From contig NZ_CP149932.1 in assembly GCF_037949795.1 (NCBI RefSeq), positions 682,001 to 746,000 of the forward strand: 64,000 nt of DNA, in the 5' to 3' direction. The notes below the pieces were generated by a model. That model saw only the letters and a list, made by a program, of their open reading frames with translations, was not told the origin of the DNA and ran no database searches. Source of the DNA: Thioclava sp. GXIMD2076. Its GTDB lineage: Bacteria; Pseudomonadota; Alphaproteobacteria; Rhodobacterales; Rhodobacteraceae. Below are positions 1 to 64,000 of this stretch, in pieces. How positions within the stretch are numbered: the stretch's first letter is position 1; every line of letters begins with the position of its first letter. Position numbers and translations under genes: made by a program.

Positions 1-474
1 AAACAGATCGGTCAGTGCGTCGATGACGTCGACCGAGTTGAGCTTGCGTTTAACGCGGATCACCAGCACCTGCCCTAGGTGTATTCATCAACGATGTTGA
101 GCATGCGATCGGCCCTTCCGTCCGCCGTCCGGTCCTGCACAAAATCCTAAGACCAGACATGGTTGGGCCGTTCGGCCCGCCGCCGCCAGCCAGAGCCATC
201 CGCCAGCCAGAGCCTGCCCCGTTTCTTCTGTTTCTGTGGGACCGTTCGTTGGAAAAACAGTCCCCCGGACTGTTTTCTGATCCTCCTCACCCCTATCGCG
301 CCGCCAAATCCGCTCGATCCGCTTGTGGTTGGCGCGACCTGCCCCCCTGGTTCAATAAACCGACGATCTGGCGATAGCCATCTCGCCCGTATTGGTGTGC
401 CAGTTCGGTGATATCGGCTGTCAGTAGATCATCTTCCTAACGACCCGACGGGGTCGTGCGTTTGGTCGTGGTCT
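1..474 (-). pseudogene. IS3-family transposase OrfB remnant
   Basis: Read on the minus strand, this stretch is clearly homologous to the OrfB region (about 915-1340) of the IS copy at 475-1695, including the core around 'NIVDEYT'. It is cut off by the window start and by the neighbouring IS at 474/475. It carries the same two frame breaks as the neighbour (a 'GGCAGGTCGCG' slip and 'ACCTAGGGCAGG') plus an extra insertion of roughly 40 bp containing a hairpin at 254-276. It is a dead sibling copy in opposite orientation. No functional product is expected. Confidence 0.85.
254..276. repeat. Hairpin insertion inside IS remnant
   Basis: AAAACAGTCC (254-263) and GGACTGTTTT (267-276) form a perfect 10-bp stem with a CCC loop. 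The block of about 40 bp around it is absent from the homologous part of the IS copy at 475-1695, so it was inserted into, or arose within, the remnant. It resembles a short dispersed palindromic element, but no second copy is seen in this window. Confidence 0.6.
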
Positions 475-536
475 TGCCCCACTGAAGTGGTCCACTTTTA
501 GGGATAGTTTATCCCGTATGATGGAGGACTACTTAG

Positions 537-815
537 ATGGCAGGCAAACGCGAGAAGCCGGAAGATATCGTCATGAAGCTGCGTCAGGTTGAGGTCTTGC
601 AGGGTCAAGGCGCGAAGCTGGCGGATGCCGTGCGTCAGATTGGTGTGACCCAACAGACCTATTATCGCTGGCGGCGTGAGTTTGGCGGTATGAACCGCGA
701 TCAGCTCAAGCGACTGAAGGAACTCGAGAAAGAGAATACGCGGCTTAGACGGGCCGTATCAGATCTGACGCTCGACAAGCTGATCCTGACGGAGGCGGCT
801 CGGGGAAACTTCTAA
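537..815 (+). CDS. IS3-family transposase OrfA
   Basis: A 92-residue helix-turn-helix protein. The N-terminal half (about residues 10-55, with 'QQTYYRWRREFGGM') is the homeodomain-like DNA-binding region of IS3 OrfA. The second half is a leucine-zipper-like coiled coil ('LKELEKENTRLRR'). In IS3 elements OrfA recognises the ends, and OrfAB, made by frameshifting near the stop, is the transposase. The ATG has a GGAGG 9 bases upstream. Its stop at 813-815 overlaps the OrfB frame, as expected for this family. The gene itself is intact. Confidence 0.85.
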   Translation: MAGKREKPEDIVMKLRQVEVLQGQGAKLADAVRQIGVTQQTYYRWRREFGGMNRDQLKRLKELEKENTRLRRAVSDLTLDKLILTEAARGNF

Positions 816-1666
816 GCCCTTCGCGTCGCCGACAGTGCATTGACCATGTCCGGCAGGAACTTGGCGTTTCTGAGCGCTGTGCCTGTCAGGCCTTGGAGCA
901 GCACCGCTCAACCCAGCGCAAGATCCCGGTTAGTCGTCAAGATGAAGCTTTACTGACGGCTGACATCATTGAACTGGCAAGGCAATACGGACGGTATGGC
1001 TATCGCCAGATCACTGGCTTGTTGGTTCAAGCGGGCAGGTCGCGTGAACCATAAACGGGTCGAGCGAATTTGGCGACGCGAGGGGCTTAAAGTCCCGCAA
1101 AAGCAGAAGAAACGCGGGCGGCTCTGGCTGGCAGATGGCTCTTGCGTCCGACTGCGGGCCGAGCGGCCGAACCACGTCTGGCCTTACGATTTCGTCCAAG
1201 ACAAGACCGCGGACGGGCGAGCCTACCGCATGCTCAATATCGTCGATGAGTACACCTAGGGCAGGTGCTGGTGATCCGCGTCAAACGCAAGCTGAACTCG
1301 GTCGATGTCATCGATGCGCTGACTGATCTGTTCATCCTTCGCGGCCCGCCGGAGTTTATCAGGTCAGATAACGGCCCTGAATTCATTGCCACCAAGCTGC
1401 GCAACTGGATCGATGCGGTGGGTGCCAAAACGGCCTATATCGAGCCAGGATCGCCCTGGGAGAATGGGTATGTGGAGAGCTTCAATGCTAGGCTTCGCGA
1501 CGAATTGCTTGATGGGGAGGTGTTTTATTCGCTTAAAGAAGCCCAGATCCTGATCGAACGCTGGCGCCAGCATTACAACACGCTGCGCCCGCATAGCTCT
1601 TTGGGATATCGCCCACCAGCACCCGAAAGTATCGTGCCCGTAGACCAAAGGCCCACGATGCACTAA
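815..1666 (+). pseudogene. IS3-family transposase OrfB, two frame breaks
   Basis: The rve/DDE integrase domain can be followed through three frames: frame 2 from 815 to about 1037 ('RRRQCIDHVRQELGV'), frame 0 to about 1257 ('RPNHVWPYDFVQDKT', 'NIVDEYT'), then frame 2 to 1666 ('FIRSDNGPEF', 'WENGYVESFNARLRDELL'). The C-terminal D and E of the DDE triad are therefore present. The breaks are one extra base near 1037 and a length change with an in-frame TAG near 1257. Both breaks recur in the sibling remnant at 1-474, so they predate at least one transposition or duplication. No active protein is expected unless recoding occurs. Confidence 0.8.
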
Positions 1667-1697
1667 CTTTCAAACCGGACCACTCAAGTGGGGCAGA

Positions 1698-1910
1698 CCA
1701 TTCTCGCTAATTTTTGGTCTAGCCATAGGAACTTGGAGCCTTTCCCTTCTAGACGTTCTTGGGTCGTGTGCCCTTGCCTTATCTGCGTCCATCATTGTGA
1801 TGGCTGTCCTTGAAGCCTTGGCGCTCCTAACTAACGATCGCATTTTGCGACTGAGCTTAGGATATATCCTCGTAACCTCAGCATTCTTAATACCTTCAAT
1901 TGTGCCGTAA
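1698..1910 (+). pseudogene. 3' remnant of a membrane protein gene
   Basis: An open frame with no start codon runs from the IS right end to a TAA at 1908-1910. Its 70 residues begin PFSLIFGLAIGTWSLSLLDV and contain two strongly hydrophobic stretches that look like transmembrane helices ('ALALSASIIVMAVLEALALL' and 'LSLGYILVTSAFLIPSIVP'). A terminator follows. It reads as the tail of a small inner-membrane protein whose 5' part was removed by the IS at 475-1695. The two-helix pattern with 'FGLAIGTW' is loosely reminiscent of SPW-repeat proteins, but the family is not established. Confidence 0.6.
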
Positions 1911-1938
1911 GAGCAGAAAATACAGCTGTGAAGCACAG

Positions 1939-1964
1939 AAGCCGGCCGCCGCGCCGGCTTTTTC
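1939..1964 (+). terminator. Rho-independent terminator
   Basis: AGCCGGC (1940-1946) pairs with GCCGGCT (1953-1959) around a CGCCGC loop and is followed by TTTTT. It lies 30 bases after the stop of the truncated membrane protein and fits as that gene's terminator. Confidence 0.75.
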
Positions 1965-1987
1965 ATGTGCAGCCAAAGGCAATATTA

Positions 1988-2129
1988 TCTGACGAAAAAG
2001 GCAGCTTCAGTTCAGCATCGAGATTTTCAAGCACTGAAATCAAAGGGAAACTTGGACCTCCGAGGCAGAACTTTCTGACAACTCCCATTTACTTGAAAAG
2101 CACCAGATAGTTCTGCCTTTTTCGTCAGA
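1988..2129. repeat. Long inverted repeat with competing arms
   Basis: TCTGACGAAAAAGGCAG (1988-2004) and its exact reverse complement (2113-2129) are 108 bases apart. The right arm can also pair differently: GGCAGAACT (2064-2072) is the exact complement of AGTTCTGCC (2109-2117), and that second hairpin is followed by TTTTTC, like a terminator. The two pairings exclude each other. The block lies 130 bases before the ATPase gene at 2258. It may be an attenuator-like leader or a small non-autonomous mobile element; sequence alone does not decide. Confidence 0.5.
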
Positions 2130-2257
2130 GGATTTGCCTCTGCCGCCGTGCAGGCGGGTGCTGTTTTCCCTATGAAAATCCATGCTGCTTTTATCCGCGC
2201 CTTTTCGGCGTGTCGATCGCTGCGCAGCCCTTCTCCTGTAAAACCCCAGGATGGCCC

Positions 2258-2797
2258 ATGAGCGACCATTTCTTCGTCGTGACGGGCGGTCCCGGTGCGG
2301 GCAAGACCAGCCTCATCACCGAGCTCGCCCGCCGCGGTTTCCATACAATCCCCGAATCCGGCCGCGCGATCATTTTCGAAGAATTGCAGCGCGGCGGAGA
2401 CGCCCTCCCCTGGGCCGATCGCCTTGCCTATGCCGAACGAATGCTGGAGCAGGACCTGCGCGCCTACAGCGCCACACAGGCACTCTCAGGCGCCGTGATC
2501 TTCGACCGCGGCATCCCTGATATCTTGGGCTACCTGACCCTCTGCGGCCTCCCCGTGCCGCCCCACGTCGCCGCAGCAGCCAAGTCAGCCCGCTACAACC
2601 GTCGCGCCTTCCTGGTGCCGTTCTGGGATAAGATCTTCACGCAAGACAGCGAACGCAAGCAGACTCGCGCCGAAGCTGAAGCGACCTGTGCCGTCATACG
2701 GGAGACCTACACCGCGCTCGGATACCAAATCACGGAGTTGCCGCGCGCCGACATTACAACACGCGCCGACTTCATCTGTGCGCAGCGGGTCAACTGA
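2258..2797 (+). CDS. AAA family ATPase (small P-loop, AAA_28 type)
   Basis: A 179-residue protein with a Walker A motif right after the start (GGPGAGKTS, about residues 9-17) and an 'ALSGAVIFDRGIPD' Walker-B-like stretch near residue 85. The size and order match the small predicted ATPases/kinases (AAA_28) of Rhodobacteraceae, whose substrate is not established. The ATG at 2258 is preferred over an in-frame start at 2210 because the P-loop fold begins at 'DHFFVVTGGPGAGK' and AGGATGG precedes it. It stands alone among IS debris and appears intact. Confidence 0.72.
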   Translation: MSDHFFVVTGGPGAGKTSLITELARRGFHTIPESGRAIIFEELQRGGDALPWADRLAYAERMLEQDLRAYSATQALSGAVIFDRGIPDILGYLTLCGLPVPPHVAAAAKSARYNRRAFLVPFWDKIFTQDSERKQTRAEAEATCAVIRETYTALGYQITELPRADITTRADFICAQRVN

Positions 2798-2945
2798 CCG
2801 TGATCGCGACATTCCGTGGCGAAACTGCTGAAGCGGACAAACCGCATGGTCCCTCCGGCCTCCCGCTGCCTGACACTCACGGCCCATTGCCGTCATTCGT
2901 GCCATTGCATCCGATGGCCGGTCTCAGCGCTTTTTAGACACTTCC

Positions 2946-3353
2946 TCATCGTCGCTCGAACCGATGGCGCGACACTGGCGAGCATTCAAGGCTCTTCGGT
3001 TCAATAACACGTTCGATGCGCGGCAGATCCGCGGGCAGATAGCCGAGATTGCGCCGCTGTGTCCGGCGCGGCTGCGTGGTGGATGGCGCTGTCTGCTCCT
3101 TGCGGGTCTCGACCGCGGCGACGGCCAGTTCCAAGTCTTCGAAGGCCGGTTGCCGATCATCCTCGCTCAATTTCTCCGAGCGTTTGCCATGCACGATATG
3201 GTTCAGCTCAGCCACGAGATACTCGAGCCGCCGGTTGGCTTCCTTGAGGGCGTCCCGCTCCTGCAGCCGCGCCCAAACCGCGGGGCGTTGGACACGCGCG
3301 GATTATAGCGCGCCCAAGGTGCCGATGTCCTCGCATTCTCTGGGGTGAGTCAT
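2946..3353 (-). pseudogene. IS66 TnpC transposase, N-terminal fragment
   Basis: The ATG at 3353 overlaps the tnpB stop (ATGA), as in intact IS66 elements, but a TAA occurs at codon 17. The same frame then continues with the typical coiled-coil and 'LVAELNHIVHGKRSEKLSED' region of TnpC, ending near 2946 at 'EPKSLECSPVSRHRFERR'. The zinc-binding and DDE domains are absent. Nonfunctional. Confidence 0.72.
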
Positions 3354-3702
3354 TCTGCCATAGCTGGTCTGCGCATCTCCAGCGATCGCACACTACGCCA
3401 ATCCAGGCCGGCAAACAGGGCCTCGAACTGTGCCCGGTTCAGCGTCATTGCCCCGTCGCGGATCGCAGGCTAGGTAAAGGTGCCTTCCTCTAGCCGCTTG
3501 TAGGCCATCACAAGCCCCTGCCGTCCCAGAACAGGATCTTCATTCGGTCCGCGCGCTTTGAACGGAACACGAAGACCGTGCCGGTGAAGGGATCCTCGGT
3601 GAGCGTCGACTGGACCAACGCCGCGAGACCGTCATGCCCCTTCCGGAAGTCGATAGGCTTTGTCGCCCTCAAGATCCCTATGCCCTGCGAGGGCAACAGC
3701 AT
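3350..3702 (-). pseudogene. IS66 TnpB, frameshifted
   Basis: The N-terminal part ('ILRATKPIDFRKGHDGLAAL', then 'GTVFVFRSKRADRMKILFWD') is a clear IS66 Orf2/TnpB. After 'DGRGL' the frame shifts. The downstream part is still readable as 'VMAYKRLEEGTFT', a TAG in place of the usual Trp codon, and 'NRAQFEALFAGLDW' to a TGA at 3350-3352. Normal TnpB is about 115 residues, so the whole length is present but broken twice. Confidence 0.75.
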
Positions 3703-4118
3703 GGACGCGCCTCCAGCGCATGGACGATCTGCGCCATCCGAGTGGCGGGGATATCATGCGCGAGCTCAATCACGACAGCACCCCGAATAATCCTGATCGG
3801 GGTCGTCTGCGATGTTACCTCTCGATGCGATCCCTCCTCGGTGACGTGGCAGACAACAAGAGGCGCAAAGACAGGTTCCGCAACTCTGGCCGCAGGCAGC
3901 ACACGCTTGCATTGCTTGGCCTCTCGGCGCCACGCCGAGAGCTGATTGGGCAGGATACCAAACCGCTCCGCCACGGCATTCACCGTCGCACCCACCTCAA
4001 AGGTCATCGAAACGGCTAGGGCCTTTGCTTCTTCGGGCCAACTGCGGTGACCTGACGCGCAGATCTCGACGCTCAGCGATTTGAGAAACGAAGTTGTAGC
4101 TAACATTGCGAAACGCAC
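3678..4118 (-). pseudogene. IS66 TnpA-like protein
   Basis: A 146-residue open frame with the helix-turn-helix pattern of IS66 Orf1/TnpA ('SWPEEAKALAVSMTFEVGAT', then 'VNAVAERFGILPNQLSAWRR'). The 3' end overlaps tnpB by 25 bases. The frame is open and may still be translated, but with tnpB and tnpC broken it has no partner, so it is listed with the decayed element. The start (4118 or 4106) is uncertain. Confidence 0.6.
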
Positions 4119-4170
4119 TCCCCATCATGAGATGGAAATCACCTCGCATCCGGGACCATCATCCGCAACG

Positions 4171-4735
4171 TGAGGTCGAGGCGACGCTTACGAAGAACCT
4201 TTTGGCCGAACAGATGCTCGATCTCGCAGCAATGAAAGAAATGGTTTCAATAAAGTGCTGACGCCTGTCGTGAAGCGCGAGGCGATCGCGCATCTAAGCG
4301 CCTGCCTCACGCTCTCGGAGCGGCGGGGGTGCCGGATTGTCAGTGCGGATCGAAGGATGACTGAAATGAGGTTCAGCGTTCACCGGATCCGGTGCTACGC
4401 AATTTGAGGGCTCCACGCCCGGCGCACTTGCGCCAGACGACGAAGCCATATGCCGAGATCCAATCTGGAGACTCTCGTTATGAATGAGGCACCAGCAGGG
4501 GGCAGGTCAATGAGATCATTCCCCGGCGTGGTCCGTTGCTGAGCTTCGAAGCCGTCAAATACGCCACGCTGGAATGGGGCGACGGGTTTAATAACCGCCG
4601 CCTGCTCGAGCAAATCGGGAAGATTCCGCCCGCGAAGGCGGAGACCAATCTCTATGCAGCTCTGGAAATTGAAGGCATGGCCGCGTGACTAACGAAAATC
4701 AGCCTCCGGCAAACCCAGCGCGGTTCACCTGACAT
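4171..4735 (+). mobile_element. Internally deleted IS3-type element
   Basis: Two blocks of a second IS3-family transposase lie in the same orientation. At about 4171-4345 is the OrfA/OrfB junction (EQMLDLAAMKEMV, then 'KVLTPVVKREAIAHL' after a frame shift). At about 4508-4688 is the OrfB C-terminus ('IPRRGPLLSFEAVKYATLEW', 'NNRRLLEQIGKIPPAKAET', stop TGA at 4686). The catalytic middle is missing. The sequence after the stop (GGCAAACCCAGCGCGGTTCA) looks like the right end of such an element. It is unrelated to the IS at 475-1695. Confidence 0.65.
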
Positions 4736-4757
4736 AACAATTCCTCTCCATCTCAGC

Positions 4758-5855
4758 CTAGTTGACGACAAATTCCGCATGCAATGCTCCAGCAGCATTA
4801 ATGCTCTTTAAAATGTCGATCATATCGCGAGGTGAAACTCCCAATGCATTCAGCCCTGCCACGACTTCGGAGAGTGAATTTCCGCTTGGTACTTCGGCCA
4901 TCTGAATACCTGGTTCTTCCGTGATAGATGCCTCGGTTCTTGGAACTACGACAGTTTGACCTTCTGCGAATGGATTCGGCTGAACGGCTACAGGAGCCTC
5001 TTGCACTCTCAAAGTAAGATTGCCCTGACTAACGGCAACACGGGAAATGCGAACGTTTTCGCCCATAACGATTGTGCCAGAGCGCTGATCAACGACAACC
5101 CGCGCTCGCTGTTCCGGCTCTACCTCGAGATTTTCTATCCGGCTCATCACATGTGCTGTAGAGCGCTGGCCTGTCAAACCGACATCAAGTGCAACGGTCC
5201 CCGAATCCTGCATCGCTGCGACATTGCGTCCAAAAGCGTTATTTATGACGCTTTCAATTCGGCTGGCGGTTGTAAAATCGGGCGTACGCAACGCAAGCCT
5301 AAGTCGATCTAGACTATTGAACTCGAAAGCAATTTCGCGTTCAACATGCGCACCGGATGGGATAGAACCAGATGTCGGAACACCTTGCGTAACCGTTGCT
5401 GCATCACCTTGAGCAGTTGCACCACCCGCAATAATTTCACCTTGGGCCACAGCATAGATCTCGCCATCCGCGGCCTTCAGCGGCGTCATAATGAGCGTCC
5501 CCCCCAAAAGACTGGTCGCATCGCCAATAGCAGAGACAGTCACATCGATCGAACTTCCAGCACGGGAGAACGGAGGTAATTCGGCTGTTACCAGAACAGC
5601 AGCGACGTTTTTCGGCCGCGACGTTTCTCCGGTAACGTTAACGCCCAATCTCTCGAGCACATTCGTCATAATTTCTTCAGTGAAAGGCGCGTTACGTAGG
5701 CCGTCACCGGTCCCGTTGAGACCGACGACCAGACCGTAACCGACGATGTCATTACCTCTAACACCGTCAAACTCGACCAAATCCTTAATGCGAATAGGGG
5801 ACGCCCAAGACACAACGGGCATGACAATCAGTAACAAAGCGAAGATGATGCGCAT
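4758..5855 (-). CDS. flgI: Flagellar P-ring protein FlgI
   Basis: 365 residues, normal for FlgI. An N-terminal signal peptide (residues 1-18, ending 'VVSWA') is followed by the conserved 'RIKDLVEFDGVRGNDIVGYG' and 'GLNGTGDGLRNAPFT' segments. FlgI forms the periplasmic P ring around the flagellar rod, assembled with FlgA. Its start overlaps the flgL stop by one base, so it is the last gene of the flgE-flgK-flgL-flgI run. Nothing flagellar follows it; IS debris begins within about 20 bases of its stop, so any downstream neighbour may have been lost. Confidence 0.95.
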   Translation of the reverse strand: MRIIFALLLIVMPVVSWASPIRIKDLVEFDGVRGNDIVGYGLVVGLNGTGDGLRNAPFTEEIMTNVLERLGVNVTGETSRPKNVAAVLVTAELPPFSRAGSSIDVTVSAIGDATSLLGGTLIMTPLKAADGEIYAVAQGEIIAGGATAQGDAATVTQGVPTSGSIPSGAHVEREIAFEFNSLDRLRLALRTPDFTTASRIESVINNAFGRNVAAMQDSGTVALDVGLTGQRSTAHVMSRIENLEVEPEQRARVVVDQRSGTIVMGENVRISRVAVSQGNLTLRVQEAPVAVQPNPFAEGQTVVVPRTEASITEEPGIQMAEVPSGNSLSEVVAGLNALGVSPRDMIDILKSINAAGALHAEFVVN

Positions 5856-6868
5856 TAGATATAGTCCGCCAGCGTGAGTTGAGAAAGACGCGATGTGATT
5901 TCGTAGAGCGTTTCGAGTTGCGTCTGAGCTGCAATCAGAGCCGTCGATGTCTCATACGGCTCGGCCGTAATCAGGTTATTGCGTGCAATCTCAAGGCTGC
6001 TTGCTTCAGCGTCGTTCCGAGTAGCAGTATTGGCAATTGTTTCCTCAATCGCGCCCACCTTTCCGCGTGTCGTAGAAATATTCACTGAAGTCGCGGTGAG
6101 CACGGTCCCCCCCTCAACAAGTAGAGCAGACCGGGTGGAGAGATCCAAAGCATTGTCGTCGTTTGCAGCGATACGTGCCAGCATAGCACCCTTCAGAGAC
6201 TCCCGGATCTCCGATGCGGCTGCGGTGAGTTCCAACTGAACGGTTTCATTTTCGGATATACGTACAGCACCCTGACTATTGTCAGAACCAAGATAAGATT
6301 GATCGAGATATCCACCGCCACCGGCGGGCGCGTCAAAGAATGCATTCACAGCTGCAATGATTCCGTCGCTTGTGGTGTCCCCACCGATGTAAGCCATTAC
6401 CTGCTCATACATTTCGTCCGCGCTCACGACGGCCGGAGTGTCGATCGCGGCACCGCTGAAGACAAAACGGCCAGCGACAGACGAATTCAAAGATGAGACG
6501 ATCATCGAAAGGCTGCTTTCGCCCTGCGCCGAGAGCGTTTCGACAGAGGTCTGATCTCCCGAGGATCCGATTGAGATCAACTCCGGTCCAAGAGAGATTG
6601 CATAGTCTTGGATCGTTTCCAAGGAGTTCTGCATCATCTCTGCTGTCAGGGAGATCTCAGTCGTCGCCAGACTATAGGATTCAAGGTTATCCAAGCTGCG
6701 CGAGATAGCAGAAAGTTGGGTATAGTCCCCGCTTACCGCCTTCCCAACATCCGACTTCAGACCAGTGGTCGCCTCTTCACTAAGAGTCGTCACCAGAGTC
6801 TTGAGGCTCGTATTGTGCTTACGCAGTGAATAGGCCTGCGCCATATCGCCAACGGAATAATAGCTCAT
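5855..6868 (-). CDS. flgL: Flagellar hook-filament junction protein FlgL
   Basis: 337 residues with the flagellin-like N-terminal helix (residues 1-60) and C-terminal coiled-coil helix ('LITAEPYETSTALIAAQTQL') that pack into the filament base. Its place directly after flgK and the absence of a variable flagellin D2/D3 region argue for FlgL (HAP3) rather than flagellin. It is secreted through the flagellar export gate and has no signal peptide. It lies one base after the flgK stop, so the two are certainly co-transcribed. Confidence 0.88.
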   Translation of the reverse strand: MSYYSVGDMAQAYSLRKHNTSLKTLVTTLSEEATTGLKSDVGKAVSGDYTQLSAISRSLDNLESYSLATTEISLTAEMMQNSLETIQDYAISLGPELISIGSSGDQTSVETLSAQGESSLSMIVSSLNSSVAGRFVFSGAAIDTPAVVSADEMYEQVMAYIGGDTTSDGIIAAVNAFFDAPAGGGGYLDQSYLGSDNSQGAVRISENETVQLELTAAASEIRESLKGAMLARIAANDDNALDLSTRSALLVEGGTVLTATSVNISTTRGKVGAIEETIANTATRNDAEASSLEIARNNLITAEPYETSTALIAAQTQLETLYEITSRLSQLTLADYI

Positions 6869-6869
6869 G

Positions 6870-8324
6870 TCAGAGATCCAGTAGTTCTTGCATTAGACTA
6901 TCCAGCGTTTGCATTACTTTTGCGTTAGCAGCATAGGATTGCTCGATCACAAGTAGCGATTGCAGCTCCTGATCTGTATCGACCCCGTTGGAAAGCTCTT
7001 CCTCGACCAAAGCCTCCTGCTTGGCGGTAGTGTAACTTTCTGTCAATTCAGCGCTTTGACGGGCCGTTGAGTAGTTCGACAACAATTCTGACATCAGACC
7101 GGAGGCGGAATAGCTACTGCCACCAAATGCTGACGAAGAGGCTGCGCGGGTCGTACTCAAGGCATCTGCGATATTATTGAGGATCGTACTATCACCCACG
7201 TCGCCTGCCGTCGTCGCGTAGATACCGTCACGGACACGCCAGACTTCTCCTCCTTCAGAAGGGTCAATTGCAGCGTTGACCTCGATTCTGCCTGCAATTC
7301 CCAACTCGTCAGCGGTATCGAAGGCCGAGCCAGAATCGGTAAAGAAGCCAGCGCTTCCAGTTGTGATCGTCGTGTCGACATCGGAAGAGCTCAAACGTTC
7401 GATCAGGTCTCTTGCCACGGTATCGAGCTGTTCCTGTGCAGCCGGTGCCAATTCGTCTCGCACTGCGAAAAGCGCCGAGAGCGTGCCACCACCAAGTGCC
7501 CCATCCTCCGTCGTGTTAATTTCTTTGCCGTTCACAGTCAGACCAGAGAGCGTACCGCCCTCTAAAGAGAAATTCGCGGCCATCCGGCCGGTTTCGGTAA
7601 ATCCAACCTCGTAGACCTTGCCGTCAAGCAAAGTTGCGCCGTTGGAAGTATAGATGGCTACCTGACCATTATCGCGCTCTTTGATTTCGAGAGGAACAAT
7701 TTCTGAAATCTGGTCGATCAAAGCCTGACGCTCGTCCATCAAGGCCGTCGCATCACGGCCATTCGTCGTAGCCTTTAGAATCTCGTCGTTCAGATCATCG
7801 ACTTGGTTCAGAGTGGTATTCAAAAGATCGACTTGGTTAGCGATCTGCTTATCCGCACTCAGACGGATGTCGTTGATTTCATCCGACATCGAATTCAACT
7901 GCTCGGCGACGGCCTTTGCGGTGTTGACCACCGTCGTCAAACGACCTGTGCTATCGGGCGAGCTCGCAGCCTCGACCAGCGCAGATTCAAAGCTTGCCAT
8001 CTTTGCCGAAAGAGAATTGGCGTCGGTCGGATCACCAATCATATCCTCGACTGACGCATAGAAATCGGCGGTTACGCTTGCTTCACCAGCCGCAGCATCC
8101 GCAAGACGGCGGTCCTGAAGCAGGCTTTCGTTCACCTGACGGGAAATCCCGTCTATTTTCACACCATATCCAACACCGCCAGAGGAGACAGCCGAGGTTT
8201 CGACAGTCCGCCGCCCGTACCCTTCCGTCATTGCATTCGCAACGTTGGACGAGACGACTTGGGCCATCTTGCTCGAGACGGTCAGCCCCGAAAGCGCGTT
8301 GGTAAAGGCAGCGGAAAGTGACAT
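6870..8324 (-). CDS. flgK: Flagellar hook-associated protein FlgK
   Basis: 484 residues. The N-terminus has the rod/hook signature ('SSNVANAMTEGYGRRTVE', about residues 26-43) and the C-terminus the matching 'LLVIEQSYAANAKVMQTLDS' helix, the two ends that pair in axial proteins. FlgK (HAP1) is the first junction protein on top of the hook and acts with FlgL. It lies 33 bases after flgE and immediately before flgL. Length and order are typical. Confidence 0.93.
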   Translation of the reverse strand: MSLSAAFTNALSGLTVSSKMAQVVSSNVANAMTEGYGRRTVETSAVSSGGVGYGVKIDGISRQVNESLLQDRRLADAAAGEASVTADFYASVEDMIGDPTDANSLSAKMASFESALVEAASSPDSTGRLTTVVNTAKAVAEQLNSMSDEINDIRLSADKQIANQVDLLNTTLNQVDDLNDEILKATTNGRDATALMDERQALIDQISEIVPLEIKERDNGQVAIYTSNGATLLDGKVYEVGFTETGRMAANFSLEGGTLSGLTVNGKEINTTEDGALGGGTLSALFAVRDELAPAAQEQLDTVARDLIERLSSSDVDTTITTGSAGFFTDSGSAFDTADELGIAGRIEVNAAIDPSEGGEVWRVRDGIYATTAGDVGDSTILNNIADALSTTRAASSSAFGGSSYSASGLMSELLSNYSTARQSAELTESYTTAKQEALVEEELSNGVDTDQELQSLLVIEQSYAANAKVMQTLDSLMQELLDL

Positions 8325-8357
8325 CTTCTGTCTCCTCAGAGATGAATTATCTCAAGA

Positions 8358-9683
8358 TCAGCGTTTGATATTGGTGGTTTCTTGCAGCATCTCGTCCACG
8401 GTCTGGATGACCTTCGCATTGGACGAATAGGCACGCTGCGTCTGGATCAGGTCCGTCAGTTCTTTGGCCACATCAACGGCGGACCCTTCACGGGCATACC
8501 CCTCGATGCCGCCGGTCGGGCCATCCCCTGCATTCCACAGGAAGAAGCCGCCCGATTCGCCCGAAACCTGGAAGGTCTGGCTATCGAGTGCGGTCAAACC
8601 ATTGGCATTCGGCACATCAACCATCGGGATCTGGTAGATCGTGCGAATGAAGCCGGTGTCATAGGTCGCATTCACATACCCGTTTTCGTCAACCTCGACC
8701 GAGGTCAGGCTGCCTACAGGCGAACCGTCGCGGGTCACCGAAGACGGCGAGAACGTATCGGACAGCTGCGTCAGGCCATTCGTGCCATATTGCGTGCCGA
8801 GGTTGATCTCGATCGGCCCCCCCTCGACTTCGACCGTGATGATACCGGTCGTTGCATCCCAATCCGTGCCCGCGGTCGACGTGCGCGTTACATCAGACAG
8901 CGTCCCGCCATTGATCCGGTCATCCGCAAATTGCAGCGTGTAGGTTCCCACGATATTCGCATCAGGATCCGTGCTGGTATCAATCGCCGAATCGCGGATT
9001 TCCATCGTCCACTCGTTCGACGCGCCTGCAGAGGGCACAGTGGGTGTGAAGGTCACTTCCAGCGTCTCGGAAGTGCCGAGGTTGCCGTAATATTCAACCG
9101 ACAGCGTCTGGGCTTCGCCCGTCGCATCGGCTTCGGTATCAACGGCCGGAAGGTTCACGCCCATATTAATTTCGGTCGTGGGGTCACCCGCAGTCTGGTT
9201 CGGGTTGATGACGATCGGTTCAAGACCCGCGGTCGAATCGCGCGGATAGCTCGGGATAGTCCCGTCTGCAGTTGCGGGCCAGCCAAGCAGAACCAAGCCG
9301 GATTCAGTCCGCAGGATACCGTCCTCATCGGTCGAGAACGAGCCGGTCGTTGTCATCATCAAGGTCTGGTCTTCAGTTCCGTTCTCGACAGCCGTCGCCG
9401 TGGTCACCGGAAGGAAGCCGCGGCCAGTCACGGCCAAATCAAGTGCGTTCGACGTGCTGACAAGGCTCGCACGTTCATCGATCAGGCGGTTGGTCGTGGC
9501 GGTCACACCCCCGGCGCTATAAGAGCCCGCGGTTGAAGAAATGACCATGCTTTCGAACTCGGTATTCACGCGCTTGTACCCGTAGGTCGACGAGTTGGCG
9601 ATATTGTCCGAGATTGCCGAGAGCTTGGTAGAGTTCGCTGCCAGGCCGGCAACGCCTGCATTAAGCGAGGAGGAAATCGACAT
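8358..9683 (-). CDS. flgE: Flagellar hook protein FlgE
   Basis: 441 residues. The N-terminal 'SAISDNIANSSTYGYKR' motif (about residues 22-38) is the rod/hook protein signature, and the C-terminal 'SSNAKVIQTVDEMLQ' helix completes the axial fold. The middle is an acidic, threonine-rich domain of the size expected for a hook subunit. It is the first gene of flgE-flgK-flgL-flgI. A CtrA-like box lies about 60 bases upstream, suggesting its own promoter separate from motB. Confidence 0.93.
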   Translation of the reverse strand: MSISSSLNAGVAGLAANSTKLSAISDNIANSSTYGYKRVNTEFESMVISSTAGSYSAGGVTATTNRLIDERASLVSTSNALDLAVTGRGFLPVTTATAVENGTEDQTLMMTTTGSFSTDEDGILRTESGLVLLGWPATADGTIPSYPRDSTAGLEPIVINPNQTAGDPTTEINMGVNLPAVDTEADATGEAQTLSVEYYGNLGTSETLEVTFTPTVPSAGASNEWTMEIRDSAIDTSTDPDANIVGTYTLQFADDRINGGTLSDVTRTSTAGTDWDATTGIITVEVEGGPIEINLGTQYGTNGLTQLSDTFSPSSVTRDGSPVGSLTSVEVDENGYVNATYDTGFIRTIYQIPMVDVPNANGLTALDSQTFQVSGESGGFFLWNAGDGPTGGIEGYAREGSAVDVAKELTDLIQTQRAYSSNAKVIQTVDEMLQETTNIKR

Positions 9684-9742
9684 TTATGCGCCTTTCTGCT
9701 GCTACGTGTCGTTCGATCTCCAGCAGATTTGCCTTAGCCCTC

Positions 9743-9757
9743 TTAAGATCACCCTAA
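9743..9757 (-). promoter_or_regulatory. CtrA-like box before flgE
   Basis: On the minus strand the sequence reads TTAGGGTGATCTTAA, that is TTAG-N7-TTAA, one base off the CtrA consensus TTAA-N7-TTAA. It lies 60 bases upstream of the flgE start. CtrA controls flagellar genes in Rhodobacteraceae. Confidence 0.45.
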
Positions 9758-9810
9758 CGAATAAAATTCTTACTGAAATTGCCTCCTCACCGGAGCGAGG
9801 AGGCGCCAGA

Positions 9811-10653
9811 TCAGTTACGCAAAAGGATGATTTCCAGCCGGTTATTCCGGATCGACATCGGAATATCACTGGCAGGCTTACGATCTGCGAATCCTGTAAC
9901 CCGTTGGATTCTTTTTGTTTCAAAGCCGTCCTGCTGCAGAAGCTTCCGCACCTGCTGCACCCGCTCTGTCGAAAGATCCCAGACAGGATTTGTTCTGAGC
10001 ATTTCCGGGTAGGAACGGGTAAACCCGTTAATTGCTACCTCGTTGGGCACAAGCGTAAAGACACGAGAAACCATGGCGACCAGCTCTTCGAGAATCGGTT
10101 CAGGTGTTCCTGTTTCGGGCGCGAAAAGCGGCTCGTCGACAAGATCGAAGAATTCGACAATGAGCCCCTCATCGGTGACCTTCGTCACGATATGCTTGGC
10201 CAACTGGTCGGTGACCATGGACTCGCCGCCCACACCCATCAACGCTTCCTCGATCTTGGCCGCGACCTGGTCGAATTCGGCAGAATCGCTTTCATCCTTC
10301 GCCTCCGAACCGTTCTGGCCTTTGGCCTGACGCTGCTCGGTTGGAAGGTTCATCGATGCGCCGGTGCCCATCTGGGCAATCGTCTCCTCGGAGAAAACGG
10401 AATCGCCACCGAAGGAACCATCTCCGCCGCCGGAAATCCGGTTTACGGCAATCGTCGGGTTGAAATAATCCGCGATCCCTTTGCGCTGTTTCTCGGTTGT
10501 CGCGTTCAACAGCCACATCAGAAGGAAGAACGCCATCATCGCGGTCACGAAATCCGCATAAGCGACCTTCCATGCGCCGCCGTGATGCCCGCCACCGCCA
10601 GACACCTTCTTACGTTTAATAATAATCGGGGCCTGATTATCACCAGAGCTCAT
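9811..10653 (-). CDS. motB: Flagellar motor stator protein MotB
   Basis: 280 residues. A basic cytoplasmic N-terminus is followed by one transmembrane helix (about residues 31-49) beginning 'AYADFVTAMM'; Asp34 is the proton-carrying residue equivalent to MotB Asp32 of E. coli. A glycine-rich plug/linker and an OmpA-type peptidoglycan-binding domain (about residues 150-280, 'DLSTERVQQVRKLL') complete the stator subunit. The usual partner motA is not adjacent. It stands 127 bases upstream of flgE in the same direction and has a perfect CtrA-type box 45 bases before its start. Confidence 0.93.
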   Translation of the reverse strand: MSSGDNQAPIIIKRKKVSGGGGHHGGAWKVAYADFVTAMMAFFLLMWLLNATTEKQRKGIADYFNPTIAVNRISGGGDGSFGGDSVFSEETIAQMGTGASMNLPTEQRQAKGQNGSEAKDESDSAEFDQVAAKIEEALMGVGGESMVTDQLAKHIVTKVTDEGLIVEFFDLVDEPLFAPETGTPEPILEELVAMVSRVFTLVPNEVAINGFTRSYPEMLRTNPVWDLSTERVQQVRKLLQQDGFETKRIQRVTGFADRKPASDIPMSIRNNRLEIILLRN

Positions 10654-10697
10654 GCCACCACCTCGTTTTCACCCGAGTTGGTTCTAGCAGAGCACAA

Positions 10698-10712
10698 TTA
10701 AACACTGTTTAA
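10698..10712. promoter_or_regulatory. Perfect TTAA-N7-TTAA (CtrA-type) box
   Basis: TTAAACACTGTTTAA exactly fits the CtrA consensus TTAA-N7-TTAA and is also an inverted repeat (TTAAAC-ACT-GTTTAA). A further GTTTAA follows at 10714-10719, giving three half-sites. It lies 45 bases before motB and 80 bases before pqiA in the divergent interval, so it could serve either; the flagellar gene is the likelier target. Confidence 0.65.
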
Positions 10713-10791
10713 CGTTTAAAATGCGTGGTATTTAAGCCTCACTCGAAGTCGTGCGCTTGTATGCGCGCCCCACTCAGCTAAATTACCCGAT

Positions 10792-11412
10792 ATGAATATG
10801 ACGGAAGATCACAGCAAGCTGATGGCTTGCCCGCATTGTGATACGCTGCACCATCTCTCTGACCTCGAGGAGAATGAACGCGCGACCTGTGCCTGCTGCG
10901 GCACGTTGCTGATCGCTCCGCGCCATCGGTCCTTCCTGCATGTCGTCGCACTGTCCTTTACCGCCATGATCCTGATGGTTGCGGCATTCTGCTTTCCGTT
11001 TCTCGAGATTTCCACGCGCGGGCTCTCGCATGAAAGCTCCGTCCTCGGCGCCGCAGCCGCCTTCTCGGGCGGCTGGTTCGCCCTCCTTTCGGCCGCGACG
11101 GTGGGGGTGATTATCGGGGTTCCCGTCTTCCGCTTCGGCGCGTTGATCTATGTCCTGCTGCCGCTCAGCTTCGGACATAAGCCATGGCCAAAGGCCCGCG
11201 GCATTTTCCGTCTGGCCGAGCGTCTGCAGCCATGGTCCATGGCCGAGATCTTCATCATCGGTACGGCTGTCGCACTTGTCAAAGTCGGTGGCCTGGCCAC
11301 CATCTCCTTCGGGCCCGCCTTCTGGGCCTTCTGCGCGCTGATCATCGTTATGGCGCTAAAAAACAGCTTTATGAGCAAGTGGGTAATATGGGACGCCATC
11401 GGGAAGAACTGA
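10792..11412 (+). CDS. pqiA: Paraquat-inducible protein A, first half (PqiA-like)
   Basis: 206 residues, one PqiA repeat. A zinc-ribbon pair (CPHC and CACC, about residues 13-39) precedes four hydrophobic helices starting 'VVALSFTAMILMVAAFCFPF'. In E. coli PqiA is one protein with two such repeats; here they are two genes, this and the next, overlapping by 25 bases. PqiA is the inner-membrane partner of the MCE protein PqiB in a lipid-trafficking system that spans the envelope. It diverges from motB, and the shared interval holds the TTAA box. Confidence 0.85.
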   Translation: MNMTEDHSKLMACPHCDTLHHLSDLEENERATCACCGTLLIAPRHRSFLHVVALSFTAMILMVAAFCFPFLEISTRGLSHESSVLGAAAAFSGGWFALLSAATVGVIIGVPVFRFGALIYVLLPLSFGHKPWPKARGIFRLAERLQPWSMAEIFIIGTAVALVKVGGLATISFGPAFWAFCALIIVMALKNSFMSKWVIWDAIGKN

Positions 11413-12041
11413 AATATCTGTCTGCGACGGATGCAGGGCTGATCGGGTGCCGTCAATGTGGCCGTGTCTGGCCCGAGGACCATGCCCGTTGCGAGCGCTG
11501 CGGTGCGAGACTGCATCCGGTCAGTCTCAAATCCCTCGACAAAGTCTGGGCCTATTGGTGGGCGGGGCTCATCGCCTATATCCCCGCCAATATCTACCCG
11601 ATCATGCACACGAAATTCCTTGGTTCGGATACGCCCTCCACCATCATCGGGGGGGTGCTGACGCTTGTCGGCCACCATAGTTACGGCATCGCGGCCATCG
11701 TCTTTGTCGCCTCGGTCTGTATCCCGATCGCGAAATTCATTGCCGTCGCCTATCTGGCCCTCTCGGTGAAATCCGGCACGGCACAGCCGAATGCCTCCTC
11801 GGACGGGCACAAGCGGCTCGTTCTCTACGAGATTGTGGAGTTCATTGGCCGCTGGTCGATGATCGACGTCTTCGTTGTGGCGATCCTCTCCGCCCTCGTC
11901 CAGCTGGGCTTCGTGGCCTCCATCCATCCGGGCTCGGCCGCCGCCGCCTTTGCCCTGTCCGTGGCATTCACCATGCTCTCGGCCCAAAGTTTCGATCCAC
12001 GCCTGATCTGGCGTAGCGTAGAAAGACCCAGTTCCGAATGA
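11388..12041 (+). CDS. pqiA: Paraquat-inducible protein A, second half (PqiA-like)
   Basis: 217 residues with its own rubredoxin-like zinc ribbon (CRQC and CERC, about residues 21-39), the conserved 'WWAGLIAYIPANIYPIMHT' helix and three more membrane helices. The ATG at 11388 is chosen because the zinc ribbon starts shortly after it and the frame further upstream overlaps the coding sequence of the previous gene. It overlaps pqiB by 4 bases (ATGA). With the preceding gene it makes up the two-repeat PqiA of other bacteria. Confidence 0.85.
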   Translation: MGRHREELKYLSATDAGLIGCRQCGRVWPEDHARCERCGARLHPVSLKSLDKVWAYWWAGLIAYIPANIYPIMHTKFLGSDTPSTIIGGVLTLVGHHSYGIAAIVFVASVCIPIAKFIAVAYLALSVKSGTAQPNASSDGHKRLVLYEIVEFIGRWSMIDVFVVAILSALVQLGFVASIHPGSAAAAFALSVAFTMLSAQSFDPRLIWRSVERPSSE

Positions 12042-14059
12042 CCGAAGTTCCCAAACCCGCCGACCTGCAGAAAACGCAGGCCAAGAAACCCCTCTGGGCC
12101 CGCCTGTCACTAATCTGGCTGGTGCCGATTTTCGCGCTGCTCGTCACGGGCTATGTCGCATGGCATACCTATTCCGACAGGGGCGCGCTGATCTATGTCG
12201 ATTTCAAGGATGCCACAGGCATCACGGCCGGGGAGACCGTTCTGAAATACCGTGAAGTGACGGTCGGCACCGTTGAGTCCGTGGGTTTCACCAATGATCT
12301 CAGTGGTGTTCGCGTGGGGATCCGCGTCCATAGCGATGTCTCGAAATATATCGACAAGGATGCACGCTTCTGGATCGTCAAACCGGAATTCTCGGCACAG
12401 GGGATCTCGCGGCTCGACACCGTCCTCTCGGGCGGCTTCATTCAAGGATATTGGGATAACAAACCCAACGGTGCCCAGAGCGAATTCGAAGGTCTCGACA
12501 AGGCCCCGGTGACCGAAGACCCCAATTCGGGCACCCAGATCATCCTGCGCGCGCGCGATGCGGGCGGGCTCGCCGAGGGCGCGCCGGTCATCTATCGCGG
12601 CCTCACCGTCGGCAAGATCCAGAACCTGCGTCTGGACGAGGGCGGCAGCGGCGTGCTGATCGATGCCTTCATTAACAAACCCTATAACTCGCGCCTGACC
12701 ACCACGACGCGGTTCTGGGACGCCTCGGGTATTTCGGTCAATCTCGGCACCAGCGGTGTCTCGGTCAACATGCGCTCGCTCGCCTCCATCGTGCAGGGCG
12801 GGGTCGAATTCGATACTCTGGCCACGGGCGGCAGCTTCATCCAGAACGGCTTCCCCTATCGCCTCTTCAGCGACGAGAACGAGGCCCGCAACTCCATCTT
12901 CGGCGGCGAGTTCTTCGAGCCCGCCCGCTATACGCTGCTCTTCGACGAGCCGGTGCAGGGCATCGAGATCGGCACCAAGGTCGAGTTCCGCGGCGTCGAA
13001 GCGGGTGAGGTCACCGACCTGTCGATCAAGGTCGACGAGGATAGTCTTGGCACCAAATATGCGCGCCAGCAGGTGGTTATCTCGCTCTCGCCCGAACGTC
13101 TGGGTCTGGAGCGCAACACCGATAACGACATCGTCACGCAGTTCCTGCAGAACGAGGTCGCCAACGGCCTACGCGCCCGCATCACCGGCAGCGGCCTGCT
13201 GGGCCAGACGCTCGTGGTCGAGCTGACCGATGTGCCGGACCGGCCGCAAGCGGAGATGGACACCTCCGCCTCGCCCTACCCGACCATCCCGACCGCACCA
13301 CAGACGGCCAACTCGCTGGCCACCTCGGCGGAAGGCGTGTTCAAGCGGGTCGAGAGCCTGCCGATCGAGGAACTGATGACCTCGGCCACGCAGATGTTCC
13401 AGTCGATTACCGCCATTGCTGGTCAGGATCGCACCAAACAGATCCCCGACGAGCTTGCCGGCACGCTGGGCGAGATCCGCAGCCTCGTGAACGATCTGAA
13501 CGCCAACGACACCGGCAAGAAGGCCTCGGATGCGATCGACAATGTCTCGAAAGCGGCCGACAGCGTGATGACCCAGATCGACGGGCTCAACGACACGCTG
13601 GCCTCCGCCGACAAGGCAGCACAACGGATCTCCGAGATGCCGCTGGGCGAGATCGGCGACAAGGTCGACGGTATTCTGGGCGATCTGCGCAAGATGCTGA
13701 ACAGCCAGGGCGCCGAGGATCTGCCGCAGAATCTCTCGGATACGCTCAACCAGCTGGCACAGTTGCTGCGCGAGCTACGGGAGGGCGGTGTTGCCGAGAA
13801 ACTCAACGGCACGCTGACCGCGGCACAGGATGCAGCAGGTTCGATCCAGTCGGCGACCGATCGTCTGCCCGCGCTGACGAAACAGTTGCAGGATCTGACG
13901 ACGCAGGCGCAAGGTCTGGTGGGCGCCTATGGAGATCGCTCTACCTTCAACTCGCAGGTCATGGACACGCTGCGCGACCTCCGCCGCACGATCGATGCGG
14001 TCGGCTCGCTGGCGCGCATGATCGAACGTAACCCGCAAGCCTTCATTACGGGGCGCTGA
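12038..14059 (+). CDS. pqiB: MCE-domain lipid transport protein PqiB
   Basis: 673 residues: a single N-terminal transmembrane helix (about residues 22-45, 'LIWLVPIFALLVTGYVAW'), three MlaD/MCE domains (about residues 50-140, 165-230 and 295-395, each with a 'G..V.YRG..VG' type core, as in 'GAPVIYRGLTVGKI'), then a long helical C-terminal tail. PqiB forms stacked hexameric MCE rings and a tube across the periplasm for lipid movement. Overlap with pqiA and close spacing to pqiC show one operon. Confidence 0.9.
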   Translation: MTEVPKPADLQKTQAKKPLWARLSLIWLVPIFALLVTGYVAWHTYSDRGALIYVDFKDATGITAGETVLKYREVTVGTVESVGFTNDLSGVRVGIRVHSDVSKYIDKDARFWIVKPEFSAQGISRLDTVLSGGFIQGYWDNKPNGAQSEFEGLDKAPVTEDPNSGTQIILRARDAGGLAEGAPVIYRGLTVGKIQNLRLDEGGSGVLIDAFINKPYNSRLTTTTRFWDASGISVNLGTSGVSVNMRSLASIVQGGVEFDTLATGGSFIQNGFPYRLFSDENEARNSIFGGEFFEPARYTLLFDEPVQGIEIGTKVEFRGVEAGEVTDLSIKVDEDSLGTKYARQQVVISLSPERLGLERNTDNDIVTQFLQNEVANGLRARITGSGLLGQTLVVELTDVPDRPQAEMDTSASPYPTIPTAPQTANSLATSAEGVFKRVESLPIEELMTSATQMFQSITAIAGQDRTKQIPDELAGTLGEIRSLVNDLNANDTGKKASDAIDNVSKAADSVMTQIDGLNDTLASADKAAQRISEMPLGEIGDKVDGILGDLRKMLNSQGAEDLPQNLSDTLNQLAQLLRELREGGVAEKLNGTLTAAQDAAGSIQSATDRLPALTKQLQDLTTQAQGLVGAYGDRSTFNSQVMDTLRDLRRTIDAVGSLARMIERNPQAFITGR

Positions 14060-14061
14060 GG

Positions 14062-14658
14062 ATGAATGTGATGAAACCAACGACCCTATCGTGCATCGCC
14101 GCCGCGCTTGTGGCACTTGCGGCCTGCTCCAACCCGCTGGATACGGCGCAATATGCCATCGATCCGCCCACGGCCAAGGACACGCTTCCCGACCGTCTGG
14201 GCCGCGCCGAACTGCGCGAGATCTCCCTGCCCGATTACGCCTCGGGTCAGGAGATCGCCTTCCAGACGGCAGATGGCGCGCTGCGCTCGAGCCCCGACAA
14301 TATCTGGGCAGATGCGCCGCGCCGGTCGATGACGCTGGCGCTGGCACGCCAGATCTCCGAGATGTCGGGCGCCACCGTCGTGGCGGAACCCTGGCCACTG
14401 GCCTCGGAGCCGCAACGCCGGATCGAGGTGCGTGTAGAACGGTTCATCGCCGCAGCCGATGGGGCCGTGCACTTGGACGGGGTCTATTATGTCTCGCCCG
14501 CCAGCTATTCCGCCTCGGGCGGGGACACGGTGCACCGTTTCGCCATCGCGGTGCCAATGAATGGCCCCACCGGCAAGGATGCCGATCCCGGTCTGATCGC
14601 CCGCACCCAGAGTGCCGCTCTCAGCCAGCTGGCGGCACAGATCGCCCAACTCAAATAG
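14062..14658 (+). CDS. pqiC: PqiC-like lipoprotein (ABC-type transport auxiliary)
   Basis: 198 residues with a lipoprotein signal and lipobox (LVALAAC, Cys at about residue 22), then the PqiC/DUF330 fold ('RLGRAELREISLPDYASGQE', later 'RRIEVRVERFIAAADGAVHL'). PqiC is the outer-membrane lipoprotein that docks the PqiB tube. It is the last gene of the operon, 2 bases after pqiB, and is closed by a strong terminator. Confidence 0.85.
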   Translation: MNVMKPTTLSCIAAALVALAACSNPLDTAQYAIDPPTAKDTLPDRLGRAELREISLPDYASGQEIAFQTADGALRSSPDNIWADAPRRSMTLALARQISEMSGATVVAEPWPLASEPQRRIEVRVERFIAAADGAVHLDGVYYVSPASYSASGGDTVHRFAIAVPMNGPTGKDADPGLIARTQSAALSQLAAQIAQLK

Positions 14659-14667
14659 CCCAAAAAG

Positions 14668-14697
14668 AAAAGGCCCCGAAATCGGGGCCTTTTTTAC
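14668..14697. terminator. Bidirectional terminator
   Basis: AGGCCCCGA (14671-14679) and TCGGGGCCT (14682-14690) form a 9-bp stem followed by TTTTTT on the plus strand and preceded by an A-rich run that serves the minus strand. It separates the convergent pqiC and flavin reductase genes. Confidence 0.9.
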
Positions 14698-14710
14698 GGA
14701 GAAATCGTCC

Positions 14711-15262
14711 TCACAGGCTTTCGAATTTGCCGAATTTGCCATGGGCAAAGAGCATCGGCTCACCCGTTCCGCTGGCAAAGCGCAGGACGCGTCCGATAAT
14801 GATCGTATGGTCGCCGCCCTCATGCATCGTCTCTGTCATACAGTCGAAACGCGCATGATAGCTGTCCAGAACCGGCACATTCTCGGCATTGAACCCATGC
14901 GGCAGCCCGTCGAACCCCTTCCCGTCGCGCCCGAAGCGCGAGATCAGATCGGCCTGCCCGTCATGCAGCACATGGATCGAGAAGGCCTTGGCGGCGGTGA
15001 AATGCGCATGCCTCACCGAGGCCCGCGCCGGAGACCACAGCACAAGCGGCGGATCGAGCGACACGGAGGCGAAACTATTGGCCACGATCCCTAAAGGCGC
15101 AGCCTCCGGCTCGTCGCGGCGCGCGGTGACCACGGTCACGCCGGTCGCAAAGCGCCCCAGAGCCGTTCGCAGCGACCGGATATCCGCCGGATTTGCCAGC
15201 TGGACGCTCCCGCTCTCTTCAGCTGCCCCAATCGCTGCGTCTATTCTATCGCTTTCCGTCAT
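14711..15262 (-). CDS. Flavin reductase family protein (NAD(P)H:FMN)
   Basis: 183 residues of the flavin_Reduct fold: 'LRTALGRFATGVTVVTAR' at the N-terminus, then 'ANSFASVSLDPPLVLWSPAR' (flavin-binding) and a C-terminal 'DHTIIIGRVL' strand with a histidine typical of two-component monooxygenase reductases. It supplies reduced flavin to a partner oxygenase, which is not nearby. The start at 15262 (MTESDR) is preferred over 15319 because the longer form adds no family-like sequence and GGGAT precedes the shorter one. Confidence 0.85.
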   Translation of the reverse strand: MTESDRIDAAIGAAEESGSVQLANPADIRSLRTALGRFATGVTVVTARRDEPEAAPLGIVANSFASVSLDPPLVLWSPARASVRHAHFTAAKAFSIHVLHDGQADLISRFGRDGKGFDGLPHGFNAENVPVLDSYHARFDCMTETMHEGGDHTIIIGRVLRFASGTGEPMLFAHGKFGKFESL

Positions 15263-15519
15263 TGTGATCCCGTCTGTTTGCCGCTGAGCAACAGATAACC
15301 CGTCCTCCCGGCGGTGCAACCCTTTGTATCACCCTGCCGTGAGACAGACAGGGGCCGCTTCTGTCCGGTGTAACTGCAGACGGCCCGCATTTTGGACCCT
15401 ACGCGAAAAAGGTGCATATTTTTTGTTCATTTGATTATTTTAACCCCGTTTTCTCTGACAATCCCCCCTTAGGCTTTGAGGAAAGTCGCGAAATCGCGGA
15501 GAGTGGAGATACGGAATAT

Positions 15520-15558
15520 ATGCTTCTTTCCTTCAGGTTCCTGCAAAGGCACCCATAG
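15520..15558 (+). other. 12-codon open frame before the cuckoo hairpin
   Basis: A tiny ATG frame (MLLSFRFLQRHP) ends at a TAG that touches the first stem base of the hairpin at 15557. In Rhodobacter, CCUCCUCCC small RNAs of the CcsR type lie behind a small-protein gene. This frame is much shorter than that DUF1127 protein and may be chance; GGAG lies 12 bases upstream. Confidence 0.2.
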
Positions 15559-15610
15559 AGCTGTCTGATCGAAGCCGGTCCTCCTCCCCCGAAACCGGTC
15601 AGACAGCTCT
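15557..15610 (+). ncRNA. Candidate cuckoo-type sRNA hairpin (CCUCCUCCC loop)
   Basis: AGAGCTGTCTGA (15557-15568) pairs perfectly with TCAGACAGCTCT (15599-15610). Inside it CCGGT (15575-15579) pairs with ACCGG (15594-15598), leaving a loop that begins CCTCCTCCC (15580-15588). Stable hairpins exposing this anti-Shine-Dalgarno 9-mer define the cuckoo RNAs of Rhodobacterales and Rhizobiales. A further CCTCCC follows the stem. No T-run terminator is visible. The rest of 15263-15628 shows no gene. Confidence 0.6.
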
Positions 15611-15628
15611 CCTCCCTCCCCGATAGCG

Positions 15629-16003
15629 TCACTCCTGTTTACGCAGCTTCTCGATCTTTGCCTGATCGCGGAGCTGTTCGTCGATCCGGGTCAGCGCCAT
15701 GTGCTGGCCGAAGCGCCGCGCCGAACGCTGGCGCGCCTGTTCGACCTGCGCATCCATGCCGCGCTTTTCCTTCTCCAGCGCGGCCACCTTGCGGCCCGCC
15801 CAGGAGCGATAGGATTCGATCATCTTCAGATCGGTCATATCCTGCACCGGCTGACGCAGAGCAGTGCTGGCCGAAGCGTTGATCTCGCCCTGTTTCATTG
15901 CCAGCAAGTCCTGTGCCTGTTTCAGCCGCGCCAGCTTCCCCAGTTCGACGTCTTTCATCATCGCTGCAATAGCGATCATCCGTGAATATCCCTGCTGGCT
16001 CAT
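15629..16003 (-). CDS. FliJ-like coiled-coil flagellar protein
   Basis: 124 residues, nearly all predicted helical and heptad-rich ('LARLKQAQDLLAMKQGEI', 'RKVAALEKEKRGMDAQVEQA', 'RIDEQLRDQAKIEKLRKQE'). Size, charge and coiled-coil character resemble FliJ, the export-apparatus stalk that links the FliI ATPase to FlhA. The gene overlaps flhB by 4 bases and is the last of the export block. Sequence identity to FliJ is weak, so this is a positional and structural assignment. Confidence 0.5.
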   Translation of the reverse strand: MSQQGYSRMIAIAAMMKDVELGKLARLKQAQDLLAMKQGEINASASTALRQPVQDMTDLKMIESYRSWAGRKVAALEKEKRGMDAQVEQARQRSARRFGQHMALTRIDEQLRDQAKIEKLRKQE

Positions 16004-17088
16004 GCGCCCCTCCTCTGCCGCGCGCGCTGGCGCATCTTGTCCGCAAAGCGGATCGCCGCTGCCACCGGCTTGTAATGCTCGGTCTTGATCTCGTCCCCGA
16101 TATCGAGCGTCGCGTAAAGCGCGCGCGTGGTCGGCGGATCGCGATGGATCGGAATATTGTTCTCGGCGGCGATCTCGCGGATCTTCAGCGCGATATCATC
16201 CACCCCTTTGGCGATGCAGACCGGCGCACGCTTGGCCGCGCGGTCCCATTTGAGCGCGACGGCATAATGGGTCGGGTTGACCAGAACCACATCGGCCTTC
16301 GGCACTTCACCCATCATCTGGTTCATCGCGATCTCGACCCCGCGCTGACGGCGCTGTGCCTTCATATGCGGGTCGCCCTCGGCCGATTTCATCTCGTCCA
16401 TCAGTTCCTTGCGGGTCATCTTCTGGCGTTTCAGGAACTCGTAGCGTTGCCAGAGATAGTCGATCGTGCTGATGACCACCGCCAGAAGCGTCACAAGCGC
16501 CAGAAACTCGAGGATGATATGCATCAGGTCTTTGGTGGCCAGGTCAACGCCAACCCGCTGCGAGATCAGTATCCGGTTGATATGACGCGAGATAAACCAA
16601 CCGAGTAGAACCGAGACAACCACTAGCTTCACGAAGCTTTTCACGAATTCGAACAGCCCCGTCGGCCCGAATTTCTGCTTGGCATTGGCAAGCGGGTTGA
16701 TGCGGCTGCCTTTCGGCATCAGCTTGTCCGGTGCGAAGACGATCGCCTTCTGAACCAGCAAGGCCGCCAGAACGAGCACCATCGGCACGATGAACCACAT
16801 CACCAGCGGCGTCACCACCTCACCCAGAATGGCTCCGGCAACGGTCGAGGCCCCCGAGTCCATCTGCTCCTGCAGCATATCGGCCTTGCCCAGAAAATCC
16901 ATCAGGCGGGAGCCAAGCGTCATCAGCGTATTGCCCCCGAACGCATAGGATGCCAGCAGCACGCCAGCATAAGAGGCCGCAACGGTCATCTCGGCGGATT
17001 TGACAAGGTCGCCCTTCTCGCGGGCCCGATCCAGCTTCTGCTGTGTGGCCTCGTATTCCTTTTCACTTTCGTCTGAATCCCCGCTCAT
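16000..17088 (-). CDS. flhB: Flagellar export gate protein FlhB
   Basis: 362 residues. An N-terminal basic segment and four transmembrane helices (about residues 35-210) are followed by a cytoplasmic domain with the autocleavage motif NPTH at residues 271-274, which switches export from hook to filament substrates. The following 'YAVALKWDRAAKRAPVCIAK' is the conserved FlhB C-domain. It overlaps fliR (ATGA) upstream and the coiled-coil gene downstream. Confidence 0.95.
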   Translation of the reverse strand: MSGDSDESEKEYEATQQKLDRAREKGDLVKSAEMTVAASYAGVLLASYAFGGNTLMTLGSRLMDFLGKADMLQEQMDSGASTVAGAILGEVVTPLVMWFIVPMVLVLAALLVQKAIVFAPDKLMPKGSRINPLANAKQKFGPTGLFEFVKSFVKLVVVSVLLGWFISRHINRILISQRVGVDLATKDLMHIILEFLALVTLLAVVISTIDYLWQRYEFLKRQKMTRKELMDEMKSAEGDPHMKAQRRQRGVEIAMNQMMGEVPKADVVLVNPTHYAVALKWDRAAKRAPVCIAKGVDDIALKIREIAAENNIPIHRDPPTTRALYATLDIGDEIKTEHYKPVAAAIRFADKMRQRARQRRGA

Positions 17089-17855
17089 CGCATCACCGAC
17101 AGGGGATTGAAGAGGAAATCACCGAAGGCCTCACGCCAGACAACCAGCCCCGTGGGGAGCGCAACCGCCATGAGGAGGATCCCGCCCAGAGTGATGGCGG
17201 GAGCGCCGACCATCGCCACCATCAGCTGCGGCATGGCGCGGTTGATGACCCCGAGCGCGGCGTTATAGACGAGCCCCAGAACCACGAAGGGCATGGCAAT
17301 GGAGAAGGCCAGACGGAAAGCTTTTGCCACCCCTGCCACGCCCCAGTCACGCACCAGATCGGGGGCCGGAAACTGCGCGAAAGGGAAGGCCTGATAGGAC
17401 CCGATCATCAGCTCGGCCGCTTGCACATGCAGCCCCATCGCAAAGGCCAGCGCCACCCCCGCCATCGACAGCATGAAGCCCACCGCCGGCTGGGATTCAC
17501 CGCCCATGCCGAACATCTGCGCAAGCGACGTGGCCTGCGCGATGATCATTCCTGCGGTCTGCAGCGCATACATGAACATCCGCATGATCACCCCGATCAG
17601 CAGCCCGATCGCGGTCTCGGGCAGGATAACATCCAGACCGATCTCATGCGGCAGGCCCATCAGATCGGGGCTGACCGCGGGGGCCACAACTGCCGTGAAG
17701 GCCAGCGCCATCGCCAGTTTCACGCGGGTCGTCAGGTAGCTCTCACCGAAGCCCGGCATGACCGAGACCATTGCCCCCACCCGCAGGAACACGGCAAACG
17801 CGATCATGAAGCCCTGATGGGTCAGATCCAGCACCTGCGCGGCAAGATCGATCAT
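17085..17855 (-). CDS. fliR: Flagellar export gate protein FliR
   Basis: 256 residues with six hydrophobic helices and the FliR signature near the start ('VFLRVGAMVSVMPGFGESYL', about residues 22-41). FliR forms the core of the type III export gate with FliP, FliQ and FlhB. Neither fliP nor fliQ is in this window. It is translationally coupled on both sides by 4-base overlaps with flhA and flhB. Confidence 0.93.
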   Translation of the reverse strand: MIDLAAQVLDLTHQGFMIAFAVFLRVGAMVSVMPGFGESYLTTRVKLAMALAFTAVVAPAVSPDLMGLPHEIGLDVILPETAIGLLIGVIMRMFMYALQTAGMIIAQATSLAQMFGMGGESQPAVGFMLSMAGVALAFAMGLHVQAAELMIGSYQAFPFAQFPAPDLVRDWGVAGVAKAFRLAFSIAMPFVVLGLVYNAALGVINRAMPQLMVAMVGAPAITLGGILLMAVALPTGLVVWREAFGDFLFNPLSVMR

Positions 17856-19933
17856 ACCGGCACCACCCCGAGCATTGCGGGTTTCGCATCCAGACCGATT
17901 TCCTCGAAGGACAGAACAGGCGCGGCAATGCCCTTTGCTCCGAGCACGGTCTTGATATAGCGCCGCCGGCGCGCCGAGGTCACGATGGCCGGGAACACGC
18001 CCTGCTCGCCCACCCGCGCGATCCGTTCGGCGATGTTATTGACCAGCCGCGAGAATTTCTCGGGCGGCAGCGCGATATCGCCATTCCCGTTATTGTCCGG
18101 CAGCTGATAGGCACTGAAGGTCTCTTCCCATTCGGGGGCCAGCTGCAGAAGCGGCAGCGTGCCATCCTCTCGCCGGTATTCAGCCACAAGCTGGAAGCCC
18201 AGACGCTGGCGCACATGCTCGGTGATCATCTCGGGCGAGGACATGCCCCGAGCCTCGGCGATCGCCTCGACGATCAGGAGGAGATTGCGGATCGACACCC
18301 GCTCTTCCAGGAGCAGCCGCAGAACGGCCAGAAGCATGTCGATGGACACCTTGTCGGGAACCAGCTCGTCGAGGATACGGCGGTTGGCCTCGCCTCGTGC
18401 CGGATCGCTGAGATTGCCCACCTCTTCGAGCAACCGGCGAAGCGCCCTGAGCGTCATCAGACGGCCGAAATTCGATTTGATAACCTCGAGGAGATGGGTC
18501 GCCAGCACCTCGGTCGGGCTCACCACCGTCGACCCGCTGAGCGCCGCTTCTTCCTGTGCATCCTGCGGCACCCAGCGCGCGGGCGCGCCATAGACCGGCT
18601 CGCGCACATTCTCACCCTTGGGCAGCAGTTCGGCATTATCGGCCAGAAGCGCCAGCACCTTTTCCGGATAGAGCCTGTCACGCGCCTGCTCGACCCCCTG
18701 AATACGGATACGGTATTCACCGGGCGCCAGTGTGGAATCGTCGGTCAGCCGGATCTCGGGCAGGATAAGCCCGAAACTCGAGGCCACATGGTTGCGCATA
18801 TTGTTGATCCGCACATCAAGGCCGGTGGCAGGATCAAGCGCCATCGCCACCAGATCGGCGGAGAACTCGACATGGATATCATCCACATCCAGCACATCAC
18901 CCATGGATTTTTTCTTCTTGGGTTCGGGCGGCGGCACGCGCATTGCGGCCTTCGCCTCCTCTTTGCGGGTTTTCTTGTGCAGGTAGAAGGCCGAACCTCC
19001 CAGCGCGGCAGCCCCCAGCATGAAGGGCGTGAAGGGCAGGCCCGGCACCAGAGCGAAGAGCGCCATCAGCACTCCCACGGTGATCAGCGCCGGCGGATAT
19101 TTCGAGAGCTGGCCGAACAGATCGCTATCGGCCGTGCCGCTTGCGCCGCCACGCGACAAAAGGATCGCGGTGGCGATGGAGATGATGACGGCGGGGATCT
19201 GGCTGACCAGACCATCGCCCACGGTCAGGATCGCGTAGGTTTCGAGCGCGCTCATCAGCGGCATCCCGTGCACCGCCATGCCGATGGTCAGGCCGACGAT
19301 CATGTTCAACAGCGTGATCATCAGACCCGCAACCGCATCGCCCTTCACGAATTTCGAGGCCCCATCGAGCGAGCCGAAGAAGGTCGTCTCCTTCTGCTCG
19401 CGCTCGCGCCGTGCGCGCGCCTCGGCGTGATCGATAGCACCGGCGCTCATATCGGCATCAATGGCCAGCTGCTTGCCCGGCATCGCGTCGAGTGCGAAAC
19501 GGGCGCCCACCTCGGCCATCCGGCCCGCGCCCTTGGTGATCACGATGAAGTTCACGATCAGGATCACGCAGAATACCACAAGGCCGATCAGGACCGAGCC
19601 GCCCATGATGAAGTTCGCAAAGCCCTCGATCACGCCGCCTGCGGCGCCGGTGCCGGTATGACCCTGCCCGATGATCAGTTTGGTCGAGGAGACGTTGAGC
19701 GAGAGCCGCAGCATCATCGATGTCAGCAGGACCGTCGGGAAGGACGAGAAATCGAGCGGCCGCTCGATGAACAGCGTCACGGTGAAAATCAGGATGGCGA
19801 TGGCAAAGGATACCGCCAGCCCCAGATCCAGCACCCATGACGGCACCGGAAGGATCATCATAACGATGACCGCCATCAGGGCGAGGGCCAAAAGGATCGT
19901 CGGCTGGAAGATCTGCGCGATGGTGAGTTTCAC
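17852..19933 (-). CDS. flhA: Flagellar export gate protein FlhA
   Basis: 693 residues: eight transmembrane helices in about residues 10-320, then the large cytoplasmic domain that forms the nonameric ring and docks export chaperones. The family signature around 'RFALDAMPGKQLAIDADMSA' (about residues 145-164) is clear, and the FHIPEP region carries Asp and Arg residues involved in proton use. It overlaps fliR downstream and a secreted small protein gene upstream. It is the key gate component of this block. Confidence 0.95.
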   Translation of the reverse strand: MKLTIAQIFQPTILLALALMAVIVMMILPVPSWVLDLGLAVSFAIAILIFTVTLFIERPLDFSSFPTVLLTSMMLRLSLNVSSTKLIIGQGHTGTGAAGGVIEGFANFIMGGSVLIGLVVFCVILIVNFIVITKGAGRMAEVGARFALDAMPGKQLAIDADMSAGAIDHAEARARREREQKETTFFGSLDGASKFVKGDAVAGLMITLLNMIVGLTIGMAVHGMPLMSALETYAILTVGDGLVSQIPAVIISIATAILLSRGGASGTADSDLFGQLSKYPPALITVGVLMALFALVPGLPFTPFMLGAAALGGSAFYLHKKTRKEEAKAAMRVPPPEPKKKKSMGDVLDVDDIHVEFSADLVAMALDPATGLDVRINNMRNHVASSFGLILPEIRLTDDSTLAPGEYRIRIQGVEQARDRLYPEKVLALLADNAELLPKGENVREPVYGAPARWVPQDAQEEAALSGSTVVSPTEVLATHLLEVIKSNFGRLMTLRALRRLLEEVGNLSDPARGEANRRILDELVPDKVSIDMLLAVLRLLLEERVSIRNLLLIVEAIAEARGMSSPEMITEHVRQRLGFQLVAEYRREDGTLPLLQLAPEWEETFSAYQLPDNNGNGDIALPPEKFSRLVNNIAERIARVGEQGVFPAIVTSARRRRYIKTVLGAKGIAAPVLSFEEIGLDAKPAMLGVVPV

Positions 19934-20328
19934 GGCTGCTCCTCCGCAATCTCGAGATCATCGCTACCGGCGGAGATATCCTCCATCGGCTCCATCATCG
20001 GCGGTGCGATGGCAAAAAGGCTCCCCGCAGCGGTCGAAGAGGCTGCCGTGCCCTGCTGGAAGAAAGGATAGGTATTGATCCGGGGCTCGGGAGGCTCTTC
20101 CGCCTGCCTGTCGGCCCGCAGCACGCTGCCATCGGGAAGCTGCGCGATCTCCGGCATCTGCGGAAGATCCGGCAATGCATCGGGGTCATCCGAGGATGCC
20201 GGATCGTTCCAGACCGACATCAGATCGGCACGCAATGCCGAGAGCGGCGCATCCTCCGCAAAAGCCCCGGACGAGAGCCCGAGGAGACCGAGTAAAAAGA
20301 CAGCCACCAGCCGCCGGAATTCAACCAT
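19930..20328 (-). CDS. Secreted hypothetical protein before flhA
   Basis: 132 residues. A signal peptide (about residues 1-24, 'AVFLLGLLGLSSGAFAEDA') is followed by an acidic, proline-rich chain with no recognisable domain ('PDALPDLPQMPEIAQLPDGS'). It is the first gene of the flhA-fliR-flhB run and overlaps flhA by 4 bases, so it is co-expressed with export-gate genes and may work in the periplasm at the flagellar base. No family is recognised. Confidence 0.6.
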   Translation of the reverse strand: MVEFRRLVAVFLLGLLGLSSGAFAEDAPLSALRADLMSVWNDPASSDDPDALPDLPQMPEIAQLPDGSVLRADRQAEEPPEPRINTYPFFQQGTAASSTAAGSLFAIAPPMMEPMEDISAGSDDLEIAEEQP

Positions 20329-20427
20329 GGGATTCGCCCCGCAAACGCAATTCTTGCTTTGTGGGACGCTAGGCCGAAATCGTTAGCAATTGGTAACCAG
20401 CGACTTTTATTAAAGTTTTATAGGATG

Positions 20428-21216
20428 TCAGTTCCGCAGCTGTGCCATGAAATCCGCATGCAGCTCGGGCGGCGCAACAACCAGCCCGTCTTCCTGACAT
20501 TCAGGGCGGTTGAACCCGAAGGGCTCGCCCAGACGGTTGGTCACGGTGACCCCTGCCCGCTCGGCAATCAGACTGGCCGCGGCCACGTCCCATTCCCAGG
20601 ATTTCCGCATGGAAATCGTCGCATCGAACCGGCCTTCGGCCACCAGACAGAGCCGCCATGCCATCGACGGCCGCAAAGAGCGCTTGTAGCCCGGGAACCC
20701 GTTCAGCCAGATCCCCGGATCATCGCTGAATTTCGAGGTCAGCACGGTCGCGCCGCGGATCCGCGTCGCGTTGCTGGGCCGGATCGGCGTCCCGTTGAGA
20801 AGCGCGGGGCCATCGGCTGTCGCGGTATAGGTCAGCGCAAGGGCCGGCATATGCACCACGCCCGCCACCACGCGCCCGTTCTCGACCACCGCAATCGCCT
20901 GTCCGAAGCCCGGATCCTCATTGAGGAATGCCCGTGTGCCATCAATCGGATCGATGATAAAAACACGTTCGTTTTCAAGCCGCTCGGTGCTGTCCACGCT
21001 TTCTTCCGAAAGCCAGCCGTAATCAGGCCGCGCGCCCCGCAACCGCGCTTCGAGGAAGTCGTTCACCGCCAGATCGGCCTCGGAGACAGGGCCCGCATCG
21101 GCAGGCTTGTTCCACGCCTCGGGCGACTGCTTCCAGTATTTCAGCGACAGATCCCCCGCCTCGCGGGCGACACTTTCCAACAGTTGCAAATCGTGTCGAT
21201 AGTTACTCACCGGCAA
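20428..21216 (-). CDS. cysQ: 3'(2'),5'-bisphosphate nucleotidase / inositol monophosphatase family
   Basis: 262 residues. Metal-binding motifs of the family are all present: 'LSEESVDS' (Glu pair, about residue 70), 'FIIDPIDGTRAFL' (about residues 86-98) and 'SWEWDVAAASLIAERAG' (about residues 207-223). CysQ removes 3'-phosphoadenosine 5'-phosphate made in sulfate assimilation; a general inositol-phosphatase activity is the alternative. It overlaps pmbA by 14 bases, a pair seen in related genomes. Confidence 0.8.
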   Translation of the reverse strand: MPVSNYRHDLQLLESVAREAGDLSLKYWKQSPEAWNKPADAGPVSEADLAVNDFLEARLRGARPDYGWLSEESVDSTERLENERVFIIDPIDGTRAFLNEDPGFGQAIAVVENGRVVAGVVHMPALALTYTATADGPALLNGTPIRPSNATRIRGATVLTSKFSDDPGIWLNGFPGYKRSLRPSMAWRLCLVAEGRFDATISMRKSWEWDVAAASLIAERAGVTVTNRLGEPFGFNRPECQEDGLVVAPPELHADFMAQLRN

Positions 21217-22552
21217 GCGTCAACCCCTCGACCAGAAGCGACGGCACCACATGGCTCAGATGGGTGCGTGCGTCATTCGCGGCCACAAGCCCCCTCAGCA
21301 TATCGCGCAAATTACCCGCGATGGTGCATTCATTCACCGGATAGACGATCTGCCCGTTCTCGACCCAGAACCCGCTGGCCCCGCGCGAATAATCGCCCGT
21401 ATTGGGGTTGATCGTCGCGCCAATGAACGAGGTCACCAGAAGTCCGGTGCCCATCTCGGCCAAAAGCTCGCTTTGGGATTTCGTTCCTTGGGTCAGGGCG
21501 ATATTGCCCGCCGCCGGCCCCGGCGCCGAAGACAGACCGCGGGAGGCATTGCCGGTGCTTTCCAGCCCCAGTTTACGTGCGGTCGCCAGATCCAGCGTCC
21601 AGCTTTTCAGGATCCCGTTCTCGACGATCACCCGCTTGGCGGTCGGCAGACCTTCTGCATCGAACGGACGCGAGCCCTGCACACGCACGCGATGCGGGTC
21701 CTCGAGAAGCGACATCCCCTCGGGCAGGACCTGCTCGCCCATCGCATTTCGCAACCATGACGACCCGCGCGCCACAGAGGAACCGTTTACCGCCGAGAGT
21801 AGATGCGAGATCAGGCTCGACGACACCCGCTCGTCGATCATTACCGGATAGGCTCCGGTTTTCGGACGGCGCGGGTTCTGGCGGGCCACAGTGCGTTCTG
21901 CGGCCAGACGGCCAACCTCTTCAGGGCTCGGCAGATCGGATTGGAAGATGCGGCTTTCACCTGCGTAATCACGCTCCATCTTCAGGCCCTCACCCGAGAT
22001 CGCCACGCCCGAAAGCCCACGCGAAGAGCGCGCATAGCCGCCCGAGAAGCCATTGCTCGCGGCCAGCTCGACTCGCTGACGGGTGAAGGAGGCCGAAGCC
22101 GCCGAGACCTGAGTGATCCCTTCCACGCCCAAGGCCGCAGCCTCCAGACGCAGCGCATCCTCTTCCAGCGCCTGCGCGCTCGGGTCTTCGGTTGGATCGT
22201 TCAGCTCGAGCACCGCCAGATCCCAGTCACGCGCCAGCTGCGAGGGGTCGGCAAGCCCTGCATAGGGATCTTCGGGCGCGATACGGGCCATAGTGACGGC
22301 GCGCTCGGCCATATCACCAATGGTCCGGTCGGAAATATCGGAGGCCGACACGCAGGCCTGACGCCCGCCGATCAGCACGCGCAGACCGATCTCCACGCCC
22401 TCGGCGCGCTCGGCCTGTTCCAGAGCTCCCTGCCGCACGTCGATGGACACGGCCGTGCCATCCACCGCCATTGCATCCGCAGCTTCCGCACCGGCCTTCT
22501 TGGCCGCGTCCAGAAGCCGGGCTGTCAGATCGCTAAGATCGGTACCAGACAT
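21203..22552 (-). CDS. pmbA: TldD/PmbA family metalloprotease subunit
   Basis: 449 residues over the full PmbA (TldE) length: N-terminal 'LLDAAKKAGAEAADAMAVDG', a 'GIEIGLRVLIGGRQACVSAS'-like core (the window has VEIGLRVLIGG) and the C-terminal 'SGFWVENGQIVYPVNECTIA' block. PmbA pairs with TldD to cut short or modified peptides; the HExxxH active site is on TldD, and none is seen here, as expected. A tldD gene is not nearby. It overlaps cysQ. Confidence 0.88.
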   Translation of the reverse strand: MSGTDLSDLTARLLDAAKKAGAEAADAMAVDGTAVSIDVRQGALEQAERAEGVEIGLRVLIGGRQACVSASDISDRTIGDMAERAVTMARIAPEDPYAGLADPSQLARDWDLAVLELNDPTEDPSAQALEEDALRLEAAALGVEGITQVSAASASFTRQRVELAASNGFSGGYARSSRGLSGVAISGEGLKMERDYAGESRIFQSDLPSPEEVGRLAAERTVARQNPRRPKTGAYPVMIDERVSSSLISHLLSAVNGSSVARGSSWLRNAMGEQVLPEGMSLLEDPHRVRVQGSRPFDAEGLPTAKRVIVENGILKSWTLDLATARKLGLESTGNASRGLSSAPGPAAGNIALTQGTKSQSELLAEMGTGLLVTSFIGATINPNTGDYSRGASGFWVENGQIVYPVNECTIAGNLRDMLRGLVAANDARTHLSHVVPSLLVEGLTLAGE

Positions 22553-22579
22553 GGGATCTCCTTCCGTCAGATGGCAAGA

Positions 22580-22599
22580 CGCCCGGCGCGGGCCGGGCG
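22580..22599. terminator. GC-rich hairpin between DUF2125 gene and pmbA
   Basis: CGCCCGG (22580-22586) and CCGGGCG (22593-22599) form a stem in the 69-base gap. No T-run follows on either strand, so it is a weak terminator or processing site at best. Confidence 0.35.
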
Positions 22600-22621
22600 A
22601 CTCACACGAGTTTGATTGCTC

Positions 22622-24124
22622 TTACTGGATAGTTTGGCCGTTTGCCAGAATATGCCCGTCTTGGGTGAATTCCAGATCGGTCTCCATCGCATCGTCGCCG
22701 GTTGATCTTGCATATAGCCCGAGAATCATCTGGGCAAACATTGCCTGATCCTGCGGTAGAAGCCCCATCTCGGTCAGTTTGCCCATCAGACCCTTGGCCC
22801 CGCTCAGCGCCAGATGCACCTTACCCACAGGCCACGGCATTGCAGAACCGCCATCGAAGGTCACCGCACCATTGCCCGTCAGGTCGAGACCCACCGCATT
22901 GAGATGCAGCAGATCGAGATTGAGATCGCGCAATTCGCCCGGCGAGACCGGCAGCTGGCCGAAATTCTCGTCGAAGAGGTCCTGATTGACCTTGGCATGG
23001 CCCGAAAGCTTCAGCTCCAGCTGCGCCGGATCATGGGGCAGCTTGCCCTGCGGGTCCAGCATCCGCCAGATCTGGTCATCGAGCGTCACACCTTTCAGGG
23101 CCAGATCCACCCCGAAAGGCTTGAGTGCAGCGCCTTTGGTCGTTGGGAAGCTCAGCCCGCCTTCCGCATGGTCAAGCCCGAAGGATGCCTCGAAGGGCAT
23201 ATTGGGGGCCAGCACATCCATTTTGATCGCGTCACCAACGGCATGATAGCGAGCAGTGCCATCCATCATGCTGACAGTCTGGCTGCCATGATCGGCCGCG
23301 AAATGGATCTTGGCATCGCCATCCTCGGACTGGGTCTCCAGATCGAGTTTGATCGGGCCGGTCGTGCTATCGAGCTGGCTCGACACACCGGGCGCGCCAT
23401 AGGCCCCTACGGCTTCGAGTTTCACACCGGCAGGGATCGCCGTTGCCATCTTGCTATCGATCTGTTGTGCCCCGCCCGAAACGGTGAAGCTGCCACCGGC
23501 CGGATCGGTGCCTTTGCCGTTCAGCGAGGCGCTGTCGATATGATAGCTGCCCGTCTGCTGCGAGCCCTCGCGCAGGTCGACGGTATAATCCCCCTTCACA
23601 CCGGTCAGCCCGAAGGTCAGATCGGTCGGAAAATCGGCCTCGGGCTGGTGGACGGTCTGGCGCATCCCCAGCGTCAACGCCTCGAGCCCCATCTGGTAAT
23701 GCACATTCTTCGGGTCGCCAGAGGCCACGATATCATCGCCCGTCAGATCGAACTCGGTCGTGGAGCTGACGAGATCCTTGCCATCACCGCCTACGGTTTT
23801 GCCCACACCCTTGATCTGGTCGGACACATCCACACGCACACGCCCGTCACCGATCTCGATGAATTCGATCTGCGGAACCGTAAAGCTGTTGGAGGTTTTC
23901 ACCTCATCCGTCACGTTATTATCGCGCGCAAGGGTGATGCCGGAGACCGTCAGGCCCTTTTCGGTCGGCGTCACGGATCGGGCAGAGACCTCGAAGCCCA
24001 TGCCGCGATAGAGATCCTGCACATTGTCCCAAACATCCTGCGCCGTCACATCCGCGAAACCGGCGCTGCCGATCATTGCCAGACAGGTCGCGGTTACCGC
24101 AACCCCAGTAATCCGAGCCATCAA
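22622..24124 (-). CDS. DUF2125-family envelope protein
   Basis: 500 residues with an N-terminal signal peptide (about residues 1-24, 'VAVTATCLAMIGSAGFADV'). The body is a repetitive beta-rich chain ('GLTVSGITLARDNNV', 'LGLDLTGNGAVTFDGG'-like strands) characteristic of DUF2125, an alphaproteobacterial periplasmic or envelope family of unknown function. It stands between ahcY and pmbA on the same strand and is separated from ahcY by a terminator. Confidence 0.7.
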   Translation of the reverse strand: MMARITGVAVTATCLAMIGSAGFADVTAQDVWDNVQDLYRGMGFEVSARSVTPTEKGLTVSGITLARDNNVTDEVKTSNSFTVPQIEFIEIGDGRVRVDVSDQIKGVGKTVGGDGKDLVSSTTEFDLTGDDIVASGDPKNVHYQMGLEALTLGMRQTVHQPEADFPTDLTFGLTGVKGDYTVDLREGSQQTGSYHIDSASLNGKGTDPAGGSFTVSGGAQQIDSKMATAIPAGVKLEAVGAYGAPGVSSQLDSTTGPIKLDLETQSEDGDAKIHFAADHGSQTVSMMDGTARYHAVGDAIKMDVLAPNMPFEASFGLDHAEGGLSFPTTKGAALKPFGVDLALKGVTLDDQIWRMLDPQGKLPHDPAQLELKLSGHAKVNQDLFDENFGQLPVSPGELRDLNLDLLHLNAVGLDLTGNGAVTFDGGSAMPWPVGKVHLALSGAKGLMGKLTEMGLLPQDQAMFAQMILGLYARSTGDDAMETDLEFTQDGHILANGQTIQ

Positions 24125-24246
24125 AAGCCCCCTTCAACGAAATTTCGCCCACAATCCAGCCTGCCGCCCGCCGCGTCAACCCCGTCCGCCCGACCGGACC
24201 GATCATCTTCTCGTTGTTACACGGCGTCGTTTGCCTCCAAAGAAAA

Positions 24247-24268
24247 AGCCCCGGCGCGAACCGGGGCT
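24247..24268 (-). terminator. ahcY terminator
   Basis: AGCCCCGG (24247-24254) and CCGGGGCT (24261-24268) pair around CGCGAA. On the minus strand the hairpin is followed by TTTTTCTTT, 22 bases after the ahcY stop. Confidence 0.88.
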
Positions 24269-24290
24269 TCGGGATCATCTGATCGATAGA

Positions 24291-25676
24291 TCAGTAACGG
24301 TAATGCTCGGGCTTATAGGGGCCCTCTACCGTTACACCGATATATTCGGCCTGATCGGGCTTCAGTTCGGTCAGCTTCACGCCAATCCGCGCCAGATGCA
24401 GACGGGCGACCTTCTCGTCGAGCGCCTTGGGCAGGATGTAGACGCCCGGCTGATAGTCCTCGCCCTTTGTCCACAGCTCGATCTGCGCCAGAACCTGGTT
24501 GGTGAAGGAGGCCGACATCACGAAGGACGGGTGACCGGTCGCGTTCCCGAGGTTCAGCAAGCGGCCTTCGGACAGAAGGATGATACGGTTGCCCGAGGGC
24601 ATCTCGATCATATCCACCTGTTCCTTGATATTGGTCCATTTGTGGTTCTTCAGAGCCGCAACCTGGATCTCGTTATCGAAGTGACCGATATTGCCGAGGA
24701 TCGCCATATCCTTCATCTCGCGCATATGCTCGATGCGGACAATGTCCTTGTTGCCGGTGGTGGTGATGACGATATCCACATCAGCGATCACGTCTTCCAG
24801 CAGCACGACCTCGAACCCGTCCATCGCGGCCTGAAGCGCGCAGATCGGGTCGACTTCGGTCACCTTCACGCGGGCACCTGCACCACGCAGCGAGGCTGCC
24901 GATCCTTTACCCACATCGCCATAACCGCAGACAACAGCGACCTTACCCGCCATCATCACATCGGTCGCGCGGCGGATGCCGTCCACGAGCGATTCCTTAC
25001 AGCCGTATTTATTGTCGAATTTCGACTTGGTGACGGAGTCGTTGACATTGATCGCGGGGAAGGGAAGCTGGCCCTTCTTGTGCAGATCATAGAGGCGGTG
25101 CACGCCGGTAGTGGTCTCTTCCGACACACCCTTGATCGCGTCGCGGGTCTTGGTGAACCAGCCCGGGGATTGCTCCATACGCTTTTTGATCTGCGCCTTG
25201 ATGACGGCTTCCTCTTCCGATTGCGGCACGGGAATGATGTCCTCGCCCGCCTCGGCGCGCGCGCCAAGCAGAACGTAGAGCGTCGCGTCACCACCATCAT
25301 CGAGGATCATATTGGCGCCTTCAGGGAACTGGAAGGAGCGGTCAAGATAATCCCAGTGCTCTTCCAGCGACTGGCCTTTGACGGCAAAGACCGGAACACC
25401 GGACTCGGCAATGGCCGCTGCCGCGTGATCTTGGGTCGAGAAGATGTTGCACGAAGCCCAGCGGACATCCGCGCCAAGAGCCACAAGGGTCTCGATCAGC
25501 ACGGCTGTCTGAATGGTCATATGGAGCGACCCGACGATACGCGCGCCCTTGAGCGGCTTGGATGCGCCAAATTCGCTACGGCAGGCCATCAGGCCCGGCA
25601 TTTCGGTTTCAGCAATGTCCAGCTCTTTGCGCCCGTACGGTGCCAGAGCGATGTCCTTGATCGCATAATCAGCCAT
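24291..25676 (-). CDS. ahcY: Adenosylhomocysteinase (SAH hydrolase)
   Basis: 461 residues from the ATG at 25676. It converts S-adenosylhomocysteine to adenosine and homocysteine, which removes the by-product that inhibits methyltransferases. The NAD-binding motif [10 protein letters not shown], the active-site segment '[20 protein letters not shown]' and the C-terminal '[14 protein letters not shown]' are all present. The start at 25676 (MADYAIKDI) is chosen over 25718 because the longer version only adds leader sequence that folds into a hairpin masking the GGGAG ribosome site. Confidence 0.96.
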
Positions 25677-25712
25677 GGTCGGCTCCCAACTTATATCTGT
25701 TGGAAGCCTACC
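25677..25712 (-). promoter_or_regulatory. SD-masking hairpin at the ahcY start
   Basis: On the minus strand GGCTTCCAAC and GTTGGGAGCC, with an 8-base loop between them, pair over 10 bp (one G-U). The outer GGT and ACC add three more pairs past one mismatch. The 3' arm contains the GGGAG ribosome site and ends directly at the ATG. It is a candidate translational control element. It does not match a known SAH or SAM riboswitch that I can recognise. Confidence 0.5.
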
Positions 25713-25764
25713 TAGCACTCAGGCTGGCTTTCGGCAATTGAACGCCGGCAATTAACGTGGTCAC

Positions 25765-26337
25765 TTATCCCTTAACGGGAAGAATTTCGGCGCTTTCGAG
25801 CATAGCAACGGGGCTGTCTCCACGCTCCCAATCCATACCCGAGGACAGCACGCAAGCCACACCATCCGCGCGATTGTAGATGGCAGTCCATGTGCCCATC
25901 ACATCGGAGGCCCAGAACTCGATCGAGCGTTGATCGCCAATCTTGCGTTCCATACGCATATTCTCGGCGAAATCATGGTTGAGGGTCGCGTCGAGCGTGA
26001 CCGGCTGGTCGCAATAGGGAACGTTGGTGACCTGATCATCGCCGATCTGCTGGATCTCGTCAAAGAGCGACAGATCGCCATTGCCATAGATCGGCCCCAT
26101 CGGACCATCCATCGGGCGGCCCATATCGGCCTCCCCCATATTACCCTGATAGGCAACATCCTGAACATCATGTGCAGTTGCTGGCTCGGCCTGCGCTGCT
26201 GCCGTTCCGATCTGCGGAATCTCCATCTCGATCGAGCCTATGCCATTGACCTTGGACATGGCGACCGTAACGGGAAGTGCCACCGCAAGAGCGGAAGCGG
26301 CGGTGAGTGCTGCAATTTTCTTCGGGCCGAGGCGCAT
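25765..26337 (-). CDS. Secreted or membrane-anchored hypothetical protein
   Basis: 190 residues. A basic start and hydrophobic stretch (about residues 8-27, 'IAALTAASALAVALPVTVAM') form a signal peptide or anchor. The rest is acidic and methionine-rich, with a conserved-looking C-terminal block containing two cysteines ('VPYCDQPVTLDATLNHDFAE' and 'DGVACVLSSGMDWERG') that could form a disulfide outside the cytoplasm. No family is recognised. It is 89 bases upstream of ahcY on the same strand and may share a transcript with it. Confidence 0.65.
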   Translation of the reverse strand: MRLGPKKIAALTAASALAVALPVTVAMSKVNGIGSIEMEIPQIGTAAAQAEPATAHDVQDVAYQGNMGEADMGRPMDGPMGPIYGNGDLSLFDEIQQIGDDQVTNVPYCDQPVTLDATLNHDFAENMRMERKIGDQRSIEFWASDVMGTWTAIYNRADGVACVLSSGMDWERGDSPVAMLESAEILPVKG

Positions 26338-26588
26338 GATGTTCCTCCTTACGTCCTGTTCGTGACCTCAACGCGCCGTGTCCGTATTTGTTCCCGAATT
26401 GCTGGTTTGACGTCATATCCGGCCTGAATCAGGCACAAAGCTCTCCCGCACCGCCACATATGCGCCGCGTGGAAGAGGTCTTCCCCTAGCCTGTAAAAAC
26501 CTGATAATCCCGACCAGCCCGATGGGAGCCATCAGCCGCCCGGCGCTTGGATCGACCATAGGGCCAGAGTGATTTCAAATGGGTTAAG

Positions 26589-26602
26589 TGACGTTAACGT
26601 CA
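26589..26602. promoter_or_regulatory. 14-bp perfect palindrome before the GT8 gene
   Basis: TGACGTTAACGTCA is a perfect palindrome 21 bases upstream of the GTG start at 26624, in the place expected for an operator. It contains TTAA halves spaced by 6 rather than 7 with the TTAA at 26584, so it is not a CtrA box. The remaining interval 26338-26588 shows no gene. Confidence 0.4.
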
Positions 26603-26623
26603 TAGGGCCTGCGGGAGAAAATA

Positions 26624-27589
26624 GTGACAATAAAGGTAAACGCCAACCGGCCCGCAACCCATCGCAAAGCCATCATCTTCTGCTGTGACAATGGCTATCT
26701 GCCTTACGCGGCGCTCGCGGCAGAGCAGATCCTGCACTCGACGCCGACCCATGATTTCGATATCTGCATCGCCTTCAACGAGCGTCCCGTCACCATCCCC
26801 GAGAGCCTTGCACATTTGGGCATCCGTTTGCTGAAGGTCGATATCGGCACGATGTTCGAGGGACTCCGGCTGGACGCGGGCAAAAGCCATGACGTCTATC
26901 TGCGCCTCGCACTGCCGCAGGCGCTGGCCGACGACTATGACCGCATCCTCTATATGGATTCCGATATCTATGTGCAGGGCGGGGATTTCTCGGCGCTGAT
27001 GGCGACCGATCTGGGCGACCGGCCTCTGGGGGCCGTGCGCGACAATATCCAGTGGCGCAGCCCGGGTCGCCGCGCGACCCAGTTCAAGCGGCTCGGCCTG
27101 CCGGCTGCGCCCTATTTCAACGCCGGTGTCCTATTGATGGATGTGGCCAACTATATCGCGAGCGGGCTTCTGGAGGCCTGTCTGGATCTGGGGCGCCGCG
27201 AAGCCCCGCGGATGATCCGCCACGACCAGAACCTTTATAATTCGGTGCTACAGGGCAACTGGGCCGAACTCAGCCCGTTCTGGAACTGGCAATATAGCTG
27301 GGCGGCGCGGTTCTTCTGCGATGTGCAGGGGCCGAATGTCATCCATTTCATCGGAAATTCCAAACCGTGGAAGGACAAGGACGGGCAATTCCCGCCCCGC
27401 TTCCGCCAGCATTACAGCCGCTTCATCCGCACCCATTTCCCCGAGCATGGCGATTGCCACATCCCCGAGGCGCAGCTGCCCCCTGATGGTGCGCGCATGC
27501 GCAAGATGCTGATCAAGCATCTTCTCTCCTCGAAGGCGATCGCCCGCTATCTTGCCCGCTTCCCCACCGATCTGACGGTGATCAAATGA
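26624..27589 (+). CDS. Glycosyltransferase family 8 protein
   Basis: 321 residues. GT8 retaining glycosyltransferase core: 'IIFCCDNGYLPYAALAAEQI' (sugar-nucleotide binding), the DxD metal motif in 'RILYMDSDIYV' (about residues 105-115), 'YFNAGVLLMDV' and 'HDQNLYNSVLQGNW'. The closing 'VIHFIGNSKPW' histidine block is complete. It probably adds a hexose to a lipopolysaccharide or other surface glycan; donor and acceptor are not evident. It starts at GTG with GGGAG six bases upstream, and its stop overlaps the next gene (ATGA). Confidence 0.85.
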   Translation: MTIKVNANRPATHRKAIIFCCDNGYLPYAALAAEQILHSTPTHDFDICIAFNERPVTIPESLAHLGIRLLKVDIGTMFEGLRLDAGKSHDVYLRLALPQALADDYDRILYMDSDIYVQGGDFSALMATDLGDRPLGAVRDNIQWRSPGRRATQFKRLGLPAAPYFNAGVLLMDVANYIASGLLEACLDLGRREAPRMIRHDQNLYNSVLQGNWAELSPFWNWQYSWAARFFCDVQGPNVIHFIGNSKPWKDKDGQFPPRFRQHYSRFIRTHFPEHGDCHIPEAQLPPDGARMRKMLIKHLLSSKAIARYLARFPTDLTVIK

Positions 27590-28170
27590 AACGCGCATGG
27601 CAAAGGATGCTCTCGGGGCGCAGGCTGGATCTCTTGGACCCGACACCTGTGGATATCGAGATCGAGGATATTGCCCACGGGCTGTCCTTCGTGGCGCGCT
27701 GGAACGGGCAAACCATGGGGGACTGGGCCTATTCGGTGGCCGAGCATTCCATCCTCGTCGAGGAGATCTTCGGACTTCTCTATCCCAAGGCACCGCCCAG
27801 AGAGCGGCTCGCCGCCCTTCTGCATGATGCGCCCGAATATGTGCTGGGCGATATGATCTCGCCGGTGAAAGCGGCAATAGGGCAGGATTACGGCATGCTT
27901 GATGCTCGGCTGACAGCGGCGATCCATCTGCGCTTCGGCCTGCCCGCGCAGATCAGCCAGCAGCTCAAGCGCCAGATCAAGCGGGCCGATATCGTCTCGG
28001 CACGGCTCGAGGCAGAGCGGATTGCCGGCTTTTCCACGGAAGAGGCCGACAAGATCTTCGGCAAGGTCAAACCCGCGCTGGCAGAACAGCTCCGGCTCCA
28101 GCTACGCCCGCCGCGCGAGACGCGCGAGGCGTTTGTCGCGCGCCATAACAGCCTGCTCGAGGCGTTCTAA
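27586..28170 (+). CDS. HD-domain phosphohydrolase (YfbR-like)
   Basis: 194 residues with an HD metal-dependent phosphohydrolase fold: 'SVAEHSILVEEIF' (first His), 'AALLHDAPEYVLGDMISPVK' (HD pair) and a later 'IKRADIVSARLEAE' Asp. This matches YfbR/5'-deoxynucleotidase-type enzymes that dephosphorylate deoxynucleoside monophosphates. It overlaps the GT8 gene by 4 bases, so the two form an operon although no shared pathway is obvious. Confidence 0.8.
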   Translation: MKRAWQRMLSGRRLDLLDPTPVDIEIEDIAHGLSFVARWNGQTMGDWAYSVAEHSILVEEIFGLLYPKAPPRERLAALLHDAPEYVLGDMISPVKAAIGQDYGMLDARLTAAIHLRFGLPAQISQQLKRQIKRADIVSARLEAERIAGFSTEEADKIFGKVKPALAEQLRLQLRPPRETREAFVARHNSLLEAF

Positions 28171-29208
28171 TCAGGCTTTGCGGATCGTATCGCCGGGCTG
28201 CAGCACCGGCTCCAGCACGATTTTCTCGCCGCCGATCATCCCGCTATGTGGCACGCCGGCAATGATCTCGGCCGCCTTCAGCCCGATCTCGCGGCGGCAG
28301 GAATCCATCGTCGCCAGACGGCGCGAGAATCCATCAAGAAGACGCAACCCGTTGAACCCCGCCATCCCGATTTGACCCGGCACGTCATAGCCGTTATCAA
28401 GGCACCAGAGCATGCCGCCTGCCCCGATCATGTCGTTCGAGTAATAGAGGAAATCGAGATCGGGCGAGCGTGTCAGGATGGCCTGGGTCATCTCGCGCCC
28501 CTTGGCGAGCGCCGAGCCACCGCCATAGAATTCCTCATCCGAGATCGTGAGCCCCACCGCGGCGAGCCCTTCCTTGAAGCCTTCGAAACGCTTCCGTGCG
28601 CGGTGGTCCTCGGGCATCTTGGAGCCAAGGAAGCCGATCTTCTTGTAGCCTGCCGCAACGATCGCCTCGGCCATCTGCAGCCCTGCGCGGCGATGCGAGA
28701 TCCCCACAACGGAATCAACGCCCTCGCCATCGGCATCCATGATCTCGACCACCGGAATGCCGGCGTTTTCCAGCATCGCCTGTGCCGCCTCGCTATGCTC
28801 GAGCCCCGCGATGATCACACCTGACGGGCGCCAAGACAGCATCTCGTAAAGAACGCTTTCCTCTTTCTCGGGCGAATAATCGGTCACGCCCACAACAGGT
28901 TGCAGGCCGCTGCCCTCGAGCCCGTCGGAAATCCCCGCAAGCACCTCGGGGAAAACGAGATTGCCGAGGGACGGGATGATCACCCCCACAAGATTGACCC
29001 GCTGCGAGGCAAGCGCCCCCGCGATCTTGTTGGGCACATAGCCAAGGCTCTTGGCCGCCTCCAGAACCCGCGCCCGCGTGCTGGCCGAGACATCGCCACG
29101 ATTGCGCAGCACACGGCTGACCGTCATCTCGGACACGCCGGAGGCTTCGGACACATCGCGCAGGGTCAGCGGGCGTCGCGTATCATTGGGCGTTCTGGTC
29201 ACGGGCAT
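28171..29208 (-). CDS. LacI-family transcriptional regulator (GntR-like)
   Basis: 345 residues. The LacI helix-turn-helix is at about residues 14-38 ('TLRDVSEASGVSEMTVSRVL') with hinge helix 'YVPNKIAGALASQ', followed by a periplasmic-binding-protein-like sensor domain to the end. Closest in feel to gluconate repressor GntR. No sugar-utilisation genes are adjacent. Upstream are two TGTTAGCG sites, one a near-perfect GntR-like operator, which suggests autoregulation and control of a divergent transcript. The start is an ATG after GAGGAC. Confidence 0.88.
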   Translation of the reverse strand: MPVTRTPNDTRRPLTLRDVSEASGVSEMTVSRVLRNRGDVSASTRARVLEAAKSLGYVPNKIAGALASQRVNLVGVIIPSLGNLVFPEVLAGISDGLEGSGLQPVVGVTDYSPEKEESVLYEMLSWRPSGVIIAGLEHSEAAQAMLENAGIPVVEIMDADGEGVDSVVGISHRRAGLQMAEAIVAAGYKKIGFLGSKMPEDHRARKRFEGFKEGLAAVGLTISDEEFYGGGSALAKGREMTQAILTRSPDLDFLYYSNDMIGAGGMLWCLDNGYDVPGQIGMAGFNGLRLLDGFSRRLATMDSCRREIGLKAAEIIAGVPHSGMIGGEKIVLEPVLQPGDTIRKA

Positions 29209-29228
29209 GTCCTCAAAAGCTGTTTATT

Positions 29229-29291
29229 CTTGTTAGCGCCAAATATTTGTCTTGCGCAAGGGCAACAGCCGCGCTATGTTAGCGATAACAG
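29229..29291. promoter_or_regulatory. Divergent promoter and LacI-type operators
   Basis: ATGTTAGCGATAACAG (29276-29291) closely resembles the GntR operator ATGTTACCGGTAACAT. A second half-like site TTGTTAGCGCCAA sits at 29230-29242. A plus-strand promoter TTGCGC (29252-29257) - 17 bases - TATGTT (29275-29280) overlaps the better operator, so the regulator at 28171-29208 would block it directly. Confidence 0.55.
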
Positions 29292-29405
29292 GAAGGGCGA
29301 AGACTCCAAAAGCCCTGACTGATATAGGCAAAACCGCGTGTAGACTCCGATCGCGGGTATGCTGAAGCAAAGAGGAAGCGGTGGGCCAATTCGCTTCCTC
29401 TTTTC
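29287..29405 (+). ncRNA. Candidate small RNA with twin AGACUCC loops
   Basis: It begins just after the promoter at 29252-29280 and ends at a strong terminator. Stem 1 AGGGC/GCCCT (29294-29298/29312-29316) and stem 2 CCGCG/CGCGG (29334-29338/29352-29356) each carry a 13-base loop containing AGACTCC, a sequence complementary to GGAGTCT and hence to Shine-Dalgarno-like sites. The third hairpin is the terminator. No open frame of note lies inside. Repeated anti-SD loops plus own promoter and terminator argue for a trans-acting sRNA. Confidence 0.55.
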
Positions 29406-29409
29406 ATTT
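29369..29409 (+). terminator. Terminator of the candidate sRNA
   Basis: AGAGGAAGCG (29371-29380) pairs with CGCTTCCTCT (29392-29401) around GTGGGCCAATT and is followed by TTTTCATTTTT. No protein gene ends upstream on this strand, which is why a small RNA is proposed. Confidence 0.8.
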
Positions 29410-29510
29410 TTCCCCTACCTGTTCAGCACATCCTGCGAAGACCGCCGTGGAAATAGGCTTGAAACCGGCACCTGTTTCAGGGCATCAAGTCCCTGCCTCA
29501 GAACAATCGG

Positions 29511-29587
29511 GGCCCCGTGGCTCAACTGGATAGAGCAGCCCCCTCCTAAGGGGCAGGTTGCAGGTTCAAATCCTGCCGGGGTCACCA
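29511..29587 (+). tRNA. tRNA-Arg (anticodon CCT)
   Basis: 77 bases including an encoded CCA. Acceptor GGCCCCG/CGGGGTC, D stem GCTC/GAGC, anticodon stem GCCCC/GGGGC with loop CTCCTAA, T stem GCAGG/CCTGC. It reads AGG codons. Its 3' 47 bases (29541-29587) are repeated at 40247-40293 and mark the integration site of the island, so the present 3' half is the element's version. Confidence 0.95.
29541..29587 (+). repeat. attL, tRNA-Arg 3' half
   Basis: 47 bp running from the anticodon loop to the CCA, matching 40247-40293 at 45 of 47 positions. The two differences are 29560 (G versus A) and 29576 (C versus T), which pair with each other in the T stem. Confidence 0.93.
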
Positions 29588-29632
29588 CTTTTCAGCTTTA
29601 CATCAGGCACTTACGATCTGCGCGCGGGCATA

Positions 29633-29657
29633 TCCTGCAGCTTCTTGCAGGATTTTC
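29633..29657 (+). terminator. Terminator after tRNA-Arg
   Basis: TCCTGCA (29633-29639) and TGCAGGA (29646-29652) form a perfect stem with a 6-base loop, followed by TTTTC. It is 46 bases after the tRNA and lies inside the element, so the element supplies the tRNA terminator. Confidence 0.7.
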
Positions 29658-29690
29658 TGTCGGTTTTCGGTCCCGGATCGAGAGCATCCC

Positions 29691-29706
29691 GTACAAAACC
29701 CGTACA
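29691..29706. promoter_or_regulatory. Candidate integrase arm sites, left
   Basis: GTACA at 29691-29695 and again at 29702-29706, six bases apart, about 105 bases inside attL. The same GTACA-N6-GTACA arrangement occurs inside attR at 40168-40183. Confidence 0.4.
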
Positions 29707-29747
29707 GCCGGACCGGGCTGGCTCTGATTTAGCGGGGAGATGGGCAA

Positions 29748-29814
29748 AGAAAAACCTCGGTCCGGCGGCAACCGAAACCGAGGCAAATTCAAAAGCAGGC
29801 ACGAAATTCTGCTT
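29748..29814 (-). ncRNA. Candidate ctRNA controlling repC
   Basis: On the minus strand a good promoter, TTGTGA (29849-29844) - 18 bases - TATACT (29825-29820), would start an RNA near 29814. It can form hairpin AAGCAG/CTGCTT, then a terminator stem CCTCGGT/ACCGAGG (29783-29777/29761-29755) followed by TTTTTCTTT. Size (about 67 nt), two-hairpin shape, antisense orientation and position just before repC match the ctRNA (incalpha) that sets copy number in repABC replicons. It would pair with the repC leader. Confidence 0.65.
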
Positions 29815-29864
29815 CCCAAAGTATAGCGCATTGAGCCGCCCTGTCACAACGAAAATCCTGTGGC

Positions 29865-29889
29865 GCGACCTCCCCGATGGGAGGTTCGC
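29865..29889 (+). promoter_or_regulatory. Hairpin masking the repC ribosome site
   Basis: CCTCCC and GGGAGG, with CGAT as loop, extended by GCGA/TCGC with a one-base bulge, end exactly at the repC ATG. The 3' arm is the Shine-Dalgarno sequence. In repABC leaders, ctRNA binding favours such a structure and shuts off RepC translation. Confidence 0.65.
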
Positions 29890-31119
29890 ATGACGCACGT
29901 GTTGACACACCGCGGTCTGCCGGAAGGGATGACCCGATGGGACCTCTACGGTCTCTTGGTGAAGGCGGCGAAGCACTTCGGCCTGACCGATACGACGCTC
30001 AAGTACCTGCGCTTCGCGATCTCCCGGACGCAGGACCAGGATTATGCCGCAGGCAGGATCTGCGCCCTGTGGCCCTCGGTCTCGGAAACCGCATCGCAGC
30101 TGGAGGCGGACCCGCGCCAGATTGCCCGGGCCGAGGCGCGCTTAGCAGAGCTGGGCTTCATCGTGAAATCCAGTGCAGCACGATGCCGCCGATACGGCGT
30201 CAGGTCGGAAAACGTTATCCGCTACGCTTTCGGCATCAACCTCGCTCCGCTCGTGGATCGGGCCCGCGAGATTGAGGCAGCCGCGCGGAAGACTTGCTTC
30301 GAGAAGGAAGAGGCCAAGCGTCTGCGCCTTCATATCCACAAGCTCTTGGAGCGGATCCGAACCTCTGGGGACGCTTCCGCCGAAGAGGCCGCAGAAGTGA
30401 TCCTGCCATCTCGGCGCCCCTCCCGCATCTGGCGCTATGCGCGGCTGAAGGAGATCGCCGATGCGCTGGAAGCATTGATCGAGACGTTCGCCGAAGCGTC
30501 TGTGGCAGTGGAAATGTCCGACCGGTGCGACGCGGATGTCGCACCCAGAGAAGGTAGAAAAACAAACTCAAAAAGATGTAGCAGCGGGGAGCCCGAACCC
30601 CGGCTGACCCCGGCGCAGTTCTGCATTCTCGCCAGCCCAAGCTTCGAAGATGCGGTTCGGCAGTACGCGCCCCCCGATGCCCCGCCGGATTGGCGCACGA
30701 TCCCTGCCGCGGCAAAAGATTGGGCGCAGGTACGAGGTATCCCAGTTGGTCTCTGGCAGCGCCAGGTCGACTGCCTCGGTCCGGAGAAAGCGGCCATCTG
30801 TCTTCTAGTCGCAGATCGAAATGCAGAGCGGGTCGGCAGTGTGCATCAGGTCGATGACCTTCGCCGCGCGTTCTTGGGCTTGGCGCGCAACACCGCTGCG
30901 CGTGGTTCCGCACTTCACGGTTTGATCGGAGAGCTCCAAGGTTTGCGGCGTCAATTGCACGACCGCGCCACCATGCCCGACGCTTCAGGTCATGTGCCGC
31001 GGAGTGGTGGTGAGATCGCCTTCCACACGGCAGGCGAGCCACCGCTTCGCAGCCGCCAGCGGCGGCTCCCAGAGGCAACGGGGCAGGTCTTCAGCGAAAT
31101 GTCAGAGGGGGCCGAGTGA
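29890..31119 (+). CDS. repC: RepC-type replication initiator
   Basis: 409 residues. The N-terminal half has the RP-C winged-helix region ('WDLYGLLVKAAKHFGLTDTT', 'GRICALWPSVSETASQLEAD', 'QIARAEARLAELGFI', then 'NVIRYAFGINLAPLVDRARE'); the C-terminal part (about residues 235-340, 'LTPAQFCILASPSFEDAVRQ') is the RP-C C-domain. RepC initiates replication in repABC plasmids of alphaproteobacteria, with the origin usually inside repC. Here repA and repB are absent and repC heads the mobilization operon. Its stop overlaps mobC (TGATG). Confidence 0.85.
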   Translation: MTHVLTHRGLPEGMTRWDLYGLLVKAAKHFGLTDTTLKYLRFAISRTQDQDYAAGRICALWPSVSETASQLEADPRQIARAEARLAELGFIVKSSAARCRRYGVRSENVIRYAFGINLAPLVDRAREIEAAARKTCFEKEEAKRLRLHIHKLLERIRTSGDASAEEAAEVILPSRRPSRIWRYARLKEIADALEALIETFAEASVAVEMSDRCDADVAPREGRKTNSKRCSSGEPEPRLTPAQFCILASPSFEDAVRQYAPPDAPPDWRTIPAAAKDWAQVRGIPVGLWQRQVDCLGPEKAAICLLVADRNAERVGSVHQVDDLRRAFLGLARNTAARGSALHGLIGELQGLRRQLHDRATMPDASGHVPRSGGEIAFHTAGEPPLRSRQRRLPEATGQVFSEMSEGAE

Positions 31120-31562
31120 TGGTCACGGGACGGAAATCAAGTTCACCCACGTCTTGCGACGCGGGAACAGGCGAGGGGGCTGCGCCCCCTTCGAACCCCC
31201 CGGCAGTTTCGGGAGCCAAGTATGCCGAGCAGTTGTCCCGATCGATCACCTTCCGGGTGTCCCAGTTTGAGAAGGACGCATTGGATGACATCGCGCGTCA
31301 GGCCCGCCGGCCTCTAGCGGAGCTGCTGAGAGAGGCCCTAGGGATGGTGACGTCCGGCCACCGCACCAACGTCCCCATGGCGCCGCCGGAACTGATACGG
31401 GCCGTCGCTCGCCTCGAGGCCGACATGGACGAGGTCACGCGCGTTCTGCGGGCCGCCGAGGCAGATGGCAGCTATCTGGACCGCCTGGCGATCCTGAGCC
31501 TGCTTGTCGCCATCGATCGGAAGCTGGGCAAGCTGGCGCACCGGCATTGGAGCTGGCGATGA
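31119..31562 (+). CDS. mobC: MobC-like mobilization accessory protein
   Basis: 147 residues. A disordered N-terminus is followed by a ribbon-helix-helix-like segment ('RSITFRVSQFEKDALDDIAR', 'PLAELLREALGM') and a C-terminal helical MobC block ('IRAVARLEADMDEVTRVLRA'). MobC proteins bind near oriT and help the relaxase open the strands. It is coupled to repC (TGATG) and to the relaxase (ATGA), which fixes the start. The helical tail is typical of MobC of ColE1-like systems. Confidence 0.75.
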   Translation: MVTGRKSSSPTSCDAGTGEGAAPPSNPPAVSGAKYAEQLSRSITFRVSQFEKDALDDIARQARRPLAELLREALGMVTSGHRTNVPMAPPELIRAVARLEADMDEVTRVLRAAEADGSYLDRLAILSLLVAIDRKLGKLAHRHWSWR

Positions 31563-33136
31563 TGGTCAAGTTCTTCGACCATGGTCAGGGCGAGGCCGCT
31601 CCTGCGGTGAAGTACCTTATCGAGGAGGTGGTGGTAGACTACGACCAGTACCGACAGCCCAAGCGCGACGCGGCTGGCAGGATCAAGCGTGTGCGCCGCT
31701 CGATCTCGCCCGAGGTTCTGAAGGGGCACCCGGAGCGCATGATCGACCTCGTGGATGCTGTGCCGCATCGCTGGCGATACAAGTCCGGGGTGTTGAGCTT
31801 TGCCGCCGAGGATGCTCCGACAGAAGCGCAGCAGCGCCAGATGATGGAGGCGTTTGAGGCCTTCGCTTGCCCGGGCCTAACCCATGACAGCTATCGGATG
31901 TTGTGGGTTCGCCATCTGCACGCAGGTCGCGTAGAGTTGCATTTCCTTATGCCGCGGATGGAGCTGCGGACGGGAAAGTCCCTCAACATCGCGCCGCCAG
32001 GTCACGAGCAGTCGTTCCTGGCTTTCATGGATTTGCACAACCGCCGGCATGGCTGGGCCGATCCCATGGACCCGGCGCGGGCCCGCGACGTGAAGACCAT
32101 CACAGAAGCGCCAGAACGGGCGCAGACACGAGAAGCGGTCCACGAGTGGGTAAAGGAGCAGGTCAGTCTTGGGGCGATCCTTGACCGCGACACGCTGCTC
32201 GAAGCGCTCAAGAGCGTCGGCTTCGCCATCCCACGAGCGGGAGACGATTTCGTGACCGTCGCCGACCCAGACCAGCCAAAGAACAAATGGCGTTTGAGAG
32301 GAAGGTATTTCTATGACGACTGGACCGCAGATGCAGCTCAGCCCGCGCATCCGACAGAACATGGAGCAGATGCTGGAGGCTCAGCTCGACTCGCTGCAAT
32401 CCCAGTTGAAGAGCTCGAACGACGTGTTGCGGAAGACTGCGCAAAGCGCCGCGCGTACAATCTCGGACGATTTGGACAGTCTTCGCGATCTGTCCCGCAA
32501 GAGCACCAGGGACCTGATGGACGAGGTGGCGCAGCGAAGGGTCGAAATCGAGAACCTGATGCAGGAGCTGGAGCAGCAGCGCCTGAGGCGCGGCCAGATC
32601 GTGACGCTGAGGGCGGTGGCCCTGATCCTGTCGGGGATCGCCCTCGCCGGGTTGATGGCGGCCTTCAGCGCGTTCTTGGGCGCGAAGGCGGCGACACTGC
32701 CGCCGCCCGAACCACCGATCCAGCTTATCCCGGAGCAATTGACGGGCAGTCGGACTATCCGTGGTGTCGGCGGCCTGGGACAGGTGATCGTCCTGCCACA
32801 AGGACTGTCGCCCGCAAGCTGCCCGATCGGCGCCGGAACGAACCGCATATGCCTGACGATGGAGTGATCCCCGATGACCCTGACACCGCTCGAGAAAGAG
32901 TTGCTCGCCTGCGTCGAAGAATTGGAGAAGAGCGTCTCCGCGTGCATGCAGCGGCAACTCGAGCAAGAGAAGGCGCTCGCCGAATTGCGGAGCGAATTGA
33001 ACGCCTCGTTGTCGACCTTGCACGGCGCCTTGGAGGCCGGGCGCCGGCCGCCGGAACGGACCGAGCCAGAGGAGCGCAAGCGGACGGGATTCATCCGCAG
33101 GCGCCCCTGAGGTTTGGTATTAAGCCAGAGCAGTGA
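31559..33136 (+). CDS. mobA: Relaxase, ColE1/MOB-HEN-like
   Basis: 525 residues. The N-terminal relaxase domain (about residues 1-230) has 'KYLIEEVVVDYDQYRQPKRD' and the catalytic stretch 'VRHLHAGRVELHFLMPRMEL' (His119/His121, Glu126, His128), like the H-E-N signature of ColE1-type relaxases but with His in place of Asn. It would nick oriT and pilot the strand. The C-terminal half (after about residue 250) is Arg/Gly/Ala-rich with little structure, as expected where two other genes are read in another frame of the same DNA. Confidence 0.82.
   Translation: MMVKFFDHGQGEAAPAVKYLIEEVVVDYDQYRQPKRDAAGRIKRVRRSISPEVLKGHPERMIDLVDAVPHRWRYKSGVLSFAAEDAPTEAQQRQMMEAFEAFACPGLTHDSYRMLWVRHLHAGRVELHFLMPRMELRTGKSLNIAPPGHEQSFLAFMDLHNRRHGWADPMDPARARDVKTITEAPERAQTREAVHEWVKEQVSLGAILDRDTLLEALKSVGFAIPRAGDDFVTVADPDQPKNKWRLRGRYFYDDWTADAAQPAHPTEHGADAGGSARLAAIPVEELERRVAEDCAKRRAYNLGRFGQSSRSVPQEHQGPDGRGGAAKGRNREPDAGAGAAAPEARPDRDAEGGGPDPVGDRPRRVDGGLQRVLGREGGDTAAARTTDPAYPGAIDGQSDYPWCRRPGTGDRPATRTVARKLPDRRRNEPHMPDDGVIPDDPDTARERVARLRRRIGEERLRVHAAATRAREGARRIAERIERLVVDLARRLGGRAPAAGTDRARGAQADGIHPQAPLRFGIKPEQ
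32313..32867 (+). CDS. MbeB-like membrane protein nested in the relaxase gene
   Basis: 184 residues read entirely within the relaxase gene in another frame, with AGGAAGG before its ATG. Residues about 10-95 are a coiled coil ('MEQMLEAQLDSLQSQLKSSN', 'EIENLMQELEQQRLRRGQ'), about 98-125 a transmembrane helix ('ALILSGIALAGLMAAFSAFL') and the rest a proline-rich tail ending 'CLTME'. Architecture and position match MbeB of ColE1, which anchors the relaxosome at the membrane. Sequence identity could not be tested. Confidence 0.7.
   Translation: MTTGPQMQLSPRIRQNMEQMLEAQLDSLQSQLKSSNDVLRKTAQSAARTISDDLDSLRDLSRKSTRDLMDEVAQRRVEIENLMQELEQQRLRRGQIVTLRAVALILSGIALAGLMAAFSAFLGAKAATLPPPEPPIQLIPEQLTGSRTIRGVGGLGQVIVLPQGLSPASCPIGAGTNRICLTME
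32874..33110 (+). CDS. MbeD-like coiled-coil protein nested in the relaxase gene
   Basis: 78 residues, same frame as the MbeB-like gene and 6 bases after it, again wholly inside the relaxase gene. The start 'MTLTPLEKELLACVEELEKS' and the following heptads closely follow the pattern of ColE1 MbeD/MobD, a small coiled-coil mobilization (entry exclusion) protein. GGAGTG precedes the ATG. The basic tail ends 'FIRRRP'. Confidence 0.68.
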   Translation: MTLTPLEKELLACVEELEKSVSACMQRQLEQEKALAELRSELNASLSTLHGALEAGRRPPERTEPEERKRTGFIRRRP

Positions 33137-33504
33137 AAGACGACGAAAAAATGACAGAAAAAACTTCGCTGCGGAGAGCGGCAAGACCTTCGTATCCGGC
33201 CGATACACGAGCACGTGCGGTCCAGGACGTACTGGCTATCCAGAATGATCACCCGTCCCTCTGGGCTGCCGTCTCCGAGGTGGCGTCGCGTGTGGGTTGC
33301 GCTCCCAAGACCCTGCTGGAGTGGGTTCAAGAAAGTGGTCTGTTAGAGACCGTTGATCCAGTGCTTCTGTCCAACCGGAAGCGCCTCGCTGCGATGTCGA
33401 AGGCCGATCTTGAGCTAGAGAACCAGCGACTGCGCGCCGAGAACGACGTGTTGCGACGGGCCTGCCTGATCTTCGCTCGCGGCCCGGCAGCGGGAGGGTT
33501 CTAA
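33133..33504 (+). CDS. Stand-alone IS3 OrfA-like HTH protein
   Basis: 123 residues, starting at a GTG that overlaps the relaxase stop (GTGA). The N-terminal homeodomain-like region ('ADTRARAVQDVLAIQNDHPS', 'VASRVGCAPKTLLEWVQESG') and a leucine zipper ('LELENQRLRAENDVLRRA') are those of IS3-family OrfA. There is no orfB and no terminal repeats; instead its stop overlaps the phosphoesterase start (TAATG). It therefore behaves as a fixed operon member, possibly a recruited DNA-binding protein. An alternative ATG start is 33151. Confidence 0.7.
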   Translation: MKDDEKMTEKTSLRRAARPSYPADTRARAVQDVLAIQNDHPSLWAAVSEVASRVGCAPKTLLEWVQESGLLETVDPVLLSNRKRLAAMSKADLELENQRLRAENDVLRRACLIFARGPAAGGF

Positions 33505-34070
33505 TGGCGCATTGGTACACGGCGGACCTGCATTTCGGGCATGAGGCTATCATCGGTTTCTGCAAACGTCCGTTCCGCAGCGCCAGCCATATGGACGGCG
33601 CGCTGCTGGAGAACCTTTGGTCCAAGGTCGGCCCAGAGGACGATCTATGGATCGTAGGTGATTTTGCCGGGGGAAAGCGATCTGACGATGAGGCCTGGCT
33701 ACACGGCATCTTTCAGCGGCTGCCAGGTGCGCGGCGTCATCTGGTCATCGGCAACCACGATGGCGCTGCGACGCGCTCGTTGCCTTGGGACAGTATTAGC
33801 CATCTCGCGCAAGTGGAGGATGCGCCAAAGGAACCGCCTCTAACCCTCTGCCACTACCCCATGATCACCTGGGAGCACGCCCGGCGCGGCGCGCTCCAGC
33901 TCTTTGGTCATGTCCATGAGAATTGGGCAGGGACGAGGAACGCGGTGAACGTTGGGGTAGATGTCTGGGACTATTGTCCGGTGCAATTCGAGGCGATCAG
34001 CCGTCGTGCGCGCTGTCTTCCAGTGAATTCACATTGGAAAGACGCCGAGCCGCGGTCTGCCGGCGCCTAG
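33504..34070 (+). CDS. Metallophosphoesterase
   Basis: 188 residues with the complete calcineurin-like motif series: 'YTADLHFGHEAII' (about residues 5-17), 'WIVGDFAGG', 'LVIGNHDG', 'CHYPMITWEH' and 'FGHVHENW'. This subgroup ('DLHFGH...GNHD...HYP...GHVH') contains small dimetal phosphodiesterases, often phage- or plasmid-borne. It is translationally coupled to the OrfA-like gene and so belongs to the replication/mobilization operon rather than the cargo. Substrate unknown; nucleic-acid end processing or a nucleotide signal are possibilities. Confidence 0.82.
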   Translation: MAHWYTADLHFGHEAIIGFCKRPFRSASHMDGALLENLWSKVGPEDDLWIVGDFAGGKRSDDEAWLHGIFQRLPGARRHLVIGNHDGAATRSLPWDSISHLAQVEDAPKEPPLTLCHYPMITWEHARRGALQLFGHVHENWAGTRNAVNVGVDVWDYCPVQFEAISRRARCLPVNSHWKDAEPRSAGA

Positions 34071-34247
34071 AAGCCTTAGGTTGGTCCAGGCACACCGAGC
34101 TCTGGCTGCAGCGCCATCGGCACTGGCGCGTAAGTTGCCAGGTCACGGTGATTGGCTGCTCGCCCTAGTGGGCTAGGAAGCGTGGCTTCCATAAAGCCGT
34201 CAGCCGGTCTACTTATCTTCTCAAATCGAATTTCAATCTGAGTCAGC

Positions 34248-34760
34248 ATGATAAAGTACCGAACCCTCATCGGCGCCAATGCCGCACAAGAAGAGATAGA
34301 TACCTTCGTTGAATTGGTTGCCTCTGGTGGCGCGGTTGATGAAGTGTATGTCCGAATGGGCGTGGTTCGACTGGGTGCTCAGATCGCCTTCGCTGAAGTT
34401 GCCGGCCAAACAGTTGGCGTTGCCGCTTTGAAAGTACCATTGCACGAGTACAGAATTGGCCTGCAAGGAACTAATAAAGCAAACTATTCTCTTACAGAGC
34501 AAGAATACCCATATGAGCTTGGATACGTATCAGTTTCACCCGAGCATGCGGGCAAAGGTATAGCTAAAGCATTGGTCGCAGAGGTGATGCGTCTCGCAGG
34601 TGGAAACGGCATTTTTGCCACAACAAGCCACCCGACGATGAAAGAAGGGATTTTGCCATCCTTCCAATTCGTTCCGGTCGGAAAAACTTGGAAGAACCTA
34701 TCTGGAGATACCCTGATACTATTGGTTAAGAAGTCACAGAAAGATAACACTGATCAATAA
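34248..34760 (+). CDS. GNAT-family N-acetyltransferase
   Basis: 170 residues. The acetyl-CoA binding motif is 'YELGYVSVSPEHAGKGIAKA' (about residues 87-106, with the H-A-G-K-G-I-A loop) followed by 'LVAEVMRLAGGNGIFATTSH'. Substrate is unknown. Codon use is noticeably more AT-rich than in the mobilization genes, so it is probably recently acquired cargo. It is convergent with the membrane-protein/OLD operon. The preceding gap (34071-34247) contains only a short GGAAGC/GCTTCC hairpin (34176-34190). Confidence 0.78.
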   Translation: MIKYRTLIGANAAQEEIDTFVELVASGGAVDEVYVRMGVVRLGAQIAFAEVAGQTVGVAALKVPLHEYRIGLQGTNKANYSLTEQEYPYELGYVSVSPEHAGKGIAKALVAEVMRLAGGNGIFATTSHPTMKEGILPSFQFVPVGKTWKNLSGDTLILLVKKSQKDNTDQ

Positions 34761-34767
34761 TGTCATG

Positions 34768-34798
34768 CCCTACGTCGATATTCAAAATCGGCGTAGGG
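34768..34798. terminator. Hairpin between convergent cargo genes
   Basis: CCCTACG-T-CGAT (34768-34779) pairs with ATCG-G-CGTAGGG (34787-34798) with one internal mismatch. It lies 7 bases after the GNAT stop and could stop transcripts from both sides, but there is no T-run. Confidence 0.4.
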
Positions 34799-34873
34799 GT
34801 GCAGTGTTGTCTAGGTGCGTAGTGGTAGTCGCGGTGGTGCATGTCTTTAATCAAGCATCACCTTGAAATACAC

Positions 34874-35440
34874 CTAAAACCACCACTTCTTTCGCGAACC
34901 GGACTTGCCAGCCAAGAACGATCGCTCGAGTCTTTTACATGAATTTTTCAGCTTTCTCCGGTTGAGGTAGTTTGGGGCTTTTCCATGAAAGAAGAAGTTC
35001 TCCAGAGTTGCGTCAAGATCTTCACGTAATTCGGTGGCATGCCTTTGAATTTTAAGTAGCTGGGGATTGTTTCGATCATTGCGGTAATGCTCGAAGTATA
35101 AAGGGGTGCCCTTTAGGTACCAGATCGCATCGAATATGAACGGCAGCGAGTATCTATGACGGATTCTGAGTTCGCTTAGGGCCTCGGCGGCCAACTTCGC
35201 CCTACTTAACTTCTCATTGAATACATCATTATTTTTGGATTTTTTTGCCTCAACGCTAAGAGCGACAACTTGGTAAAGGTAGTGGCTTAGGTCCTTCAAA
35301 TCTTGGCCAATGAAATTTTGCCGCGCAGCAAGAAGAGACATCAAGCGGGTGGCCCTCATGCTTGAAAATGTTGCAATGACAGCCGCTGCGGCGGCAATCA
35401 CGGCCGCCACCAAAGCGGCTAAGCCTTGATCTATTTGCAT
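34874..35440 (-). CDS. Small membrane-anchored partner of the OLD nuclease
   Basis: 188 residues. One N-terminal transmembrane helix (about residues 6-28, 'GLAALVAAVIAAAAAVIATF') is followed by a mostly helical, strongly basic cytoplasmic part ('RATRLMSLLAARQNFIG', 'YLKGTPLYFEHYRNDRNNPQ', C-terminal 'SGSRKKWWF'). No family is recognised. It begins 33 bases after the OLD gene on the same strand, so the two form an operon. The ATG at 35440 is preferred over TTG 35458 because the helix starts right behind it. A membrane effector or anchor role is an inference. Confidence 0.65.
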   Translation of the reverse strand: MQIDQGLAALVAAVIAAAAAVIATFSSMRATRLMSLLAARQNFIGQDLKDLSHYLYQVVALSVEAKKSKNNDVFNEKLSRAKLAAEALSELRIRHRYSLPFIFDAIWYLKGTPLYFEHYRNDRNNPQLLKIQRHATELREDLDATLENFFFHGKAPNYLNRRKLKNSCKRLERSFLAGKSGSRKKWWF

Positions 35441-35473
35441 AACATTTCCACATGCCAAGTGGTCGTGGACTTC

Positions 35474-37435
35474 TTAAATATACTCATTGATCCGCTCAAT
35501 TGCCGATTGGAACGCTTCTAGGGATTTCTGAACCGATTTGCTGTTCTCGTCCAGTAATTCTGGATGGGTCAGAAGATGATAGGCGGGGTCATAGTGGCTA
35601 AAGACAGGAACCGTTTCTGGAAGAACGCGAAAGTATGCCTCAGCTTTTTTTACCTGCCGGACTGTATTTTCGTCCGCTTCGATCAATTTCTGTATAGTCA
35701 ACTTGCTCTTTCCAGTGAGCTCGTAGGTTGCGTTGACTAGATCCACGAAAAACGCGTTGTCGAAGAAGTCTTCAGTATCAGCCTCATCTTGACCTGTTAC
35801 TTCCGTCGCAAGAACAATGCGCTCACGATCGAGCAGCTCTGACTTGTATAGGTCGTCCAGTTTTCGCCGTTGGCCGCGATCAAAGTCTGTCAAGACTGCA
35901 ACATTCAAGTTGTTGCCATAGAACAGTTTTACGAACGGAAGGACTTTGTCGATTCCACCCGACGGGCAAATTGCCCATTTGCTATCCAGGTGTGGACGCC
36001 CGAGAGATTGCAACTTTTTTGACATCGCCTGAAGATAAAGGATGTCACTGGGGCCTTCGACGAGCAGAGTATTTGGCGAGATGATTAGCCCTTGCGTTAC
36101 CTCAAAGCCCATTGCCCCGAAAATCGGAAAGTTCGTCTGTGGATCAGTAGTCAAGACGTCAGGGCGAATCTTCGTCCCTTCCGAGTATGGGCGGTCGCGT
36201 TTGTCACGTTTGACAACATCTTCGACCGTGCGAACGCTTGCGAGGTTTTCGGCCGGTACCATAAACGGAGAATGTGTGGAAAAAATGATCTGATGTTTGG
36301 GCTCCAGCTGCTCTTTAAAGTAGCGCAGGAGGTCCTTCTGGGCGGTTCCGTGCAGGGTCAGCCCAGGTTCATCTAGTAGTACGATGACATTTCCTTGGTG
36401 TTTTTTAATCTGTGCAAACTTGACTAGGAAGGAAAAGAACCAGATGAAACCGGCCGACCTCTCGGAGAATGGAACGGTCACGCGGTGTAGGTTATTTTTG
36501 ACGCGTGCACGGGCGACAGGTCCGTTATTGAACGGTGCCGGGTCTTCTTTCTTTCCTTCATCTAGGCGGACTTCGATCTCGAGTTGGTCGTTCTGCGTCC
36601 AATATTCAAAGATCTGATCGGTTATCCTATTAGCAGCTGCCTCACACTTGGCATTCATCTCTTCGAACTTCGTTGCACCCGTAAGTTCGTCCAGTGTTGT
36701 GCCAGCGTATTCAAGGAAATCGAGGAAAACTTGATCTCCATCTTTTATGCCGCCATTCTTATTATCATGCGCCAGCTGATTGATGGATATCTCGCCCGCC
36801 ATGCGGTCATAGTGTGAAAAGTATAGAAATTTCGGAAGTCCAGGTTTGAGCAGATCTATTGCCTTCTTAGCGGCATTCTGATCTCGGTACTTGTGCAAGG
36901 CATCCAGAAGTTCTTGCTGGGAATTCGAGCGTTCGTCTAGCTTCGAGAGGCGATCTGCCGCTGCCAATGTCGAATTGCAATCTTTGAGGCTTACGGCCTC
37001 GGCTTCTGAAAGATCATATCGAGTGATCAACTTTTCCAAAAGCGTCTTTTGATCAATCGGCACTGTCCAAGTAGTGCTTGTTTCATTGTAAGACTTCCGG
37101 ATTTTTACCTCATCTCCGTTGACCACATCCTTTCCGAACTCCTCCGCTAAGAGTGCGATATCCGAAGCTTCCAAGTGCCAGGTTGTTTCAACAACCTGTG
37201 CGTCTTCACCCTCATGCTTTTCCTCGTAGTCAGCCAAAAACCTACGTGGATAATTTTCTGTTTTATTGTACGCAGTGTATTCCTTGTCCGTCGAGTTTAT
37301 CCCCTCCAACGCCTTTAGAAATGCCGTTTTTCCAGCCTCGTTTTTTCCGACAAGACAAGTCGACGGACCGATTTCAACCAGATTTGAGTCAAGGATACTG
37401 CGATAGTTCTTAACGTGAGCGGAGGTAAGCTGCAT
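35474..37435 (-). CDS. OLD-family ATP-dependent nuclease (AAA + Toprim)
   Basis: 653 residues. ABC/SMC-like ATPase: Walker A GKNEAGKT (residues 30-37), signature-like 'FSERSAGFIWFFSF' (323-336), Walker B VIVLLDE (350-356) and switch His in 'FSTHS' (385-389). A Toprim domain follows with 'LLVEGPSD' (Glu460) and 'LTDFD' (Asp517, Asp519), the residues that bind metal for DNA cleavage in OLD nucleases. Such proteins act in anti-phage defence (P2 Old, GajA). There is no UvrD-type helicase, so this is not a standard Gabija pair. Codon use is AT-rich compared with the chromosome. Confidence 0.88.
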   Translation of the reverse strand: MQLTSAHVKNYRSILDSNLVEIGPSTCLVGKNEAGKTAFLKALEGINSTDKEYTAYNKTENYPRRFLADYEEKHEGEDAQVVETTWHLEASDIALLAEEFGKDVVNGDEVKIRKSYNETSTTWTVPIDQKTLLEKLITRYDLSEAEAVSLKDCNSTLAAADRLSKLDERSNSQQELLDALHKYRDQNAAKKAIDLLKPGLPKFLYFSHYDRMAGEISINQLAHDNKNGGIKDGDQVFLDFLEYAGTTLDELTGATKFEEMNAKCEAAANRITDQIFEYWTQNDQLEIEVRLDEGKKEDPAPFNNGPVARARVKNNLHRVTVPFSERSAGFIWFFSFLVKFAQIKKHQGNVIVLLDEPGLTLHGTAQKDLLRYFKEQLEPKHQIIFSTHSPFMVPAENLASVRTVEDVVKRDKRDRPYSEGTKIRPDVLTTDPQTNFPIFGAMGFEVTQGLIISPNTLLVEGPSDILYLQAMSKKLQSLGRPHLDSKWAICPSGGIDKVLPFVKLFYGNNLNVAVLTDFDRGQRRKLDDLYKSELLDRERIVLATEVTGQDEADTEDFFDNAFFVDLVNATYELTGKSKLTIQKLIEADENTVRQVKKAEAYFRVLPETVPVFSHYDPAYHLLTHPELLDENSKSVQKSLEAFQSAIERINEYI

Positions 37436-37825
37436 TGATCGACCTAGTTGTTACATCGCGGCCACATTATGACCAGAGGCCGGCGGCGCGCAACACAGTA
37501 TGATACGCGCGCTTCGACAGATCACCGCTATGCTTAGACCTGCACGTGGACTGAGTTTCTGGCGTGACAAGTCCTCAGAATAAAGTCGCCTCCATATAAA
37601 TCGATCATCTGCGCTCAGTGGTGGCGGGTTGTCTACATTTTTGCTGTCGCTGAACGCACGGCCTGGGCACGATTATGACCATTTGCTTCTAGACCAACTC
37701 AAGACTTCCGGGAGAAGCTTGGAAAACTTCCTTTGGTTACGCCTTGGCGTTATGCTGGTCTAAGCGCCTAGTAATTTGGTATTGTTTGTTTATTTTATTG
37801 ACGGAGTGGCAATCAACGTTCGGGA
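37436..37825. other. Non-coding cargo spacer
   Basis: About 390 bases between the OLD start and the regulator stop. No convincing open frame, tRNA or terminator is seen. It must hold the promoter of the OLD operon. The mixed composition suggests a junction between cargo and the integration module. Confidence 0.5.
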
Positions 37826-38521
37826 TCACTCGAGGTTTTTCCGCTTCGAGTCTCGCAAACGACGTTCTGCGCGACGCTCTTCCTCATGACGCTCTTGCAA
37901 GAGTTCTTCGATGGCATCCAATCCCCAGCCGCCCTCTCGATACCAGCGGTCAAGGTTGGCCCACTCTTCCGCAACGCGCTTGGGGACCGATGTCGTCTCC
38001 TCTGCGCCCAGTTCGCTAACCTCACCTGCGATTTCTCGAGCGGGCGCCTCAGCATCAACGGGCAAATAGAGATCGTACTCGGAAAGAAGCGCCATGGCCT
38101 CGTTATAGCGATCAATGATCCTATCGCGGGTTTCGGCCCAAATCGGATCGCGGCGGACGTTGAGGAGGTCGTGCATGTCGACGTCTCCACGTGCGAGAAT
38201 CTGTAGGAGTAGGGAGCTCGGCATGTCGCGCTCTCCACTTTCGTAACCTCGATAGGCTCGTACGGAGCAGCCCAGTTCTTCTGCCATCTGATCTTGAGTG
38301 AGCTCGCGACGACCGCGGTATTTGCGAAGCCCTTGGCTGAGACTCATTTCATCTCGCCGGTAGCGGCGTTCAAAGGTTCGGGCCTCTTCAGCTTCCTCAT
38401 CTCGCGCGCTCTGAGAACGCTCGATCTGCTTTCGCCTGATCCAACCCTTTTGCTGTGCGGACATGCCTGAACGAATCACCAAATTGTCTTGGTTCGGGTC
38501 GGGCTTGAACTGGAATGGCAT
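37826..38521 (-). CDS. XRE-family transcriptional regulator
   Basis: 231 residues. A basic, charged N-terminus is followed by a Cro/C1-type helix-turn-helix (about residues 64-120, 'GLRKYRGRRELTQDQMAEEL', 'CSVRAYRGYESGERDMP') and a long helical C-terminal part without a recognised domain. It diverges from the excisionase-like/integrase genes with a 136-base interval, the usual place for a control protein of excision. The start ATG at 38521 has AAGGAA upstream; 38578 (ATG) and 38590 (TTG) are longer alternatives. Confidence 0.75.
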   Translation of the reverse strand: MPFQFKPDPNQDNLVIRSGMSAQQKGWIRRKQIERSQSARDEEAEEARTFERRYRRDEMSLSQGLRKYRGRRELTQDQMAEELGCSVRAYRGYESGERDMPSSLLLQILARGDVDMHDLLNVRRDPIWAETRDRIIDRYNEAMALLSEYDLYLPVDAEAPAREIAGEVSELGAEETTSVPKRVAEEWANLDRWYREGGWGLDAIEELLQERHEEERRAERRLRDSKRKNLE

Positions 38522-38657
38522 TGAACGTTCCTTCATCAGATCGAAAACCTGCCAGATCTTGCCGCTTTTCACCCCCATGAGAAAACGCAATTATTTCATT
38601 TGCTTAACTCATTTTTGTGGGCCATGATCTTAGCAAGAAAGCGGTTTGGAGGCGCAG

Positions 38658-38897
38658 ATGAACAATACATTTGAGAACGCAGTCACGCCAGAGATTTGGT
38701 GCGAGCGGCTTCGCTCGCAGGGGGCAGAGGTCTCTGCGCGGGTTTTACGGGCGAAGGCTCGTTCCTGCGGCCACTACTACGCCCTCGGTCGTGTCATGCT
38801 GCTATCAGCGGAGCATGTCGAGGCGATCCTGTCCGTCGAAGGAGCCCAGGTGCGCAGAGGTGGGCACGCTATTAGGACTTGGTCCCATGGGAAGTGA
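38658..38897 (+). CDS. Excisionase-like DNA-binding protein 1
   Basis: 79 residues from ATG 38658 (GGAGG five bases upstream). The pattern 'VSARVLRAKARSCGHYYALG' followed by 'RVMLLSAEHVEAIL' looks like an excisionase/MerR-type winged helix, and closely parallels the next gene ('IAERTLREKANRLGACFRIG', 'NAMIITPDQIDQIL'). The two are therefore tandem paralogues. It is the first gene of the integration operon and overlaps the next by 11 bases. Confidence 0.6.
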   Translation: MNNTFENAVTPEIWCERLRSQGAEVSARVLRAKARSCGHYYALGRVMLLSAEHVEAILSVEGAQVRRGGHAIRTWSHGK

Positions 38898-39273
38898 CTT
38901 TGATCAAAAGCGCGATGCAGCCGTTTGCTCGGAGGAGGCCCGATGCGGTTCGGCCATTCTGGACGCTGGTAAGTCCCCTGCAGACTGGGTTTCCTGGTTG
39001 CATAAGTACCGCCAGATTAACATCGCAGAGCGAACGTTGCGGGAAAAAGCGAACCGCTTGGGGGCGTGCTTTCGGATCGGCAATGCCATGATCATCACGC
39101 CCGACCAGATCGATCAAATTCTGACGGAGGATTGGAAGTGCCGCTCGAACCGTACCTCAGGGGCAAGGTCTATTGGGTCAAAGGCTGGATCGAATACAAC
39201 AGCCGCCCGATCGCCGGTCCATATCGACAAAGCACGAGATCGACTTCGGAAGCTGGCGCACGGGACTGGATAA
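38887..39273 (+). CDS. Excisionase-like DNA-binding protein 2
   Basis: 128 residues. The winged-helix-like core (about residues 30-82) is paralogous to the previous gene. The final 45 residues are read in a different frame over the start of the integrase gene, giving an overlap of 136 bases. The tail is basic and low in structure. It probably directs excision with the integrase; a control role on int translation through the overlap is possible. Confidence 0.55.
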   Translation: MGSDFDQKRDAAVCSEEARCGSAILDAGKSPADWVSWLHKYRQINIAERTLREKANRLGACFRIGNAMIITPDQIDQILTEDWKCRSNRTSGARSIGSKAGSNTTAARSPVHIDKARDRLRKLAHGTG

Positions 39274-40244
39274 GTGAAGAGACCGAGCTGCAGATCCGCA
39301 AGCACATCGTTGGCGAGGAGCGGGCACTTCGTTTCGCGGATGCAACCGAACTCTACCAGCCTGACAGAAGAAGCGCGCGCCAGTTAATACCGATCCTCGA
39401 TGAGATCGGCAGTTTGCCTCTCGCGGAAATTACCGGGCGCCTGCTGAAGAACCTCGGTCCGAAGCTACGCCCGAATGCGTCCACGGATACTTGGTGGCGG
39501 GAAATCGTGACGCCAGCACGGGCGGTCATCAACAATGCCCACGAGCTGAAGGGGACCCTTTTGATCCGAGTGCGTCCTTACAGTCAGTTCGAGCGCAATG
39601 CCCAAGATAAGCGGCGCGGCAAGACCAGCCGGGTGGAGAGAGTTCCAGCGACTCGCGCCTGGATAGATGCCTTCTGTGCCAAAGCCGATCCTTACAATGC
39701 GGCCATGGCTCGCTTTATGTTCGAAACAGCCGCCAGGATCGATCAAGCCGTTTCTCTGACGCCCGACGATCTACGTTCGGAGGAATGCAAGGTCCGTGTG
39801 AAAGCGCAGAAGGGGCATCCGGAAAGCTGGATCACAGTCTCACAGGAAATGATGGATGAGTTGCAGCAGCTGCGCCCCAAGCGCCCCCGCAATCGCCGGA
39901 CTGGGGCGATTTTGCCGCCGCGAATATTCGGATACGCCAGCTCGACTGGCTACAATAGCCGCTGGAAGACGATCTGTAGCCGCGCTGACATTCCTTACCT
40001 ATCGGCCCATGCCGCAGGGAGGCATGGATTCTTCACCGAGCTGGTGATCCGTCAGGGCGTGGATCCTGTGACGGCCGCGCAGGCAGGCCGGTGGTCCGAT
40101 GCCAATCTGCCGATGCGCATCTACGCTCATCCGGAGAGTAAGGAGGCCGACATTCGGGCGCGTTTTCGTACACAGCCTGTACAGACGGGCTTTCCGGAAA
40201 ATGATAACCTACAGAAAGAAAAAGGAGAAATGGGCAATGGATAA
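39138..40244 (+). CDS. int: Tyrosine integrase of the island
   Basis: 368 residues from a GTG with GGAGG seven bases upstream (39126-39130). Catalytic domain: Arg in 'FMFETAARIDQAVSLTPDDL' (R-box), Lys in 'RVKAQKGHPESWITVS', 'LSAHAAGRHGFFTEL' (H-x-x-R), and 'AGRWSDANLPMRIYAHPES', where Tyr is the nucleophile. It ends 2 bases before attR. The position next to a tRNA-derived attachment repeat shows it is the enzyme that inserted the element into tRNA-Arg. Confidence 0.88.
   Translation: MPLEPYLRGKVYWVKGWIEYNSRPIAGPYRQSTRSTSEAGARDWISEETELQIRKHIVGEERALRFADATELYQPDRRSARQLIPILDEIGSLPLAEITGRLLKNLGPKLRPNASTDTWWREIVTPARAVINNAHELKGTLLIRVRPYSQFERNAQDKRRGKTSRVERVPATRAWIDAFCAKADPYNAAMARFMFETAARIDQAVSLTPDDLRSEECKVRVKAQKGHPESWITVSQEMMDELQQLRPKRPRNRRTGAILPPRIFGYASSTGYNSRWKTICSRADIPYLSAHAAGRHGFFTELVIRQGVDPVTAAQAGRWSDANLPMRIYAHPESKEADIRARFRTQPVQTGFPENDNLQKEKGEMGNG
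40168..40183. promoter_or_regulatory. Candidate integrase arm sites, right
   Basis: GTACA at 40168-40172 and 40179-40183, six bases apart, inside the 3' end of int and 64 bases from attR. The spacing is the same as in the left pair at 29691-29706. Confidence 0.4.
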
Positions 40245-40246
40245 CA

Positions 40247-40293
40247 CCCTCCTAAGGGGCAGGTTACAGGTTCAAATCCTGTCGGGGTCACCA
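40247..40293 (+). repeat. attR, displaced tRNA-Arg 3' half
   Basis: 45 of 47 positions equal attL. It lacks the tRNA 5' half, so it is not a gene. The T-stem pair is A-T here and G-C in the intact tRNA. It represents the chromosome's original tRNA end, displaced by integration. Confidence 0.93.
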
Positions 40294-40370
40294 ACTTCCC
40301 TCCTCCTCACACTCATCCCATCACGCCGCTTCACCGCGATCGCCTTACGATGGCTATTGATCGCGCATGT

Positions 40371-40402
40371 AAAAAGGGCGGAGCCGTAGCTCCGCCCTTT
40401 CA
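40371..40402 (-). terminator. acnB terminator
   Basis: AAAGGGCGGAGC (40373-40384) and GCTCCGCCCTTT (40389-40400) form a 12-bp stem with a CGTA loop. On the minus strand a TTTTT run follows, about 28 bases after the acnB stop. Confidence 0.9.
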
Positions 40403-40428
40403 CACAATCCGTTCCCGAAGGTCCGGCC

Positions 40429-43218
40429 TTAGAAATGGACCGATTTCGCATCGGCCGGTTTTTCCAGCGGCGGCGCGAATTTGGTCAGGTCGATACCTTC
40501 GACGGCTTTCTTGTATTCGTCGAGAGTGGGCGTGCGGCCAAGGATTGCCGACAGAACCACGACAGGGGTCGATGCCAGAAGCGACTCGCCCTTCTTCTCG
40601 GCGCTGTCTTCCACGACACGACCCTGGAACAGGCGGGTCGAGGTAGCCAGAACAGTATCACCTTTCGCGGCTTTCTCCTGGTTGCCCATGCAGAGGTTAC
40701 AGCCGGGGCGCTCGAGATACATGATATTCTCGTATTCCTTGCGCGCTTCGGCTTTCGGGAAGAGATCGTCGAACTCGAAGCCCGAATATTTCTGCAGGAT
40801 ATCCCAGTCACCTTCGGCTTTCAGCTCGTCGATGATGTTATAGGTCGGCGCGGCCACCACGAGAGGGGCATTGAACTCGACCTTGCCCTTTTCCTTCTCG
40901 AGGTTCTTGAGCATCTGCGCCACGATCTTCATATCGCCCTTATGCACCATGCACGAGCCGACAAAGCCCAGATCGACCTTTTTCTCGGCACCGTAATAGG
41001 AGACCGGACGGATAGTGTCGTGGGTGTAGCGGCGCGAGACATCGGCGTTGTTCACATCGGGGTCGGCGATCATCGGCTCGTCGATCAGGTCCAGATCCAC
41101 GACGACTTCCGCGAAATATTTCGCATTGGCGTCGGGTTTCAGGGCCGGTTTCGCGCCCGACTGGATCTCGGCGATACGCTTATCGGCCTTGTCGATCAGA
41201 CCTTGCAGGGTCTTGGCCTCGTTATCCATGCCCTTGTTGATCATGACCTGGATGCGCGATTTCGCCAGTTCCAGCGAGCCGATCAGCACGTCATCGTTGG
41301 AGATACAGATCGAGGCTTTCGCCTTCATCTCTGCCGTCCAGTCGGTGAAGGTGAAGGCCTGGTCGGCCAGAAGCGTGCCGATATGCACTTCGATGATGCG
41401 GCCCTGGAAGACGTTATCGCCGAATTGCTGGAGCATCTGCGCCTGGGTGGCGTGCACCACATCGCGGAAGTCCATGTAATCTTTCATCTGGCCCTTGAAG
41501 GTCACCTTGACCGATTCAGGGATCGGCATGGTGGCTTCGCCGGTGGCCAGCGCCAGCGCCACAGTGCCCGAATCCGCCCCGAAGGCCACGCCTTTGGACA
41601 TACGGGTGTGGCTGTCGCCGCCGACGATGATATCCCAGTCGCTGACGGTGATGTCGTTCAGCACTTTATGGATAACGTCGGTCATGGCGTGGTATTCGCC
41701 TTTGGGGTCACGCGCGGTGACAACGCCGAAGTTGTTCATGAAGGACATGAGCTTCGGAATGTTGGCTTGCGCTTTTTTATCCCAGACAGACGCAGTGTGG
41801 CAGCCCGACTGATAGGCGCCATCCACAACCGGCGAGATCACGGTCGCGGCCATCGATTCCAGTTCCTGCGCGGTCATCAGGCCGGTGGTGTCTTGCGAAC
41901 CAACGATATTGACCTTCACGCGCACATCCGAACCGGCATGCAGGGTCTTGCCCTTTTCCACACCCACGGCATTGGCGTTGAAGATTTTTTCCACAGCCGT
42001 CAGGCCCTGCCCCTCGATCGAGACTTCTTTCGAGGGCGCGAAGACCGGAGCCGCCTCAACGCCCAGCGTTTCTGCCGCAAACGTCTGTAGCTTCTTACCG
42101 AAGACCACAGCATAGGAGCTGCCCGCCTTCATGAACTCGACCTTCGGCGCGGTGAAGGCGGAGGACACATCCACCAGCTCTTCGCCATCCTCGCTCAGCA
42201 GCTTTTTGGCCTTGGTATCGATTTTCAGAACAGTGCCGGTGGCGACCGAGTATTTCTGTTCCAGAACGGGGTTGCCCTCGTTGTTCAGAACCGGCTTGCC
42301 ATCGGCGTCGGTTTTCTTGACCCAGTTCTTCAGGTCGAGGCCGATCCCGCCGGTCACGCCAACGGTGGTCAGGAAGATCGGCGAGATGCCGTTGGTGCCG
42401 GCAACAACCGGCGCGTAGTTCACGAAGGGAACGTAGGGCGAGGTCGGCTTACCGGTCCACAGCGCCACGTTGTTGACGCCCGACATACGCGAGGAGCCCA
42501 CACCCATGGTGCCCTTTTCCGCGATCAGCATGACGCGCTTGTCGGGGTGCTGAAGCTTGAGCGCCTCGATCTCCTTCTGCGCGGTCTCCGAGATCATGCA
42601 CTTGCCGTGCAGCTCGCGGTCCGAGCGCGAATGCGCCTGATTGCCCGGCGACAGAAGGTCGGTCGAAATATCGCCTTCGGCGGCGATATAGGTGACGAGC
42701 TTCACTTCTTCCTCGATATCGGGGAGCTTGGTGAAAAACTCGGCTTTGGCATAGCTTTCCAGAACATCCTTGGCAACGGTGTTACCCGCCTTATAGGCAC
42801 CGGCCAGCCGCGCCATATCGGCATCATAGAGGAAGACCTGCGTCTTCAGGACCTCGCCCGCTTTGGCGGCAATGTCGGCATCCGCGCCAAGCGCCAGATC
42901 CAGCAGCACTTCCATCGACGGGCCGCCCTTCATGTGCGACAGTAGCTCGAAAGCGAAATCGGGGGTGATCTCGGCGACTTTGGCCTCGCCCAGAATGATT
43001 TCCTTGAGGAACTTCGCCTTTACACCCGCAGCCGGCGTCGTGCCCGGCAAGGTGTTGTAGATGAAGAACTTCAGCGAGTCTTCGCGGTAGGCGTTGCCCT
43101 CGTCCTTGATCTGCTCGATCAGCTCCGCCACCAGTGCACCATCGTCGATGGGCTTGGGGTGCAGGCCTTCGCCTTTACGGGTTTCGATCTCGGTTAGGTA
43201 GTCTGTGTACAAGCTCAT
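40429..43218 (-). CDS. acnB: Aconitate hydratase B
   Basis: 929 residues, the size of AcnB (bifunctional aconitase and 2-methylisocitrate dehydratase). It interconverts citrate and isocitrate in the TCA cycle. The HEAT-like N-terminal domain starts 'YTDYLTEIETRKGEGLHP'; the iron-sulfur cysteines include the late C-x-x-C in 'RPGCNLCMGNQEKAAKGDTV', and 'VGGDSHTRMSKGVAFGADSG' is a catalytic segment. It is a single-gene unit with its own terminator. The interval 43219-43566 upstream shows only a CGCCCG/CGGGCG hairpin near 43455-43471. Confidence 0.96.
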   Translation of the reverse strand: MSLYTDYLTEIETRKGEGLHPKPIDDGALVAELIEQIKDEGNAYREDSLKFFIYNTLPGTTPAAGVKAKFLKEIILGEAKVAEITPDFAFELLSHMKGGPSMEVLLDLALGADADIAAKAGEVLKTQVFLYDADMARLAGAYKAGNTVAKDVLESYAKAEFFTKLPDIEEEVKLVTYIAAEGDISTDLLSPGNQAHSRSDRELHGKCMISETAQKEIEALKLQHPDKRVMLIAEKGTMGVGSSRMSGVNNVALWTGKPTSPYVPFVNYAPVVAGTNGISPIFLTTVGVTGGIGLDLKNWVKKTDADGKPVLNNEGNPVLEQKYSVATGTVLKIDTKAKKLLSEDGEELVDVSSAFTAPKVEFMKAGSSYAVVFGKKLQTFAAETLGVEAAPVFAPSKEVSIEGQGLTAVEKIFNANAVGVEKGKTLHAGSDVRVKVNIVGSQDTTGLMTAQELESMAATVISPVVDGAYQSGCHTASVWDKKAQANIPKLMSFMNNFGVVTARDPKGEYHAMTDVIHKVLNDITVSDWDIIVGGDSHTRMSKGVAFGADSGTVALALATGEATMPIPESVKVTFKGQMKDYMDFRDVVHATQAQMLQQFGDNVFQGRIIEVHIGTLLADQAFTFTDWTAEMKAKASICISNDDVLIGSLELAKSRIQVMINKGMDNEAKTLQGLIDKADKRIAEIQSGAKPALKPDANAKYFAEVVVDLDLIDEPMIADPDVNNADVSRRYTHDTIRPVSYYGAEKKVDLGFVGSCMVHKGDMKIVAQMLKNLEKEKGKVEFNAPLVVAAPTYNIIDELKAEGDWDILQKYSGFEFDDLFPKAEARKEYENIMYLERPGCNLCMGNQEKAAKGDTVLATSTRLFQGRVVEDSAEKKGESLLASTPVVVLSAILGRTPTLDEYKKAVEGIDLTKFAPPLEKPADAKSVHF

Positions 43219-43566
43219 GACGGTCCCTAGATGTCGCTATCGTTTCACGCTTGAACGCTGGCCGCTAAACACCTGCCGAGTCGCCACAAGCCTTTAGTAT
43301 GCCGATGTATACCAAGCAAGTTTGAGTTACAAGGTGGCAGTTGCTACGCCACACACTATCCTGAAGAGGTTTACAGTTTTTCTGCAAGCCATCCTAGCGC
43401 AATGCCTGCGCAATCTGAATCAAGATAAAAGGAAGCGGAAAGCCAATCCGGCCGACGCCCGAAAAGCGGGCGCTGACAACCGGCCCGAGGCGTAAAATAT
43501 CCAAGTGCCCATGCGGACCCGACATAGCTTAGGAAGACGCCAACAACTGATGGATATTCGGGAAAA

Positions 43567-43643
43567 TGGTCGGAGCGAGAGGATTCGAACCTCCGACCCC
43601 CTGCTCCCGAAGCAGGTGCGCTACCAGGCTGCGCTACGCTCCG
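43567..43643 (-). tRNA. tRNA-Pro (anticodon CGG)
   Basis: 77 bases with encoded CCA. Acceptor CGGAGCG/CGCTCCG, D stem GCGC/GCGC, anticodon stem CCTGC/GCAGG with loop TTCGGGA, T stem GGAGG/CCTCT (one G-U). Reads CCG codons. No integration repeat is seen near it. Confidence 0.95.
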
Positions 43644-43713
43644 ACCGTGGGCGGGGATGTATCGCTCTGCCCAAGCAAGATCAAGAGGAAATCGTGCCCG
43701 GAACCCATTTTGT

Positions 43714-44706
43714 TTAACGCACCCGCGCGGAGCGCTCCGTCAGCGGGATGGAGGACCGTTTCAGGATACGCCCGAAGAGCGAGGAGCGCGGCGCGTAGGG
43801 CATCTCGAGGCGGTGACGGGTGTTGGTGATCGGCTTGTTCTCGGAAGTGCCCGAGGACTTCTCGCGCAGCACCATATAGACGCCCGAGGCAATGACGACG
43901 CCCGCCCCGATGATCGTTGCAGCATCCACGCCCTCGCCGAAGAAGAGATAACCGAAGATAACAGCCCAGATGATCTGGCTATATTGCATGGGAGCCACAA
44001 TGACCGCCTCGCCCTCGCGGTAGGCGAGAATGGTAATGAAGCTCGCGATCAGCCCGAAGAGGGCGATCAGGCCCATCAGGGCGAATTCGCTGATCTCCAT
44101 CGGCACATAGACGAAGGGAAGGGCCGCGCCCATCGCGAGGAAATTGCCCATCATCGGATAGATGAGCAGCACGATAGACCGCTCTTCCGAGCCCACTTTG
44201 CGCACGATGACCGAGGCCATGGCCGTGCAGAAGGAGGCCACGACCGCCGCCAGATGCCCCAGCTCCAGATCCGACTGTCCGGGGCGCACCACAATGAGCA
44301 CCCCCAGAAGCCCCACCCCGATGGCCGCCCAGCGGCGCAGACGCACCGTCTCGCCCAGCATCGGGATCGACAGGATCGTCACCAGAAGCGGTGTGGCAAA
44401 GAGGATCGGGTAGACCTGCGCCAATGGCAGAGTGGAGAAGGCATAGAAGGCCGCCACACCCGCGACGATCATGCAGACGGAGCGCAGAACAACCCAGCCC
44501 GGATAGAGCGGGCGCAAGTGCCCCGCCTTCTTGTCCGAAAGCATGATGAAGGAAATGATCGGAAAGCTCAGAAGGGCGGCGACGAAGACGATCTGAATGG
44601 CCGAAAACTTCCCGCCCAGCCCCTTCACAATCGCATCATGCGACGCATAGATCGCCATGGCCAGAAGACCGTATAGCGCGCCTTTCAGATTGGATTTTTC
44701 CGACAT
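43714..44706 (-). CDS. DMT-superfamily transporter (EamA)
   Basis: 330 residues with ten hydrophobic helices in two EamA repeats (about residues 8-140 and 150-290): 'GALYGLLAMAIYASHDAIVK' starts the first and 'AAVVASFCTAMASVIVRKVG' the second. Proteins of this type export or import small metabolites such as amino acids, S-adenosylmethionine or purines; substrate not predictable. A cytoplasmic basic tail of about 40 residues follows the last helix. It is a single-gene unit between tRNA-Pro and a DUF6280 gene. Confidence 0.85.
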   Translation of the reverse strand: MSEKSNLKGALYGLLAMAIYASHDAIVKGLGGKFSAIQIVFVAALLSFPIISFIMLSDKKAGHLRPLYPGWVVLRSVCMIVAGVAAFYAFSTLPLAQVYPILFATPLLVTILSIPMLGETVRLRRWAAIGVGLLGVLIVVRPGQSDLELGHLAAVVASFCTAMASVIVRKVGSEERSIVLLIYPMMGNFLAMGAALPFVYVPMEISEFALMGLIALFGLIASFITILAYREGEAVIVAPMQYSQIIWAVIFGYLFFGEGVDAATIIGAGVVIASGVYMVLREKSSGTSENKPITNTRHRLEMPYAPRSSLFGRILKRSSIPLTERSARVR

Positions 44707-44812
44707 TCCACCCCCCTCGTGTTCCTCAGGGACAGGCTAGCGGGCCTCGGGCACGTTTCAAGCGTCAAATCGCGATCCGTGGCGTTTTAAGCAGATTGGG
44801 CCCACGGAAAGA

Positions 44813-44849
44813 CAAAAGACCCCGGCGTCTGAACCGCCGGGGTCTTTTG
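44813..44849 (-). terminator. Terminator of the DUF6280 gene
   Basis: CAAAAGACCCCGGCG (44813-44827) and CGCCGGGGTCTTTTG (44835-44849) form a 15-bp stem. The terminal T's of the arm and the following TCTTT on the minus strand fit a terminator 37 bases after the gene's stop. Confidence 0.88.
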
Positions 44850-44885
44850 GGGTAGGATCAATGGGCCGGCTGACCGGCCCGCAGA

Positions 44886-45206
44886 TCATGCAGCTTCGGC
44901 TTCTTCCGCTGCCATACGGCGTTCGCTTTCCTCGCGCGACAGCGCCACCGAGGTGCGAATACCTTTGGAAACAAATTCCATCAGGCCGCCAACAACCCGC
45001 TCATTTGGGTCGATACCGGCACAGGACAGAACCTCGCGGCCATCGCGCGAGCGTGCCCAACGAGCGATCTGCTCAGGGCCGTTTCCGTATTTCTTGTCGT
45101 CGGCAATCGCATCATCCAGAGCCGCCAGAACGACGGCAGCAAACAGCTTCCGTGCGCGTTGACCTTGTTCATAGTTGAATGCGGAGCCATCCACGAAATC
45201 GCGCAT
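44886..45206 (-). CDS. DUF6280-like conserved small protein
   Basis: 106 residues, acidic, alpha-helical, no signal peptide. The sequence from 'MRDFVDGSAFNYEQGQRARK' through 'GREVLSCAGIDPNERVVGGL' is very strongly conserved in Rhodobacteraceae in my recollection and is labelled DUF6280; function unknown. The upstream interval 45207-45522 is AT-rich and holds no recognisable gene or RNA; it should contain this gene's promoter. Confidence 0.72.
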   Translation of the reverse strand: MRDFVDGSAFNYEQGQRARKLFAAVVLAALDDAIADDKKYGNGPEQIARWARSRDGREVLSCAGIDPNERVVGGLMEFVSKGIRTSVALSREESERRMAAEEAEAA

Positions 45207-45522
45207 TATTCCGTCCTTGTATTATTGCTCTTGCGTTTCCGGGCGTGACGGTCATGTAGGCCGCTTAGCATACGATTCGATATGCCCTTCAAATCATACC
45301 TGACATGCATAAAGCGAATACCTTGAATTCGCCCGTATGAATAGTGTAGAATTTTAGCTACGCGACACAACATCTAGTAGTTTTGATAAGTATGGTCACA
45401 TTAGGGCAGGCGTTAACCATTTAACTTTCACCTGTGCCCCGAACACAACGCCCCCATCTCACAGATAAGTGAGGGTGATATTTCCGGGGATTCCGGTCCT
45501 GCTCCGGCCAGATAGTCCCGTT

Positions 45523-46257
45523 TCAGGAATATCGGACCACCGCATCGCCCGCCTGCATCGCCTCGCCCGCGCGATCAAAGCGCAGATAGGCGATTCCCTT
45601 CCCGCCCGCCTGCGTGAAAAGCGTGCCCGCAGGTTTCTCGCCCGCGCGGATCTCGGTGCCCGGTGCAGCCGCGCCGGTCACCTCCACACAGACCAGCCCC
45701 TTACGCAACTCGGTCTTGTGCTTCATCCGCGCGGTGACCTCCTGCCCCACATAGCACCCCTTGCGGAAATCGACGCCATGCAGGCGCTCGAAACCGGCCT
45801 CGAGGATAAAGGTATCGGGCGTCAGCTCGATCCCCGTCTCGGGGATGCAATGCGCGACACGGATCGCGTCGAAATCGCTGCCATCATCGCCGCCCGCCTC
45901 GCCATAAAGCCGCCAGCCAAGCGCGGGATGGCGCGGGTCCATGACCGCCCCCTCGGGCGCGGGGGTGGAGGTGCCGCGATAGACCTCCAGATCCGTTTCC
46001 TCGATCTCGGCCTTGGCGCGCAGTTTATACATCGCAAGCCGGCGCATCGTGGCGGGCGCGATACTGGTATCGATATCCAGCAGGATCGCATCATTCCACG
46101 GCACCAGCAGGAAATCGGCCAGATACTTGCCCTGCGGCGACAGCAGCGCCGCATAGACCGGTCCGTCCTTCAGGCGGGACACGTCATTGCTGACCAGACC
46201 TTGCAGGAAATGTTCGCGCTCGGGACCACTGATCTTGTAGATGCTACGCTGGCTCAT
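45523..46257 (-). CDS. ygfZ: YgfZ/GcvT-fold folate-binding protein
   Basis: 244 residues from ATG 46257 (AGGAG upstream); a longer frame to 46335 adds only non-family sequence overlapping the ABC gene. The signature 'FRKGCYVGQEVTARMKHK' (K-G-C-Y-x-G-Q-E, about residue 180) is the hallmark of YgfZ/IBA57, which supports repair or assembly of some [4Fe-4S] enzymes using tetrahydrofolate. Aconitase-type enzymes such as the acnB product are known clients. It is 53 bases downstream of the ABC transporter gene. Confidence 0.92.
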   Translation of the reverse strand: MSQRSIYKISGPEREHFLQGLVSNDVSRLKDGPVYAALLSPQGKYLADFLLVPWNDAILLDIDTSIAPATMRRLAMYKLRAKAEIEETDLEVYRGTSTPAPEGAVMDPRHPALGWRLYGEAGGDDGSDFDAIRVAHCIPETGIELTPDTFILEAGFERLHGVDFRKGCYVGQEVTARMKHKTELRKGLVCVEVTGAAAPGTEIRAGEKPAGTLFTQAGGKGIAYLRFDRAGEAMQAGDAVVRYS

Positions 46258-46310
46258 GATGCTCTCCTTTGTGCCCGATATAGGCGCGCGGGGCGCCTGC
46301 GTCCATGCTC

Positions 46311-48053
46311 TCACTCGACGAGCTGCATGGCGCATAGCTCGGCATAGGTGCCGCCCCGCGCCAGAAGCTCGTCATGGGTGCCCTCGTCCTCGACGCGCCC
46401 CTCACGGATCACGACGATCTTGTCGGCATTGCGCACCGTCGAGAGCCTGTGCGCGATCACCAGCGTCGTGCGCCCCACCGACAGCTTGTCCAGCGCCTCG
46501 GAGACCCGTTTCTCCGATGCGGTATCGAGCGCCGAGGTCGCCTCGTCCAGAAGCAGGATCGGCGCATCGCGCAGGATCGCACGCGCGATCGCCACCCGCT
46601 GGCGCTGCCCGCCGGACAGCGCCGAGCCACGCGGCCCCGCAGGCGTATCGATACCTTCGGGCAGATCGCGGGTGAACTCCGTCACATAGGCCCCGTCCAG
46701 CGCCTGGCTCAAACGGTCCTCGGGGATATTCTGCCCCAGAACCACATTTTCGCGGATGGTCTCGTCGAAGAGCGCCGCATCCTGTGCCACCGTCGAGAAC
46801 TTCTGCCGCAGCGCGCCCAGATCCAGCGTGCGGATATCGGCGCCGCCCAGCATGATCGTGCCGCCATCGGCATCCAGAAGCCGCGTCAGGAGCGCGAAGA
46901 CGGTGCTCTTGCCTGCCCCCGACGGACCGACCAGCGCCGTGGTCTGCCCCTCTTTCGCGGTAAAGCTCAGCCCGTGCAGCACCTGCGTCGTCCCATAGGA
47001 CAGGGTCACATCGTCCAGCACCATATCCAGCGCCTCGGGCATGGGTTCGGGTGCCGTCGGCGTGGCCACATGAGGCTGTAGGTCAAACAGGGTATAGACC
47101 CGCTCGAGGCTCGCCGCCGCCGTTTGCCATGCGCCGGTCCCCGCCGCCAGACGGCGGATCGGCTGGAAGGTCAGCGTCATCGCGGTGAAAAACGACATGA
47201 ACTCGCCCACGGTCCGTTGACCCGACAGGATGCCATGCCCCGCCACCACCAGCACGGCGAAGAACCCCAGCCCCGTCACGATATCCACCATTGCGGGGAT
47301 CAGCGCCTTGATGGCGGCCATCTTGATCTGCTGGCCCATGATCAGGTTCACCAACTCGCGGAACCGTCCCGTCTGCTGGTCCTCGATCCGGTTCAGCTTT
47401 ACCGCATTGATCCCGTGGAACATCTCGTCCAGCCGCGTTGCACGCTGGCTCGAACTGTCACGCATCTGCATGGATTTACGCCGCACATAGCGCTGCGCCA
47501 TCACCGCGGGCGCGACCAGCAGCGGGAAGCCCACCATCGCGACCAGCGTCCACACCACATCCACATTGAGCGCAACAACCATGAGCCCGACAAGCGAGAT
47601 CGCATCGCGCCCCGCGCCGGTGATGAAGGCCTTCCAGATGTCCTGCACCGCCCGTGTATCGCCTTGGATACGCTCGATCAGCGCACCGGGCGGATTGACC
47701 TGATAGAAGGACTGGTCGAGCCGCAGAACATGCGCCACCAGATCGACCTGCATCGCGGTGGAGGTGGATTGCGAGATCTTGGTCATGATCGTCTTCGAGG
47801 CGATCGAGGTAACAGCCCGCACGAGGAAAAGCGCGAAGACCGCGCCCCCCGCCCAGTAGATCAGGCCGGGCTGTTCGCCGGAGAACACCTTGTCGAAGAG
47901 AGGCTGCAACAGCCAGCTGAGCGCACCCAGCGTCGAGCCTTCGATGACCATCAGAACCAGCGCGATCGCCATCCAGCCCGTATGGGAGCGCAGATATTCA
48001 CGCCAGATCCGGCCAACCATATGGCGCGATGTATAGATATTGGGCTTGGCCAT
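46311..48053 (-). CDS. ABC exporter, fused permease-ATPase (MsbA-like)
   Basis: 580 residues. Six transmembrane helices lie in about residues 25-320. The ATPase domain follows, with Walker A GPSGAGKS (about residue 370), signature 'LSGGQRQRVAIARA', Walker B 'ILLLDEATSALD' and the switch His in 'VIAHRLS'. It functions as a homodimer. The type resembles MsbA and lipid-A or multidrug exporters; the substrate is not certain. It lies before ygfZ on the same strand. Confidence 0.9.
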   Translation of the reverse strand: MAKPNIYTSRHMVGRIWREYLRSHTGWMAIALVLMVIEGSTLGALSWLLQPLFDKVFSGEQPGLIYWAGGAVFALFLVRAVTSIASKTIMTKISQSTSTAMQVDLVAHVLRLDQSFYQVNPPGALIERIQGDTRAVQDIWKAFITGAGRDAISLVGLMVVALNVDVVWTLVAMVGFPLLVAPAVMAQRYVRRKSMQMRDSSSQRATRLDEMFHGINAVKLNRIEDQQTGRFRELVNLIMGQQIKMAAIKALIPAMVDIVTGLGFFAVLVVAGHGILSGQRTVGEFMSFFTAMTLTFQPIRRLAAGTGAWQTAAASLERVYTLFDLQPHVATPTAPEPMPEALDMVLDDVTLSYGTTQVLHGLSFTAKEGQTTALVGPSGAGKSTVFALLTRLLDADGGTIMLGGADIRTLDLGALRQKFSTVAQDAALFDETIRENVVLGQNIPEDRLSQALDGAYVTEFTRDLPEGIDTPAGPRGSALSGGQRQRVAIARAILRDAPILLLDEATSALDTASEKRVSEALDKLSVGRTTLVIAHRLSTVRNADKIVVIREGRVEDEGTHDELLARGGTYAELCAMQLVE

Positions 48054-48238
48054 TTGGGCTCCTGCGCGAGAGGCTTTGTGGCGCGGTTCTACCCCAGTGC
48101 TCGGGGGTCCTGCAAGTTCGCCTCCCTATTAGGCAGTTTTGCACCGCAAGCGATCGGAGTTTTGTATGCTCACATTCGCACGGATTGACCCCGCCGGATC
48201 GGTTTCCTACCGATAGGCCAACAAAAGGGAGACACCCG

Positions 48239-49444
48239 ATGAGCCTTGCAAACGGCCGCACCTACCTTGCCATTCCCGGCCCCTCCGCCATGCCCGACCG
48301 CGTCCTGCGCGCCATGCACCGGGCTGCCCCCAATATCTACGAGGGCGAGATCGAGGTGCTGGCCGCAGATCTTGTGCGTGATCTCAAGAAGGTCGCGCTG
48401 ACCCAATACCATTGCGGGATCTATATCTCGAACGGCCACGGGCTGTGGGAAGCGGTAAATACCAATCTCTTCTCGCGCGGGGATACGGCACTGGTGATGG
48501 CGACAGGCCGGTTCGGCCATGGCTGGGCCGATTATGCGCGCCGGATGGGAATCAATGTCGAGGTGCTGGATTTCGGCCTGAAGGCGCCCGCCGATGCAGG
48601 CCAGCTCGAAGCCGCGCTGCGTGCCGATACGGATCACAAGATCAAGGCCGTCTTCGTCACCCATATGGATACCGCCACCTCGATCCGCAACGACATCCCC
48701 GCGATGCGCGCGGCGATCGATGCGGCAGGCCATCCCGCCCTTCTGGCCGTGGACTGCATCGCCTCGCTTGCCTGCGACGAATTCCGCATGGATGACTGGG
48801 GCGTGGATATCATGATCTCCGCCAGCCAGAAGGGGCTGATGGTCCCGCCCGGTCTCGGCTTCCTCTTCGCCTCCGACAAAGCGGTCGAGGCGGGAAAATC
48901 GGCGGATCTGCGCACTCCCTACTGGGACTGGACACCGCGCCTCTTCCCGAAATTCGTCTACGAGTATTTCGGGGGCACCTCGCCAACCCACCATATGTTC
49001 GGGCTGCGCGAGAGCCTCGATATGATCGCCGAGGAAGGGCTGGAGAACGTCTGGGCGCGGCATGCGGCCCTGTCGGAAGCGCTCTGGGCGGCGTTCGACG
49101 CGTGGTCGGCGGGCGGGCATGATATCGCGCTCAACGTGGCGGACCCGTCCCTGCGCAGCCATTCGGTGACGGCGGCGCGCTTCGGCGGAGGCAATGCCCA
49201 ACGCCTGCGCAAATGGCTGGAGAATGAGGCCGGTGTGACCTTGGGGATCGGGCTTGGCATGGCAGAGCCAGGCACGCCCGAGATCGACAGCTTCCTGCGG
49301 GTCGCCCATATGGGCCATGTGAACACGCATATGGTGCTGGGGGTGATCGCCTCGATGGAAGCAGGGCTACAGGCCCTCGATATTCCGCACGGGACAGGCG
49401 GTGTGGCAGCGGCGGCGGCAGTCATCGCCCGCCATAGCCGCTAA
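48239..49444 (+). CDS. Class V aminotransferase (alanine/serine-glyoxylate type)
   Basis: 401 residues. The PLP lysine is in 'ISASQKGLMVPPGLGFLF' (about residue 200), with the cofactor Asp in 'LLAVDCIASLACDEFRMDDW'. The fold is that of alanine-glyoxylate/serine-glyoxylate aminotransferases. No serine-cycle or beta-hydroxyaspartate-cycle genes adjoin it, so the amino donor is open. The ATG at 48239 has AGGGAG upstream; the open frame extending to 48029 overlaps the ABC gene promoter region and is not used. Confidence 0.82.
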   Translation: MSLANGRTYLAIPGPSAMPDRVLRAMHRAAPNIYEGEIEVLAADLVRDLKKVALTQYHCGIYISNGHGLWEAVNTNLFSRGDTALVMATGRFGHGWADYARRMGINVEVLDFGLKAPADAGQLEAALRADTDHKIKAVFVTHMDTATSIRNDIPAMRAAIDAAGHPALLAVDCIASLACDEFRMDDWGVDIMISASQKGLMVPPGLGFLFASDKAVEAGKSADLRTPYWDWTPRLFPKFVYEYFGGTSPTHHMFGLRESLDMIAEEGLENVWARHAALSEALWAAFDAWSAGGHDIALNVADPSLRSHSVTAARFGGGNAQRLRKWLENEAGVTLGIGLGMAEPGTPEIDSFLRVAHMGHVNTHMVLGVIASMEAGLQALDIPHGTGGVAAAAAVIARHSR

Positions 49445-49449
49445 GCGGC

Positions 49450-49842
49450 TTATTTGTTCTCGGCTTGGCGGCTATTGGCCGCCATCCAGCTCTGCAGCCA
49501 TGCCAGATCGGCCTGCTGGTCCTTGATCATCTGCCCCGCCCGCTGACGCACGGCGGGATCCTCGCCATAGTCGCGCACGACCTCGGCCATCGCGATCTCG
49601 CTTTTCTTCTGCGGGATCATCTGGCGGACGAAATCCAGATCGACATTCCCACTAAACCCTTGTGGCTGGTTGCGCACCATGCGGGCACGCGCCTGCTGGA
49701 AGGCGGCTGTCGCAGGCGAGGCGTCAGCCGTGGCCATCGCCGCCTGCGAGATCTGTGGATAGGTTGCGTCCCCGGCATAGGCCCCGAAGGACAAGGCAAA
49801 GGCCAAGGGGCTCAGGAGCGCGACTGTGTGGATACGGCTCAT
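49450..49842 (-). CDS. DUF305-like periplasmic protein with altered metal motif
   Basis: 130 residues with a signal peptide (about residues 1-23, 'VALLSPLAFALSFGAYAGDA'). The C-terminal half ('FVRQMIPQKKSEIAMAEVVR', 'GEDPAVRQRAGQMIKDQQAD') follows the DUF305 four-helix pattern, but the family's metal-binding His-His after 'MIP' is Gln-Lys here. A metal-binding role as in copper-binding DUF305 proteins is therefore doubtful. Start at 49842 with GGGAG upstream. It is convergent with the aminotransferase gene, 5 bases apart. Confidence 0.65.
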   Translation of the reverse strand: MSRIHTVALLSPLAFALSFGAYAGDATYPQISQAAMATADASPATAAFQQARARMVRNQPQGFSGNVDLDFVRQMIPQKKSEIAMAEVVRDYGEDPAVRQRAGQMIKDQQADLAWLQSWMAANSRQAENK

Positions 49843-49937
49843 TTCGGATCTCCCTTCTCGGTTCATCCGAATGTGGGCCCGAACCCGCGCCGGCACAAAT
49901 CACTGCTCGGCGAGAGCGTCGTGACGTAAAGCCCGTG

Positions 49938-51050
49938 TTACAGCGCCGATGCCGCCCGCTCCAGCGCGCCGGGAAGAGCCTTGGCCAGCAGATCCAGCTC
50001 GGCATCCGGCCCGCAGGAAATGCGGATACAGCGATCCTGAGGCGCCACACCCGGCATCCGCACGAACACATCGGCCTTGGCCAATTCTGCAAGCACCGCA
50101 CGGGCATAGGCCCCGTCGCGCCCGCAATCAATGGCCACGAAATTGGTGGCCGACGGCAGCGCGACCAGCCCGTTCAGGGCGGCGATCTCCGCAATCCGGT
50201 CCCGCGCGCCACCGATCAGGCGTTTCATGAAGGCCGACCATGTGGTGTCATTCAGCGCCGCCAAGGCACCCGCTTGGGCGATCCGGTTCACGCCGAAATG
50301 ATTGCGGATCTTCTCGAATTGCGCGATCAGCGGCTCTGCGCCCATCGCATAACCGATCCGCGCGCCTGCCAGCCCGTAATGTTTGGAGAATGTCCGCATA
50401 CGGATCACCCGCAGATCTTCAACCGCGACCTGCGGGACGGCCTCATCGGGGGCCATCTCGATATAGGCCTCGTCGAGCACCAGAAGGCAGCCCTCGGGGA
50501 TCTCTTCGATCATCGCCTCGATGGCGGCACCCGTATTCCATGTGCCCATCGGATTATCGGGATTGGCGATGTAGATGAGCTTCGCGCCCACCTCACGCGC
50601 CTTGGCAACCAGCGCCTGCGGGTCTTCGTGATCGTCCTTGTAGGGCACTTTATGCAGCACACCGCCAAAGCCTTCGACATGGAAATTGAACGTCGGATAA
50701 GCGCCCGCCGAGGTCACCACGGCATCGCCCGCCTCGATGATCAGCCGCACGAGGCTGCCCAGAAGCCCGTCCACACCCTCGCCCACCACAATGGTTGTCT
50801 CGGGGCGGTCATGATGGGCGGCCAGCGCCTGACGCAGCTCGAGGCTGGTGCTATCGCCATATTTCCAGACCTCGCCTGCCTCTGCGGCCATTGCCGCAAT
50901 CGCCCGCGGAGACGGGCCGAAGCCATTCTCATTCGCGCCAAGACGGGCGGCAAAGGGTGCGCCACGCTCGCGTTCAAGCGTTTCGGGGCCCACAAAAGGC
51001 ACCGAGGCAGGCAGGGAAGAGACGATGCGGGTATAGCGAGGATGTGTCAT
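49938..51050 (-). CDS. hisC: Histidinol-phosphate-type aminotransferase
   Basis: 370 residues, class I/II PLP aminotransferase of the HisC subgroup: 'LGANENGFGPSPRAIAAM' (substrate loop), 'YIANPDNPMGTWN', 'LVLDEAYIEMA', and the PLP lysine in 'RTFSKHYGLAGARIGYA'. It would convert imidazole-acetol phosphate to histidinol phosphate or serve phenylalanine/tyrosine synthesis; no other his genes are here. Start at 51050 rather than 51104, because the family begins 'MTHPRYTRIVSSLPASVPF'. Confidence 0.82.
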   Translation of the reverse strand: MTHPRYTRIVSSLPASVPFVGPETLERERGAPFAARLGANENGFGPSPRAIAAMAAEAGEVWKYGDSTSLELRQALAAHHDRPETTIVVGEGVDGLLGSLVRLIIEAGDAVVTSAGAYPTFNFHVEGFGGVLHKVPYKDDHEDPQALVAKAREVGAKLIYIANPDNPMGTWNTGAAIEAMIEEIPEGCLLVLDEAYIEMAPDEAVPQVAVEDLRVIRMRTFSKHYGLAGARIGYAMGAEPLIAQFEKIRNHFGVNRIAQAGALAALNDTTWSAFMKRLIGGARDRIAEIAALNGLVALPSATNFVAIDCGRDGAYARAVLAELAKADVFVRMPGVAPQDRCIRISCGPDAELDLLAKALPGALERAASAL

Positions 51051-51116
51051 GCACAAATGGCTAGCAGTTTGGCGGGCAAGCGCAAGCCCCGCCGGACGTG
51101 CCACATCGGAACCGGA

Positions 51117-51386
51117 TCAGAAATCGACCGCGATCCCCTTCTTCTCCCAATCGCCATACCGCACGGGTTCGGGACCGTCGCGCCCACCCAGTTCGGTCGG
51201 CAGCGCCTCGCCCTTGGCCAGACGCCGGCGCTCTTCGGCCTCGGCCAGCGCACGCTGCGCGGCGGGCGGCAGGTCGGGCTGGGGCATGGGCGGCGGCGGG
51301 GTGGGCATATCCGGTTCCGGCATCGGCGGGGTCGTGGGCGGCAGATCGGGCTTGGGCGCGGTGGGCGGAGTGACGTCGTCTGTCAT
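51117..51386 (-). CDS. DUF1674 / SdhAF4-type succinate dehydrogenase assembly factor
   Basis: 89 residues. A proline-rich N-terminal half is followed by the conserved C-terminal block 'GGRDGPEPVRYGDWEKKGIA' that defines DUF1674, the bacterial relative of mitochondrial SDHAF4, which helps insert FAD or protect flavinylated SdhA. No sdh genes are in the window. It precedes hisC on the same strand and diverges from rsmB. Confidence 0.88.
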   Translation of the reverse strand: MTDDVTPPTAPKPDLPPTTPPMPEPDMPTPPPPMPQPDLPPAAQRALAEAEERRRLAKGEALPTELGGRDGPEPVRYGDWEKKGIAVDF

Positions 51387-51470
51387 GGGGCACCTCCTGT
51401 CATGAGAGTTGTCTTAGGGACGCATCTGATATAGGCCGCGAAATCGATCCTCACAAGCCGGAGGCCAGCC

Positions 51471-52745
51471 ATGGCAAAACCCGATCCTGCCCGTCGCGCG
51501 GCCCTTGGCCTGATTGTTGGTGTATTAGAAGACCATCTGTCGCTGGCCGACCAGATCGCGATGGACGCGCTCGATGGGCTCAGCCCCGGCGAGAAAGCCC
51601 GCGCCCAAAGGCTCGCCACCTCGACCCTGCGCCACATGGAACGGGCCGACAAGATGCTCAAGCCCTTCCTGCGCCGCAAGCCCACCCCCGACATCATGGC
51701 GCTCTTACGTCTGGCAACGGTGGAACTCTGTGCCGAAGGGGGCGCCGCGCATGGAGTGGTCGATGCGGCCGTCACGCTGTGCAAATCGGGCGGCAAGCGC
51801 ACCGACAGCTTCGCGGGGCTGGTAAACGCAGTGCTGCGCAAGGTGGCCGAGGATACAGCACGCTGGGAGACCCTGCCCTATGGCCAGCTGCCGGGCTGGC
51901 TGCGCGGGCGGCTCATGTCGTCCTATGGCAAGGTCGCGGTGCAGAAGATGGAAGAGGCCCATCAGCGCCCCGCCCCTGTGGATATCTCCGTGAAGGAAAA
52001 CCCCGCCGACTGGGCCGAGCGGCTGGAGGGCGAGGTCCTGCCCACGGGCTCGGTGCGTCTGCATCAGCCCGGCCAGATCCGCGACCTGCCCGGCTTTGCG
52101 GAAGGGGACTGGTGGGTGCAGGATGCAGCCGCCTCTCTCGCCGCCAAGGCTCTCGCGCCCAGCGCAGGGATGCGCGTTCTCGATTTGTGCGCAGCGCCGG
52201 GCGGTAAGACCATGCAGCTTGCGGCAATGGGGGCGGAGGTAACCGCGCTCGATCTGTCCGAACGCCGGTTGCAGCGCCTGCACGAGAACCTCGAGCGGTG
52301 CAAACTGACGGCCACCGTGATCGCCGCCGATGCGCTGGGCTGGGAGCCCGAGGCGCCCTTCGATGCGATCCTGCTTGATGCCCCATGCTCGGCCACCGGC
52401 ACCATCCGCCGCCATCCTGAGCTTCCCGCCATCAAGGACAGCACCTCGATCAAGGGGCTTTTCGCGCTGCAGGAAGAGATCCTCGAACGGGCGATGGGCT
52501 GGCTCGCGCCAGAAGGCCGCCTGACCTATGTGACCTGCTCGCTTCTGCCCGAAGAGGGCGAGACCCAGATCCGCCGCGCGCTGGAGCGCCATCCCGACTG
52601 GGAGGTGGTGCCCGTGACCATCGACGGCATTGACCCCGCATGGATCACCGAGGAAGGCGGGTTGCGCCTGCGTCCCGATTACTGGGCCGACAAGGGCGGG
52701 ATGGACGGGTTCTACATTGCCACCCTCCGGCGGCGGCCGCAATAA
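51471..52745 (+). CDS. rsmB: 16S rRNA m5C967 methyltransferase RsmB
   Basis: 424 residues: N-terminal NusB-like domain (about residues 1-135, 'GEKARAQRLATSTLRHMERA') and a C-terminal Rossmann methyltransferase with the SAM motif 'VLDLCAAPGGKTMQLAAM' and both catalytic cysteines of RNA m5C enzymes ('LLDAPCSATGTIRRHPE' and 'YVTCSLLPEEGE'). It methylates C967 of 16S rRNA. It starts the plus-strand run towards the heparinase-like gene and purH. Confidence 0.95.
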   Translation: MAKPDPARRAALGLIVGVLEDHLSLADQIAMDALDGLSPGEKARAQRLATSTLRHMERADKMLKPFLRRKPTPDIMALLRLATVELCAEGGAAHGVVDAAVTLCKSGGKRTDSFAGLVNAVLRKVAEDTARWETLPYGQLPGWLRGRLMSSYGKVAVQKMEEAHQRPAPVDISVKENPADWAERLEGEVLPTGSVRLHQPGQIRDLPGFAEGDWWVQDAAASLAAKALAPSAGMRVLDLCAAPGGKTMQLAAMGAEVTALDLSERRLQRLHENLERCKLTATVIAADALGWEPEAPFDAILLDAPCSATGTIRRHPELPAIKDSTSIKGLFALQEEILERAMGWLAPEGRLTYVTCSLLPEEGETQIRRALERHPDWEVVPVTIDGIDPAWITEEGGLRLRPDYWADKGGMDGFYIATLRRRPQ

Positions 52746-52908
52746 CAGGCATCATCACGCCCACCTCCGGCGTCAGGCGGGCGTGATACTCTTGGCACAG
52801 CGTGCCGCGCGGCGCATACTCGCGCATATTGCCTCCGAACGGCGCCATATTCAGCCAATCCAGATCGAGCGACAGCACCTTGGCCAAGAGCACTTCCCGT
52901 CCCCGCAC
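52645..52908 (-). CDS. Possible small antisense gene at rsmB 3' end
   Basis: An 87-codon GTG frame with GAGGAGG upstream, whose first 50 codons have GC-rich third positions and a protein-like sequence ('[20 protein letters not shown]', '[20 protein letters not shown]'). It lies in the gap before the heparinase-like gene but runs antisense into the last 100 bases of rsmB, where it loses that character. No family is recognised; it may be a shadow frame. Confidence 0.3.
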   Translation of the reverse strand: MRGREVLLAKVLSLDLDWLNMAPFGGNMREYAPRGTLCQEYHARLTPEVGVMMPVIAAAAGGWQCRTRPSRPCRPSNRDAGATRLPR

Positions 52909-54676
52909 AAAGCCATCCTCCTCTTCCGTTCCGCGCGGGCAGAAACGGGCGCGCCTCGGGCAGACGCTGAACGCGCTGGCCGCACGTCGCGCCGCGCGCG
53001 GGGCGGCGGCCACCGGCTTCACCTCGCAGCCCGAGCCCCGCACCATCGGCTCGCTCGCACGCGGACGCCAGCTGATCGGCGGGAATTTCCTGCTGGCAGG
53101 GTTCCTGATCGAGAGGCGCGACCGCAGCCCATGGGATCTGGCCATGCCCGATCCGGCCTTCGAGGAAGAGCTGCACGGCTTCGGCTGGCTGGATGATCTG
53201 GCCGCCGTGGGCGATCGCACCGCACGCGCACGGGCGCAGGACTGGGTCTTTGGCTGGATCGACCGCTATGGCCGTGGCACCGGCGCGGGCTGGCAACCCG
53301 ACCTCACTGGCCGCCGCGTCATCCGCTGGATCAATAACGCGCTGATGATCCTTCATGCGCAGGACAAACCCAAGGCCGATGCGTTCTTTGCCGCTCTGGG
53401 CGCGCAGACGACCTATCTGGCCAAGCGCTGGAAAGCCGCACCTCCCGGATTACCGCGTTTCGAGGCACTGACGGGACTGATCTATGCCTCGCTCTCGCTG
53501 ACCGGCATGCAGGGCCATAGTGCGCAGGCGCTTGCAGGGCTGGCTGCTGAATGCGCCACCCAGATCGACATCGAAGGCGGGATCGCCACGCGCAACCCCG
53601 AAGAGCTGCTGGAGGTGCTGACGCTGCTCAACTGGGCGAAGGCCGCGATCGAGACGACCGGCGGCACCCCCTCCGCCCCCCATCTGTCGGCCATCGAGCG
53701 GATCACCCCCACCCTGCGCGCGCTGCGCCATGCCGATGGCGGGCTGGCGCGCTTCCATGGCGGCGAGGCGGGTCTGCCCGACCGGATCGACCAGACCCTT
53801 GTGGAAACCGGCCTGCGACAGGGGCCGACCGGCAACCTCGCAATGGGATTTGCGCGCCTGCATGGCGGCGGCACGACGCTGATCATGGATGCCGACAAGC
53901 CGCCCAAGGGCCCCGCCTCCAGCGATGCCCATGCCTCGACACTGGCCTTCGAGCTGACCTCGCGGCGCAGGCCCATCATCGTCAATTGCGGCTCGGGCGC
54001 ACAATTCGGGCGCGACTGGCACCGTGCGGGGCGGGCGACCCCCAGCCATTCGACACTGGCGCTTGTGGAGTATTCCTCCTCGCGCCTCGGCCCCGAGCGC
54101 AGCTTCGGGCGCAGCCCGCATCACTGGCTCGAAGAGACCCCCGAGCTGGTCTGGGCCGTGCGCGACGAGGATAGCGGCCAGAGCTGGACCGCAGGCCATG
54201 ACGGCTATAGCCCTACCCACGGGCTGACCCATCTGCGCAGGCTCTCGCTCTCGACCGATGGCAAATTGCTCGAGGGGCTCGACTCGCTCAGCTCGGCCAC
54301 ACCGCAGGGGCAAAAGCGCCTGCTGACCATTCTCGAGCGCGAGGGGCTGCACGGCATCCCCTACCAGATCCGCTTCCACCTGCATCCAGATGCGGATGCC
54401 ACGCTGGATATGGGCGGTCATGCGGTTTCCGTCGTGCTGAAATCGGGCGAAATCTGGGTGTTCCGCCACGACGAACAGCTCGAACTGGCGCTCGAGCCCT
54501 CCGTTTTTCTTGAAAAAGGGCGGCTGAGGCCCCGCGCGACGCAGCAGATCGTGCTTTCAGGCCGTCTTTTGGACGAAAAATGTCAGATTAGCTGGACCTT
54601 CACGAAGGCACAGGATAGGTCGGCGGGCATACGCGACCTGCAATCTGGTGCGGATCGCGACGATTCCGACACCTGA
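52802..54676 (+). CDS. Heparinase II/III-family protein
   Basis: Up to 624 residues. From about residue 50 the sequence is a good family match: an alpha-toroid half ('[19 protein letters not shown]', '[20 protein letters not shown]', '[19 protein letters not shown]'), then a beta-sandwich half ('[20 protein letters not shown]', '[17 protein letters not shown]'). Such proteins are polysaccharide lyases or their relatives; in this rsmB-purH context the role is unknown, perhaps in cell-envelope glycan turnover. The start is unresolved: the first 45 residues from GTG 52802 do not look like the family and no better codon is evident. Confidence 0.75.
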
Positions 54677-54692
54677 TCCAAGGAAGCTGCCC

Positions 54693-56279
54693 GTGACCCG
54701 TTCCGTTCCGCTCACCCGTGCCCTTATTTCGGTCTCCGACAAGACCGGTCTGATCGATTTTGCCCGCGCGCTGTCCGCCCGCGGCGTCGAGCTCCTCTCC
54801 ACCGGCGGCACCGCCAAGGCCCTGCGCGAAGCAGGCATGTCGGTGCGCGATGTCTCCGAAGTCACCGGCTTCCCCGAGATGATGGATGGCCGCGTGAAGA
54901 CGCTGCACCCCAAGGTCCATGGCGGCCTGCTGGCGCTGCGCGACAATGACGAGCATCTCGCCGCGATGAAGGAACACGATATCCTGAATATCGACCTTCT
55001 GGTGGTGAACCTCTACCCGTTCGAGGCGACCGTTGCCAAAGGCGCGGAGTATGACGACTGCATCGAGAATATCGATATCGGCGGTCCGGCGATGATCCGT
55101 GCGGCGGCCAAGAACCACGGGTTCGTGGCGACCGTGGTCGATGTGGAAGATTACGATGCGGTCCTGAAAGAACTGGACGAGAATGACGGCGCGACCACCC
55201 TGCCCTTCCGTCAGAAACTGGCGCAGATCGCCTATGCCCGCACCGCGGCCTATGATGCGGCGGTCAGCACATGGATGGCCGGCGCCATTGGCGAGACCAC
55301 CCCGCGTCGTCGCGCCTTTGCCGGCACCATCGCGCAGACCCTGCGCTATGGCGAGAACCCGCACCAGCAGGCGGCCTTCTACCTCGATGGCTCGAACCGT
55401 CCGGGTGTGGCCACGGCCAAGCAGCTGCAGGGCAAGGAACTGTCCTATAACAACATCAACGACACCGATGCGGCCTTCGAGCTGGTCTCGGAATTCGGCA
55501 CCGAAAAACCGGCCGTTGCGATCATCAAACACGCAAACCCCTGTGGCGTGGCCACAGGCGAAACGGTAATCGAAGCCTATAAACGCGCGTTCGATTGCGA
55601 CCGCACCTCGGCCTTCGGTGGCATCATCGCGCTGAACCAGACGCTCGATGCCGAGACCGCCGAAGAGATCACCAAGATCTTCTCCGAGGTCATCATCGCA
55701 CCGAAGGTCGATGACGCGGCCAAAGAGGTCATCGCCAAGAAAAAGAACGTGCGCCTTCTGGAAACCGGCGGCCTGCCGGATGTCTATGCGCCGATCACCA
55801 CCTACCGTCAGGTGGCCGGTGGCCTTCTGGTGCAGGACAAGGACAATGGCATCATCACGCTCGACGATCTGAAGGTCGTGACCGAGCGCAAGCCGTCGGA
55901 GCAGGAACTGCAAGACCTTCTGTTTGCATGGAAAGTCGCGAAACACGTCAAGTCGAACGCGATCATCTATGTCAAGGACGGCGCGACCGTGGGCGTGGGC
56001 GCAGGCCAGATGAGCCGCGTGGACAGCACCCGCATCGCCGCGCGCAAAGCCGAGGACATGATGGAGGCCTGCGGCTTCGACAAGACCCCGACCATCGGCT
56101 CGGTTGTCGCCTCGGATGCGTTCTTCCCCTTCGCGGATGGTCTCATCACCGCGGCAGAGGCCGGCGCCACCGCGATCATCCAGCCGGGTGGCTCGATGCG
56201 TGACCAGGAGGTCATCGACGCCGCCAACGAGCGCGGTCTGGCGATGGTCTTCACCGGCATGCGCCACTTCCGCCACTGA
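54693..56279 (+). CDS. purH: Bifunctional AICAR formyltransferase / IMP cyclohydrolase
   Basis: 529 residues from GTG 54693 (AAGGAA upstream), the usual length. N-terminal MGS-like IMP cyclohydrolase ('[20 protein letters not shown]', '[20 protein letters not shown]') and C-terminal AICAR transformylase ('[17 protein letters not shown]', '[14 protein letters not shown]', '[16 protein letters not shown]') are complete. It performs the last two steps of IMP synthesis. A GC-rich hairpin follows at 56289-56313. Confidence 0.97.
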
Positions 56280-56288
56280 ACCTGCATT

Positions 56289-56316
56289 CGGGCGGGCCAT
56301 CGCGGCCCGCCCGTTT
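56289..56316 (+). terminator. purH terminator
   Basis: CGGGCGGGCC (56289-56298) and GGCCCGCCCG (56304-56313) form a 10-bp stem with loop ATCGC followed by TTT. It lies 10 bases after the purH stop. Confidence 0.7.
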
Positions 56317-56340
56317 CCACTTCCAAAAAGACGATCCGCC

Positions 56341-56583
56341 ATGCGCGCTTTCGCCATCATCCTCCTTGTGATCAGCGCCCTCATGGGGCTCATCAGTCTC
56401 GTCTTCGCGCCGCTGCTGGTCAGCCTGACCTGCGCCAATACCACCTGCACGCATGAAACCGCCTTGGCGCTCTCGGTCCTCTTCATGATCGCGCCGCTTG
56501 TCCTGTGCGTCCTGGGCATCGGGCTGAGCGTGGTGCTGTTCAAACGCAGTGCTCCCAAGGACGCTCCCCCCGAAGAGGGTTGA
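56341..56583 (+). CDS. Small two-helix membrane protein
   Basis: 80 residues: helix 1 at about residues 3-28 ('[20 protein letters not shown]'), a short loop with two cysteines ('[13 protein letters not shown]') and helix 2 at about residues 42-68 ('[20 protein letters not shown]'), then a short charged tail. The loop cysteines could form a periplasmic disulfide. No family is recognised. GC-rich third positions support it as a real gene. It stands between the purH terminator and lspA. Confidence 0.6.
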
Positions 56584-56674
56584 TCCTCATCACCAAAACG
56601 CCATCGCCCCGCGGGGCGCCTTGCCCCATCCCCGCTTTCAGGGCATAGGGGGGTAATTGGAAAAGGGATCACCT

Positions 56675-57169
56675 ATGCGTCTGGCAGCTCTTTGGGCCTT
56701 TGTTATTCTGGTTCTGGATCAGGCATCGAAATATATCGTGGTGCATCTGATGCAGCTCGACCAGCGACTGGCCATCGACGTGCTGCCGCCCTTCCTAAAT
56801 TTCCGTATGGCTTGGAACAGGGGCGTGAATTTCGGTCTGTTTTCGGGCGATACCGATTATACCCGCCTTATCCTGATCGCGCTGGCGCTGGTGATTGCCG
56901 CATGGGTCGGCATCTGGATCGCGCGCAAGCCGCAGCGTCCGCTGGTGCAGGTCTCGGCGGGGTTGCTTATCGGAGGCGCGCTGGGAAATGTCATCGACCG
57001 TATCGCTTATGGCGCGGTGGCCGATTTCATCAACACCTCCCTGCCCGGCTGGCAGAACCCGTTTTCTTTCAATGTCGCCGACATCGCGATTTTCATTGGG
57101 GCCGTTGGGCTTGCCCTTTTCACGGGCAATGATCCGCGCGGAAAAAAAGGACCGGCCAAAGGGGCGTGA
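56675..57169 (+). CDS. lspA: Lipoprotein signal peptidase (signal peptidase II)
   Basis: 164 residues, four transmembrane helices. The catalytic aspartates are Asp117 in 'GNVIDRIAYGAVADF' and Asp136 in 'FNVADIAIF'; 'FRMAWNRGVNFGLFSG' is the conserved substrate loop. It cleaves prolipoproteins such as PqiC and the DUF3035 lipoprotein just downstream. The ATG at 56675 is used; TTG 56657 would only add six residues. Confidence 0.95.
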   Translation: MRLAALWAFVILVLDQASKYIVVHLMQLDQRLAIDVLPPFLNFRMAWNRGVNFGLFSGDTDYTRLILIALALVIAAWVGIWIARKPQRPLVQVSAGLLIGGALGNVIDRIAYGAVADFINTSLPGWQNPFSFNVADIAIFIGAVGLALFTGNDPRGKKGPAKGA

Positions 57170-57221
57170 CGCCCGCTGGAGTTTAGGTTATGACGAGGCA
57201 GTATCGATGAGGGAGTGGCCA

Positions 57222-57749
57222 ATGTCGGCAGCATCAAATCTCGGGATCGCCCTTTCGGGGCTTCTTCTGTTGAGCGCCTGTGGCAGCTCGACTGTCCCCG
57301 AACTGATGAACCTGCGCACCAACCGGCCCGGGCCGGACGAGTTTGCCATTGTGCCGACCAAAGCGCTCCAGATGCCCACGGATCTCAATACCCTGCCGCC
57401 GCCCACGCCGGGCGGGTCCAATCTGGTTGACCCCACACCCGAAGCCGATGCGATCGCAGCTCTTGGCGGTAATCCGAATGCGCGTGGCAACTCCGATGGG
57501 GCGCTTGTCAGCTATGCGGCACGCAAAGGCACAGATCCGTCGATCCGTCAGGAACTGGCCGCCGCCGATCTGGACTACCGCAAGGATCACCGTGGCCGCC
57601 TTCTGGACCGCATTACCGGCAAGACCCTGTATTACAAAGCCTATGCGCCGATGGCCCTCAATCAGGAAACCGAGCTGGAACGCTGGCGTCGCCTGAATGT
57701 TGCAACGCCTTCGGCCCCACCTTCGGGAACGGCTCAGGCCGCGCAATAG
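57222..57749 (+). CDS. DUF3035 lipoprotein
   Basis: 175 residues. Lipoprotein signal with lipobox LLSAC (Cys at about residue 18), then the DUF3035 pattern ('PELMNLRTNRPGPDEFAIVP', 'LQMPTDLNTLPPPTPGGSNL'). Function unknown; an outer-membrane or periplasmic location is expected. It follows lspA by 52 bases and precedes two M16 peptidase genes, an order kept in Rhodobacteraceae. The ATG at 57222 has GGGAG six bases upstream; 57207 is an alternative. Confidence 0.82.
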   Translation: MSAASNLGIALSGLLLLSACGSSTVPELMNLRTNRPGPDEFAIVPTKALQMPTDLNTLPPPTPGGSNLVDPTPEADAIAALGGNPNARGNSDGALVSYAARKGTDPSIRQELAAADLDYRKDHRGRLLDRITGKTLYYKAYAPMALNQETELERWRRLNVATPSAPPSGTAQAAQ

Positions 57750-57790
57750 CGACGTCCACGCTGCAAATATCGTAATTTCTGCGTTATTCG

Positions 57791-57850
57791 GGTGAGTTAT
57801 CCATCAACTCACCGTCAATCCGCTTGCGACGGAACGGTTCTGTCTACAAT
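57791..57850 (+). promoter_or_regulatory. Hairpin and putative promoter before the M16 genes
   Basis: GGTGAGTT (57791-57798) and AACTCACC (57806-57813) form a perfect 8-bp hairpin without a T-run. It is followed by TTGCGA (57824-57829) and TACAAT (57845-57850), a plausible promoter although the 15-base spacer is short. The first M16 gene starts 26 bases later. Confidence 0.4.
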
Positions 57851-57875
57851 GTAGCGCAAAACGTTTGAGGTCCCG

Positions 57876-59216
57876 ATGGTGCGCGCATGGCTTGCTGCTG
57901 CCTTTGCCCTGACAGCTTTTCCCGCTGTCTCGGCCGAGGTCAGTTCTTTCACTCTGGAGAACGGGTTACAGACCGTAGTGATCGAGGATCACCGCGCCCC
58001 TGCCGTTGTCCAGATGGTCTGGTACAAGGTGGGCGCCGCCGATGAGGTGGCCGGAAAATCGGGGATCGCGCATTATCTCGAACATCTGATGTTCAAAGGC
58101 ACCGACACAATGGCGCCGGGCGAACTGTCGAAGACCGTCTCCGCCAATGGCGGCTCGGATAACGCCTTCACCAGCGATGATTACACCGCCTATTACCAAC
58201 GCATCGCCTCCGACCGGCTGGAGTTGGTGATGAAGATGGAAGCGGACCGCATGCAGCATCTGCAGATCTCGCCCGATGACTGGAAGACCGAACGTCAGGT
58301 GATCCTCGAGGAACGCTCGCAGCGCACCGATAGCAATCCGCAGGCGCTATTCTCGGAACAGGTGAATGCCGCGCAATACCAGAACTCGCCCTATGGCACC
58401 CCGATCATCGGCTGGCGTGCCGAGATGGAAGGGCTGACCCGTGAGGATGCGCTGGCATGGTATCACCGCTATTACGCGCCCAATAACGCCGTTCTGGTAG
58501 TGGCGGGCGATGTCACTCCCGAGGAGGTGAAGACGTTGGCCGAGAAATATTACGGCCCGATCCCCGCCAATCCGGATCTGCCGCCGCGTGTGCGCCCGCA
58601 AGAGCCCACCCAGCTGGCCGAGCGCAAGATCGACTTCCGCGATCCGCGTGTGGCCCAACCCTCGCTCACGCGCAGTTATCTGGCCCCCGAACGCAATCCG
58701 GGCGACCAAAAGGAAGCCGCGGCCCTGACCGTCTTGGCCGATCTCCTGGGCGGCAATTCGCAGACCTCCGTGCTGGGACGCAAGCTGATCTTCGGCACCG
58801 GCGAGGCGATCTTCGTCAATGCGTGGTATAACGGGCTGTCTGTGGACAAGACGACCTTCGGCCTGTCGGTCGTGCCTGCCGCCGATGTCACACTGCCCGA
58901 GGCGGAAGCAGCGCTCGACAAGGCGCTGGCCGAGTTCATGGCCAACGGGATCGATCCTGACCAGTTCCAGCGGATCAAGACCCAGATCCATGCCAGCGAG
59001 ATCTATGCAGAGGATGACGTTCAGGGCATGGCCCAACGCTACGGTTCCGCGCTCGCGCAGGGCTTCTCGATCGAGGATGTGCAGGACTGGCCTGACGTGC
59101 TGGAGGCTGTCACCCCCGAAGATGTCATGACAGCGGCCAAGGACGTGCTCGTGAAGCGCAACGCCGTGACCGGCTATCTCGACAAACCCGCGGCATCGGA
59201 GGCACCCCAACAATGA
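57876..59216 (+). CDS. M16 zinc peptidase, catalytic subunit
   Basis: 446 residues with a signal peptide (about residues 1-20). The inverted zinc motif HxxEH is present ('AHYLEHLMFKGTDTM', about residues 64-78) with the distal Glu in 'RQVILEERSQR'. The second M16 domain follows. It acts outside the cytoplasm, probably as a heterodimer with the next gene product. The 4-base overlap with that gene supports joint synthesis. Confidence 0.9.
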   Translation: MVRAWLAAAFALTAFPAVSAEVSSFTLENGLQTVVIEDHRAPAVVQMVWYKVGAADEVAGKSGIAHYLEHLMFKGTDTMAPGELSKTVSANGGSDNAFTSDDYTAYYQRIASDRLELVMKMEADRMQHLQISPDDWKTERQVILEERSQRTDSNPQALFSEQVNAAQYQNSPYGTPIIGWRAEMEGLTREDALAWYHRYYAPNNAVLVVAGDVTPEEVKTLAEKYYGPIPANPDLPPRVRPQEPTQLAERKIDFRDPRVAQPSLTRSYLAPERNPGDQKEAAALTVLADLLGGNSQTSVLGRKLIFGTGEAIFVNAWYNGLSVDKTTFGLSVVPAADVTLPEAEAALDKALAEFMANGIDPDQFQRIKTQIHASEIYAEDDVQGMAQRYGSALAQGFSIEDVQDWPDVLEAVTPEDVMTAAKDVLVKRNAVTGYLDKPAASEAPQQ

Positions 59217-60514
59217 TCCGGCTTTTGCTTGCAGGTCTTTTCGCGCTGACCCTTTCGGTGCCTGCCCGTGCGCTCGACATCCAGCAGGTGACCTCGGAGG
59301 GCGGCATCAAGGCATGGCTCGTCGAGGCGCATGACATCCCCTTCACCGCGCTGCGCATCAGTTTCAAGGGCGGCGCGAGCCTCGATGCGCCCAACAAACG
59401 CGGCGAGATCAATCTGATGACCGCCACGCTCGAAGAGGGCGCGGGCGATATGTCGGCGCAGGATTTTGCCGCCGCCGAAGAGGGGCTGGCGGCCAATTTC
59501 GGTTTTGATGTGGGCGATGACACGCTGACCATCAGTGCGCGGATGCTCAGCGAGAACCGCGATCAGGCGGTGGATCTGCTGCGGCAGGCGTTGATCAATC
59601 CGCGCTTCGACCAGTCGGCGGTGGATCGTGTGCGCGGTCAGGTGCAGGCCATCATCGCCTCCAACGCGCAGGATCCGAACGCTCTCGCCTCCAAGACCTT
59701 CGCCCATGAGGCGTTTGGCGACCATCCCTATGGCAGCTCGATCAACGGCACGGCCGATAGCGTGGCGGCACTGACCCGCGAGGATATGTTCGACGCGAAA
59801 GCCCGCGTGATGGCGAAAGACCGCATGGTGGTTTCGGCTGTTGGCGATATCACCGCCGCCCAGCTGGGCCCGATGCTGGACCATCTTCTGGGCGATCTGC
59901 CCGCCACGGGTGCCGATATGCCTGCCCCCGCCAAACTCGCACTGACCGGTGGCACCACAGTCGTCGATTTCGACACACCGCAATCGGTGGTGGTCTTCGG
60001 TCAGGCGGGTATCGGTATGGACGATCCCGATTTCTTCGCGGCCTTCGTGCTCAACCAGATCCTCGGTGCGGGCGGGTTCTCCTCGCGGCTGATGGACGAG
60101 GTGCGCGAGAAGCGCGGGCTGACCTATGGTATCTACACCTATCTCGTCGATCAGGATCTGGCCAAGACATGGCAGGGCGGGTTCTCCTCGGCCAACGACA
60201 AGACCGCCGAGGCGATCAAGGTGGTGAAGGATCAATGGGCCAAGGCCGCCACCGGTGATATCACCGATAAGGAACTCACCGATGCCAAGACCTATCTGAC
60301 CGGCGCTTACCCGTTGCGCTTCGATGGGAATGGCCAGATCGCGGGGATTCTCGCGGGGATGCAGCTTTCTGACATGCCCGCCGATTATATCAACACCCGC
60401 AATGCCAAGATCGACGCGGTGACCAAGGACGATGTGGCCCGTGTCGCCAAGCGCCTGTTGAAGGCCGATGATCTGCGATTCGTGGTTGTGGGCAAACCCA
60501 CAGGGCTCGAGTAG
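59213..60514 (+). CDS. M16 peptidase-like protein, non-catalytic subunit
   Basis: 433 residues, signal peptide about residues 1-20. It has the M16 fold ('LRISFKGGASLDAPNKRGEI', 'GNGQIAGILAGMQLSDMP', 'RFVVVGKPTGLE') but the HxxEH site is replaced ('INLMTATLEEGAGDM'), so it lacks zinc chemistry. As in mitochondrial processing peptidase alpha, it probably provides substrate-binding surface to the catalytic partner encoded immediately upstream. Confidence 0.88.
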   Translation: MIRLLLAGLFALTLSVPARALDIQQVTSEGGIKAWLVEAHDIPFTALRISFKGGASLDAPNKRGEINLMTATLEEGAGDMSAQDFAAAEEGLAANFGFDVGDDTLTISARMLSENRDQAVDLLRQALINPRFDQSAVDRVRGQVQAIIASNAQDPNALASKTFAHEAFGDHPYGSSINGTADSVAALTREDMFDAKARVMAKDRMVVSAVGDITAAQLGPMLDHLLGDLPATGADMPAPAKLALTGGTTVVDFDTPQSVVVFGQAGIGMDDPDFFAAFVLNQILGAGGFSSRLMDEVREKRGLTYGIYTYLVDQDLAKTWQGGFSSANDKTAEAIKVVKDQWAKAATGDITDKELTDAKTYLTGAYPLRFDGNGQIAGILAGMQLSDMPADYINTRNAKIDAVTKDDVARVAKRLLKADDLRFVVVGKPTGLE

Positions 60515-60547
60515 GCCCCGACACCCGCTTGCCAGATATCCACAGAA

Positions 60548-60584
60548 AAGCCCGTCCGGACCCGTTTCGGACGGGCTTCATTTA
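60548..60584 (+). terminator. Terminator after the M16 pair
   Basis: AAGCCCGTCCG (60548-60558) and CGGACGGGCTT (60568-60578) form an 11-bp stem followed by CATTTAT. It precedes mutL by 22 bases. Confidence 0.75.
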
Positions 60585-60600
60585 TGCTAGGTCTGGTGGC

Positions 60601-62553
60601 ATGACGCTCGACACCCCCAATATGCATCCCCCCGTTACGCATTCTATGCGCCCCGTCATCCGGCAGCTTGATGACGCCGCCGCCAACCGCATCGCGGCAG
60701 GCGAGGTGGTCGAGCGCCCGTCCTCCGCCGTGAAAGAACTGGTGGAAAACGCCATCGATGCGGGCGCCACGCGGGTGGATGTCGCTTATGCCGATGGCGG
60801 CAAAACGATGATCCGCATCACCGATAATGGCTGTGGCATGACTGCCGAGGATCTGCCGCTGGCGCTCTCGCGCCATGCCACCTCCAAGATCGACGGATCG
60901 GATCTGCTGAACATCCACACCTTCGGTTTCCGTGGCGAGGCGCTGCCCTCGCTGGGATCGGTCGGGCGGCTGACCATCACCTCGCGCGCCGAAGGGTTTG
61001 ACGCGGCCACCATCACCGTGAATGGCGGGCAGATCGGGGCCGTGAAACCGGCCGCACTGAACCGCGGCACCGTCGTCGAGCTGCGTGATCTCTTCTACGC
61101 GACCCCCGCGCGGCTGAAATTCATGCGCACCGACCGTGCCGAGGCGCAGGCGATCTCGGATGTGATGAAGCGTCTGGCGATGGCCGAACCCAAGATCAGC
61201 TTCACCCTGCGCGATGTCACCGATGGCAAGCGCGAGCGCGAGATCTTCCGGTTCGATGCCGAACAGGGCGAGATGTTCGATGCGCTGGGGATGCGGCTGG
61301 CCCGCGTGATCGGCCGCGAATTTGCCGATAATGCGATCCCGATCGACGCCGAGCGCGAGGGGGTGCGGCTGACGGGCTATGCGGCGCTGCCCACATATTC
61401 GCGTGGTGCCGCGGTGGAACAGTTCCTGTTCGTCAATAACCGCCCCGTGCGCGACAAGATGCTGATCGGCGCCTTGCGCGCGGCCTATATGGATTTCCTC
61501 TCGCGCGAGCGGCATCCGGCGGCGGCGCTGTTTATCAGCTGTGATCCCGAGCGGGTTGATGTGAACGTGCACCCCGCCAAGGCGGAGGTGCGCTTTCGCG
61601 AATCCCAAGTGGTGCGCGGGCTGATCGTTTCGGGTCTGCGGGCGGCGCTGGGGGGGGCAGGGCATCGTGCCTCGAGCACCGTGGCCGATGCGACTTTGGC
61701 GGCCTTCCGGCCCGAAGCACGACCAGAACCGGCGGCGCAGCAGACCTTTGCCCGCATCTACCAGATGGACCGGCCCAGCATGGGCGCGACCCGCGCCGCC
61801 TATGCCGCCCAAGCGCCCGATTTCCGTCCCGCGCCCGCCTACCCTGCGCCAGCCTGTCCCTCCCCCCCACAGGAAGGCTTCGCGGAAACCACGGCCTTCC
61901 ACGAGGCGCAGCCTACCTATGACGCCCCGTCGGCGCGGTTTGAAACTGCCCCCGCCGCCCCCGATCTGACCGCCCGCCCCTTGGGCGCGGCGCGTGCGCA
62001 GCTCCACGAGAATTACATCGTGGCCCAAACCGAGCGCGGGATGGTGATCGTAGACCAGCATGCCGCCCATGAGCGGCTCGTCTATGAGCGCCTCAAGCGC
62101 CAGATGGCCGAAAACGGCGTGCCCGCACAGGCGCTCCTGATCCCCGAGATCGTCGAGCTGTCGGCAGGGGATGCGGCGCTTCTGCTGGACCATGCCGATA
62201 CCTTGTCCAAACTGGGCCTGAGCATCGAGGAATTTGGTGGCAGCGCCATCGCCGTGCGCGAGACCCCCGCGATTCTGGGCGAGATCAATGCCGAGGCGAT
62301 GCTGCGTGATGTGCTGGATGAGCTTTCCGATCTGGGCGATAGCCAGCTGGTGCAGGCCAAGATCGAGGCGGTTCTGTCGCGCATGGCCTGTCACGGCTCC
62401 ATCCGCTCGGGGCGTCAGATGCGCGCCGAGGAGATGAACGCGCTCCTGCGCGAGATGGAGGCCACGCCCCATTCCGGTCAATGCAATCATGGCCGCCCCA
62501 CCTATGTCGAGTTGAAGCTTTCGGATATCGAGCGGCTTTTCGGCCGCACCTGA
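60601..62553 (+). CDS. mutL: DNA mismatch repair protein MutL
   Basis: 650 residues. GHKL ATPase motifs: 'ELVENAIDAGATRVDV', 'ITDNGCGM', 'TFGFRGEALPSLGSV'; the 'VNVHPAKAEVRF' block ends the N-domain (about residue 335). After a proline/alanine-rich linker the C-domain carries the endonuclease motif DQHAAHERLVYE, so this MutL probably nicks DNA, as expected where MutH is absent. Start at 60601; ATG 60646 is an alternative close to the conserved 'IRQLDDAAANRIAAGEVVER'. Confidence 0.96.
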   Translation: MTLDTPNMHPPVTHSMRPVIRQLDDAAANRIAAGEVVERPSSAVKELVENAIDAGATRVDVAYADGGKTMIRITDNGCGMTAEDLPLALSRHATSKIDGSDLLNIHTFGFRGEALPSLGSVGRLTITSRAEGFDAATITVNGGQIGAVKPAALNRGTVVELRDLFYATPARLKFMRTDRAEAQAISDVMKRLAMAEPKISFTLRDVTDGKREREIFRFDAEQGEMFDALGMRLARVIGREFADNAIPIDAEREGVRLTGYAALPTYSRGAAVEQFLFVNNRPVRDKMLIGALRAAYMDFLSRERHPAAALFISCDPERVDVNVHPAKAEVRFRESQVVRGLIVSGLRAALGGAGHRASSTVADATLAAFRPEARPEPAAQQTFARIYQMDRPSMGATRAAYAAQAPDFRPAPAYPAPACPSPPQEGFAETTAFHEAQPTYDAPSARFETAPAAPDLTARPLGAARAQLHENYIVAQTERGMVIVDQHAAHERLVYERLKRQMAENGVPAQALLIPEIVELSAGDAALLLDHADTLSKLGLSIEEFGGSAIAVRETPAILGEINAEAMLRDVLDELSDLGDSQLVQAKIEAVLSRMACHGSIRSGRQMRAEEMNALLREMEATPHSGQCNHGRPTYVELKLSDIERLFGRT

Positions 62554-62597
62554 TCTCCGGCCTTTATGTGTAACGGACACCGCCTTTGGAACATTTG

Positions 62598-64000
62598 ATG
62601 AACGATCCTCTCCTTCTCGGGCTGGCCGCATTGGCGGCCCTGCTGTTTTTGGCGCTGGTGGCGACCCTGCGCCGCGCGGGCCGTGCGGAAGCCTCGCTCG
62701 CGCAGACCCGCGCATGGGAAGGCGAGGCGCGGCGGATGCGCGAGGCGCTTCTGGTCGAGGAAGCCAATTCCCAGCGTCTGCCGGAGGTCATGGACGAGCT
62801 GCGCCAGACCCGTGCGCGGCTGGAAGGCGAATACCGCCACCGTGTGCAGGCCGAGCAGGCCTTCCACTCGCTCAAGCGCGAGCACGAGGCGCGGCTCGAG
62901 GAGCTGCGCGGCATGAAGCGCGAGATCGAGGACCGGTTCTCGCATGTGGCCTCGGGTGTGTTGCAGCAGAACTCGGAAGCGTTCCTGAAGCTCGTTTCGG
63001 AGCGGTTCCAGACCCACAGCCAAGGCGCGCAGGAAGAGCTCGATCGTCGCCGCGCCGCGATAGAGCATCTGGTAAAACCGCTCGACCAGCGTCTGGGCGA
63101 GATGGGCACCAAGATCGCCGAGCTGGAAAAGGCCCGTGGCGAGGCTTATGGCGCGATCCATAACCAGGTGAAGGCGCTGGCCGAGGGGCAGGCCCATCTG
63201 GGGATGGAAACCCGCAAGCTGGTGCAGGCCCTGCGCGCGCCCAAGACCCGTGGCCGCTGGGGCGAGATGCAGCTGAAACAGGTCTTCGAGATGGCGGGAA
63301 TGACGGAAAATGTCGATTTCCATCTGGAGCAGCATCTGGCGACAGACGAGGGCGCGCGCCGCCCCGATGCGGTGGTGCATATTCCGGGCGGGCGCTCGAT
63401 CGTGGTGGATGCCAAGACACCGCTCGAGGCCTATCTGGATGCGCTCGATGCCGAGACACCAGACCAGCAGGCGGCCCAGCTGGCCCGCCATGCCAGCCAT
63501 ATCCGCACCCATGTGAAGCAGCTGGCCTCCAAATCCTACCAGTCCCAGATCGAGGGCACGCCCGATTTCGTGGTGATGTTCATCCCCGGCGAGACCTTCG
63601 TATCGGCGGCAGCCGAAGCCGATCCCGGTCTGATCGATTACGCCTTCGCGCAGAAGGTGCTGATCGCCACGCCCACCACGCTGATGGCGCTGGTCAAGGC
63701 CATCGCCTATGGCTGGCAGCAGGAGCGTATGGCGCGTAACGCCCTGGAAGTGCAGAAAACCGCTCGCGATCTCTATGACCGGCTGAAGGTCTTCGGCACC
63801 CATGTGGACGGGATAGGCCGCGCCCTCACGCAATCGGTGGACCGCTATAACAAGGCCGTGGGCTCGCTCGAGGGGCGTGTCCTGCCGGCGGCGCGGCGGT
63901 TCGAGGTAATGGGCGTGGTGCCCGAGGAGAACAGCATGGAGAGCCCCACCTTCGTCGAGGCGCATCCGCGCACCCTGTCCTCGCCGCTTCTGGCTGACGA
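62598..64000 (+). CDS. rmuC: DNA recombination protein RmuC (partial)
   Basis: The frame is open from ATG 62598 to the window end (467 codons), so the C-terminus is missing. One N-terminal transmembrane helix (about residues 5-24, 'LLLGLAALAALLFLALVATL') is followed by a long coiled coil and then the RmuC nuclease-like domain ('RGRWGEMQLKQVFEMAGMTE', 'RSIVVDAKTPLEAYLDALDA', 'FVVMFIPGETFVSAA'). RmuC limits DNA inversions at short repeats. It lies 44 bases after mutL, another genome-stability gene. Confidence 0.93.
   Translation, partial: MNDPLLLGLAALAALLFLALVATLRRAGRAEASLAQTRAWEGEARRMREALLVEEANSQRLPEVMDELRQTRARLEGEYRHRVQAEQAFHSLKREHEARLEELRGMKREIEDRFSHVASGVLQQNSEAFLKLVSERFQTHSQGAQEELDRRRAAIEHLVKPLDQRLGEMGTKIAELEKARGEAYGAIHNQVKALAEGQAHLGMETRKLVQALRAPKTRGRWGEMQLKQVFEMAGMTENVDFHLEQHLATDEGARRPDAVVHIPGGRSIVVDAKTPLEAYLDALDAETPDQQAAQLARHASHIRTHVKQLASKSYQSQIEGTPDFVVMFIPGETFVSAAAEADPGLIDYAFAQKVLIATPTTLMALVKAIAYGWQQERMARNALEVQKTARDLYDRLKVFGTHVDGIGRALTQSVDRYNKAVGSLEGRVLPAARRFEVMGVVPEENSMESPTFVEAHPRTLSSPLLAD

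Follow-up and report, generated by a model that had tools for sequence, protein, structure and literature searches.

The repC gene of a chromosomal island in Thioclava sp. GXIMD2076 is preceded by a conserved minus-strand unit that probably encodes an antisense RNA of about 65 nt, which would pair with the repC leader, lower RepC, and keep the excised element from over-replicating. The best reading of the sequence, by analogy, is antisense control of repC like that exerted by the ctRNA of known solo-repC plasmids; from this we infer copy control of the excised form. The window analyzed is a 64,000-nt stretch of this genome (NZ_CP149932.1:682,001-746,000, forward strand). It lies in contig C1 of a 4.15-Mb genome of five contigs, and all positions below refer to the window unless another locus is named.

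The preliminary description placed a minus-strand promoter and a terminator antisense to the repC leader, and both are present. The promoter scan located the promoter at 29820-29849 of the minus strand, with the -35 element TTGTGA at 29849-29844 and the -10 element TATACT at 29825-29820 (TTGTGA-N18-TATACT). An overlapping reading, GTGACA-N16-TATACT, matches 10 of the 12 consensus bases. This promoter is separated by 35 nt from a 13-pair terminator hairpin (29754-29784, minus strand) identified by folding, alignment, and a covariance model; its loop region is GGTTGCCGCC, and a T-run follows the stem. With the start placed 7 nt past the -10 element, the predicted antisense RNA (ctRNA) spans 29749-29813 of the minus strand, about 65 nt, an extent that follows from the promoter and the terminator. 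Two promoter-like sites lie near the repC leader compared to a shuffle mean of 0.2. Three terminator-like sites were counted on the two strands together compared to a shuffle mean of 0.5, and two of the three are on the plus strand, further upstream. A 67-nt antisense RNA folds with -26.2 kcal/mol (z -3.44), and none of 200 shuffles was as good. A joint unit, defined as a promoter with a score of at least 9/12 and a terminator 40-100 nt downstream on the same strand, is found on the minus strand, is not found on the plus strand, and is not found in any of 1000 dinucleotide-shuffled leaders. By its sequence, the RNA has a promoter and a terminator of its own opposite the rep leader, as in the ctRNA class. 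The small hairpin described for the antisense RNA is present near the 5' end (AAGCAG/CTGCTT) in the predicted fold of the 67-nt RNA of the window, but such a 5' hairpin is weak across 26 related loci (mean z -0.77; z < -1 in nine). Rfam antisense-RNA families gave no match over the window at the gathering threshold, none over 29580-30100 at E values up to 10, and none at the antisense site in 40 locus scans. A 16-nt repeat (94%) is common to the antisense terminator region (29749-29764) and the integrase coding sequence (39446-39461). Through this repeat the int mRNA might in theory be a second pairing partner of the antisense RNA, and the repeat is perhaps due to chance.

The repC locus is integrated at a tRNA gene and is free of partition genes, as had been described. 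A complete tRNA-Arg(CCT) gene (29511-29587, plus strand; ARAGORN and Rfam) is the integration target at the left end of the island. The left copy of a 47-nt direct att repeat covers the 3' part of this tRNA (29541-29587, plus strand), and the right copy, which is 96% identical, lies directly 3' of the integrase gene (40247-40293, plus strand). The complete tRNA and the right repeat bound the island (29511 to 40293). The genes in between are repC (29890-31119, plus strand, 409 aa; PF03428, E 2.4e-23), a small mobilization protein with a weak MbpA-like match (31116-31562, plus strand), an MbeA-like relaxase (31547-33136, plus strand; NF047848, E 2e-36, under the curated cut-off), a phosphoesterase (33504-34070, plus strand), an OLD-like ATPase with a TOPRIM domain (35474-37435, minus strand), an HTH regulator (37826-38590, minus strand), and a tyrosine integrase (39066-40244, plus strand). 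Domain scans identified the mobilization protein, the ATPase, the regulator, and the integrase; the ATPase is probable cargo with a possible defense role. The 10 island proteins scanned also include an IS3-type fragment, an acetyltransferase, and one protein without a match. No ParA-like, ParB-like, or conjugation pore protein was found among these 10, and none of the 12 ParA-superfamily matches in the whole genome lies inside the island. Judged by its genes, the island is an integrative mobilizable element whose repC stands alone: it has att repeats at a tRNA, an integrase, and a relaxase, with no pore of its own and neither repA nor repB. SGI1 is likewise an integrated element with a plasmid-type replicon, as proposed here for the island, in the accessible portions of PMC10954446 and PMC7826253, but its replicon is of the IncN2 type and it belongs to Gammaproteobacteria (PMC10954446). 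What is said of antisense RNA in the accessible text is general and does not concern SGI1.

Several smaller features of the island were recorded. A terminator-like inverted repeat (29632-29653, plus strand; terminator scan) sits between the tRNA and the repC leader; it might insulate repC from tRNA readthrough, and similar repeats were seen by eye in several relatives. The direct repeat CCCGTACA occurs twice with an 11-nt period at 29688-29706 of the plus strand, as read from the sequence. GTACA repeats resembling it were seen by eye in several tRNA-Arg islands and may be an integrase or regulator site. Of 18 related loci searched, 8 contain all or part of the phosphoesterase, with 60-67% identity in L070-L074, loci where the window relaxase has no tblastn match. 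Another repC island contains a VirC1/ParA-like ATPase gene (L161:12755-13567). Six genomes of the same genus share the left flank of the window, and four stretches were compared. In three of the four, the tRNA-Arg and a LacI-type gene are present and repC is absent from the 4.2-4.6 kb past the tRNA; the fourth has repC. The right flank of the window (aconitase) is absent from all four stretches, and the exact empty site was not seen there.

RepC homologues were gathered from 394 family genomes, a plasmid collection, and named genomes. The genome scan used a four-protein profile, a seven-protein profile being too divergent. The plasmid collection gave one homologue, carried by Paracoccus ferrooxidans on a replicon of 1.46 Mb, and the named genomes gave 17 loci. 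A search for a 16-nt pattern with one mismatch was dropped as too common, with matches in 180 of the 394 genomes. The island group comprises 25 distinct loci with a RepC match, and 23 leaders were counted, with L079 (a 54-residue C-terminal match with no start) and L011 (hairpin absent) left out; L004, L005, and L006 coincide with L068, L073, and L072, respectively, and each place was counted once. By a single rule, a minus-strand terminator lies 97-138 nt upstream of repC in 21 of the 23 leaders, compared to 0-3% of shuffles (100 for each leader). L078 and L080 fail the rule, and L011 has no such hairpin. The same rule gave no plus-strand terminator in any of the 23 leaders. Two loop classes are found: class A (14 leaders, the window included) has the loop region GGTTGCCGCC, and class B (9 leaders) has GCTGCAAC, GTTGCAGC, and similar loops. 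A complete tRNA-Arg(CCT) stands just upstream in 11 of the 23 leaders, all of class A. It is unlikely that the RNA of the window is a relic in an island past excising or replicating, where the antisense gene merely silences a chromosomal repC or decays. The RNA does occur beside a truncated or missing repC in L010, L012/L107, L068, and L110, but the repC, relaxase, and integrase frames of the window are open and both of its att repeats are present. RepC is 94-96% identical in Paracoccus, Pseudooceanicola, and Salipiger, and recent transfer is therefore indicated. In Pseudooceanicola antarcticus (L065, 94%), the leader closely resembles that of the window as well.

The control predicted for the plus strand was compared across the same leaders. 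The hairpin described over the repC ribosome-binding site GGGAGG, adjoining the ATG (29865-29889, plus strand, by folding), is present in the window, with z values of -2.26 and -2.61 in two fold analyses. It is not a constant part of the system and was rejected as such: it is missing in three of five close relatives (L064, z +1.49; L065, +0.75; L066, +0.43) and is present in the other two, L067 (z -2.39) and L068 (z -1.12), the latter showing a compensatory change. A different helix pairs the ribosome site with repC codons in L069-L071 and L075 (z -3.56 to -4.86). Because the mean z for ribosome-site pairing over the 23 loci is -1.36, some sequestration of this site is common in the fold models, but not by one structure. 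A switch model in which pairing at the antisense target closes the ribosome site was rejected. When the antisense target was blocked in a simple fold model, ribosome-site pairing in the window was unchanged (0.41 and 0.41). Over the 23 leaders it fell in six (only in L007 by more than 0.05), rose in seven, and was unchanged in 10, so there was no consistent closing in silico. In p42d, the leader paired with the ctRNA forms an intrinsic terminator, according to the available text of PMC3155836, and a plus-strand terminator is therefore needed for that mechanism. A terminator-like site of the p42d type was found on the plus strand in none of the 23 island leaders compared to 6 of 16 plasmid-type leaders, among which repAB is annotated in three and assumed in the rest. 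Because this attenuator was not found, the leader sequences make control at translation or mRNA decay more likely.

The closest loops are those of replicons with a solo repC. Host contig C4 (45 kb) carries a repC gene (L088:5703-6953) without repAB beside it, as judged by eye, and the nearest ParA-type match is about 19 kb away. The loop of its antisense hairpin, GGTAGCCGCC, is one base from that of the island, and two loci of the solo-repC type (L091 and L092) have the same loop as the island. This likeness is at the loop level only; covariance model R2 (below) misses the contig C4 hairpin and gives L091 no more than 21.6 bits. In antisense systems, a difference of a single loop base can be enough to set incompatibility groups apart. 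The ctRNA of the solo-repC plasmid family is reportedly treated by Izquierdo 2005. The island has repC outside a repAB operon with an antisense RNA gene upstream, which is also the layout of the solo-repC plasmids pRmeGR4a and pSmeLPU88b, where the plasmid RNA represses repC and is a determinant of incompatibility, according to the accessible part of PMC10194956. The two are likened by description. That family is found on rhizobial plasmids that also have repABC (PMC10194956, as far as available), whereas the island is a chromosomal, tRNA-integrated, mobilizable element of Rhodobacteraceae. A solo repC is also noted for P. yeei pYEE5 in the available text of PMC6209633.

The RNA had been described as a repABC-style ctRNA. 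In p42d, pSymA, and the Ti plasmid, the repABC ctRNA is an antisense RNA of 55-59 nt between repB and repC, in the portion of PMC10194956 that was available. The island RNA differs from it in its loop and stem sequences, in the absence of repA and repB (the island repC follows the tRNA), and in that a plus-strand attenuator was not found. We consider it quite unlikely that the island RNA descends from a repABC plasmid as a canonical ctRNA of that type and confers incompatibility with repABC plasmids. The RepC proteins are homologous, and position and general shape agree, since 16 of the 22 plasmid-type or host repC leaders scanned have a minus-strand hairpin 126-164 nt upstream of repC, at the same position relative to the gene as in the island. 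However, the loops of the plasmid-type hairpins differ by eye from that of the island, the window RepC scores 93.4 bits and thus falls under the RepABC_RepC equivalog cut-off of 150, and relatives of the RNA precede genes other than repC. The absence of an Rfam match also points away from a repABC ctRNA, although this is a weak test that 11 plasmid-type loci (L013-L023) likewise fail. The canonical form was rejected on the loop differences and on the attenuator comparison (0/23 versus 6/16). What stands of the earlier wording is the antisense RNA gene before repC, with solo-repC replicons as its closest relatives by loop; a control unit kept from repABC is too narrow a description, as relatives of the RNA also precede unrelated replication genes. 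The suggested incompatibility with repABC plasmids is doubtful, the hairpin being at the same place but with other loops and without the attenuator.

The distribution of the antisense RNA beyond repC was examined with covariance models. Model R1 was built from the class A hairpin (10 sequences) and run on 390 genomes of the order. It matched in 102 of them at E 0.01, and 18 loci were looked at closely (L101-L118). The nine best matches (at least 59 bits, L101-L109) are all antisense before repC or a repC relic, and ARAGORN found tRNA-Arg(CCT) at seven of the nine. Seven of these nine were not rows of the model; the hairpin of L105 is letter-identical to that of the window. L110 (55 bits) adjoins tRNA-Arg and has no repC match. 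The matches at 45-51 bits (L111-L114) lie before other genes: L111 and L112 precede a gene for 134 aa that belongs to an unknown family and has an AAA_25 gene after it, and L113 and L114 stand directly before a Prim-Pol gene, the gene calls in L112 and L114 being based on sequence likeness rather than on a domain scan. L118 has a VapE-like gene second in line, at an R1 score of only 38 bits. No RepC match was found in L119-L130. Model R2 was built from 18 sequences; L111, L113, L114, L116, L117, and L118 are among them, and their later R2 scores are therefore not independent. R2 matched in 16 of the 394 family genomes at E 1e-5. Four of these 16 loci are at repC or its relics, five have Prim-Pol, AAA_25, HTH_36, or D5_N, and in seven (L115, L150, L151, and L154-L157; 38-49 bits) no replication gene was recognized, by reading only. 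The RNA lies directly before a Prim-Pol gene in L146 (66 bits), before a small gene and then AAA_25 in L147 (66 bits), directly before an HTH_36 gene in L149 (49 bits), before a head-tail connector gene with HTH_36 next in line in L152 (43 bits), and before a small gene and then D5_N in L153 (42 bits). The matched terminator 45-mer is at 1501-1545 in L111, L113, L146, L147, L149, and L152, and at 142-186 in L153.

At the level of the class, R2 matched in 6 of 385 genomes at E 1e-4, the genome of the window among them, with nothing above 40.4 bits besides the window. The six foreign matches (33.1-40.4 bits) have no evident replication gene, and five resemble ordinary terminators by eye. Because of this background, matches under about 41 bits (L116-L118 by R1, L154-L157 by R2) are unsafe if judged by score alone. 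The many-genome searches used stricter filters, and weak matches were lost. One class-level match from another family (L143, 34.7 bits) is beside an HNH-like gene and may be due to chance, phage-related, or a distant cassette. The leaders of L113 and L147 are nearly identical as far as the ATG, past which one leads into Prim-Pol and the other into the AAA_25 operon; this suggests that the leader is exchanged as a unit between replication genes. These neighborhoods suggest that the cassette passes from one replication module to another, unrelated one; its placement before Prim-Pol and AAA_25 genes is surer than that before the other replication genes. Two further observations concern the arrangement of copies. 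Contig C1 of genome G477 carries three same-strand copies of the RNA at 2774670, 2811734, and 2852647 (L116, L135, and L139), spaced by 37 and 41 kb, and the middle copy follows an integrase gene. The cassette is close to a serC leader (RF00517) in L006, L146, and L152, which may be another integration site.

Promoter positions were compared in an ungapped alignment of 26 loci anchored on the terminator, with near-duplicates, L115, L151, and L154-L157 left out. A -35 TTG stands exactly 60 nt before the terminator 45-mer in 20 of the 26 loci, compared to an average of 0.45 at other offsets, and it is at this offset in 14 of 18 less similar loci. A -10-like element is at offset 36 in 20 of the 26 (mean over offsets, 0.89; 10 loci at the next best offset). 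A promoter with at least 8/12 matches to the Escherichia coli consensus is at the right place in only 9 of the 23 repC leaders. These positions bear on the idea that the hairpin and T-run are a mere terminator or insulator near the island end with no regulatory antisense RNA. The two do form a strong intrinsic terminator, and most class-level model matches (33-40 bits) resemble ordinary terminators, but this explanation is improbable given a same-strand promoter element that keeps a fixed upstream distance in 20 of the 26 loci, a loop sequence that is kept while the stems change in pairs, and a distance from terminator to replication gene that stays roughly 100-140 nt.

The stem covaries across related islands, in agreement with the promoter position and the strand asymmetry. 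In the joint alignment of 22 distinct rows, 95.8% of the cells are paired and 10 of the 13 pairs show double changes. The compensatory cells number 59 compared to a shuffle mean of 16.3, a count reached by none of 500 shuffles, and slid structures gave at most 22; the stem tested came from members of the tested set, which favors it. Further pair types are unexceptional, being reached by 74 of the 500 shuffles. Class B alone has seven pairs with a double change, which no shuffle of 500 reaches. Class A alone is weak in this respect, with two such pairs (reached by 279 of 500 shuffles), and its compensatory cells and score were reached by none. Among 15 distinct hairpins there are 23 G-U pairs on the minus strand compared to one A-C, the counterpart of a plus-strand G-U; a further eight mismatches are of other kinds. 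Because the wobble pairs favor the minus strand 23 to 1, the alignments make the minus-strand RNA the likelier object of selection, as in the ctRNA class. It is highly improbable that the conserved hairpin works instead in cis, as a regulatory element of the plus-strand repC mRNA such as a protein or ribosome target: the complementary strand folds into a hairpin too, but the wobble pairs, the T-run after the minus-strand stem, and the conserved minus-strand promoter all speak for the antisense RNA.

Some carriers of the cassette resemble phage satellites. Capsid-forming PICIs are small integrated elements with genes for an integrase, replication, a terminase, and a portal or capsid. The element of L113 (L160) has Prim-Pol, AAA_25, TerL (terminase), portal, and integrase genes, and the element of L147 (L158) has AAA_25, capsid, and portal genes and an integrase by likeness to that of L160. 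A tRNA-Phe lies just 3' of the integrase in both, and the replication, packaging, and integrase genes fall within about 11 kb. L158 and L160 thus share the gene content of the elements named cfPICI in the available part of PMC11389934. The window element differs in having a relaxase and repC, with no capsid gene among the proteins scanned. The RNA of satellite P4 is named CI RNA. A small RNA with antisense complementarity to satellite gene leaders is described for the P4 CI type and for PLE IIR in the accessible text of PMC7567579. The satellite-type leader motif occurs in seven viral contigs, and R2 matches six of them (41.6-66.1 bits), two of which resemble the L160 and L158 elements again. 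One further viral contig, apparently the place of L068, has a repC-type hairpin. L172-L177 are small elements with the cassette and phage packaging genes, satellite-like by eye.

The window element, L158, and L160 have the replication gene just inside one end and the integrase gene at the other end. Because of this arrangement, the integrase gene would run into the leader of the replication gene in the excised circle, in the window element through attP. The layout varies: in L113/L160 and L116/L135 another integrase gene stands directly upstream of the cassette, possibly reflecting tandem elements, and in L131 the integrase gene is divergent to the cassette.

Antisense control of repC would proceed in four steps. 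The conserved sigma-70-type promoter and intrinsic terminator would produce the RNA. Its hairpin loop would start pairing with the complementary sequence of the repC leader; we infer a loop-first contact because the loop is constant within a class while the stems change in pairs. Pairing would then lower repC expression, probably through an effect on translation or on the stability of the mRNA. RepC would finally replicate the excised circle; for the repABC plasmid p42d, the available text of PMC3155836 states that RepC is sufficient for replication and that the origin is inside repC. Excision would bring the replication gene under active transcription, and the antisense RNA would cap initiator synthesis. 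A very similar cassette of promoter, RNA, and leader is in use before different replication genes in further integrated elements of this family. A more tentative proposal, which we hold to be possible rather than probable, covers integrative mobilizable and phage-satellite-like elements of Rhodobacteraceae: one portable antisense cassette, comprising the promoter, the RNA, and the leader as far as the start codon, would be swapped whole among unrelated genes for RepC, Prim-Pol, and AAA_25 proteins, with D5_N, VapE-like, and HTH_36 genes as probable further partners, and its carriers would cross-repress each other after excision. The loop is common to the carriers, and mutual repression would therefore follow within one cell, where plasmid-type and satellite-type elements would be incompatible with, or immune to, one another.

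In plasmids, repC is known to be under antisense control, and the same control in integrated elements may be new. In the literature searched, mostly open-access, we recognized no antisense RNA before repC in an integrated element and none common to such elements and satellites. An antisense RNA at the att end suggests that the islands are equipped for replication once excised, with copy control of their own. The presence of nearly the same RNA and leader before Prim-Pol and AAA_25 genes would link the plasmid-type and the phage-satellite-type islands of the family via a common RNA switch, and cross-element incompatibility becomes directly testable with one 65-nt RNA supplied in trans.
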